From Pseudobdellovibrionaceae bacterium (GTDB taxonomy: Bacteria; Bdellovibrionota; Bdellovibrionia; Bdellovibrionales; Bdellovibrionaceae), in assembly GCA_013359135.1 (NCBI GenBank), contig JABWCN010000046.1:1-35842 (forward strand): a DNA stretch of 35,842 bases, in the 5' to 3' direction. Position numbers and translations under genes: made by a program. Within the stretch, counting starts at the first letter, position 1, and each line of letters starts with the position of its first letter. This document shows positions 1-35,842 of this stretch, piece after piece. Below the pieces are notes generated by a model. It searched no databases. It worked only from the letters and a program-made list of their open reading frames with translations, and was not told the DNA's origin.

Positions 1-1118
1 AAAATACCTAGAGAGAAACCACAAACTAACTCTCTCTTGAAGACTCTAAACCAATCGCGTAATCTCACTTCTCCTAGAGCCATCGCACGAATAATTAATG
101 TAGATGCCTGAGAACCAGAATTCCCTCCACTGGAAATAATTAGAGGGATAAACAGAGCCAGAACTACTGCTTTTTCAATTTCCGATTGAAAGAATCCCAT
201 GGCAGTCGCTGTGAACATTTCTCCAATAAAAAGAACTCCCAACCAACCAGCGCGTTTGCGAATAAGTTCAGGCAATGAAATTTTTAAATAGGGAGCATCT
301 AGAGTCTCGACGGCGCCCAATTTTTGCATATCTTCAGTAGCTTCTTCTTGAATTGCCGTAGCAATGTCATCGAAGGTTACAATCCCTTGCATTCTTCCCT
401 CATCATCAATAACAGGAAGTGCCATCAAATTTTGTTGAGAAAAAATTCTACCTATTTGTTCTTGATCCAGATTGACTGGAATCTTTATCACATCGTCCTT
501 CATAATGTCTTTAACAACTTTATTTGGATTAGATGCAAAAAGTTCTCTGAATGAAACAACTCCTAGAAGGACCTGATTGTGGTCTAGAACATAAGCATAA
601 TATATAGTTTCAATTTGTGTTTTTGCTTGAATACGCAAATAACTGATGGCTTCATCAACTGACATATCAGGGCGCAGACGAGCGTATCGAGAACTCATCA
701 AGCCTCCGGCATTATCTTCAGCATAAGCTAATAAGGCTGTAACCTCTCTTCTAGTTTGAGGATCGACAAGTGCTAGAATTTCATCTCTGTAATCAGCTCC
801 TAATTCTTGAATCAAATCGGCAACGTCATCTGGAGCGAGAAGGCGTATCCATGATCTTTTTTCCAAACTACCAATTTCTGCTACTAGTTCAGCTTGGTCA
901 TGGGTATTCAAACTTAAAAAAAGTTCTTCGGCCTCAGTTCTTGGAAGCAAATTAAACTTTTCTTTTCGTTCTTTAGTGGAAAGGGCAGGCCAAGAAGTAG
1001 CAAGATTAATTAACTCATTTTCTGGATTTTCTTCAAGAACATGAAGGTTTTCCTCATGAATATCACTAGCGATTTCTGAGGTAAGCTGAGATTCATTGTC
1101 TTTTTTATCTTCTTGCAT
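1..1118 (-). CDS. mgtE: Magnesium transporter MgtE (partial, C-terminus outside window)
   Basis: This is the N-terminal ~372 residues of a MgtE-type Mg2+ channel; the rest lies beyond base 1. I translated it by hand from ATG at 1116-1118 (minus strand), which has GAGAG about 8 nt upstream. The order fits the family: an acidic N-terminal tail, an MgtE_N superhelical domain (LAPDDVADLIQELG), a CBS pair (GVVSFRELF; LPVIDDEGRMQGIVTFDD), then the first membrane helices with the hallmark GGNSGSQAST. In the family the cytosolic N and CBS domains sense Mg2+ and gate the pore. It lies 136 bp downstream of the ABC transporter operon and may have its own promoter there. No M-box-sized leader is available. 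The family call is firm; ion specificity is by family. Confidence 0.93.
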   Translation of the reverse strand, partial: MQEDKKDNESQLTSEIASDIHEENLHVLEENPENELINLATSWPALSTKERKEKFNLLPRTEAEELFLSLNTHDQAELVAEIGSLEKRSWIRLLAPDDVADLIQELGADYRDEILALVDPQTRREVTALLAYAEDNAGGLMSSRYARLRPDMSVDEAISYLRIQAKTQIETIYYAYVLDHNQVLLGVVSFRELFASNPNKVVKDIMKDDVIKIPVNLDQEQIGRIFSQQNLMALPVIDDEGRMQGIVTFDDIATAIQEEATEDMQKLGAVETLDAPYLKISLPELIRKRAGWLGVLFIGEMFTATAMGFFQSEIEKAVVLALFIPLIISSGGNSGSQASTLIIRAMALGEVRLRDWFRVFKRELVCGFSLGI

Positions 1119-1254
1119 AAAATTTTCTCTCGTTAGTTTAGGGCAAGTCCTAAGCGACCTTATTTAACCTTAATGTTTAGTCATATTATTTCGCCGTATT
1201 AAATCTATCCTTAACCTCGGTTTAATCTGTAGCTTCTTTAGAAGGAACACCATC

Positions 1255-3096
1255 TCAGTATGATACATTTTGAAATTGTTCAATGATTTCTTTTGCGGGA
1301 CCAATTTTTTTTAGAAATCCCTGCTCTAACCAAATCACGCGATCACAATGTTCCAGAGTCGAGAGTCTATGGGCAATGATGATTTGGGTTTTGTCTTTAA
1401 AAAAGTCTCTTGTTGCTTTAACCATAATTTCTTCTGATTGAGGGTCTACAGAACTAGTTGCTTCATCTAAAATAACGATCGGACTTTTTTGAATTAAAGT
1501 TCTGGCTAAACATAATAATTGTCTTTCTCCAAGAGATAAGTTTTTACCCTTTTCCTCTATTGGTAATCCTAAGAGGGTATTATTTCTAGATTCTGATTTA
1601 TCAATAAAGCCAACTTTCTCAAGACATTCAAAAAGTTCCTGATTTTGATGCATGTAAAGAGGGTCAAGGTTTTCTCTAAGGGAGCCTTGAAAAAGCACTG
1701 GATCTTGAGAAATATACGAAAAATTTTTACGGTAATGAGTTAGTTCTATATCTTTGATTGGTTGCTTTTGATTCAAAAAAATATGGCCCTGGTCTATTGG
1801 ATAAAAAGAAAAAAGAGCTTGAATAAGACTAGTTTTTCCAGAGCCTGTGTGCCCAATAATTCCAACTTTTTCTCCTGGATTGATTGTAAATGAAATATCT
1901 TTTAAAACCCAAGGCAAATTATCTGCATAACGAAACCAAAGATTTTTAACTGTAAGAGCTCCTTCCTTTTCCACACCAGTATACGAGTTAAGATGTTTTA
2001 AAAAATTTTCAGAGAGAATTTTTTTCTTTAAATAGAAGAGGTTTTTGGGGTCTATCTCATTGTAACCTAATTGTCCTTTTTCCAGTGGTAAATTTAGATA
2101 ATGATCAAGTCTTTCAACCCCGATCAGTCCTTCTTCTAATTGAGATAGCCATTCAAAAAACATTTGAATGGTGTTTCCTGAATAAACGACTAAGCCAAAA
2201 GCGACACCAATAGAGCCCAAGGTAATGAGGTTTTTCTGCAATAAGAAGTAAGAACCTAATCCAATTAATAACAGGGTGATACTTGAAATGGTGTTCATTT
2301 GATAAGAGAAAAAATAGATTTTTTTATTAGTTCTGAGTCGTTGTAAGTTATAAGCTTCATTGAGATTTTCAAATCTAGTATTAAAAATTTCTGCTTTATT
2401 TTGAATTCTGATAATACTGGCACCTTGAGTTGTTTCAGCAAAATGAGCGATAGAGGGAGATCTGATTTGGGAGAGCTTCCTTCGTTCTTTTCTTAGGTAG
2501 ACAGTATTTTTTTTATAGACAATGTAATTAATAAATCCAATCGGTAGAATAACAAAAAAATAATAAGGACTTGCGATCAGAATCAATATGATAATAGCAA
2601 TTAAGTCGAATAAAATACTTATAAATTCGGCTAAAGGCCCACCAAATAGACGGAAAACAGTTCCATAATCAGAAGAAAAGCGGGTAATGATTCTACCCGT
2701 AGGATTTTCATCAAAAAATCGCATAGGAAAACGTGAAGTCTTCAAAGTGACAAGATCATAAATCGATGATACAGCATGTGCTGAGTAAGAGGAAAATAAA
2801 ACACGAAAGCATACCGTTAAAATAAATCCTATAATACTTAAAGCTATGAGAACTAAAATTATATTAATATCTGACCAATTAAGAAAAATATTATTTTTAT
2901 GAGGACAAAAACCATTAAGAATACAAGTTTTATCAACCCAAACTCCAATTAGATTTGTTTGACTTAAAATCAATATTCTTCCTGTAAATCCCAAAAAAAG
3001 GATGAGGTAAATTCTTTTTAAAAAAGGTGAATAGGCCCAATTTAGAGTTTTATAGACACTTTCAGAGTACTTTATTTCGTTAGTTTCAGTTGTCAT
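1255..3096 (-). CDS. ABC half-transporter, ABCC/MRP NBD2-like (canonical site)
   Basis: A 613-residue exporter half: six-helix membrane domain (about 25-325) then an ATPase domain (about 380-613). Visible motifs are Walker A GHTGSGKT (415-422), Walker B ending LDEATSSVD with catalytic Glu545, signature LSLGER (~520) in place of LSGGQ, and H-loop His576. The stretch LFQGSLRENLDPL after the Q-loop is very like the second nucleotide-binding domain of MRP/ABCC proteins, whose counterpart reads SGSLRxNLDP. Walker A and B are intact but the signature is degenerate. That is expected for one half of an asymmetric heterodimer with the upstream gene, which ends 1 base before this one starts. The substrate is unknown. 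Multidrug or conjugate export is the family precedent, not something the sequence shows. Confidence 0.88.
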   Translation of the reverse strand: MTTETNEIKYSESVYKTLNWAYSPFLKRIYLILFLGFTGRILILSQTNLIGVWVDKTCILNGFCPHKNNIFLNWSDINIILVLIALSIIGFILTVCFRVLFSSYSAHAVSSIYDLVTLKTSRFPMRFFDENPTGRIITRFSSDYGTVFRLFGGPLAEFISILFDLIAIIILILIASPYYFFVILPIGFINYIVYKKNTVYLRKERRKLSQIRSPSIAHFAETTQGASIIRIQNKAEIFNTRFENLNEAYNLQRLRTNKKIYFFSYQMNTISSITLLLIGLGSYFLLQKNLITLGSIGVAFGLVVYSGNTIQMFFEWLSQLEEGLIGVERLDHYLNLPLEKGQLGYNEIDPKNLFYLKKKILSENFLKHLNSYTGVEKEGALTVKNLWFRYADNLPWVLKDISFTINPGEKVGIIGHTGSGKTSLIQALFSFYPIDQGHIFLNQKQPIKDIELTHYRKNFSYISQDPVLFQGSLRENLDPLYMHQNQELFECLEKVGFIDKSESRNNTLLGLPIEEKGKNLSLGERQLLCLARTLIQKSPIVILDEATSSVDPQSEEIMVKATRDFFKDKTQIIIAHRLSTLEHCDRVIWLEQGFLKKIGPAKEIIEQFQNVSY

Positions 3097-3097
3097 T

Positions 3098-4885
3098 TTA
3101 TTCCTGAAATAATTTCGTATTTTCTGTTAATTGTTGAGTGAAATAACGAAAATCAGCATCTTCCTGTAAAAGAGATTGGTAAGTGCCAACTTTTTTTATC
3201 GTTCCTTGTTTCATAAAGATAATTTTGTGAGCATAGGGTAGAAGCGTCAGTCTGTGGGTTGACATGAGAATGGTCTTATTCTTCCAATCTCCAAGCAAGA
3301 GTCTTTCAATTAGTTTAGCCTCGGTTTCTACATCAATAGCACTAAAAGCATCATCTAAAAGTAAAACTTCAGCATCAGAAAAAACAGCCCTAGAGATATT
3401 GATTCTTTGTCTCTGTCCTCCAGATAGATTGATACCACGTTCTCCAAACTCAGTGTCTAGTTTTTGTGGAAGATTTTCAAGATCTCTACTAAATTCACTT
3501 TTAACAAGTGCTTGGGTAATTTCTCTATCAAAGTCTTTACTAGTGTCATACTCTAATAAAATATTATCTCTTAGGTTTGTAGAAACAATAAAACCTTCCT
3601 GAGGAACAAAACCAAATATTTTTTTCCAATCTAGTCCTTGAACTCGGGATAATTTGTTTTCCTCATAAAAAATTTTATATTCATTCCAACGACAATTTGT
3701 TTCTCCCAAAAGTGAAAAAAGCAACATTGTTTTTCCACAGCCAACTTCTCCAATGATCAGAGTAAGTTTACCTTTTTCAATTTCTAAAGAATCAATGTCT
3801 AGAATTTTATCGTTTAATATGTTGAGCTTCAAACCCTTAACTTGGATTGCTAAATTTTGTTCTTTTAATTGAGGAGCGACTACTTCGGGAATTTGAGGGT
3901 CTACTAGATTAGAAATTTTAAAAAAAGACTCTAGTCTTTTAATACTAGTTGAAGCATCAAATGCGAATGTGAAAAACCAAGGCATTTGTCTAAACGGTCG
4001 AGTCAAGAAGACCCCTAGAATCCACAGTAATGAAAATATTTCTCCTGGTGTTAATATCTTCTTTGAAAAGCAAACCAAGGTTCCCAATGTACATACGTTG
4101 ATAAAAAAAGTAGCTGTAGTTGTAACCGAGTTCATAATTTGTCCATTGGTTACCATTTTTACACGATTATCAGTTTCAAGAATTCTTTTTTGGATGATTT
4201 TAAATTCAAAAATTTCAGTCCAACCAAGAATACGAAGAGTTCTTATATTTTGAACCCATTCATTAACAATCCCTAAACGATCCGAAGCTAATTTTTTAAA
4301 AAGATAAAAATACTTAGACTGTCTAAATGCTAGAAAAGTATTAAAAATTGAAATTATAAGAATCAAAATTAAAGTCAAAACGATAGAAGTGTCAAAGTAG
4401 TGAATTAAGACTATAGGTGTGATTAGCAAAGGAAAAAAAGTAGATGCACCTGAAGGTAAAGTTTGGTCAAGGTAAACCGTAGCACTAGGTATATCCGTGG
4501 CATAAAGAGAAACTACCTCTCCAATTGACTTTTTTGAAAGGGTGTCTGATTTGAGCTCCATCATTTTCTCATAGAGCATTTTAGCTAATTTTTTTTGCAT
4601 AAAAAGAGATTCTCTTAGGGCTAGATATTGTGTGAGTTGGTTTAATGACTGCGAGATCCATAGGCAAACAGCAGCAATAAAAATGAACCACAATGGTGAA
4701 TTTATATGTAAAAAATCAGGAATAAAAGTTCTGCGATAAACTAGTAAATCAATAAAATTTTTCTGAAAATAGGGAGATAAAATTCCTAGACAGGCACTTA
4801 GAAAAGAAAGGCCTAGAATCAATAACCTATGATTTAAACGTGTAAAAAGAATAAGGCGAGTGATCGAATGAATTTTTTTAGTCAT
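3098..4885 (-). CDS. ABC half-transporter, ABCC/MRP NBD1-like (degenerate site)
   Basis: A 595-residue partner of the downstream half-transporter: membrane domain about 15-315, ATPase domain about 345-595. It has Walker A GEVGCGKT (379-386), canonical signature LSGGQ (487-491), and Walker B LLLDDAFSAID with Asp512 where the catalytic Glu normally sits. Asp at this place and the xLDDxxSAxD form are typical of ABCC NBD1. The pairing therefore gives one degenerate and one canonical ATP site, as in heterodimeric exporters such as TM287/288 and in MRPs. The start codon lies inside the 3' end of the 2OG-oxygenase gene (8-base overlap), so translation is probably coupled. The cargo cannot be read from the sequence. 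Confidence 0.88.
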   Translation of the reverse strand: MTKKIHSITRLILFTRLNHRLLILGLSFLSACLGILSPYFQKNFIDLLVYRRTFIPDFLHINSPLWFIFIAAVCLWISQSLNQLTQYLALRESLFMQKKLAKMLYEKMMELKSDTLSKKSIGEVVSLYATDIPSATVYLDQTLPSGASTFFPLLITPIVLIHYFDTSIVLTLILILIISIFNTFLAFRQSKYFYLFKKLASDRLGIVNEWVQNIRTLRILGWTEIFEFKIIQKRILETDNRVKMVTNGQIMNSVTTTATFFINVCTLGTLVCFSKKILTPGEIFSLLWILGVFLTRPFRQMPWFFTFAFDASTSIKRLESFFKISNLVDPQIPEVVAPQLKEQNLAIQVKGLKLNILNDKILDIDSLEIEKGKLTLIIGEVGCGKTMLLFSLLGETNCRWNEYKIFYEENKLSRVQGLDWKKIFGFVPQEGFIVSTNLRDNILLEYDTSKDFDREITQALVKSEFSRDLENLPQKLDTEFGERGINLSGGQRQRINISRAVFSDAEVLLLDDAFSAIDVETEAKLIERLLLGDWKNKTILMSTHRLTLLPYAHKIIFMKQGTIKKVGTYQSLLQEDADFRYFTQQLTENTKLFQE

Positions 4886-5495
4886 TTCGGTACCAACCAG
4901 ATAGGGCTCTTCGTATTTTAACTGTAGGTCTTACTTCATGAAAAAACTGATCACTGCGGAAGATAACTAATTTACCCCATGTGGGAGTAACCTTCAGAAG
5001 TTGCTTGTCTGTATCTGTAGGGTCATAAACAATAAGTTCACCTTGATCATCATTAGCCCACTCAGGATTGAGATAAAGTAAAAACGTAATCAGACGACTT
5101 TTAGTAAGTTTACTCTGATCTAAGTGCTTAGTATAGAAGTGACCTTTTGGATATTGGCTAAGATGAAACTCTCCTCTTTTTAAATTCAGAAATAAATTGG
5201 AGTTAATCTCAAACATTAACTTTGTAATGAAGTTTTTTAGGTCAATTAAGTAATCAGGGTATTCATTAATCCAATATATTTCATCATTTCTAACTAGTGT
5301 ATTTAGGCTAGTCTCACTAGAAGAACCAATTTTAGCCTTTTTGAATTCTCCATTAAGAGTCAGATCGTCAAACCAGGTTGTTATGACAGGAATAAGATTT
5401 TTGGAAAGAAAGCTTTCTTCAATATAAATTCCTTTGTCTGCAACTGATGTTATTATTTTTTCAATGCGTTCATTTTCAACGAGATTAGTTTCCAT
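4878..5495 (-). CDS. 2OG-Fe(II) dioxygenase, prolyl-4-hydroxylase-like
   Basis: Predicted non-haem iron, 2-oxoglutarate-dependent oxygenase of about 205 residues. The iron triad is visible: His124-x-Asp126 in YTKHLDQ and His186 in FFHEVRPT. A basic residue follows in RRALSGWYR (Arg195/196) to bind 2-oxoglutarate. Spacing and the FLLYLNPEW strand fit the P4H-like 2OG-FeII_Oxy_3 group. I chose ATG at 5493-5495, which has AGGA six bases upstream; an in-frame ATG at 5519 lacks a ribosome site. Its 3' end overlaps the ABC half-transporter gene by 8 bases, making it the first gene of a three-gene operon. The substrate is unknown. It might act on a protein residue or on a small molecule that the transporter handles (inference). 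Confidence 0.82.
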   Translation of the reverse strand: METNLVENERIEKIITSVADKGIYIEESFLSKNLIPVITTWFDDLTLNGEFKKAKIGSSSETSLNTLVRNDEIYWINEYPDYLIDLKNFITKLMFEINSNLFLNLKRGEFHLSQYPKGHFYTKHLDQSKLTKSRLITFLLYLNPEWANDDQGELIVYDPTDTDKQLLKVTPTWGKLVIFRSDQFFHEVRPTVKIRRALSGWYRND

Positions 5496-5581
5496 GGATT
5501 TTCCTACGCTGTCAGTCATAATTAGAAAAACAGAGGTTTTACAAAAGTTACAAATAGATGATAATCTTAGCTGAAGACCTT

Positions 5582-7075
5582 ATGAATGTAAAAAACAAAA
5601 GACTTCAACGTCGCGAATTTTTAAAAAAAGTAGCTCAGACATCAACAGGGATGGCTGGGTTTCCTATGCTATTAGCTCTTGGTAACTCAGGTTGTAGTGT
5701 TTTAGACCGCTACTTTGAAATTGAAAAATATAAATATGATCAGGAAGTATTGATTTTTGGTGCTGGCTTAGCTGGTTTGAGTACTGCTTTTTATTTAAAA
5801 AAAGACAAAATACCCTATCGATTGTTCGAAGCATCTCAGAGAACTGGTGGTAGGATACTTACCCAGCACACGAATCAAGAAAAAGTTTTCAGTGATCTTG
5901 GAGCTTTTGAGTTTGATGAGTTTGATAGTCTCGTTTTGGAATTAATCAAAGACTTAAAATTAGAGATAGATGAAGACACCCAATTTGAAACTCTTTTTAA
6001 GAATGATTTTACTTTTTTCTATAAACAAAAATTTATAACTTTTAAACAAATCTTGTTTGCTGAATATCCTCATTTTCAACGTTGGAATAAAGAGTTGACC
6101 AGGTTAAAAAAAGATCAAGATACAGAGAATACGAATTCTTGGCTGACCGATCCTTTAGTATATGAGTACACTCAAATTTCTTTGTTAGATCTATTTAAAG
6201 ATGCAAAATTACAAGAAGTTAATAGGCAGTTATTGTTGAATTGGGCAGAATTTTCTTTGCAAAAAAAAGCAAAAGATATTTCGTATTTAGAATGGTTATT
6301 GTTGCTTGATAATGAGACTTTAAGTAATAAAAAAATTAGAATTAAATTTGGTATGGAAGAGTTGATCACCCACCTAGGTCAACGCGTGAGTGGTGTTATT
6401 CCTAATTACAATTTACAACTTCCTGCAAAGTTAGTTAGCATTTCTCGTGAAAATGACGTTTGGAAATGTGGGGTTAACACTTCCGATGGGTTGAAAACTT
6501 ATTTTTCTCCCTATGTTGTTCTTGCAATTCCTTTTTTGCAATTAAAAAAAATTAAAGGATTAGAAACTATTTTGGTGAACAATGAGTATAAGAAAGTAAT
6601 TCAACAAGCTACAGCAAAGAAAAGTGTAGTTGCTATCGGAAATCTAAAAGCTAGTTTTTATAAGAAAAATAACCATACTAAAGATCTTTTGGTTGTTGAT
6701 GAAAGGGTATGTCGGGTACGAGTTATAGCTAATAAAGTGAGAGTTCATTTTAATGGTATGGAAGATGTTGAGTGGTTTTTAAAAAACAAGTCTAATGCTT
6801 TAAATCTTAATCTTTTAGATGGCCCTTTTGAAAGTTCATTTGATTGGAGTCATGCTGTTTATATAGAAGGCGCAGAACTAAGTTTAACATCCAAGCAGAT
6901 CATTGATTTGAAGTCAGCATTTGAGGCCAATTGGCAAGAAAGTAGTTTGCAATTTGCAGGTGACTATATCGTGAACCCATTCAAGAGTAAAATAAATGAT
7001 GTTTTATTATCTAGTCATCAAGTTGTAGAAAATCTTAAGTGGCAAATTAAGAAAAACATGAAAGAGACAGTCTAA
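5582..7075 (+). CDS. Tat-exported FAD-dependent amine oxidase-like protein
   Basis: About 497 residues. The N-terminus has a twin-arginine signal, QRREFLKK (Arg10-Arg11), then a hydrophobic stretch and Cys38 in LALGNSGC, a weak lipobox. The mature part opens with a dinucleotide-binding motif FGAGLAGLS (Gly60, 62, 65), the acidic strand end LFEAS and RTGGRI, as in flavin amine oxidases and phytoene-desaturase-like enzymes. The end (FAGDYI) matches the family's C-terminal FAD motif. Folded FAD enzymes are classic Tat cargo. I chose ATG 5582, with GAAGA upstream, over 5558, which has no suitable ribosome site. It diverges from the 2OG-oxygenase operon over 86 bases. The substrate is unknown. FAD binding is well supported; amine specificity is only by family. 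Confidence 0.83.
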   Translation: MNVKNKRLQRREFLKKVAQTSTGMAGFPMLLALGNSGCSVLDRYFEIEKYKYDQEVLIFGAGLAGLSTAFYLKKDKIPYRLFEASQRTGGRILTQHTNQEKVFSDLGAFEFDEFDSLVLELIKDLKLEIDEDTQFETLFKNDFTFFYKQKFITFKQILFAEYPHFQRWNKELTRLKKDQDTENTNSWLTDPLVYEYTQISLLDLFKDAKLQEVNRQLLLNWAEFSLQKKAKDISYLEWLLLLDNETLSNKKIRIKFGMEELITHLGQRVSGVIPNYNLQLPAKLVSISRENDVWKCGVNTSDGLKTYFSPYVVLAIPFLQLKKIKGLETILVNNEYKKVIQQATAKKSVVAIGNLKASFYKKNNHTKDLLVVDERVCRVRVIANKVRVHFNGMEDVEWFLKNKSNALNLNLLDGPFESSFDWSHAVYIEGAELSLTSKQIIDLKSAFEANWQESSLQFAGDYIVNPFKSKINDVLLSSHQVVENLKWQIKKNMKETV

Positions 7076-7310
7076 TTTTTAAGTTGATACTGAACTTGTA
7101 ATGACCCTCAATATTTTCATAGCTGTTATATTAAGTCTAATAAAACCAATAATTTAAAGAGATAAGATAATAAATAAAAAAAGCTCCATCATAGTTCACA
7201 TTTGTCTCAAAATTAGATTATAAAAATTACTTGGTATTTACTTTAATTGTAATTAAACAAAAAATGAATATAAATAAGCGTAAATAAATAAAATAATGTA
7301 AGATAATATT

Positions 7311-8039
7311 ATGAAAAAAAATAAACTTCAAAAAGAAATCAAAACAAAACTTAAGACAACTTTTATTAAAAAAAATGGGTTAGCTTTGCCTAAGACTAAT
7401 ACGCAGAAGAATAACTTTTTGGAGGCTTTGAAGGAAAATATTTTACCAACTCCGACTATTGAAAATCAGTTATCAAGTGATGATAAACAAAAAATCATAG
7501 AAGCTCACTTTACTGAGATTTTGAAAACCTTAGGGCTTGATTTGCGAGATGATAGTTTGCAAGATAGTCCAAAAAGAATAGCTAAGATGTATGTACAAGA
7601 AATTTTTAATGGTTTGGACTGGAATAATTTTCCTAAAATAACAACAATTGAAAATAAAATGAATTATAATCAAATGATTGCTGTACAAAATGTTGAAGTT
7701 ATTTCTTGCTGTGAGCATCATTTTCAAACTATTCAGGGCTTTGCTACTGTGGCCTATATCCCGCAAAAGAAAGTAATAGGTTTGTCTAAAATAAATCGTA
7801 TTGTGCAATTTTTTTCTAGAAGACCTCAGGTTCAGGAAAGACTGACAAAGCAAATAGCCGATTGTTTACAATATATTTTAGAAACTCCTCATGTTGCAGT
7901 ACATATTAACGCCAAACATTTTTGTGTTATTGCAAGAGGGATTCAAGATGCGAACTCCTCTACGATAACTACGGATCTAAGAGGGGATTTTAAAAACCGA
8001 TTGGAAACTAGAAAAGAGTTTCTTCACTCTTGTAAATAG
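7311..8039 (+). CDS. folE: GTP cyclohydrolase I
   Basis: Converts GTP to 7,8-dihydroneopterin triphosphate, the first step to folate (and, in the family, to other pterins or queuosine). The core is E. coli FolE-like: zinc ligands Cys134 and His137 in SCCEHH and Cys205 in HFCVIARG. KINRIVQFFSRRPQVQERLT and SSTITTDLRGDF complete the active-site signature. The protein has 242 residues, about 20 more than usual. The extra part is a Lys-rich N-terminal tail of roughly 50 residues with no recognisable domain, and it could be partly an artefact of start choice. The ATG has only a weak upstream AAGA. The 235 bases before it are AT-rich, with no clear riboswitch. A strong terminator follows at 8121-8150. 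Confidence 0.95.
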   Translation: MKKNKLQKEIKTKLKTTFIKKNGLALPKTNTQKNNFLEALKENILPTPTIENQLSSDDKQKIIEAHFTEILKTLGLDLRDDSLQDSPKRIAKMYVQEIFNGLDWNNFPKITTIENKMNYNQMIAVQNVEVISCCEHHFQTIQGFATVAYIPQKKVIGLSKINRIVQFFSRRPQVQERLTKQIADCLQYILETPHVAVHINAKHFCVIARGIQDANSSTITTDLRGDFKNRLETRKEFLHSCK

Positions 8040-8120
8040 CCGCAAGAAATGTGGTTAGTCCTGATGTAATTCTTGCCTTTTCAAAACTCATTTTAACAAA
8101 CATTTTATAATTGAGTAAAA

Positions 8121-8150
8121 AAAAAGAGCCACCATAGTGGCTCTTTTTTA
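8121..8150. terminator. Bidirectional intrinsic terminator between folE and a small secreted-protein gene
   Basis: Perfect 7-bp stem GAGCCAC/GTGGCTC (8126-8132 and 8137-8143) with CATA loop, preceded by a long A tract and followed by T6. It can therefore stop transcription in both directions between the convergent genes. Confidence 0.9.
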
Positions 8151-8169
8151 GAGATAGTTTAATTAAAAA

Positions 8170-8385
8170 CTATTTTTTTTCTGTAGCAGGAGCTTCAGTT
8201 TTAACTTCTGCTTTTGCTTTTTTCATTTTTTTAGATTTTTTGTGTTCAGCTTTTGCTTCAGGAGCTGGAGTTGCAGCAGCAGCTTCTTGAGTAGCAGGAG
8301 CAGCAGGAGCAGCTTGGTGAGCTGGTTCGTTAGCTTGAGTAGCAAATGCAAATAAAGATGCAAATAAAATAGCTGTTAATTTCAT
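8170..8385 (-). CDS. Small secreted Ala/Pro/Lys-rich protein
   Basis: A 71-residue protein with a clear Sec signal peptide (MKLTAILFASLFAFATQA, cleavage probably after TQA). The mature region is almost entirely Ala, Pro, Glu and Lys, with a Lys-rich block (KKSKKMKKAKAE). No domain is recognisable, and the composition suggests a disordered periplasmic or exported polypeptide. The gene is convincing because its ribosome site is nearly ideal (CCTAAGGAGG at 8391-8400, five bases before ATG) and it ends at a bidirectional terminator. It looks highly translated. Function unknown. Confidence 0.8.
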   Translation of the reverse strand: MKLTAILFASLFAFATQANEPAHQAAPAAPATQEAAAATPAPEAKAEHKKSKKMKKAKAEVKTEAPATEKK

Positions 8386-8510
8386 ATATCCTCCTTAGGA
8401 TTTTTTTAAACCCAATATTAATTCACCATGAATCAGTTACTGAGTTTGTTTTTTGTTTTCTTCTTGGGAACAGACTAACACAAGCTTCTTAAATACTAAT
8501 TAAAAGTAGA

Positions 8511-9965
8511 TTAAATATTTTTAATCTCAAAAGTAAATGTGCATCCTTTTTGATCACCTTGAGAGAAGTTTGAAACTTTTAGTTTAGAATTCAATAGGTT
8601 AGCTATTTTTTTTGCAATAGCCAGTCCCAGTCCGAAGCCCTGAATTTTTTGGTTTTGAGGGGCTCTACTGAAACGTTCAAAAATAAGGCTAATTTGGTCT
8701 TCCGGGATACCTGGCCCATGATCAATGATATCTACAACAGTGGATTCGAAGTTCCAAGATAGATGAATATTAATGTTAGAGTTTACTGGCGAATACTTGA
8801 TCGCATTTTCAATTAAATTATGAAAAAGATGCTTTAGTAAATCAGGGTCTGCTAGAACTAAGGGATTTGAGAAGTGGTTCTCAAAAATATGAAAGTGAAT
8901 TTTAATATTTTTTTGAACGGCTTTTTTTTCAAGGCGAGAAATACATTCTAGAAGGACTTCATCCACATGGATTTCACTAAGGTTAAAATGAGAAATTCCA
9001 GCATCCATTCGGGCTAAGAGAAGCATATCTTGAACTATTTGAGCTAAATTATCAATTTCTGTATGTTGATTTTGAAGGAAGTGAGTAATTTCAGTTGAGC
9101 TTGTATTATTCTTTTGAAAAAGCTCAATCTCCGATTTCATTATTGTTAGTGGTGATAGGAGTTGGTGAGAAGCATCAGCAATAAATTTTTCTTGGCTCTC
9201 AAAAGACTTTTCAATTTTTTCAAGAGCTTGGTTCAAGACTATAGCAAGCTCTTTGAATTCATCCTTAGTCTTTGGTACTGGAACCCGTGCAAAAAGTGAA
9301 CTCGCATTGATACGTTTAGTTGCCTCAATAATATTCTTTACCGGTGCTAGAGCTCGACCAGAAATAAAATAACCTATCAGCATTGAAATAAAAATTAATA
9401 GTGGGATTCCAAATTGAAAAACTTGGATACGATTTTCAATTTGCGTTTCTAATAATGTTCTAGGGACAATAACTTGCAGAAAGAACTGCGGATTTATATT
9501 TTCTAGAGGAAATGTAATTAGTCGATATGAGTTGGATTCGGGGTCAGGAAAATCTTTTAATTCATTTAGTGTTCTGTACGCGGCATCGGCACCATTGGCT
9601 ATTTTAGCGATTTCAGAATTAAAAGGAGGCGTAAAGGAGCCTAGGTTTCCGATATGGGTTATAATACTTGAATCTTTTTTTCTAACCAGTATAGCCGAAG
9701 TCCCCAAAGAAAATGGTAAAATTTTTCCATGTTCAAAAAGAGCTGGATTCACTTCAAATTTAGAGTTTAAGAATTTACCGTCAAGAGATTCGGAAACATC
9801 TACGCAGTAATTATAGAGAGCATCATCAAAATCAGATTTTAAGGCATCAATCACGTATGAAAAAACCAAAAAGTTAAATAAAAAAGTGGTACTTCCAAAA
9901 ATCAAAGCAAAAATAAAGGTGAGTTTAATTCTAAAATTTATTAATTCAGCTATTTTTTTCATCAT
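8511..9965 (-). CDS. Sensor histidine kinase (HAMP, HisKA, HATPase)
   Basis: 484 residues. TM1 is about 13-40, followed by a periplasmic sensor region of ~140 residues and TM2 about 185-203. Then come HAMP, a HisKA helix with phospho-acceptor His267 in DASHQLLSPL, and a HATPase_c domain. The ATPase part shows the N box (HNLIENAIKYSP, Asn387), G1 (DHGPGIP), F box (IFERFSR) and G2 (GFGLGLAIAKK). The architecture is that of the CusS/QseC type paired with OmpR regulators. The H box has QLLSPL where ELRTPL is usual, a mild divergence. Its start overlaps the end of the response-regulator gene by 20 bases, so the two are co-translated. The signal is unknown. Confidence 0.92.
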   Translation of the reverse strand: MMKKIAELINFRIKLTFIFALIFGSTTFLFNFLVFSYVIDALKSDFDDALYNYCVDVSESLDGKFLNSKFEVNPALFEHGKILPFSLGTSAILVRKKDSSIITHIGNLGSFTPPFNSEIAKIANGADAAYRTLNELKDFPDPESNSYRLITFPLENINPQFFLQVIVPRTLLETQIENRIQVFQFGIPLLIFISMLIGYFISGRALAPVKNIIEATKRINASSLFARVPVPKTKDEFKELAIVLNQALEKIEKSFESQEKFIADASHQLLSPLTIMKSEIELFQKNNTSSTEITHFLQNQHTEIDNLAQIVQDMLLLARMDAGISHFNLSEIHVDEVLLECISRLEKKAVQKNIKIHFHIFENHFSNPLVLADPDLLKHLFHNLIENAIKYSPVNSNINIHLSWNFESTVVDIIDHGPGIPEDQISLIFERFSRAPQNQKIQGFGLGLAIAKKIANLLNSKLKVSNFSQGDQKGCTFTFEIKNI

Positions 9966-10638
9966 CTTTTAATACATACCCAATACCTACCACGGTATGA
10001 ATCAATTTTTTGCTAAAGGGTGAGTCAATTTTTTTTCTCAAAAGATTTACATAGACATCAATTACATTACTTTCCGAGTCAAAATGGATGTCCCAAACAT
10101 GTTCTGCAATATTGACACGTCCTAGAGGGCGTTTGGGATTTCTCATAAAATATTCCAGCAGAGCAAATTCTTTAGCTGTGAGGTTAATCTCTTGGCCACT
10201 TCGGATAACAGTCCTTTGGATTAAATCCATTTCTAAATCACTAAAAGTCAATTTAGAATTAGAAACCTGATGCGAATTATTTTTTCGTCGCAATAGGGCT
10301 CTAATGCGGGCATTTAATTCTTCAAAGGAATAGGGTTTAGTTAGATAGTCATCGGCCCCAGCATCAAGTCCACGAATTTTATCTTTTGTCGTTGATAAAG
10401 CAGTCAACATTAGCAGTGGGCCTTCATAGCCATCTCGACGTAAATGTCTGGCTGTATCTAAGCCACTTTGGTCAGGTAGTCCGATATCTAAAATGACAAG
10501 ATCATATTCACAGGAGCTTGCAAAGGACTCTGCCGATGCCCCGGTTTCGGCAATATCCACCGAGTAACCGATTTCATTCAGTCCTTTTTTTAAAAATTGT
10601 GCCATTTTGGCTTGATCTTCGACAACGAGAATACGCAT
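9946..10638 (-). CDS. OmpR/PhoB-family response regulator
   Basis: 230 residues: a receiver domain (1-120) with phospho-acceptor Asp51 (VILDIGLP), acidic Glu7/Asp8, Thr79 and Lys101 (DDYLTKPY). A winged-helix DNA-binding domain (about 130-225) carries the family's recognition and wing region (VYVNLLRKKID, VVGIGYVL). It is the cognate regulator of the overlapping kinase downstream, and probably a DNA-binding activator or repressor. The gene starts 14 bases after the secreted-protein gene upstream, so all three share the promoter near 11118-11152. Target genes cannot be read from the window. Confidence 0.94.
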   Translation of the reverse strand: MRILVVEDQAKMAQFLKKGLNEIGYSVDIAETGASAESFASSCEYDLVILDIGLPDQSGLDTARHLRRDGYEGPLLMLTALSTTKDKIRGLDAGADDYLTKPYSFEELNARIRALLRRKNNSHQVSNSKLTFSDLEMDLIQRTVIRSGQEINLTAKEFALLEYFMRNPKRPLGRVNIAEHVWDIHFDSESNVIDVYVNLLRKKIDSPFSKKLIHTVVGIGYVLKDDEKNS

Positions 10639-10652
10639 CGACTAAAGTTATT

Positions 10653-11075
10653 TTATTTTTTTAACATAGAGTCAATCACGGAATCGACATTCTCTTTAGG
10701 AGTTTTGTTTTGAGTTGCCTCATCCAGTTCCACCGAGGTGATATTATCCTTTTCAATTTTCACTTTAACATTTTGATTTTTAGATTTTTGACTTTTTATC
10801 AGTCTTTCTTTGTACAATCCAAGGCTAGAGCTTTCTGGGAGCATAAAAGGTCCTTTGTCCTTACCTTCGAAAAACACTTCAATATCACCCATCTCTCTAA
10901 TCATTTTCACTTTGGCTGAAAAACTTTTTTTATCCTCCTTGTCATCTGCTTCGAATATTTGCGAAGAAAGCTTAGTTTTTTCAGGCTGCGACGAGTCATC
11001 CTTGGATGAGTCTGCAAAGACGCTTAATGAAGTTATGACTAAAAAAAAGGTGATTAGAGTTTTACATTGTCTCAT
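10653..11075 (-). CDS. Secreted protein of unknown function, first gene of a two-component operon
   Basis: 140 residues with a Sec signal peptide (cleavage probably near SVFA-DSS). The mature part is highly charged and Lys-rich, with short beta-prone segments (VKMIREMGDIEVFFEG, VKVKIEKDNITSVEL). I recognise no family. AGGAT lies ahead of the ATG and a good promoter lies upstream. It stands 14 bases before the response regulator in the same operon. A periplasmic accessory or signal-sensing partner for the kinase, as known in other two-component operons, is plausible but is inferred only from position. Confidence 0.72.
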   Translation of the reverse strand: MRQCKTLITFFLVITSLSVFADSSKDDSSQPEKTKLSSQIFEADDKEDKKSFSAKVKMIREMGDIEVFFEGKDKGPFMLPESSSLGLYKERLIKSQKSKNQNVKVKIEKDNITSVELDEATQNKTPKENVDSVIDSMLKK

Positions 11076-11117
11076 TTTAATCCTTTTACTTAATTTTGAA
11101 TCTAATCAAAGAGTTGT

Positions 11118-11152
11118 ATTATATACTATAAAAGGTGATTTGGTCTTTTCAA
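11118..11152 (-). promoter_or_regulatory. Sigma70-like promoter of the secreted protein/two-component operon
   Basis: On the minus strand TTGAAA (11147-11152) is followed after 16 bases by TATAGT (11125-11130). A perfect TATAAT (11118-11123) overlaps just downstream. The site lies 43 or more bases upstream of the ATG at 11075. Confidence 0.5.
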
Positions 11153-11227
11153 TGGAATTTAACTATTATTTGAAATTTGCATCTAAATGGGATAACGTGT
11201 GCCAAATTTACCTGAAATGAGGATCAT

Positions 11228-11494
11228 ATGAATTTAGGTTTTACTGAATTATTATTAATCGCTGGGATTGCATTGCTATTGTTTGGACCTTCTAGATTGC
11301 CAGGTTTAGGTAAGTCTATAGGTGAAGCTATTAGAGGTTTTAAAAAAGGTTTAAATGAGGATGAGACCATTACTGAGGCAAGGCCAGTGAATGATCAGAT
11401 TTCATTTCAAAATCAAAATCGTAATAATTTAAATGCTAATCAACCTTCCTCAAATACAGAGCAGAAGACTACAGAAAAAACGACTCATTCTTAA
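11228..11494 (+). CDS. tatA: Twin-arginine translocase subunit TatA
   Basis: 88 residues with the full TatA/E pattern: a short N-terminal membrane helix (about 3-20), the FGPSRLPGLGKSIGEAIRGF hinge and amphipathic helix, then an acidic, polar Asn/Gln-rich tail. TatA oligomers form the passage for folded proteins carrying RR signals, so the Tat-signal oxidase at 5582 is a likely client. ATG has GAGG eight bases upstream. The gene stands alone, with no tatB or tatC in the window, so those must be elsewhere. Its end converges on the EamA transporter across 46 bases without a clear terminator. Confidence 0.95.
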   Translation: MNLGFTELLLIAGIALLLFGPSRLPGLGKSIGEAIRGFKKGLNEDETITEARPVNDQISFQNQNRNNLNANQPSSNTEQKTTEKTTHS

Positions 11495-11540
11495 ACCTAA
11501 ATATTTACTAAGTTTATGTAGACTGTAAGTTCAATCCTAT

Positions 11541-12377
11541 TTAAGGTTTTTCATTGCTTGTACCCACGCTTACTTTTGTTAGTTTCGGATAAAACAAAAC
11601 CAACACAGCTAGAAATGTGAATAAAAAGGCTATCTGTGTTGATGCATTGAGCGTTTCTGCGAATAGGAAGTAGGCAATTGAAGCTGAAAATACTGGCTCT
11701 AAAAGTTTTCCACAACTCATCCAGTTTATATTTAAATAACTCATTAAATAAGTAAAAATAGCGTGCCCCATAAAAGTTGGTACAATAATAGTTCCTAGAA
11801 CTCCAAGCCATGAGCGTTCGTTATAGCCAGTTAATGGTACAGAATTTACAAAGCTTAGTAAAAGAAACCAAACACCACAGACGGCATAAATTCCTATGGC
11901 AAAATGCCAATTATTTAAATTTTGTCGAGTTTTTTTTGAGCTCAAAACATAAGTCGAATAAAAAAAAGCAGAGATAACTCCTGCGATTTCCCCTTTGAGG
12001 TTATGAGGGTTGAATTGTAGTGTCGAAGACAATAGTAAGTACAAGCCAGTGATGGCCAATGCATAGGAAATTATAAGGTATTTGGTCAACTTTTCTCTGA
12101 AAATAAGGTAAGCTCCTAAGGCAGTGAATAAAGGATTTGTGGCAAATAAAATCATGCAATTAGCTATTTTTGTATTTTGAGCAGAATAAAAGTAACTCCA
12201 TAAGTGAAAGAAAAAAAAAGTGCCAGTAATAAGGATCCATTGAATATTCTCACGAAGCGACTGAAATATTTTTTTTGCCCCATCTTTAAATAAAAAAATG
12301 AGAAATAAAATAAGACTGGCTCCTAATAAACGCCAGGTACCAAGGGCTTCAGGTGGAACGTGACTCCACTTAATCAA
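11541..12377 (-). CDS. EamA/DMT-family inner-membrane transporter, irregular 5' end
   Basis: 278 residues from a TTG codon, with about nine hydrophobic segments and two repeats of EamA type. GTWRLLGASLIL near the start matches helix 2 of the family. From TTG, helix 1 is missing. In the same frame 19 codons upstream encode a plausible helix 1 (INYLLYFISIVSLSQASNLI). That stretch begins after a TAA at 12435-12437, which is itself the third codon of ATG-GAG-TAA (12441-12443). A GGAG lies six bases before an in-frame ATC at 12429-12431. The protein may therefore start at a rare codon, be 5'-truncated by a nonsense change, or really begin at TTG. Family precedent is metabolite or drug efflux; the substrate is unknown. 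Confidence 0.8.
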   Translation of the reverse strand: MIKWSHVPPEALGTWRLLGASLILFLIFLFKDGAKKIFQSLRENIQWILITGTFFFFHLWSYFYSAQNTKIANCMILFATNPLFTALGAYLIFREKLTKYLIISYALAITGLYLLLSSTLQFNPHNLKGEIAGVISAFFYSTYVLSSKKTRQNLNNWHFAIGIYAVCGVWFLLLSFVNSVPLTGYNERSWLGVLGTIIVPTFMGHAIFTYLMSYLNINWMSCGKLLEPVFSASIAYFLFAETLNASTQIAFLFTFLAVLVLFYPKLTKVSVGTSNEKP

Positions 12378-12618
12378 ATTAGAGGCTTGAGATAGACTAA
12401 CAATTGATATGAAATACAGAAGATAGTTGATATTTTACTCCATTTTTAAAGGAAATAGACAGATAAATTCTAGGTTTTTTATTTTGATCAAGTTATCAAA
12501 AATTAATTTTTTAACCAACTAAAGTGTATTTCATTGCCGGTTGTCAAAAGTGGATGTGGATGGCTTTTTCTTGGACAAACATCACCCCCCTAAGCATATT
12601 AGGCTGGTGAAAAAACAG

Positions 12619-13755
12619 ATGATAAGAGTTGGTATTATTGGAGCTAGAGGTTATACGGGAACAGAGTTGTTGAAACTTCTCCTGACTCACCCTTATGTTG
12701 ATTTAAAATATTATTTTTACTCTCCAGAGAGAGCGTTTTCTCTAGATGAAATGGGATTGTACGAACGCAACCACACGTCGCTTTTACCGACAGGTATTTC
12801 TTTACTTGAGTTACTTGACGAGAATTTTGATATTCCTTCTAGATTAGATGTTATTTTTTTAGCAACTCCCAACGAAGTTTCCTTGGAGTTAGTTTCTAAG
12901 CTGTCTTCTCATCGTATTCATTTGATTGATCTTTCTGGGGTTTTTAGACTTAATTATCCATCGCATGAACAAATAAAAGAGCAGTATCAAAAATATTATA
13001 AAATCAATCATACTCATCCGGAACTTTTGTCGAAGTTTATTTATGGTTTAATACCTTTCTATAAAAATCAGTATCAGGATATACCTTCCGATTCGTTTCT
13101 TGTTGCTAATCCCGGTTGTTATGTGACCTCTGTCCTGATGGCCTTGAAACCTCTTTTAAATGAGGGGCTTATTTTACCTGATCCTATAATTGTGGATGCT
13201 AAATCAGGAACTTCAGGAGCGGGAAAAAAAGCAAGCGAGAATTTACTTTTTTCAGAAGTCTATAACGAATGTCTTCCTTACAAAGTGATTCATCACCAGC
13301 ACACACCTGAAATTGAATTTTTTTTAAATAAAGAAAGTCATTATCAAAGCCAAAAAGTGAAGCTAGTTTTTACCCCTCATTTACTGCCAATTCATCGCGG
13401 AATTATTTCCTCTATTTACGTGAAGTGGTCCAAGGAAATGGTCAAAAGGAATGCTGTTGAAAAAATGGAATCTTTGGAGAATGCTTATTTTAAATATTAT
13501 AGTGATTACCCTTTGATTGATTGGGGTAGGGTGGGAGTTAAGAAAAGCATTATCAATATGAAAAATGTGATTAACACCCCAAGAACTCAGGTAGGTTATG
13601 ATTTTGATGAAGAAAATATTTGTCTTTTTTCACAGATAGATAATTTGCTAAAAGGAGCTGCCTCACAGGCTATTGAAAATATGAATTTGATTTATAATCA
13701 TTCTCCCGAAACAGGATTAACAAGAACTTGCTTAAGCAAAATGGAGTCACTATGA
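12619..13755 (+). CDS. argC: N-acetyl-gamma-glutamyl-phosphate reductase
   Basis: Reduces N-acetylglutamyl-phosphate to the semialdehyde in arginine (ornithine) synthesis, using NADPH. Seen: N-terminal nucleotide motif VGIIGARGYTGTELL, catalytic Cys167 in VANPGCYVTS, and HQHTPEIE carrying the conserved His region. I chose ATG 12619, which puts the Rossmann strand at residue 2 as in homologues. An in-frame TTG at 12541 would add 26 residues with no family resemblance, and GTG at 12607 is also possible. It overlaps argJ by ATGA and is the first gene of an argCJB operon. An upstream ArgR-like operator was not evident. Confidence 0.95.
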   Translation: MIRVGIIGARGYTGTELLKLLLTHPYVDLKYYFYSPERAFSLDEMGLYERNHTSLLPTGISLLELLDENFDIPSRLDVIFLATPNEVSLELVSKLSSHRIHLIDLSGVFRLNYPSHEQIKEQYQKYYKINHTHPELLSKFIYGLIPFYKNQYQDIPSDSFLVANPGCYVTSVLMALKPLLNEGLILPDPIIVDAKSGTSGAGKKASENLLFSEVYNECLPYKVIHHQHTPEIEFFLNKESHYQSQKVKLVFTPHLLPIHRGIISSIYVKWSKEMVKRNAVEKMESLENAYFKYYSDYPLIDWGRVGVKKSIINMKNVINTPRTQVGYDFDEENICLFSQIDNLLKGAASQAIENMNLIYNHSPETGLTRTCLSKMESL

Positions 13756-14951
13756 CAGTAGAATCAAACATGAATGTCACCAAACTGCCTTTGGGTTTTA
13801 AATCTGCGGGTGTTAATTGCGGTGTTAGAAGATATCGACATGATTTGGGACTTGTGTATTCAGAAAATTTAGCTGTTGCAGCTGGAGTATTTACACTGAA
13901 TGAATGTAAAGCTGCTCCCGTGTTATATTGTCAGAAAATTCTTCCTAGTGCATGTATTAAAGCTATTATAACAAACTCTGGACAGGCTAACGCAGCTACT
14001 GGTCAGGAAGGTGTCGAAAACAATCTTCGTATGGCTCAAACATTAGCTAGTGAGCTAAAATGTGAACCTCATCAGGTGCTCACAGCTAGTACAGGAGTGA
14101 TAGGACAACAGCTACCTTTGATAAAAATTATGTCTGGAATCCCAGATCTGATCAAGCGTGCATCTGACGATGCGGATAATTTTTCTTTGGCGATTTTGAC
14201 TACTGATTTAGTTCCCAAAACGGCGACTAAGGATGTTCAGTTGTCTGAAGGTAAAATTAGAATTACTGGTGTTTGTAAAGGTTCAGGCATGATTCATCCC
14301 AATATGGCGACAATGTTAGGGTATGTATTTACAGACGTCGTTTTGACTCCAGAAAAAGCTCAAGACTATTTGAAAAAAGCTGTCGATTTAAGTTTTAATC
14401 GTATCAGTGTTGATGGCGACTGTTCTACTAATGATTCAGTTTTTTTGATGGCTAATGGTGCTTCTAAGGTGGAGTTGAAGACTATAGCCGATGAAGAGAC
14501 TTTTTTTAAATCACTTGTAGATGTTTGCCAGGCTTTGGCTCAAAAAATTGCAATTGATGGCGAAGGTGCAACTAAGCTTATTGAAGTTTATCTTAAAAAT
14601 TCTCCGACTCAAGAGTTGGCTGATAAGGCCTCTAGAGGCATTACTATTAGTCCCTTGATTAAAACGGCTATTCATGGTGAAGATCCTAACTGGGGAAGAA
14701 TTCTAGCAAGGGTTGGTGCCGAGGGGGTTCCAGCAAGTTGTATTGAAAAAATGCAACTTATTGTACAGGGAGTTACGTTGTTCAAAGAAGGGGCTCCTGT
14801 GGTTTTTGATCGTGAATCGGTTCGTCAGTTGTTGAAAAAAAATAAAGTGGTTATTGAGATAGATTTAAATTCTGGAGTTTTCGAATCTAAGGCCTGGGGA
14901 TGTGATCTTTCTAAAAAGTACGTCGAAATTAATACGGAGTACACAACATGA
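13752..14951 (+). CDS. argJ: Glutamate N-acetyltransferase / ornithine acetyltransferase
   Basis: About 399 residues. ArgJ recycles the acetyl group from N-acetylornithine to glutamate and is cut autocatalytically into alpha and beta chains. The cleavage and nucleophile motif is visible as KGSGMIHPNMATML with Thr187, and the oxyanion region as TASTGVIG. The C-terminal EDPNWGRI is also conserved. The start at 13752 uses the ATGA overlap with argC and has GGAG seven bases before. Whether it also makes acetylglutamate from acetyl-CoA (bifunctional) cannot be told from sequence. No argA-like gene is in the window. Confidence 0.95.
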   Translation: MTVESNMNVTKLPLGFKSAGVNCGVRRYRHDLGLVYSENLAVAAGVFTLNECKAAPVLYCQKILPSACIKAIITNSGQANAATGQEGVENNLRMAQTLASELKCEPHQVLTASTGVIGQQLPLIKIMSGIPDLIKRASDDADNFSLAILTTDLVPKTATKDVQLSEGKIRITGVCKGSGMIHPNMATMLGYVFTDVVLTPEKAQDYLKKAVDLSFNRISVDGDCSTNDSVFLMANGASKVELKTIADEETFFKSLVDVCQALAQKIAIDGEGATKLIEVYLKNSPTQELADKASRGITISPLIKTAIHGEDPNWGRILARVGAEGVPASCIEKMQLIVQGVTLFKEGAPVVFDRESVRQLLKKNKVVIEIDLNSGVFESKAWGCDLSKKYVEINTEYTT

Positions 14952-15763
14952 GTCATCTAGATTCTGTTGATCAAAAACCTTGGATAGTGATTAAGTTAGG
15001 TGGGTCTTCATTACAAGAAGACAATATTGTCAGGCAGATTGCTAAGGATGTTAAAAAGCTAAGTGATTTAGATTACAAATTGTTGATCATTCATGGGGGG
15101 GGGCCGGCCATCAATGAGGCTCTTAGTGAAAAAAAAATAACATGGGAATTTATAGAAGGGCAACGGAAGACCACATCCGAAATGATGATAGTGATAGAAA
15201 ATACTTTAGTAGGTACAGTTAATAGGAAAATTCAGAAAATCTTTTCGCAAGAAGGTATTCCTGTTGTTGGACTTTCGGGGAGTGATCTTGAAATGTTATT
15301 GTGTGAACCTCAAAATGAGAGTTTAGGTCTTGTGGGTCTTGTGAAAAAAGTAAGCTCTGAGGTTATTAAAGTTTTGGTACAAGGGTCAAAGTTAAGAGTT
15401 ATTCCGTTAGTAGCTCCAATTGGAGTTGATGAAAAAGGTGAGCGTTACAATATCAACGCAGACATGGCAGCAATGAATTTGGCTGTAGACTTAAAGGCTC
15501 AACATTTGGTTTATATGACAGATCAACCTGGAATTTGGGATCAAAATAAACAACTAATAAAAGAGATTGAATCATTAGCTTTGTATCAACTAACAGAGAC
15601 TCACGTTGTACAGGGGGGAATGTTGGTGAAGGTTAGGGCGGTAATTCAAGCTCTTCGTAATAATGTTCAGGAGGTTGATATTATTGATGCAAGAACAGAA
15701 GGAAATTTATTCTCTTTAGTACATGAGAATAAGTCTGTTGGAACCAGATGCTATCGAAACTAG
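14948..15763 (+). CDS. argB: Acetylglutamate kinase
   Basis: 271 residues of the amino-acid kinase fold. It phosphorylates N-acetylglutamate, the step before ArgC. Seen: VIKLGGSSLQ (phosphate-binding Lys and Gly), LLIIHGGGPAINEAL (substrate loop), and YNINADMAAMNLA (ATP and acidic site). VYMTDQPGIWD and GGMLVKVRA are also present. There is no long N-terminal helix of the kind found in arginine-inhibited hexameric NAGKs, so feedback control of that sort is less likely (inference). ATGA overlap with argJ and GGAG upstream indicate coupled translation. It is the last gene of the operon; argD, F, G and H are not here. Confidence 0.94.
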   Translation: MSHLDSVDQKPWIVIKLGGSSLQEDNIVRQIAKDVKKLSDLDYKLLIIHGGGPAINEALSEKKITWEFIEGQRKTTSEMMIVIENTLVGTVNRKIQKIFSQEGIPVVGLSGSDLEMLLCEPQNESLGLVGLVKKVSSEVIKVLVQGSKLRVIPLVAPIGVDEKGERYNINADMAAMNLAVDLKAQHLVYMTDQPGIWDQNKQLIKEIESLALYQLTETHVVQGGMLVKVRAVIQALRNNVQEVDIIDARTEGNLFSLVHENKSVGTRCYRN

Positions 15764-15849
15764 CAAAAATAGCCATGGACAGTGAACCTATAGTTCGTTA
15801 TGCTTTTTTAAACTTGTTTGTTTGAATTTAATGTTGAAAAGGAGAATTC

Positions 15850-16605
15850 ATGTTTTCAGTTAACAAGATCTATTCATTAGTGGCTTTAAGTTGTGTTGTT
15901 GGTTTAACTTCATGTAATAAAAAAGTGACGTTAGATACAGATCAAAAAAAGGCGAGTTATGCTATCGGTAGTCAATTAGGCAAAAACCTTAAAGACGCTA
16001 AAGTGGATTATGATCCAGATGTTTTAGTTCAAGCTATGAAAGATATTAAAGAAGGCAAGCCAGAAGCTCTTTCTCAAGAGGAAGCAATGAAGGCAATGCA
16101 AAACTTGCAACAAACAGCTCAGAAAAAACAAGCAGAGACAGCTGAAGAAAATAAGAAAAAAGGCGATGAGTTTCTTGCTAAAAATAAAACTAACGCTAAC
16201 GTAAAAACAACTGAATCTGGCTTACAGTATGTTGTTGAAAAAGAAGGTACAGGTAAAACTCCTTCTGACACTGATGAAGTTAAAGTTCATTACGTTGGAA
16301 CTTTGATTGATGGAACTAAATTTGATTCTTCTGTTGATCGCGGTCAGCCTGCTGAATTTCCAGTAAATGGAGTTATCAAAGGTTGGACAGAAGCTTTAAA
16401 ATTAATGAAAGAAGGATCAAAATATAAACTAACTATTCCTTCAGATCTAGCTTACGGTCCTATGGCAAGACCTGGAATTCCTCCGAATTCAGTTCTTCAG
16501 TTTGATGTGGAACTACTTGAAGTGAAAAAAGCTCAAGCTTCTGCAGCTACTGATTTAGGAGCTGCTCATGGAAAAGCAGCAGCTAAGCCTGCAAAAAAGA
16601 AATAA
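15850..16605 (+). CDS. FKBP-type peptidyl-prolyl isomerase lipoprotein (Mip/FkpA-like)
   Basis: 251 residues with a lipoprotein signal ending in lipobox LTSC. Next is an FKBP_N helical dimerisation domain (KKASYAIGSQLGKNLK onward) with a Lys/Gln/Glu-rich coiled coil. A complete FKBP domain follows (VKVHYVGTLIDGTKFDSS, FPVNGVIKGW, LAYGPMARPGIPPNSVL). Such proteins are periplasmic or outer-membrane folding catalysts. An unusual Ala/Lys-rich tail of about 24 residues follows the FKBP domain. A clear GGAG precedes the ATG, and a terminator follows at 16642-16671. It is transcribed in the same direction as argCJB but is separated by 86 bases. Confidence 0.92.
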   Translation: MFSVNKIYSLVALSCVVGLTSCNKKVTLDTDQKKASYAIGSQLGKNLKDAKVDYDPDVLVQAMKDIKEGKPEALSQEEAMKAMQNLQQTAQKKQAETAEENKKKGDEFLAKNKTNANVKTTESGLQYVVEKEGTGKTPSDTDEVKVHYVGTLIDGTKFDSSVDRGQPAEFPVNGVIKGWTEALKLMKEGSKYKLTIPSDLAYGPMARPGIPPNSVLQFDVELLEVKKAQASAATDLGAAHGKAAAKPAKKK

Positions 16606-16641
16606 TTCTTTGTTGAAATAATATCTATTTCATAGGATAAA

Positions 16642-16671
16642 AAAACCTCACTAAAAAAGTGGGGTTTTTTT
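16642..16671 (+). terminator. Intrinsic terminator after the FKBP gene, abutting the pdxH start
   Basis: Stem ACCTCAC/GTGGGGT (one T-G pair), extended by A and T tracts, with a TAAAAAA loop and T7 at 16665-16671. The ATG of pdxH is the very next base. The GGGG of the descending arm is the only Shine-Dalgarno-like sequence available to pdxH. Confidence 0.85.
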
Positions 16672-17268
16672 ATGTCCACCTTCGATTTTATCAATAACCA
16701 GCCATTAAAAAATTTTGAAATTATTCTTAAAGAAGCTGAGACTAAGGGACTACCTGAGTTTAATGCCATGAATTTAGCAACAGTAGATGGGCGCCAGCGA
16801 CCAAGCGTTCGAGTGGTTTTATTTAAAGGTTTGGTGGACGGAGCATTGACTTTTTATACCAACTACCAAGGCAAAAAGGCTAAAGACTTGGAGTTTAACT
16901 CCTATGCTAGTGCCAACTTTTTTTGGCCACAGCTTGAAAGACAAGTAAGAGTTGAGGGCCAAGTAGAGAAAATGTCTCGTGAGTTGTCAGAAAAATATTT
17001 TCAGCCACGCCCCCGGATTTCGCAAATTGGAGCTTGGGCGTCCAATCAAAGTGAAAAAATTGAATCCTTTGAGGTAATACAAAATAAAATCCAAGTTCTT
17101 GAAGAAAAATATGCAGGTAAAGAGGTTCCTTGCCCGCCACATTGGGGTGGGTATTTGCTAAGGCCAAACACGATAGAGTTTTGGTTTGGAAGAGAGGGAA
17201 GGCTTCATGAAAGATATGTTTATGAATTAGTAAATGGAAAGTGGAGTCATTTTTTAAGAAGTCCATGA
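16672..17268 (+). CDS. pdxH: Pyridoxamine/pyridoxine 5'-phosphate oxidase
   Basis: 198 residues, normal for the family. It uses FMN and O2 to make pyridoxal 5'-phosphate from PNP or PMP. Seen: MNLATVDGRQRPSVRVVLFKG and FYTNYQGKKAKDLE (FMN-binding strands), then FFWPQLERQVRVEG. SQIGAWASNQS and PPHWGGYLLRP with the C-terminal EFWFGREGRLHER bind substrate and FMN. The start directly follows the T tract of the FKBP terminator, so expression needs read-through or initiation on a nearly leaderless message. Alignment with the family supports this start over the internal Met at position 33. It overlaps pcp by ATGA. Confidence 0.95.
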   Translation: MSTFDFINNQPLKNFEIILKEAETKGLPEFNAMNLATVDGRQRPSVRVVLFKGLVDGALTFYTNYQGKKAKDLEFNSYASANFFWPQLERQVRVEGQVEKMSRELSEKYFQPRPRISQIGAWASNQSEKIESFEVIQNKIQVLEEKYAGKEVPCPPHWGGYLLRPNTIEFWFGREGRLHERYVYELVNGKWSHFLRSP

Positions 17269-17840
17269 GTGATAAAATGCTTAAATATTTAATTACTGGA
17301 TTTGAACCATTTGCAGGGATAGATGTTAATCCAAGTAGTGAGTTGATTACTTATTTGAAATCCCAAGAAAACCATAGATTTGATTTTCATATATTTCCAG
17401 TAGTTTATGAGCAAGTGAATCAGGAATTAAAAAAACTATCTATAGAAAATTATGACTTTATTTTGATGTACGGACTTGCCAGTCGGAGTAATGCTGTTTT
17501 GTTAGAAAGAGTTGCTATTAATTGGATTGAAAGCCAGATTCCAGATAATTCTGGTTGTCTTATTAATTCTGAACCGATTGAGCTTGAGTCACCACCAGCC
17601 TTTATTAACAGAATGAGATTGGAAGCATATATTAGTAAATTAAGTCATGCTGAGTGGGAAGGGGAAGCTCTAGAGTTTAAAATTTCTCATTCTGCCGGTG
17701 CCTACCTTTGTAATTATTTGTATTATAAGGTTTTTCAAAGAAATCCGCGTTGTCTTTTTGTTCATTTGCCATTGGGGCATGATTTGCAACGTTTAGAAAA
17801 TTTGTCTCGGTTAAACCAAATCCTACTGGGTAAAAGTTAA
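17265..17840 (+). CDS. pcp: Pyroglutamyl peptidase I (C15 family)
   Basis: 191 residues. It removes N-terminal pyroglutamate from peptides in the cytoplasm. The catalytic triad is visible at the usual spacing: Glu81 (LLERVAIN), Cys149 (HSAGAYLCNYLYY) and His167 (FVHLPL). The opening LITGFEPFAGIDVNPS is the family signature. I chose ATG 17265, which overlaps the pdxH stop as ATGA; 17277 is an alternative. The protein is slightly shorter than typical (~215), and GLASRSN replaces the more usual GxAGGR loop. That is a modest divergence, with the active site intact. Confidence 0.9.
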   Translation: MSDKMLKYLITGFEPFAGIDVNPSSELITYLKSQENHRFDFHIFPVVYEQVNQELKKLSIENYDFILMYGLASRSNAVLLERVAINWIESQIPDNSGCLINSEPIELESPPAFINRMRLEAYISKLSHAEWEGEALEFKISHSAGAYLCNYLYYKVFQRNPRCLFVHLPLGHDLQRLENLSRLNQILLGKS

Positions 17841-17867
17841 AAACTAGACCCTGAATTTGTAGTTTTT
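17839..17867 (+). terminator. Possible weak terminator after pcp
   Basis: AAAAACTA/TAGTTTTT arms around a 13-base loop, starting in the pcp stop codon. The stem is AT-rich with a T5 end, so it is a weak candidate. Confidence 0.35.
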
Positions 17868-17904
17868 ATTTGAAATAATAAGTTTTCCTGATTATATCCT
17901 TCAA

Positions 17905-18240
17905 ATGATTTTTCAATACGTAGGTATTCTTTTTTTGTTGTCAACTTTACCTTTGGTGGAATGTCTTTCCAGCGTTTTATTTAACAAAGTAGCTTTGTGT
18001 ATGGTGGTTAGCGACCAAGAGAATGCTAAAATATTTCTTAATAATAAAGATACCCTCAAAATAACTCCTTCACTGATTAAAATTCCATTAAATAGGGAAG
18101 TAAAGATTAGTTTGGTAAAGCAAGGCTATGAGGATCACGAAGCTTTTATAAAAGGCAAAAATGAACTTAGTTTTTATTATGCAGATCTAAAAAAGTTTGA
18201 GTTCAAAATCCTAACTCAAGAAATGGATCAGTCAGTTTAA
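17905..18240 (+). CDS. Small secreted PEGA-like protein
   Basis: 111 residues. An N-terminal hydrophobic segment (about 3-25) is probably a signal peptide or anchor. A single PEGA-like repeat follows: AKIFLNNKDTLKITPSLIKI, then VKISLVKQGYEDHEAFI, matching the pattern of a short beta sheet with xTPxxI and KxGY. PEGA modules are found in bacterial surface and periplasmic proteins. The ribosome site is poor and the resemblance is remote. The gene end overlaps the convergent apaG gene by four bases. Confidence 0.6.
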   Translation: MIFQYVGILFLLSTLPLVECLSSVLFNKVALCMVVSDQENAKIFLNNKDTLKITPSLIKIPLNREVKISLVKQGYEDHEAFIKGKNELSFYYADLKKFEFKILTQEMDQSV

Positions 18241-18629
18241 TGCAAACAAGAAGGTGATATTAAAAAAAACTCTGGAATCTCCACAGAAAACTCTTCACCA
18301 TCTTCTGTTAAAAAATTATAAAACCCTTTCATGCTTCCACTAGAGGTCGTAAGAGGGCACGAACTTTCGTATTCAAAAACTTCTTTAGGTTTAATTTTTG
18401 GTTGAAGACCAACAACTCCAGGTCCCTTGACTTCTTCAATGCGTCCTTGGGCGTCTGAGATGATCCAATGGCGGCTTATTAGTTGGGCAGATTTAAGACT
18501 TTGATTCCTTATTTGAATTTTATAAGAAAAAAAATAATAGGAAGATTCTGGATTAGACTCAGATTCAATATATTTAGTTCTAACAATGATTTCAAATTTT
18601 GCCATAGGATCTAGATCTGTTTCTAACAT
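18237..18629 (-). CDS. apaG: ApaG/DUF525 domain protein
   Basis: 130 residues forming a single ApaG fibronectin-III-like domain. Visible motifs are YFFSYKIQIRN, SRHWIISDAQG, GVVGLQPKIKPKEVFEYES and SCPLTTSSGSMKGFYNF, ending EIPEFFLISP. The family is known from cobalt-magnesium and Ap4A-linked phenotypes in enterics and binds pyrophosphate-type ligands; its biochemical role is unsettled. There are two possible starts, Met1 and Met9 (AKFEIIVRT). It may be co-transcribed with the upstream phosphatase-family gene, whose stop is 22 bases before. Confidence 0.92.
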   Translation of the reverse strand: MLETDLDPMAKFEIIVRTKYIESESNPESSYYFFSYKIQIRNQSLKSAQLISRHWIISDAQGRIEEVKGPGVVGLQPKIKPKEVFEYESSCPLTTSSGSMKGFYNFLTEDGEEFSVEIPEFFLISPSCLH

Positions 18630-18651
18630 AAAACTCCAAGAAGAAACAACT

Positions 18652-19656
18652 TTAAACTTTTGTGGGTAGGTTACTTAAACTGAAAACTATAGGATAGTGG
18701 TCTGAAGGAAGTTCAAACTTTTTATCCAAGGAGGTCGGAATGTCTTTTTCGAACCCATAGTTGTCCTTATACCTGTATACATTGGCAGATGTTGGATCTA
18801 AATACTTAACTGTCGAACTTGTTAAAAAACAATAATCAATTTGTTTACCATCGGTTCTTCCACTAGTTTTAACTTGATAAAAAGTCGCTCGTTTATCAAT
18901 AGGAGTTTGAGACAACTCTAAGACGTCTTCAAGAGATGTTTTTACATAAATGTCTTTGAATTCCTCTTCAGTTGAATGTCGAGAAGCATTACCGTTAAAA
19001 TCTCCAGCTAGAATTAAAGGAACTTCAGGGTATTTTCCTTGAAGCTCTTGTTGAATTTCAAGAACGGTTTTTAATTCTGCACTTCGACGTTCAAAGCCAT
19101 TAGGGTCTTTTTTTTCTGGATCAAGGCGAGATTTTAAATGAGTCAATAAGATATTTAGGAATGGTTTATTAATGTCTTTTTTAAAGAGTTTAAGTTCAAC
19201 ACAGTCTCTTGAGAGTTTGTTTTCTGGGGGAGTTTTAAGATGTCTCTCATGGTGATATAAAAAATTGATCGATCTATTTTTATTTGTTGTAAGATCAAAA
19301 TAAAAGGTAGAATTTTTTTTAATTAAAAATCCAACATCAATGTTTCTATCTGAATTTCCTTCTATAAGGGCTACTGAGTATTCTTGATTTAAAAATAAAT
19401 CATTAAAGTTTTTTAGAGATTCTATCCCACCAACTTCACACAACATTATGATATCAAGTTGTAATTCTTTAAAAATGGCAGCCAGCTCTTTACATTTACT
19501 TAACGTTTTATTAGGGTAAATGGAGTTTGACAGTTTTTGCCATTGAACTTCATCTAGTTTTAAATCATCTGGACTTGGAGTTTTATCAAACAACAAGAAT
19601 AGATTCTCTGCATTAAGTAAGCAGAATTTAAGTTGGATTGTCTCTTCCCAAATCAT
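18652..19656 (-). CDS. Endonuclease/exonuclease/phosphatase-family protein
   Basis: 334 residues with the DNase-I-like fold. Seen: FCLLNAENLF (first metal-site Asn), DIIMLCEVGG (catalytic Glu), LLTHLKSR, LILAGDFNGN (catalytic Asp/Asn), QIDYCFL and the C-terminal SDHYPIVFSL (catalytic Asp-His). All metal and catalytic residues of the superfamily are present. There is no signal peptide, so it should act in the cytoplasm. The substrate (nucleic acid, phospholipid or phosphoinositide-like) cannot be told. It starts 50 bases from the divergent aminopeptidase gene. Confidence 0.85.
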   Translation of the reverse strand: MIWEETIQLKFCLLNAENLFLLFDKTPSPDDLKLDEVQWQKLSNSIYPNKTLSKCKELAAIFKELQLDIIMLCEVGGIESLKNFNDLFLNQEYSVALIEGNSDRNIDVGFLIKKNSTFYFDLTTNKNRSINFLYHHERHLKTPPENKLSRDCVELKLFKKDINKPFLNILLTHLKSRLDPEKKDPNGFERRSAELKTVLEIQQELQGKYPEVPLILAGDFNGNASRHSTEEEFKDIYVKTSLEDVLELSQTPIDKRATFYQVKTSGRTDGKQIDYCFLTSSTVKYLDPTSANVYRYKDNYGFEKDIPTSLDKKFELPSDHYPIVFSLSNLPTKV

Positions 19657-19706
19657 ATTATGATTTTAGATTTGCTATGGAAAATAGGTCAACTAAAAGG
19701 ATAGGT

Positions 19707-21233
19707 ATGAAATCAATTATTTACTCTAAAATAAACAAGTGGGATATCAAAGAGAAAAACTTTTCAGAGGACCTGGAAAGGCTGATGCAGAATAATCCCA
19801 AAAAACAGACTAAAGGTTGGGTTTTTATTTTTACAGACAATCCTTCCACTCTAAAAGAGTCAGCAAAAAAGACCCACGATTTAATTGATAAATTAAGTTT
19901 ACCTTGGCAGAAGGAAAATTTATTGAAATCAAATCAAGATAACTATTATTTTCAAACAGACAAAGGTCCAGTTTGGATACTTAAAAACCGACATAGCAAA
20001 ACCAATCACGATAATTTTTTCTCTGAGTCAAAGTACACCTGGTCCAGGGAGAATGTTGGAAGTTTGATGTCACATTTTAAAATACATAAACTAGATGAGG
20101 TTTATGTGTATTTTGGTGAAAGAAATGAGGATCTGTTACTTGGTTCCCTAGTTGGACTCGACCTAGCTTTGTATAATTATAAAAATACTTCGAATGATAA
20201 AAAAGAAAATTTACCTGACTTATTTTTATCTTATTACGATAAAAAACTAATTGTAGAAGCAGAAAATAGAAGCTCTTCAATCAATTTAGCAAGGCATTTG
20301 GTGAATATGCCGCCAAATCTTTTGGGACCTAAAGATTTAGTAAAGTTGGTAAGGGGATTCGATTGGAAGAAAAATGTTAAAGTACAAGTTTGGGATCAAG
20401 AAAAACTCAAAAAAGAAAAAATGAATTTACATTTGGCAGTTGGACAAGGGGCAGAGCAAGAGCCACAGTTACTTAGGATAAACTATACACACCCTAAGAA
20501 CAGGAAAACTATAGCTTTTGTGGGAAAGGGTATTACTTTTGATACTGGAGGGCTTGATCTTAAACCATCCAGTGCCATGAGATTGATGAAAAAAGATATG
20601 GGAGGAGCAGCTTGTCTTTTGGGATTAGCTCGATACATTAATAATTATGAGTGGCCAGTAAATATTGAGATCTTTCTAGCTTTGGCCGAAAACTCAGTTG
20701 ATGGAAAGTCATTTAGGCCAAGTGACGTGATTGTGTCACGCTCTGGACAGTCTGTAGAAATTGATAATACGGATGCTGAGGGTAGGTTAGTTCTTGCAGA
20801 CGCTCTCGATTTTGTAACTAGGGAAATTAAAGAATTAGACTCGGTAATAAATGTAGCTACGTTGACAGGTGCTATTAAGGTAGCATTAGGCGCTGAAATA
20901 GCTGGTTTGTTCTCGAATAGTGATGAGCTTTCAGTACAGCTTCTAAAGTCTTCCCAGCAAAGTGGAGACCTTTGTTGGCGTATGCCTTTGGTGGAAAAGT
21001 ATGCGGCTTCGTTATCGTCTTCTTTTGCTGATTTTAAAAATTCAAGCGAAGGTTTTGGAGGTGCTATCACGGCTGCCTTATTTCTTCAAAAATTTATAAA
21101 TAATAAAAACTGGGCTCATTTGGATATTTATGCTTGGAATGACAAACCTACAGGGAGTCTAAGTATGAGTGGTGGAAATGGTCAAGGTGTTCAACTTTTA
21201 ATTGAATACTTACAGCATTTGCAGCTTAGATAA
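19707..21233 (+). CDS. Leucyl aminopeptidase (M17)
   Basis: About 508 residues: an N-terminal ADP-ribose-fold-like domain, then the catalytic domain. Metal and catalytic residues are complete: Lys274 and Asp279 (VGKGITFDTGG), Lys286, Asp297, Asp356 and Glu358 within the NTDAEGRLVLADAL signature, plus Arg360. The enzyme is a cytosolic di-metal exopeptidase. I chose ATG 19707 because AGG lies six bases before it. ATG 19677 and TTG 19638 lack ribosome sites, and the latter would overlap the divergent gene. It is a probable peptide-turnover enzyme, useful to an organism living on protein. Confidence 0.93.
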   Translation: MKSIIYSKINKWDIKEKNFSEDLERLMQNNPKKQTKGWVFIFTDNPSTLKESAKKTHDLIDKLSLPWQKENLLKSNQDNYYFQTDKGPVWILKNRHSKTNHDNFFSESKYTWSRENVGSLMSHFKIHKLDEVYVYFGERNEDLLLGSLVGLDLALYNYKNTSNDKKENLPDLFLSYYDKKLIVEAENRSSSINLARHLVNMPPNLLGPKDLVKLVRGFDWKKNVKVQVWDQEKLKKEKMNLHLAVGQGAEQEPQLLRINYTHPKNRKTIAFVGKGITFDTGGLDLKPSSAMRLMKKDMGGAACLLGLARYINNYEWPVNIEIFLALAENSVDGKSFRPSDVIVSRSGQSVEIDNTDAEGRLVLADALDFVTREIKELDSVINVATLTGAIKVALGAEIAGLFSNSDELSVQLLKSSQQSGDLCWRMPLVEKYAASLSSSFADFKNSSEGFGGAITAALFLQKFINNKNWAHLDIYAWNDKPTGSLSMSGGNGQGVQLLIEYLQHLQLR

Positions 21234-21271
21234 GTAAACTTGGTTCAGAGTTTGAGAAAACTGACTTTGCT

Positions 21272-22204
21272 TTATACATCAGAGATGTGCATTTTTTTTA
21301 ATATATTGAAAAATTCGTTAATAACCAGTTGGACTCTAAGTGATGGCTCTTTATGTAGGTGGCCAATATGAATTTGATTGATGCAGAGGTTTTTTGTAGG
21401 ATTGATGTTAAAAACTTTTTTTGAAGACAACTCTTCTAAGATACAATGGCGGGGTATAATAGTAACTTCATTTTCGAGTCCATTTTTGACAAAGGTTGTG
21501 GCACCACGTAGATCATTGATAGAATTAAAAATATTCAAGTCAGAGTAGAAAATCAGATCGTTAGGAAAATATTGATTTTTCCAATGAGTAAAAATATTTT
21601 TTAAATCAGGATGTTGAATAAAAGAAAGATTTAAAAGATCTTTTTTGTCGCTTAATGAGATTTCTTTATTTGCAACCAAGATATAATCTTCCGTGCAAAA
21701 TTTTATATATTTCAATTTATTTGTAATTTGAGTTAAAAATCCAAAATCAACATAATCTTCGATAATCATTTTTTCGATTTTTTCATTTGTATCTATAAGC
21801 ACTTCAAGTTGAATTTGAGGAAAGAGTTCTTTTCTTCGATTAAGTATAATCTGAAAGTGAGGGCTCATAAGACAGCTTTCGGGCATTGCGTACCTAACAA
21901 CTCCTGATTTTTGTGTTAGCTCAGAATATATTTGTCCATTTAACTTTTCTAAACGTTCGAAGAGTTCTTCAATATACTTTTTTAACAAAATACCTGATGG
22001 GGTTAAGCTTAATCCTTTTGAACCGCGAACAAATAATTCAGTATTAAATTTCTCTTCTAACTTTGAAATATGCTTACTTATTCCAGATTGGGTCATTCCA
22101 GCTTTTTCTGCGGCTTTAGAAAAGTTTAGTTCATTTGCTGAAAATAAAAAAGCTTTGCAGCTGGTTGGGTCTAACAAATCAAAGTTTAAACTGATATCTT
22201 TCAT
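21272..22204 (-). CDS. LysR-family transcription regulator
   Basis: 310 residues. The N-terminal winged helix-turn-helix is clear: FSKAAEKAGMTQSGISKHIS (about 30-49), then LEEKFNTELFVRGSKGLSLT. A co-inducer domain of about 220 residues follows. It is divergent from the secreted ABM-fold gene across 195 bases, the usual LysR-target layout, so that gene is its likely target (inference). The co-inducer is unknown. The divergent region holds AT-rich sequence but I cannot fix an operator. Confidence 0.93.
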   Translation of the reverse strand: MKDISLNFDLLDPTSCKAFLFSANELNFSKAAEKAGMTQSGISKHISKLEEKFNTELFVRGSKGLSLTPSGILLKKYIEELFERLEKLNGQIYSELTQKSGVVRYAMPESCLMSPHFQIILNRRKELFPQIQLEVLIDTNEKIEKMIIEDYVDFGFLTQITNKLKYIKFCTEDYILVANKEISLSDKKDLLNLSFIQHPDLKNIFTHWKNQYFPNDLIFYSDLNIFNSINDLRGATTFVKNGLENEVTIIPRHCILEELSSKKVFNINPTKNLCINQIHIGHLHKEPSLRVQLVINEFFNILKKMHISDV

Positions 22205-22399
22205 GCAGAACTACTAGCATAGAACCAAACCAAGAGCATTGATAAATTTTACAATTTAAAATGAGTCTATTGTTTTTTTTAATATCAGTAACAGCACTAT
22301 TCTTTTTAGTCATAGTAAGTATTCTTTCAAATCATTTAGTAATTTAGTTCAGATACTTTATAAGGGCATTAACTATAAATTATAAAAAAGGAAATTTTA

Positions 22400-22882
22400 A
22401 TGAAAAAATTAGTGAGTAGCTTAATGGTAATTCTTATGACATCGATATCTTTAGCAAGAGAGGTTCAACAGGTAAAGTCACCTAGTGTTGATGGAACTTA
22501 TTTGCACAATTCAGCAATAGTGATTTTGAGAAAAGGCTCTTATGATAAATATATTAAGGCGGTATTAAAGCACAGAATTTTATCAGAAACTGTAAAAGAA
22601 TCAGGAAATATTTCTTATAAACTCAATGTAGTTAGCTCTAGAGTTGTTACATTTGACGAGATTTGGAATAATCAAGCGGCTTTGGATGCTCATTTGGGAA
22701 CTTCACATATGCAATCTTTTTTTAAAGAAATTGGATTTGATGCTGGAGCTACAAATTCTATTTATTCAGTGAGTCTACCGACAAAGCAAGGGGACTCGTT
22801 AGTTTTTACAGTAAAACCGGGCTCAAAAAACTATGTTATTGAGAAGCTGATTCTTAATGGATTTACATTTAATAATAATTAG
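22400..22882 (+). CDS. Secreted ABM-fold protein, possible LysR target
   Basis: 160 residues. A signal peptide (cleavage near SISLA-REV) is followed by an antibiotic-biosynthesis-monooxygenase-like domain (about 38-125). Its pattern is AIVILRKGSYDKYIKAVL, then ESGNISYKLNVV, FDEIWNNQAALDAHLGTSHM and a final strand. Small ABM proteins act on quinols or haem, mostly in the cytoplasm, so a periplasmic one is unusual. A C-terminal extension of about 30 residues follows. GGA lies before the ATG. The gene converges with the 479-residue gene, leaving only nine bases between stops. Confidence 0.7.
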   Translation: MKKLVSSLMVILMTSISLAREVQQVKSPSVDGTYLHNSAIVILRKGSYDKYIKAVLKHRILSETVKESGNISYKLNVVSSRVVTFDEIWNNQAALDAHLGTSHMQSFFKEIGFDAGATNSIYSVSLPTKQGDSLVFTVKPGSKNYVIEKLILNGFTFNNN

Positions 22883-22891
22883 AGTTTTGAA

Positions 22892-24331
22892 TTATTCTGA
22901 CCAGAGTTTGTGTTTTCTTATATAATCTTTAGCGAGCTCTGGTACCAATTTTTCCCATAATTTATTTTTACTTTCAATCATTTTTTTTACATCAGAGGAG
23001 TGATAATAGTTTTCTGTATTATCACAACCAGAAATATCCATGATTTGTGAACTTTCAATAAAGTGCCTATAAAGATGTATGACTTCTTTGCCTGGGAAAA
23101 AAGATTTGGTTGTTAAACAAACCTCGGATGTCTTGTGTGGATAGATATATAGTTTAGTTTGATCGTCAAGGAGCTTCCCAAGTCCTTCAAAAATACCACC
23201 TTCAAGGTTTTTATAAAGAGTTGGATCAAAAAGACTCTGTAAGTGCCTAGCACTCATCACAACTACAAATGGTGACTGTGTGTATTTTCTAAAGAAATGC
23301 TTCATTTCATAAAAATATTTGAAGTTTGAAATCAAAAGATAATAGCCTAGTGAAGTAAGGATTTCAACTCTATGTATGAAATCTTCAGTTTGTATTCCAA
23401 ATTCACTAGAAATTTCCAAAATAGGGATAATATCGGAAGGCTTTAATTTTTGAGATTTCATTTCTAATTTTAACTGTTCGTGACCTTTGCTAAGCACATC
23501 AATATGGGTATTCGTAATTGGTCGATAAAATCCTCGCTGAATAATTAAGCCTTTTCCCCAAACAGTGTCACTAATATTTAAAACTTGATCATTTGAGCTT
23601 TGGTTAGATAAACTTTTAGGAGCAAACAAAATCGCTTCAGATAGCTCGTGTTTAATTAGCTCTAAGTTCATTTTACGATTATCAAAACTTTTAAGATCTT
23701 CACCATTAAACTTAATCACATCAATGATAATTTGTCCTTTTTTTAATCCATTCACTAAATTAGGAATAAACTGCTCAGGTTTTTCTGTAGCATAAAAGGC
23801 CGAATCTACTAAGTTTACACCTAGCATTCCCAGTGCTTCTTGTTGTTGTAGCCGATGTCGGTCTTGCATGCGAACATGAAGAATGATGTCATTAAATGAC
23901 CCTTTAGGTTTTTTTTGAAATCTAATTCCCATCCAACCATGACATTTAGGAGTTTCAGCTGAACCTGTCGTCACAGTATTAGCATAGGCAAAAAAAGTTG
24001 TTCTGTTTCCACGATGCGGATCCAAACGCTTAAGTAAAAGCGAGTATTCCTTATCAAGCATTTTATTTAAGCGAGATTCGCAAACGTAACGACCACTTTT
24101 TTCTTTACCATAAATTTCATCACTATAGATCATATCATAAGCTGAAATTGTTTTTGCAATAGTTTGCGAAGCTCTTCCTACTTGAAAGAAATGTCTTGCT
24201 ACTTCTTGGCCTGCTCCAATTTCAGCAAATGTACCATAAATTTGCTCATTCAAATTAATTCTCAAAGCTTTGCTTTGGGTCGTCTTTACTTCATTGCTTT
24301 CATTTTTGCTATCATTTCTATTATCGCTCAT
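22892..24331 (-). CDS. Conserved protein of unknown function
   Basis: 479 residues, soluble, no signal peptide. The first ~22 residues are polar; then a strongly conserved-looking block appears (YGTFAEIGAGQEVARHFFQ, TIAKTISAYDM, GRYVCESRLNKML). I recall this block from widespread bacterial proteins that automatic pipelines label inconsistently. It has no catalytic signature that I can name. HGWMGIRFQ and a long C-terminal half with Leu-rich helices follow. It is 22 bases downstream of the DUF502 membrane gene, so the two are probably an operon. I assign no function. Confidence 0.75.
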   Translation of the reverse strand: MSDNRNDSKNESNEVKTTQSKALRINLNEQIYGTFAEIGAGQEVARHFFQVGRASQTIAKTISAYDMIYSDEIYGKEKSGRYVCESRLNKMLDKEYSLLLKRLDPHRGNRTTFFAYANTVTTGSAETPKCHGWMGIRFQKKPKGSFNDIILHVRMQDRHRLQQQEALGMLGVNLVDSAFYATEKPEQFIPNLVNGLKKGQIIIDVIKFNGEDLKSFDNRKMNLELIKHELSEAILFAPKSLSNQSSNDQVLNISDTVWGKGLIIQRGFYRPITNTHIDVLSKGHEQLKLEMKSQKLKPSDIIPILEISSEFGIQTEDFIHRVEILTSLGYYLLISNFKYFYEMKHFFRKYTQSPFVVVMSARHLQSLFDPTLYKNLEGGIFEGLGKLLDDQTKLYIYPHKTSEVCLTTKSFFPGKEVIHLYRHFIESSQIMDISGCDNTENYYHSSDVKKMIESKNKLWEKLVPELAKDYIRKHKLWSE

Positions 24332-24353
24332 AAATAATGTCTCATTTCAATGA

Positions 24354-24956
24354 TTAGTCATGTTCAGTTGATTTAACCCATCCCGTAATAGCTAAACTTA
24401 AAGCTTTTTCAACAGGTATATCTAACTTTTTAACTTTATTCTTATTAACTAAAACTGTGTAACCGCCCAAAGCATAACTCAATGGAATAAACACAGCTAT
24501 GAGCTCTTGATCAGGGACCAAATTTTTTCCAGAAAACTCGGGAATATCAGTGAAGTGATCTCGAGTTACTAATCCGACCATGTGAACTCCAGGAGTCATT
24601 TCAATACTAACTACACTTTTTAAATCTTTTTTACCTTTACTAGAAAATAGACCCATAAGATCTTTTAAAGGAGAGTAGAGCGCTTTGATTAAAGGAACTT
24701 TTGTTAGTTTTTTCTCAATCTGTTCCCAGATCGATTTAGTTATGAAATTAGTAATTAATAAACCAAAAAGAAAAATCACCAGTAAAGCCATTATAAAACC
24801 TAAGCCTGGGATATAAGTGTCATTCAAAAGAATTCTTAAAAATCTTCCAAGGATATTTTCAAGAATAATTACACCAGAATACAGCACATAAAAAGTGATA
24901 ATTATTGGGAGGAGGGTGAACAGACCACGAAAAAAAATTTCGGTTACTTTTTTCAT
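24354..24956 (-). CDS. DUF502 inner-membrane protein
   Basis: 200 residues. Two membrane helices are visible (about 8-30 and 48-72). A cytosolic or periplasmic domain with the DUF502 pattern follows: RGLFTLLPIIITFYVLY, IPGLGFI, KVPLIKALYSPLKDLM, and VFIPLSYALGGYTVLV. The family is widespread and uncharacterised. AAGGT precedes the ATG. It is the first gene of a two-gene unit with the conserved unknown gene downstream. Confidence 0.88.
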   Translation of the reverse strand: MKKVTEIFFRGLFTLLPIIITFYVLYSGVIILENILGRFLRILLNDTYIPGLGFIMALLVIFLFGLLITNFITKSIWEQIEKKLTKVPLIKALYSPLKDLMGLFSSKGKKDLKSVVSIEMTPGVHMVGLVTRDHFTDIPEFSGKNLVPDQELIAVFIPLSYALGGYTVLVNKNKVKKLDIPVEKALSLAITGWVKSTEHD

Positions 24957-25130
24957 TATATTTTACCTTTTAATCAATCTAATCAAATGTCTGTAATTTT
25001 TCAAATTAAAACAAAAACTATCAATTTAAATTTGATGCCTGTCTCAAATTTGGATGAATTAACTTTTGACTAAAGTCTATCTGACCATAGTCCGAAGAAA
25101 TTTATACCCTATGTCTAGTTTGGAGGTTCC

Positions 25131-27059
25131 GTGTTCGCATTATCATCTGCTGTAATTGCTAGTAAACACCTTTGTGGCTTTAAAAGAATCTACGGTTCGA
25201 TGAATTTAATAGTTGCCTTAGCTTTTCTCAGTTTTACTGAAGTAAGCTTGGCTCAGTCCTTCCCTAAAGTTGTTCCTGGTGAATATATTATTAAATATAA
25301 GATGGATATTGGTAGATCAAATGCCATAGGTAAAATTCAATCAAAGGTGAATTTAAAGGCAGCATTTCCAGAGATGAATATGCTCCATATGGCAGTTAAG
25401 CCGGGGCAAGAAGCGGTCATTGATGAATTAAGAAAAGACAAAGATGTTTTATTCGTGGAGCCTAATTATATTCTTGAAAAACTTGTTGATGATAATACTG
25501 CTGGGAAAGTTTTAAATACTCTTTCTCTTGATCAGGTTTACTCCCAAAGCTCTACAAGTTTTACTCAAAATTATTCAAACGTTAAAGTGGACCAGGCATG
25601 GACTTTATCAAGTGCTTACGATTCTTCGAATCGACCTATAGTAGCGATTCTTGATACTGGACTTGATAAACAACACACAGTCATTCAGGCATCTCAAGCT
25701 TTGTGGGTCAATACTAAAGAGATTCCTGGTAATGGAGTCGATGACGATCAAAATGGATACGTAGATGATGTGAATGGTTGGAACTTTGTTTCTAATACCT
25801 CTTCCTTTGCTGATGATGAAGGCCATGGAACTCATGTTGCCGGGATAGTTATAGGTGCAGGGATGGATATTTTCTCTGCTCAACTTGATGTTTCTAAAAT
25901 TAGAATTATGCCACTTAAGTTTTTAGATTCTCAAGGGGCTGGGTCTACAGCCAATGCGATTAAGGCTATTTATTATGCTGTAAATAATGGAGCAAAAGTC
26001 ATTAACAACTCTTGGGGAGGACCTGGTTATTCGAGCTCTCTATTAGAAGCGTTAACATTTGCTTATAATCACCAAGTATTGATTGTCTCAGCAGCTGGAA
26101 ACTCAGCAAAAAATAATGATACAAATGAAATGTTTCCAGCTAACTACGGAGTGCCAAGTAACATCAGTGTCGCTGCGACTACAGAAAGTGATAGGTTAGC
26201 AACATTTTCAAACTTTGGTGCTAATCTTGTTCATGTAGCAAGCCCTGGAGTTTATATTTATTCTACTTTGCCAGGTAATATCTTTGGATCTATGTCGGGA
26301 ACTTCGATGGCAGCTCCATTTGTTGCTGGTATCGCGGCATTAGCTTTAAGAGAAGCTCCGAGCTTGACAGGATATCAAATGAAAAACCTAATAATTTCTT
26401 CTGCATTTAGTTTATCAGCGCTGAGAGGTATAGTTCAATCTGGAGCAAGGGTGGATGCTTACTCGTTACTTTCTCAAGTTAAATCAAATCAGTATTTAGC
26501 AGCAAGTCAGCCTGATTATAAGCCCGTTTACTCCGAAGAGAGAAGTTTAGCTTCAGAATCAGAACCTTCACAAGAAAGTACTAGTAAAGGAGGATGTGGA
26601 GCAATATCTACATCAGCTTTTATCGGAAAAGGGCAAAGTTTCTGGAACTCCGGAAATGGCGGTGCTTCTGCTCTTGCTGTCATGGCATTGATGGCGTTTC
26701 CATTGTTGGTTTATTTTGGATTACGCCTAAGATCGCGAAGGAAAGATTATCGACGACAACATGATCGATTTATGATGAGTTCTGATATACGTGTCAAGGT
26801 AGGTGATAAGGAGTTAGTTGGTCACATGCGCACAATCTCTTTAGGAGGCCTAAGTTTTAATGCTGAAGAGATGTTGGATAAAGGTGGCTCAGTTACCATT
26901 AAAATTAAAGGTCCAGACAACAAAGAAATCGATGTAGAGGGACGTGTCGTTTGGTCAGAAGCGAATCATTCTTACGGTGTCAAGTTCGAGGAAACACGTC
27001 TATCTTTGTCAGAGACAATTTTAAACTGGACACAAAAGTTAGTTAAAGCTGATAACTAA
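25131..27059 (+). CDS. Subtilisin-like protease with C-terminal membrane helix and PilZ domain
   Basis: 642 residues from GTG with GGAGG four bases upstream. In order: signal sequence (hydrophobic core about 24-41), I9-type propeptide (about 45-118), and an S8 domain (about 150-445). The triad is Asp175 (VAILDTGLD), His232 (GHGTHVAG) and Ser392 (GTSMAAP), with oxyanion Asn324. A Ser/Glu-rich linker and GGCG (487-490) lead to one membrane helix (about 511-531) and a basic stop-transfer RLRSRRKDYRRQ. A PilZ domain follows (about 540-625), with RRQHDR, ISLGG and the strand VEGRVVWS. The Asp/Asn that usually precedes xSxxG is Thr here. Topology would place protease outside and c-di-GMP-binding domain inside. 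The gene ends at the terminator inside slt. Confidence 0.88.
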   Translation: MFALSSAVIASKHLCGFKRIYGSMNLIVALAFLSFTEVSLAQSFPKVVPGEYIIKYKMDIGRSNAIGKIQSKVNLKAAFPEMNMLHMAVKPGQEAVIDELRKDKDVLFVEPNYILEKLVDDNTAGKVLNTLSLDQVYSQSSTSFTQNYSNVKVDQAWTLSSAYDSSNRPIVAILDTGLDKQHTVIQASQALWVNTKEIPGNGVDDDQNGYVDDVNGWNFVSNTSSFADDEGHGTHVAGIVIGAGMDIFSAQLDVSKIRIMPLKFLDSQGAGSTANAIKAIYYAVNNGAKVINNSWGGPGYSSSLLEALTFAYNHQVLIVSAAGNSAKNNDTNEMFPANYGVPSNISVAATTESDRLATFSNFGANLVHVASPGVYIYSTLPGNIFGSMSGTSMAAPFVAGIAALALREAPSLTGYQMKNLIISSAFSLSALRGIVQSGARVDAYSLLSQVKSNQYLAASQPDYKPVYSEERSLASESEPSQESTSKGGCGAISTSAFIGKGQSFWNSGNGGASALAVMALMAFPLLVYFGLRLRSRRKDYRRQHDRFMMSSDIRVKVGDKELVGHMRTISLGGLSFNAEEMLDKGGSVTIKIKGPDNKEIDVEGRVVWSEANHSYGVKFEETRLSLSETILNWTQKLVKADN

Positions 27060-27075
27060 TGGCGGTATCGTTTAA

Positions 27076-29280
27076 TTACTTAATTTGTAAAAAGCCTTCT
27101 GGAAAAGGGAAGGCTTTTTTGCTAAAGTAGAGACGATCATAAAAAATCATATTTCTAATAATAAGTTTAATATAAGTTCTTGTTTCCTCATAGGGAACTT
27201 CTTCTATAAATTCAATGGGATCTTCACGGAATCGATTTTTAAGCCAACCCTGATAAGCACTTGAGCTCGCATTGTAGCCAGCAATAGAGGGGATATATTT
27301 AGAATTATTCTTATCTAGAAGTCTTTTTAGTTCTTTAGCTCCTAATTTAATATTGATAGCTTCGTCAAATAAATCAAAGTCACTTTTCCAAGGAATGTTT
27401 TCTTCTTTTGCAAGAGTTTTACCAAGCTGTGGCATGAGCTGTAGTAAACCTAAAGCATCTACGGAGCTTCGGGCGAAGGGATCAAATGCGGACTCCTGTC
27501 TCATAATAGCATAGATAAATTGAGGTTGAATTTTATTTTGTATCGAAGATGCCAGAATCAGATCCCAATAAGGAGTAGGAAAAAGAAGTTCAGGATACTT
27601 AGTGATAAGTTCTGTTTTTTGATCACCACTCAGCTGATTAATAGAAGTTAATAGTTGACTGAACATCTCTGCTTTTGCGTATAACAGCAGAGACGGAAGA
27701 AACAAGTTCTGATTTTGTCTAGCAACATGTTTAGCCCATTCTTTAATAATATCATTTTGTTTTAAGCTTAAATGCCAGCTAATCAATCTAACTTCTTTTT
27801 CACTATAGCTTAGCTTTAGATTTTCAACTAAGAACTCATTTTTTTGAAGTTGGGTGGATCTGCTTATCAAGGGAATATCTTTTTTCTCATCTCGGTAACT
27901 TAGTAGTGTATAGAAGCTAAGGGGCTCTTTTTCTCGTAAAAGTTTAATTGTATTATTATAATATTCAGTTTTTTGTTGCCTTAAGTAGGATTGAGCTAAC
28001 CAATAAATATACTTACTATCAAACCCTTCTTTAAGTTGAGATGTTAGAAGTTCAAGATGATTTTGTGCTTGAAGATAGTTTCTATTTTTAATTTCCAACC
28101 AAGCTAGTTGCCATAAGTTTTTTTCAAAAATAATAGTTTTTTTATTGCTAACATTAAAGCTTAACAAATAGTTTTTGTGAGCTTCTTGCGTTTGTCTTTT
28201 TTCATCATATATTCTACCTAGAGTGTAATAGAATTCTTCTTTAAGCTCGTTAAAAGAGATTTTTTTTAGTTGCAGGGTTAATATCTTGATAGCTGTTTCG
28301 GGCTCACCAGCAGTCCAAATCCATCTGGCTTTTAAGTTCGAAAGTTCAGCAGTCCATTCTTCGATTTGTCTTGGTGTCGGTGAAGAATTTAATTTTTTAA
28401 AGCTCTTAGTTTTAGAAAAATGATTCAACCAACTAGACCATTTTTGAATTAAAATTTTCTGAGCAGTTTTGTCTTGTAAAGATTTTTCAATTCGAAATAA
28501 AACTTTAAAACCTCTATATATCGAAGAAGCAGAGCTACTTCTGTTGGAAATAATTTTATTAAGATTATCTTTTGCTAGTTTAAAATCTCTATCCTTGATC
28601 AGATCATTGATTACTTCAAATTGATTGTTTTCATTTGAGGCTTGCCATCTAGGGAATTCTTTTTTTAGAGCATCATAAAAAATTTTTTTAACTTGTGGAT
28701 CATCGCTAGAGTCGACTTCTTTTTTTACACTTAAATAGTAACTTTGTTTTTCTTTTCTATTCTTAATCTCGTCAGCGATATCAAGAGAACTTATTACTTT
28801 CGATAACAAATTATTTTCAATTACTGATTTTTTGAAATTAACTTCAGCGATAGTTTTTTTGTAAAGCTGATTTTCTAATTCAGAGAGAGATTCATTAAAA
28901 AACTTTTGAGTTGGGTTATTTTGGTCAATACAGCTTAGATAAAAATTCATTTCTACAAGCGATTTTAATTGGAAAAGATCAGAATCTTTCTTTGCGGTCT
29001 CTAGAATTTTACAAGCTTTTGTTGAGTCAGTCGATTTCAGTACATCAAATAAACGATATTGAAGCCAAAACTGTTCATTTTTTGCAGTACGTTCAGTTAA
29101 TAGTTTTTCTAATTGGTCTGGTTCAAGTTTCAACCAATCCTGATAATAAGTTGGAGGAAGTAACTCATGTTCTTTTATAGAAAAATTAGAATTCAAATTT
29201 TTCTTGGAAGTGCAAGAGTTTAAACCAGCAACACTTCCAAGAATAAAAAAACTCAAGGTAAAAAACTTTTTTGAAAGCAC
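27076..29280 (-). CDS. Soluble lytic transglycosylase-like lipoprotein (Slt70 type)
   Basis: 734 residues from GTG. Signal peptide with lipobox LNSC, then a long alpha-helical superhelix (TPR-like, about 30-560). The C-terminal SLT domain has catalytic Glu596 in IMRQESAFDP, followed by SVDALGLLQLMP and AGYNAS. The family cleaves peptidoglycan glycan strands to anhydromuropeptides. Its lipid anchor suggests the outer membrane. The start codon shares its first G with the htpX stop (TAGTG), so translation is coupled. The final 14 codons contain the terminator hairpin of the convergent protease gene. It could serve in wall turnover or, in a predator, in prey-wall remodelling (inference). Confidence 0.93.
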   Translation of the reverse strand: MLSKKFFTLSFFILGSVAGLNSCTSKKNLNSNFSIKEHELLPPTYYQDWLKLEPDQLEKLLTERTAKNEQFWLQYRLFDVLKSTDSTKACKILETAKKDSDLFQLKSLVEMNFYLSCIDQNNPTQKFFNESLSELENQLYKKTIAEVNFKKSVIENNLLSKVISSLDIADEIKNRKEKQSYYLSVKKEVDSSDDPQVKKIFYDALKKEFPRWQASNENNQFEVINDLIKDRDFKLAKDNLNKIISNRSSSASSIYRGFKVLFRIEKSLQDKTAQKILIQKWSSWLNHFSKTKSFKKLNSSPTPRQIEEWTAELSNLKARWIWTAGEPETAIKILTLQLKKISFNELKEEFYYTLGRIYDEKRQTQEAHKNYLLSFNVSNKKTIIFEKNLWQLAWLEIKNRNYLQAQNHLELLTSQLKEGFDSKYIYWLAQSYLRQQKTEYYNNTIKLLREKEPLSFYTLLSYRDEKKDIPLISRSTQLQKNEFLVENLKLSYSEKEVRLISWHLSLKQNDIIKEWAKHVARQNQNLFLPSLLLYAKAEMFSQLLTSINQLSGDQKTELITKYPELLFPTPYWDLILASSIQNKIQPQFIYAIMRQESAFDPFARSSVDALGLLQLMPQLGKTLAKEENIPWKSDFDLFDEAINIKLGAKELKRLLDKNNSKYIPSIAGYNASSSAYQGWLKNRFREDPIEFIEEVPYEETRTYIKLIIRNMIFYDRLYFSKKAFPFPEGFLQIK
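27090..27119 (+). terminator. Terminator of the protease gene, within the 3' end of slt
   Basis: Stem AAAAGCCTTC/GAAGGCTTTT with a nine-base loop and T6, 31 bases after the protease stop. It lies before the slt stop (27076) on the other strand, where a T5 tract also follows the stem. Confidence 0.75.
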
Positions 29281-30173
29281 TAAACTCTGGCTCTCTCTAG
29301 GGCTTCTATGCGATCATCAAGGTTAGGATGGGTCATAAACAAAGCCATAATCCCCGTACGACCATTATTTGATATTTTCATTGTAGCAAGCATATCTTTT
29401 TCATCGTTTGGTATTCCGTGAACATTTTGAAGTCGTCTTAGTGCTGCAATCATATTTGATCGTGACGAAAATTTAGCTCCTCCTAGGTCTGCTCTAAACT
29501 CTCTTTTGCGAGAGTAATAATTAACAACAATGGAGCCCAAAATAGTAAACAAGATATCACCTATAATTACGACAATAAAATGAACCGTTGGACGAGCTTT
29601 TTCATCTACATTACTTGAGATCAGATTTGCAAGTACTCTAGAGAAGAACAAAGCAAAAGTATTCACTACACCTGTTATCAAAGTCATTGTGACCATGTCT
29701 CCGTTTGCAATGTGTGCGATCTCATGTCCAAGCACCCCATCAACTTCGTCATCACTCATTCTTTGAAGTAGTCCTGTAGATACGGCTACTAAAGAATTGG
29801 ATTTACTTGGGCCTGTTGCAAAGGCGTTTACATCCTCAGAGTCGTAAATAGCTACCTCTGGAGCATTAGGCAAACCCGCTTTTTGAGCCAAAGAATGAAC
29901 TCTGTTTACCAAATGAGATAGTGTTGGGTCTGAAGTTGATGGGTCGATTATTCTTAGGCCCATCATCCATTTTGCCATCACTTTAGAAAGTAGCAGAGAT
30001 ATTAAAGATCCAGAGAATCCAAGTAAAGCACACCAAATAAGTAGCGGACCCATTTGATTTCCAACTCTTTCAAATCCAAAAACTCTAGATAAAACGGTCC
30101 ATGCTATACCGACAGTAAGCATGATCAAAGCATTTGTTAGTATAAATAATCCAATTCTCTTGATAAACTGCAT
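29280..30173 (-). CDS. htpX: Membrane metalloprotease HtpX
   Basis: 297 residues, four hydrophobic segments (about 7-28, 42-62, 160-182, 197-217). The zinc site is HEIAH (His150, Glu151, His154) and EFRAD (Glu225). VAIYDSEDVNAFATG is the family's pre-catalytic strand. It is an inner-membrane quality-control protease that faces the cytoplasm. AAAGGAG precedes the ATG. It overlaps slt by one base and lies 79 bases downstream of clpA, in the same direction. A stress-response grouping with clpSA is suggested by position only. Confidence 0.96.
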   Translation of the reverse strand: MQFIKRIGLFILTNALIMLTVGIAWTVLSRVFGFERVGNQMGPLLIWCALLGFSGSLISLLLSKVMAKWMMGLRIIDPSTSDPTLSHLVNRVHSLAQKAGLPNAPEVAIYDSEDVNAFATGPSKSNSLVAVSTGLLQRMSDDEVDGVLGHEIAHIANGDMVTMTLITGVVNTFALFFSRVLANLISSNVDEKARPTVHFIVVIIGDILFTILGSIVVNYYSRKREFRADLGGAKFSSRSNMIAALRRLQNVHGIPNDEKDMLATMKISNNGRTGIMALFMTHPNLDDRIEALERARV

Positions 30174-30252
30174 AAGGCACTCCTTTTAATAAAAACCGCA
30201 TTTTAAAAAGGTCTCTATATAAGATGAATGCCCTTCGAAAAAAGTCAATAAG

Positions 30253-32586
30253 CTAATTTACAGGTTCTGGTTTATTTTTTAAACTTAATAGTCCACCCTG
30301 ACTGGTGCTAAAATGGAACCTCAAAGCGGAAGATTCTAATTCTACTTGGATTTTTCCACCATCAGTTAAACGGCCGAATAAAAGTTCATCAACTAAAGGT
30401 TTTTTTAAGTACTCGTCAACAGCCCGGGCCATGGGTCTAGCACCATAAGCCCTGTCATAGCCTTTTCGCATTAACCATTTCATGGCCTCACTAGAAACGG
30501 TGAGTTCCACTTTCTTTTCTGCTAAAGTCATTTTTAGTTCATCAACAAATTTATTTGCCACTTTATAAATCATCTCTTCAGAGAGGTCCCTGAAATAAAC
30601 TACGGAATCAAGGCGATTTATAAATTCGGGAGCAAAGGTTTTCTTGATAGCCTCTTGGCTAATTTGCGTTCGATTGTCATCAATGATACCTATTGACCCT
30701 TTAGACACCTCATAAGCCCCAGCATTAGTAGTTAAAATGATGATTGCATTTTTGAAATCGGCAACTCTTCCCTGGCTGTCTGTAAGGCGTCCTGCATCCA
30801 TCACTTGTAGTAAAGTATAAGTAATATCAGAATGTGCTTTTTCTATTTCGTCCATCAAAATAATAGAGTAAGGTTGTTTAGTTACAGCTTCGGTCAGTAA
30901 ACCACCATCTTCATAGCCTACGTAGCCGGGAGGAGCTCCAACTAATCTTGCTACAGAGTGTTTTTCCATGTACTCACTCATATCAAATCTTACAAAAGGA
31001 ACACCCATGAGCAGAGCTAACTGCTTACACACTTCTGTTTTTCCAACTCCTGTTGGGCCTGCAAATAAATAGCTTCCAATGGGTTTGTTTTGTCGTGCTA
31101 GTCCACTTCTAGAAAGTTTAATACTTGCGACAAGCTTATCAATGGCCTCATCTTGACCAAAAATAAGAGCTTTTAGTTTTTTATCTAAATCTTTGAGCTG
31201 CGCTTTTTCATTTGAAGAAATTTGAGCTACAGGCAATCCTGTCATTTTAGCAATAACTTCTTCAATATTTTCAGTATTGACCTCAATAGTTTCAAGTTCA
31301 GGATTTTTTAGTCTTAAATAACTCCCACACTCATCGATCACATCTATAGCTTTGTCAGGAAGGAGTTTGTTGTTAATGTGTTTCATAGATAAATCTACAG
31401 CAGCTTTTAGAGCTTCAGGTGCGAATTTGATTCCATGAAACTTTTCAAATTGTGGAGAAATTCCTTTCAGAATTTCCAAAGTGTCAGCGGCCGAAGGCTC
31501 TAAAATATCAATTTTTTGAAAGCGACGATTCAGAGCTCGGTCTTTTTCAAAGTGCTGTCTGAATTCAGTATGAGTCGTAGATCCGATACAGGATATTTCT
31601 CCGCTGGCGAGTGCAGGTTTTAATAGATTGGAAGCATCCATACTGCCTCCACTGGTAGCTCCTGCTCCAACCAAAGTATGAATTTCATCAATAAATAAAA
31701 TGATATTAGGATTTTTTTTAACTTCTTTCATTATGGATTTAATTCTATTCTCAAAATCGCCTCGAAACTTAGTCCCAGCCAATAAGGTTCCCATATCCAA
31801 AGAGTATATTTGTTTGTTCTTTAGAACATCGGGAGTTTGCCCCTCCACAATTTTTTTGGCTAGCCCCTCAATAACAGCAGTTTTTCCAACTCCAGGCTCT
31901 CCAATTAACAGAGGGTTGTTTTTTGTGCGTCTCATTAAAACTTGAGTAATACGCTCTAAAACTTCATCGCGACCAATTAGGGGATCAATTTTTCCAAGAC
32001 GAGCTTTATCATTAAGATTGACACAAAACTGTTCGAGGATACTGGTCTTGGACTCATCTGCCGCCATTCCGTCAAAATCATTTTGATTTTTTCCACTTGA
32101 AGTATTTTCTTCACTGGTCTCGTTAAAATTTTCTTTAGAAACCCCATGAGAAATATAATTAATGATATCAAACTGACTAATTCCTTGTTGATTTAAAGCG
32201 AAAACTGCATGTGAATCTTGCTCATAGTAAAGAGCAACAAGAAGAGTAGCTTCTGAAATTTTATTTTTCCCAGAATTTTTAACTTGCATCGCTGATCTTT
32301 GAATTAAGCGATGACAGGCTAGGGTAAATTCGGGTGACCAGTTTTCCAAGCCGCCATAACTTTCAAGTTGCTCCTCTGAAATTTTTGGGCTATTTTTTTG
32401 GATGTACTCCCATAAAGTTTGTTTCAGTTTGGGGACATTACCACCGCAAGATTCAACAATCTCAATAGTTTTAGCTGAATGACTTAGGCAAAATAGAATG
32501 TGCTCCAGAGTTACAAACTCGTGATTATTTTTTTTTGCTAATTCCGTAGCTTCTGCTATTTTTCTTTCTACTTCTTTACTCATCAT
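30253..32586 (-). CDS. clpA: ATP-dependent Clp protease ATP-binding subunit ClpA
   Basis: About 777 residues: Clp_N domain (1-145), AAA1 with GEPGVGKT and IILFIDEIHTLVGAG, AAA2 with GPTGVGKT and IILMDEIEKAH, then the D2-small domain. The ClpP-binding loop is seen as SIGIIDDN, corresponding to the SIGLI of E. coli ClpA. It unfolds substrates for ClpP, with N-degron cargo delivered by ClpS from the gene just upstream. I chose the second Met (32584-32586), eight bases after GAGG; the ATG at 32592 is only two bases from it. clpP is not in the window. Confidence 0.97.
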   Translation of the reverse strand: MMSKEVERKIAEATELAKKNNHEFVTLEHILFCLSHSAKTIEIVESCGGNVPKLKQTLWEYIQKNSPKISEEQLESYGGLENWSPEFTLACHRLIQRSAMQVKNSGKNKISEATLLVALYYEQDSHAVFALNQQGISQFDIINYISHGVSKENFNETSEENTSSGKNQNDFDGMAADESKTSILEQFCVNLNDKARLGKIDPLIGRDEVLERITQVLMRRTKNNPLLIGEPGVGKTAVIEGLAKKIVEGQTPDVLKNKQIYSLDMGTLLAGTKFRGDFENRIKSIMKEVKKNPNIILFIDEIHTLVGAGATSGGSMDASNLLKPALASGEISCIGSTTHTEFRQHFEKDRALNRRFQKIDILEPSAADTLEILKGISPQFEKFHGIKFAPEALKAAVDLSMKHINNKLLPDKAIDVIDECGSYLRLKNPELETIEVNTENIEEVIAKMTGLPVAQISSNEKAQLKDLDKKLKALIFGQDEAIDKLVASIKLSRSGLARQNKPIGSYLFAGPTGVGKTEVCKQLALLMGVPFVRFDMSEYMEKHSVARLVGAPPGYVGYEDGGLLTEAVTKQPYSIILMDEIEKAHSDITYTLLQVMDAGRLTDSQGRVADFKNAIIILTTNAGAYEVSKGSIGIIDDNRTQISQEAIKKTFAPEFINRLDSVVYFRDLSEEMIYKVANKFVDELKMTLAEKKVELTVSSEAMKWLMRKGYDRAYGARPMARAVDEYLKKPLVDELLFGRLTDGGKIQVELESSALRFHFSTSQGGLLSLKNKPEPVN

Positions 32587-32638
32587 AACCATAACCTCGG
32601 TTTAAATGATTGCACGTATTTTGTTTTAGAAAAAGTTC

Positions 32639-32977
32639 TCAGGTTTCCTCTAAAGAACTTTTTAGTGGGTATTGATGCATTTGAGCAAACTGGTTAGTTT
32701 GCATCACTTTCATCTCACCAATTTCTAGAGAGTAAACACCAGCGACACCAGCTCCTTTTTGATGAACATCCAACATAATTTTAATAGCTTCATCTTCTTT
32801 TTTATTGAAAAATTTTTTTAAAACTAAAACGACAAAGTCCATAGGTGTAAAATCATCATTTAAAAGAACAACAGAAAACATTTTGGGTGTGGTCAGTTTA
32901 GGGATAACCTGGACTGAAGCGTCACCATCTGGGGAATAAGGTAAATTTTTATCGTTTTGCATGTAAACAGTACTCAT
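32639..32977 (-). CDS. clpS: Clp protease adaptor ClpS
   Basis: 112 residues. It binds destabilising N-terminal residues and hands them to ClpA. Seen: VVLLNDDFTPMDFVVLVLKKFF and MLDVHQKGAGVAGVYSLEIGEMK, including the DD and His of the N-degron pocket. There are two possible starts. Met1 at 32977 would be almost at the predicted transcription start (promoter 32985-33013), giving a leaderless message. Met6 at 32962 has GAGT upstream. It precedes clpA by about 50 bases, the usual order. Confidence 0.95.
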   Translation of the reverse strand: MSTVYMQNDKNLPYSPDGDASVQVIPKLTTPKMFSVVLLNDDFTPMDFVVLVLKKFFNKKEDEAIKIMLDVHQKGAGVAGVYSLEIGEMKVMQTNQFAQMHQYPLKSSLEET

Positions 32978-32984
32978 ATATAAG

Positions 32985-33013
32985 AATATGGGGTCTTGTG
33001 CTAGCTTTGTCCA
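32985..33013 (-). promoter_or_regulatory. Putative promoter of clpS-clpA
   Basis: On the minus strand TGGACA (33008-33013), 17 bases, CATATT (32985-32990). The -10 region also reads CCCCATAT, which resembles the sigma32 -10 consensus CCCCATNT, but no CTTGAA lies at the right distance. The transcript would start at or next to the first ATG of clpS. Confidence 0.4.
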
Positions 33014-33258
33014 CTTTGTTTTGTCTTTTTTTTTATCAAAAAAGATATAATTTTTATTTTTTTTAGAAAAATTTATTATTAAATTAAAGATTTAGAGTCA
33101 AAATTTTAGTCATTATTTTCTACACTGTTTTTATTATGATCTAGATAGCAACGATGTAAACTTGATCTACAGATTGAAACATAATAAAAATGAATTATTT
33201 TTTTTTCCCTGTAATAAATGGCCAAATTTACCGATAACTTGCGGGTGAGGAAGTATTA

Positions 33259-34590
33259 ATGGATTTTTCCGTATTTGATAACTCTTTTGATGTGATTGTA
33301 GTTTATGATTCGAACGGAATTATTAGATATGGAAACTCGGCATTTTATTTATTCACAGAGCTTTCTCCGGCAAGAGCAATTAACAAGTTAGATATTGCGA
33401 AAGTATTTTCATCTATAGAAGGTGAACCTTTAAAAATTGCTGACTTCGTAAATGTAAAAGAAGTGACGCCAATTAAACATGTTAGGTTCACGACAAAGAA
33501 TATTGAAAATGGTTTGGCTCAGTATACTCTGAGTCCAGCTCCAGGAAACGAAGAACTACAAATTTTATTCTTAAAAGATCTAACGATCGAAGAAGATTTG
33601 CACCGTAAGTATCGAAGAGAAATGGTTTTGAAGGATAAGAAAATTGAAGAGATGGACTCCTTGATTGAGTTACTTCAAAATACAAGGCTAGTTAAAGAGC
33701 CAGTTAAAATTGTTGAGGAGTTTACTCGACATTTATTAAAATATTTCTCTATCGGCATAGGTTTTATTAAAGATAGTTCTGGAGTTGTTAGCACTGTCAT
33801 TAATTCAAAACAGCTATACAGTGATGAAAACATACAAAATGCTTTTCAAGAAATTAAAGGTTTTAAAAAGACCGAAAATTACCTTTTTCTTAAAGGTCAA
33901 GATCTACATGATTTTGTTAATAATTGTCCTTCTTATTTGCATGGTTTAGTTATCATTCCAATAAACTCTCAAGGTAAGGAGTTTTTTGAAGTTTATTTAC
34001 CATTTTCATCATTAGAATTATTGGATACCTTTGATCATGAAAAAGTAACTACTTTAGCTGAGCAAATGAAGTTACTTTTGCAAAATATGGCACTAGAAAA
34101 ATTATCTATATTTGATGACTTAACAAAACTTTACAACTCTAGGTTTTTTAGAGAAAAACTAAATGAATATACCTCCAAATATGAGATTTTAAATTTGGTT
34201 TTATTAGACATAGATTTTTTTAAAAAAATTAATGATAACTATGGACACCTTGGTGGAGATGCAGTTCTTATTCAAGTTGGACAAATCTTAAAATCCTATC
34301 AAGAAAAAGAAGTTTTAATCTCAAGAGTTGGAGGCGAGGAGTTTGCGATTCTAGCTCCTAATCAATCTCTTGAAGAAACATTGAGTTTGGCTTCTAAGAT
34401 CTCTGAGCAGGTGAAGCAAGCTCAAATTCCATTTGATAGCAAAACTATAAAACTCACTATGAGTTTTGGGATTAGTAATTGGAATCCTGAAAAGTATAGT
34501 GTTAGGGATTTTTATAAAAAAGCAGATGAAGCGCTTTATACAAGTAAAACCAATGGGCGTGATCGAATTACTATTTTGAACTGCGCTTAA
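33259..34590 (+). CDS. Diguanylate cyclase, PAS plus sensor region plus GGDEF, no I-site
   Basis: 443 residues with no membrane helix. An N-terminal PAS-like domain (1-115, YDSNGIIRYGNSAFY) is followed by a helical linker and a sensor region (about 150-275) that could be GAF-like. The GGDEF domain is about 280-443, with LTKLYNSRFF, metal Asp317/Asp319, NYGHLGGD and the active loop GGEEF (358-362). Expected product: c-di-GMP from two GTP. The inhibitory RxxD I-site five residues before the loop is EKEV here, so product inhibition by that route is unlikely. The gene precedes the pilin locus by 215 bases in the same direction. The signal sensed is unknown. Confidence 0.93.
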   Translation: MDFSVFDNSFDVIVVYDSNGIIRYGNSAFYLFTELSPARAINKLDIAKVFSSIEGEPLKIADFVNVKEVTPIKHVRFTTKNIENGLAQYTLSPAPGNEELQILFLKDLTIEEDLHRKYRREMVLKDKKIEEMDSLIELLQNTRLVKEPVKIVEEFTRHLLKYFSIGIGFIKDSSGVVSTVINSKQLYSDENIQNAFQEIKGFKKTENYLFLKGQDLHDFVNNCPSYLHGLVIIPINSQGKEFFEVYLPFSSLELLDTFDHEKVTTLAEQMKLLLQNMALEKLSIFDDLTKLYNSRFFREKLNEYTSKYEILNLVLLDIDFFKKINDNYGHLGGDAVLIQVGQILKSYQEKEVLISRVGGEEFAILAPNQSLEETLSLASKISEQVKQAQIPFDSKTIKLTMSFGISNWNPEKYSVRDFYKKADEALYTSKTNGRDRITILNCA

Positions 34591-34660
34591 ATTATTTGAG
34601 CAAAACCAAAGTACAGTTCGTAAAAATGAAGAAACAGTACTAAATGTATTAAATTGGTAA

Positions 34661-34684
34661 AGGCTCAATGTAAGACTTGAGCCT
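34661..34684 (+). other. Stem-loop between diguanylate cyclase and pilin
   Basis: Perfect 8-bp stem AGGCTCAA/TTGAGCCT with an eight-base loop. No T tract follows, so it is not a standard intrinsic terminator. It could protect or end the upstream mRNA. Confidence 0.5.
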
Positions 34685-34782
34685 ACGTTTGAGTTATGAA
34701 AATCTGTAGAAGAATATAAGGGGCGACATATCTAGTTAAAATCTTATGAAGTGAATTTTTACAATAATATTAAAATTAAATT

Positions 34783-34881
34783 AACAACAATAAAAAGGGG
34801 AACGTATGAAAATGAAGTTAGTAAGAAGTGAGCAAGGTTTTTCATTGGTAGAGTTGATGGTCGTTGTGGCTATCATAGGAA
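34783..34881 (+). repeat. 99-bp direct repeat, copy 1 (pilin leader and 5' coding end)
   Basis: Identical to 35744-35842, 961 bases apart. It spans the ribosome site region (AAAAAGGGGAACGT), the prepilin leader and the first 76 bases of coding sequence. It ends at the first copy of the 10-mer. Confidence 0.95.
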
Positions 34882-35376
34882 ATCATAGGAATATTGGCGA
34901 CAATAGGAATTCCACAATATCAAAAATTTATGTCGAAGGCTCGTCAAGCGGAAGCGAAAACACACTTGAATGCAATTTTTCAAGGGGAGTCATCATTTTT
35001 CACAGAGTATAACCAATACACGACAAATATGCAGGCTATTGGGGCGGGAGCAGTAGGAACACAGCTAAGATATAATGCAGGGTTTGATATAACAGCTTGT
35101 ACCGATTATGTGGTAGGGCCAGCGCCTGCTCTTGGAGCAGCCGGGACAAATGATATAAAATCACTGGGAACGGCAGCGAATTGGTATTGGAATGCAGCGG
35201 GAGTAGCAGACCCAGGAACAGCGATAACAGCGTGTGTTTCCACAGCAGGAGCTCAGACATACACTGCTGGAGCATGGGGTAATCCAACAAATATTCAAAG
35301 TGGAGCAAACAACAATGCAGACAGGTTCACAATAAATCAAAATAGAGTTCTGTCACAAATAGCTGTTGGAATATAG
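34806..35376 (+). pseudogene. pilA: Type IV pilin (PilA-like), frameshifted by a 10-bp tandem duplication
   Basis: The leader is prepilin-type: MKMKLVRSEQG then FSLVELMVVVAII, with cleavage between Gly11 and Phe12 and conserved Glu5 of the mature protein. At 34872-34891 the ten bases ATCATAGGAA occur twice in a row, shifting the frame. The N-terminal frame then runs on to a stop at 35012, while the rest of the pilin continues in another frame to 35376. With one copy removed the reading is continuous, giving IIGILATIGIPQYQKF and a pilin of 186 residues. It has two Cys (TACTDYV, TACVSTA) and Gly/Ala-rich loops. RQAEAK, AIFQGESSFF and YNAGFD resemble pilins of Bdellovibrio-like bacteria. It may be a real inactivation or an assembly join. 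GGGG precedes the ATG, and a terminator follows at 35425. Confidence 0.88.
34872..34891 (+). repeat. 10-bp tandem duplication in the pilin gene
   Basis: ATCATAGGAA at 34872-34881 repeated at 34882-34891. One copy gives a normal pilin frame; two copies shift it by one. Confidence 0.97.
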
Positions 35377-35424
35377 AGTTTTTAAGCTGAAGTTAACAAT
35401 CTTGTTTTTGTAGAATATAGAAAT

Positions 35425-35461
35425 AAAAAGCTTGTGGATTTTATACTCACAAGCTTTTTTC
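35425..35461 (+). terminator. Intrinsic terminator after the first pilin
   Basis: GCTTGTG/CACAAGC stem (35430-35436 and 35448-35454) with 11-base loop, extended by A5 and T6 flanks. Strong candidate. Confidence 0.88.
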
Positions 35462-35743
35462 TTTTAAAGTGATAGGTAGTAATTATGTCATTACCTATTC
35501 TTATAGTTGTCGAATATATTTCCACTTTTTAAATTAGATTTTAACATTTGATAACTAAACTTTAGTCTATTTATTTTTGAAAAAAATTGGCAAAAATTCC
35601 AACATTGAGACATTTTTAATGTAAAACTTGAAAGCAAATGTAACTTGTGAAAGCATGTGTTTATATGTCTACTGTATAGCTTATATTGTATTGGTATAAG
35701 GCGTATTTAAGTTTTTACTGATGATCGACTAAAAGACAGATAA
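35462..35743 (+). other. Intergenic region between the two pilin genes
   Basis: No open frame of note. It holds an imperfect hairpin (ATAGGTA/TACCTAT arms at 35472-35478 and 35492-35498) and AT-rich sequence that must contain the second pilin's promoter, since the first pilin has its own terminator. Several -10-like hexamers exist, none with a well-spaced -35, and no sigma54 GG-N10-GC pattern is present. Confidence 0.5.
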
Positions 35744-35842
35744 AACAACAATAAAAAGGGGAACGTATGAAAATGAAGTTAGTAAGAAGTGAGCAAGGTT
35801 TTTCATTGGTAGAGTTGATGGTCGTTGTGGCTATCATAGGAA
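35744..35842 (+). repeat. 99-bp direct repeat, copy 2
   Basis: Identical to 34783-34881 and truncated by the window end. It stops on the last base of the 10-mer ATCATAGGAA. Confidence 0.95.
35767..35842 (+). CDS. Second type IV pilin, 5' end only
   Basis: 25 codons of a gene whose start, prepilin leader (MKMKLVRSEQG/FSLVE) and the following hydrophobic helix are base-for-base the same as the first pilin. The remainder lies past the window. It indicates a tandem pilin array, or a repeat at which the assembly stopped. Confidence 0.8.
   Translation, partial: MKMKLVRSEQGFSLVELMVVVAIIG

Follow-up and report, generated by a model that had tools for sequence, protein, structure and literature searches.

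Can an exported protease be controlled from inside the cell by a second-messenger domain that is part of the same chain? This question is raised by a gene in a 3.84-Mb draft genome from the phylum Bdellovibrionota, whose product joins a subtilisin-like (S8) protease through a transmembrane (TM) helix to a PilZ domain. The gene lies in a stretch of 35,842 nucleotides, which is referred to here as the window. Predatory bacteria possess up to about 18 PilZ domains, with few known outputs. Here an output can be read from the sequence, in that a putatively exported protease is physically joined to a c-di-GMP-type domain, in a protein that is conserved order-wide and apparently made in attack phase.

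Domain organization of the fusion

The earlier note had described a single open frame encoding an exported chain with a propeptide, one membrane segment and a basic stop-transfer, and each of these elements was recovered (Table 1). The GGAGG ahead of the frame supports the GTG start, so the earlier residue numbering stands. Both the Peptidase_S8 match (E 3e-53) and the PilZ match (E 2e-17) exceed the curated Pfam cut-offs, and both families were matched by all 54 aligned members. An AlphaFold2 model based on the 54 orthologs (mean pLDDT 88) shows a prodomain and catalytic domain, followed by disorder over roughly residues 470–510, a single helix that is broken at Pro524, and a PilZ barrel. By the positive-inside rule, the RLRSRRK that follows the helix would place the protease outside the membrane and the PilZ domain inside.

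Table 1. Features of the fusion gene and its upstream region, in window positions
Feature	Position	Strand	Basis
sigma-28 (FliA)-type promoter, TAAAG-N15-TCCGA	25071..25098	+	10/12 positions; ortholog enrichment
Shine-Dalgarno GGAGG	25122..25126	+	read directly in the sequence
S8 protease-TM-PilZ fusion gene	25131..27059	+	open reading frame, 642 aa; GTG at 25131, stop at 27059
Putative N-terminal export signal, about residues 1–42	25131..25256	+	sequence reading and model helix
Prodomain (Fervidolysin_NPro-like), residues 47–112	25269..25466	+	Pfam, 19.2 bits (cut-off 21)
Peptidase_S8 catalytic domain, residues 168–425; D175, H232, N324, S392	25632..26405	+	Pfam, alignment, fold
Gly-Cys-Gly, residues 488–490, invariant, in a variable disordered linker	26592..26600	+	ortholog alignment
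TM helix, about residues 512–535, with invariant Pro524, followed by RLRSRRK	26664..26735	+	model and alignment
PilZ domain, residues 541–633; RxxxR = R542..R546; second motif T568-I-S570-L-G-G573	26751..27029	+	Pfam and model

An intact subtilisin-like protease

The earlier note's claim of a complete S8 protease with Asp175, His232 and Ser392 as its triad proved correct. These residues and N324 are invariant in all 55 relatives aligned. In fold comparisons, the S8 part matches deseasin MCP-01 (3vv3) with a Z score of 44, and pro-Tk-subtilisin, with its prodomain included, with a Z score of about 41. The model aligns with pro-subtilisin structures from residue 26 onward. The Pfam match to the prodomain is weak in the source protein, and 39 of the 54 orthologs match it at E values up to 0.001. 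With an intact triad and oxyanion asparagine in a modelled subtilisin fold, the protein is predicted to be a protease.

A PilZ domain with an altered second motif

When the full chain was used as the query, the fold search returned the S8 part alone, and the PilZ domain was therefore modelled and searched separately. Pfam scores PilZ (PF07238) at 64 bits, where the cut-off is 22.5, and the domain on its own is modelled with a pLDDT of 89.9. The PilZ barrel that the earlier note had expected is thus predicted with confidence. All of the top matches in the PDB are PilZ domains. The closest is Alg44 with c-di-GMP bound, at a Z score of 15.2 and an rmsd of 2.1 over 100 residues, and MotI and BcsA are among the other best matches; most of these structures hold c-di-GMP.

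PilZ domains that bind c-di-GMP canonically carry RxxxR together with [D/N]xSxxG (PMC11800159). The fused domain has the first of these and departs from the second. R542 and R546 are invariant in 54 of 54 orthologs, as are both glycines of the second motif, and its serine is present in 52. However, the D/N position is occupied by threonine in 32 orthologs and by serine in 19 (T/S in 51 of 54). The RRxxxR and ISLGG motifs read in the earlier note are both real, but the residue ahead of ISLGG is a threonine and not the canonical aspartate or asparagine. Among the second motifs read from the other PilZ domains in the source genome, this position is usually filled by D, N or E. The closest relative of the fused PilZ within the same genome (L171, G000:C34:43794-44087) likewise has a threonine there, and the stretch of it that was extracted showed no RxxxR.

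Given the T/S replacement, c-di-GMP binding is plausible but cannot safely be assumed, and a role as a c-di-GMP sensor is likewise plausible from the motifs. The fused PilZ could instead work without binding c-di-GMP, as certain PilZ domains do (PMC11800159), and the near-uniform T/S substitution points in that direction. This is unlikely, in our judgement, with RxxxR and both glycines invariant and the motif serine nearly so. Moreover, the non-binders XC1028/PilZ, 3dsg and 3cnr match the model with Z scores of only 6.7–6.8, against 15.2 for the c-di-GMP-bound structure.

Distribution and origin

The earlier note had tied its proposal to conservation of the fusion across relatives, and such conservation was found. 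Sixty relatives yielded 54 complete fusions, three that were ended by contig edges, one without PilZ and two without an ortholog, the latter in incomplete assemblies. Of 241 genomes sampled across the phylum, 74 belong to the Bdellovibrionales, and 67 of these carry the fusion, as counted from the listed matches with doubtful cases checked; it is single-copy and near-universal in the order. Two of the genomes, of 3,782,950 and 3,988,594 bases, we take to be those of B. bacteriovorus HD100 and strain Tiberius, which belong to another genus of the source's family. The fusion was not seen in the roughly 167 sampled Bdellovibrionota genomes outside the order, where the matches consist of S8 and at times the linker and TM helix. 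A PilZ scan of open reading frames in the best 80 of more than 553 relatives' loci likewise found no S8-PilZ protein outside the order, all matches being from Bdellovibrionota; a rare independent fusion may exist elsewhere.

Mean column identity is 37% across the protein and 43% within PilZ, against invariant catalytic residues and RxxxR. A lineage outside the order but in the same phylum, GWA2_38_16 and its relatives, has S8 proteins that end in GCG, linker, TM helix and basic residues and lack PilZ. In a tree of the S8 domain, proteins of this type are sister (support 98/93) to a clade of all order members (100/99). Copies with PilZ missing or decayed (G039 with G219, G151, and a second copy in G033) fall within the order clade and keep the Cys-Gly and the TM helix. 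The PilZ-less sister group and these nested copies together indicate that an older S8-GCG-TM protein gained PilZ once, and that loss or decay of PilZ followed on three or more occasions.

Judged from the alignments and the tree, the fusion is genuine, ancient and strongly maintained. That it is a functionless product of chance or gene prediction is a negligible prospect, as full-length orthologs, 54 in number and spread over many genera and some ten families, keep the open frame, both domains and the key residues.

Several related proteins were seen along the way. The second S8 copy in G033 (L151, G033:C9:50500-55000) has lost PilZ, and its matched stretch is interrupted by an in-frame stop, with GCG-TM-RRR kept. 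Four loci of another family of the phylum (L144, L145, L146 and L147, family f13) encode S8 proteases that end in GCG, linker, TM helix and basic residues without PilZ, and L144 has two near each other; these may represent a C-terminal tail of a single-substrate type. Unrelated S8 proteases with GGGGGC-TM-RRR tails, akin to Cys-type sorting signals, occur in L077 (Oligoflexia) and L106 (Mariprofundaceae).

The linker cysteine and the helix proline

Few parts of the protein are as poorly conserved as the linker (mean majority fraction 0.39, with 0.68 for S8 and 0.55 for PilZ). Within it, Gly488-Cys489-Gly490 is essentially invariant, and so is Pro524 in the helix. In 24 of the 54 orthologs, the source protein included, Cys489 is the sole cysteine of the mature chain, which excludes an internal disulfide in those 24. 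The cysteine lies 11–28 residues from the TM helix. Both GCG and the helix proline predate PilZ, and the greater age of GCG implies that some function of the tail is independent of PilZ. Cys489 may be a site of lipidation, a release site or a partner in an inter-chain disulfide.

The main rival to control of the protease by PilZ is that the chain is processed or released at the GCG/TM segment, with PilZ as a possible gate. The GCG-linker-TM-basic stretch would then be a C-terminal signal of the invariant-cysteine type, for sorting or release. A rhomboid, some other enzyme or the protease itself would cut the chain at or near the membrane, Cys489 perhaps having been lipidated first, and the protease would go to the outer membrane or outside. 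PilZ would have come later, acting from the cytoplasm to brake or gate the cut. We hold this to be possible rather than probable. The age of the motif, the PilZ-less sister proteins that end in this stretch and its retention in the PilZ-loss copies (L058, L148 and L151) all speak for it, as does the frequent status of Cys489 as the only mature cysteine. TraA of M. xanthus has an invariant-Cys sorting tail with comparable Cys-to-TM spacing (PMC11980579), and rhomboid genes, at one to four per genome, are present in all six genomes checked. On the other hand, a profile of the tail found no other protein in each Bdellovibrionales genome checked, and known C-terminal signals end the chain, whereas here 107 residues follow.

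The MYXO-CTERM tails processed in the myxosortase system (PMC11980579) show the same succession of invariant cysteine, short linker, TM helix and basic residues. Unlike them, the tail described here is not C-terminal in most members and is found in a single protein per genome. Membership in MYXO-CTERM was rejected on this ground and on two others, both of which also weigh against processing. No match to TIGR03901 (MYXO-CTERM) was obtained in the source genome at E≤10, and PF02517 (CPBP, myxosortase-type) had no match in the fusion-bearing HD100, with two in the source genome.

Cys489 could also form a disulfide-linked dimer, in which PilZ would merely set the geometry of the dimer on the inside and have no second-messenger role. 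A single invariant cysteine between glycines, in a flexible membrane-proximal linker, would suit such a bond, but the invariant RxxxR would be left unexplained, and we consider this highly improbable.

A putative attack-phase promoter

A motif near TTAAG-N15/16-TCCGATAA is strongly enriched upstream of the 54 orthologs. Scores of 11–12 of 12 were reached in 22 of the 54 upstream regions, compared with 0–1 in each antisense, coding or Markov control set. In B. bacteriovorus, 92 of 140 attack-phase promoters contain the FliA (sigma-28) consensus TTAAG-N16-CCGATA, which this motif resembles (PMC3627812). The source and HD100 sites each score 10 of 12; being weaker than the consensus and not significant alone, they are unconvincing by themselves. 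Across the orthologs, a FliA attack-phase promoter thus appears to be conserved upstream of the fusion, in agreement with the motif of the FliA regulon.

The HD100 ortholog lies at 2454664-2456493 (−) of the 3,782,950-base chromosome, which has 18 PilZ matches. Those at 2430859, 2454682 and 3008936 fit, by position and not by annotation, Bd2524, Bd2545 and Bd3100, the three pilZ genes that are reported to be down-regulated on leaving attack phase (PMC2797640). From the promoter and this correspondence, we infer that the fusion is apparently made in the free-swimming attack phase.

Genomic neighbourhood and c-di-GMP context

The diguanylate cyclase that the earlier note had seen in the window is present at 33259-34590 (+), with an intact GGEEF motif and a C-terminal GGDEF domain. 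Across the loci compared, its position near the fusion is not conserved, so its presence does not count as evidence of a link to the protease, and the connection was dropped. A small protein at 34894-35376 (+) matches ComP_DUS (type IV minor pilin, DNA-uptake-sequence receptor) with 29.9 bits, just above the cut-off. Adjoining the fusion and divergent from it are a 479-aa protein (22892-24331, −), with no match in Pfam or NCBIfam, and a DUF502 membrane protein (24354-24956, −). This pair is found in 7 of 11 loci, all seven from the source's own family, and is absent from the four that represent other families. A conserved operon or partner was accordingly rejected, the pair offering no order-wide gene partner.

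The order genomes that lack the PilZ tail or the gene encode 5, 5, 5, 0, 1, 0 and 1 PilZ proteins and 3, 3, 3, 2, 2, 2 and 1 GGDEF proteins, respectively, while the other 14 order genomes checked encode 6–16 and 3–6. These low counts fit a c-di-GMP role, as a correlation that is confounded with genome size and with shared ancestry within one family. Loss of c-di-GMP signalling can explain the loss of PilZ in part at most, because GGDEF proteins, though fewer, persist in all of the PilZ-loss genomes.

Proposed mechanism

The reading that we favour, with about even confidence, is that the fusion is a single-chain periplasmic subtilisin, tethered to the inner membrane and controlled by its own cytoplasmic PilZ domain, which would act as an analogue of LapD/LapG at the attack-to-invasion switch. 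The protein would be made in the free-swimming attack phase from the FliA promoter. c-di-GMP would bind at RxxxR, between the membrane and the barrel; as RxxxR starts about seven residues past the TM helix, ligand binding would act directly on the membrane-proximal segment and could reorient it. The signal would then pass via the proline-kinked helix, possibly in a Cys489-linked dimer, and alter the activity of the protease outside, its access or its retention. A change in c-di-GMP at the attack-to-invasion switch would thereby be coupled to proteolysis in the predator's own envelope.

The T/S residue in the second motif, the lack of an order-wide gene partner and the greater age of GCG count against this mechanism. 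In a variant that we find distinctly unlikely, PilZ gates release, with c-di-GMP deciding between inner-membrane tethering and a cut at the GCG/proline-kinked segment that sends the protease to the surface or the prey. A modified, non-terminal sorting tail would then let a second messenger steer how an attack enzyme is shed or sorted.

Returning to control of the tethered protease, if c-di-GMP binds, the fusion would provide one-chain, inside-out control of a periplasmic protease and tie c-di-GMP to proteolysis at the attack-to-invasion switch. GCG and the helix proline, both invariant, are an older feature for which clear mutants are possible.

Comparison with known systems

The earlier note did not know this architecture as a described system. 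That view has to be revised, since a table published in 2008 already lists the B. bacteriovorus protein NP_969350.1 as 'Subt-PilZ' under 'Signalling', without analysis (PMC2605481). NP_969350.1, which by position is Bd2545, has the same domain order as the source fusion and comes from the same bacterial order. The 2008 paper does not deal with topology, the GCG motif and proline, the PilZ motif change, the single origin, the losses or the FliA promoter (PMC2605481), and no dedicated study of Subt-PilZ was found in the searchable literature. Order-wide conservation, a single origin followed by losses, the motif change, the GCG and proline features and the FliA promoter therefore appear to be new here.

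For the catalytic domain and the prodomain-catalytic unit, the nearest solved structures are deseasin MCP-01 and pro-Tk-subtilisin; unlike the fusion, both are secreted and have neither a TM helix nor PilZ. LIC_20173 of Leptospira interrogans also joins PilZ to a membrane-associated protease, but this is a PrsW-type intramembrane metalloprotease of another family and topology (PMC11800159). Control of a periplasmic protease by cytoplasmic c-di-GMP status has a precedent in LapD/LapG of Pseudomonas and relatives (PMC3032545, PMC4359373). In that system, the receptor LapD is a separate protein with HAMP and degenerate GGDEF/EAL domains, and LapG is a cysteine protease. Pfam finds none of these hallmarks in the fusion chain, only S8, PilZ and the weak prodomain match, so that what LapD and LapG divide between two proteins would here be combined in one chain of PilZ and an S8 serine protease.
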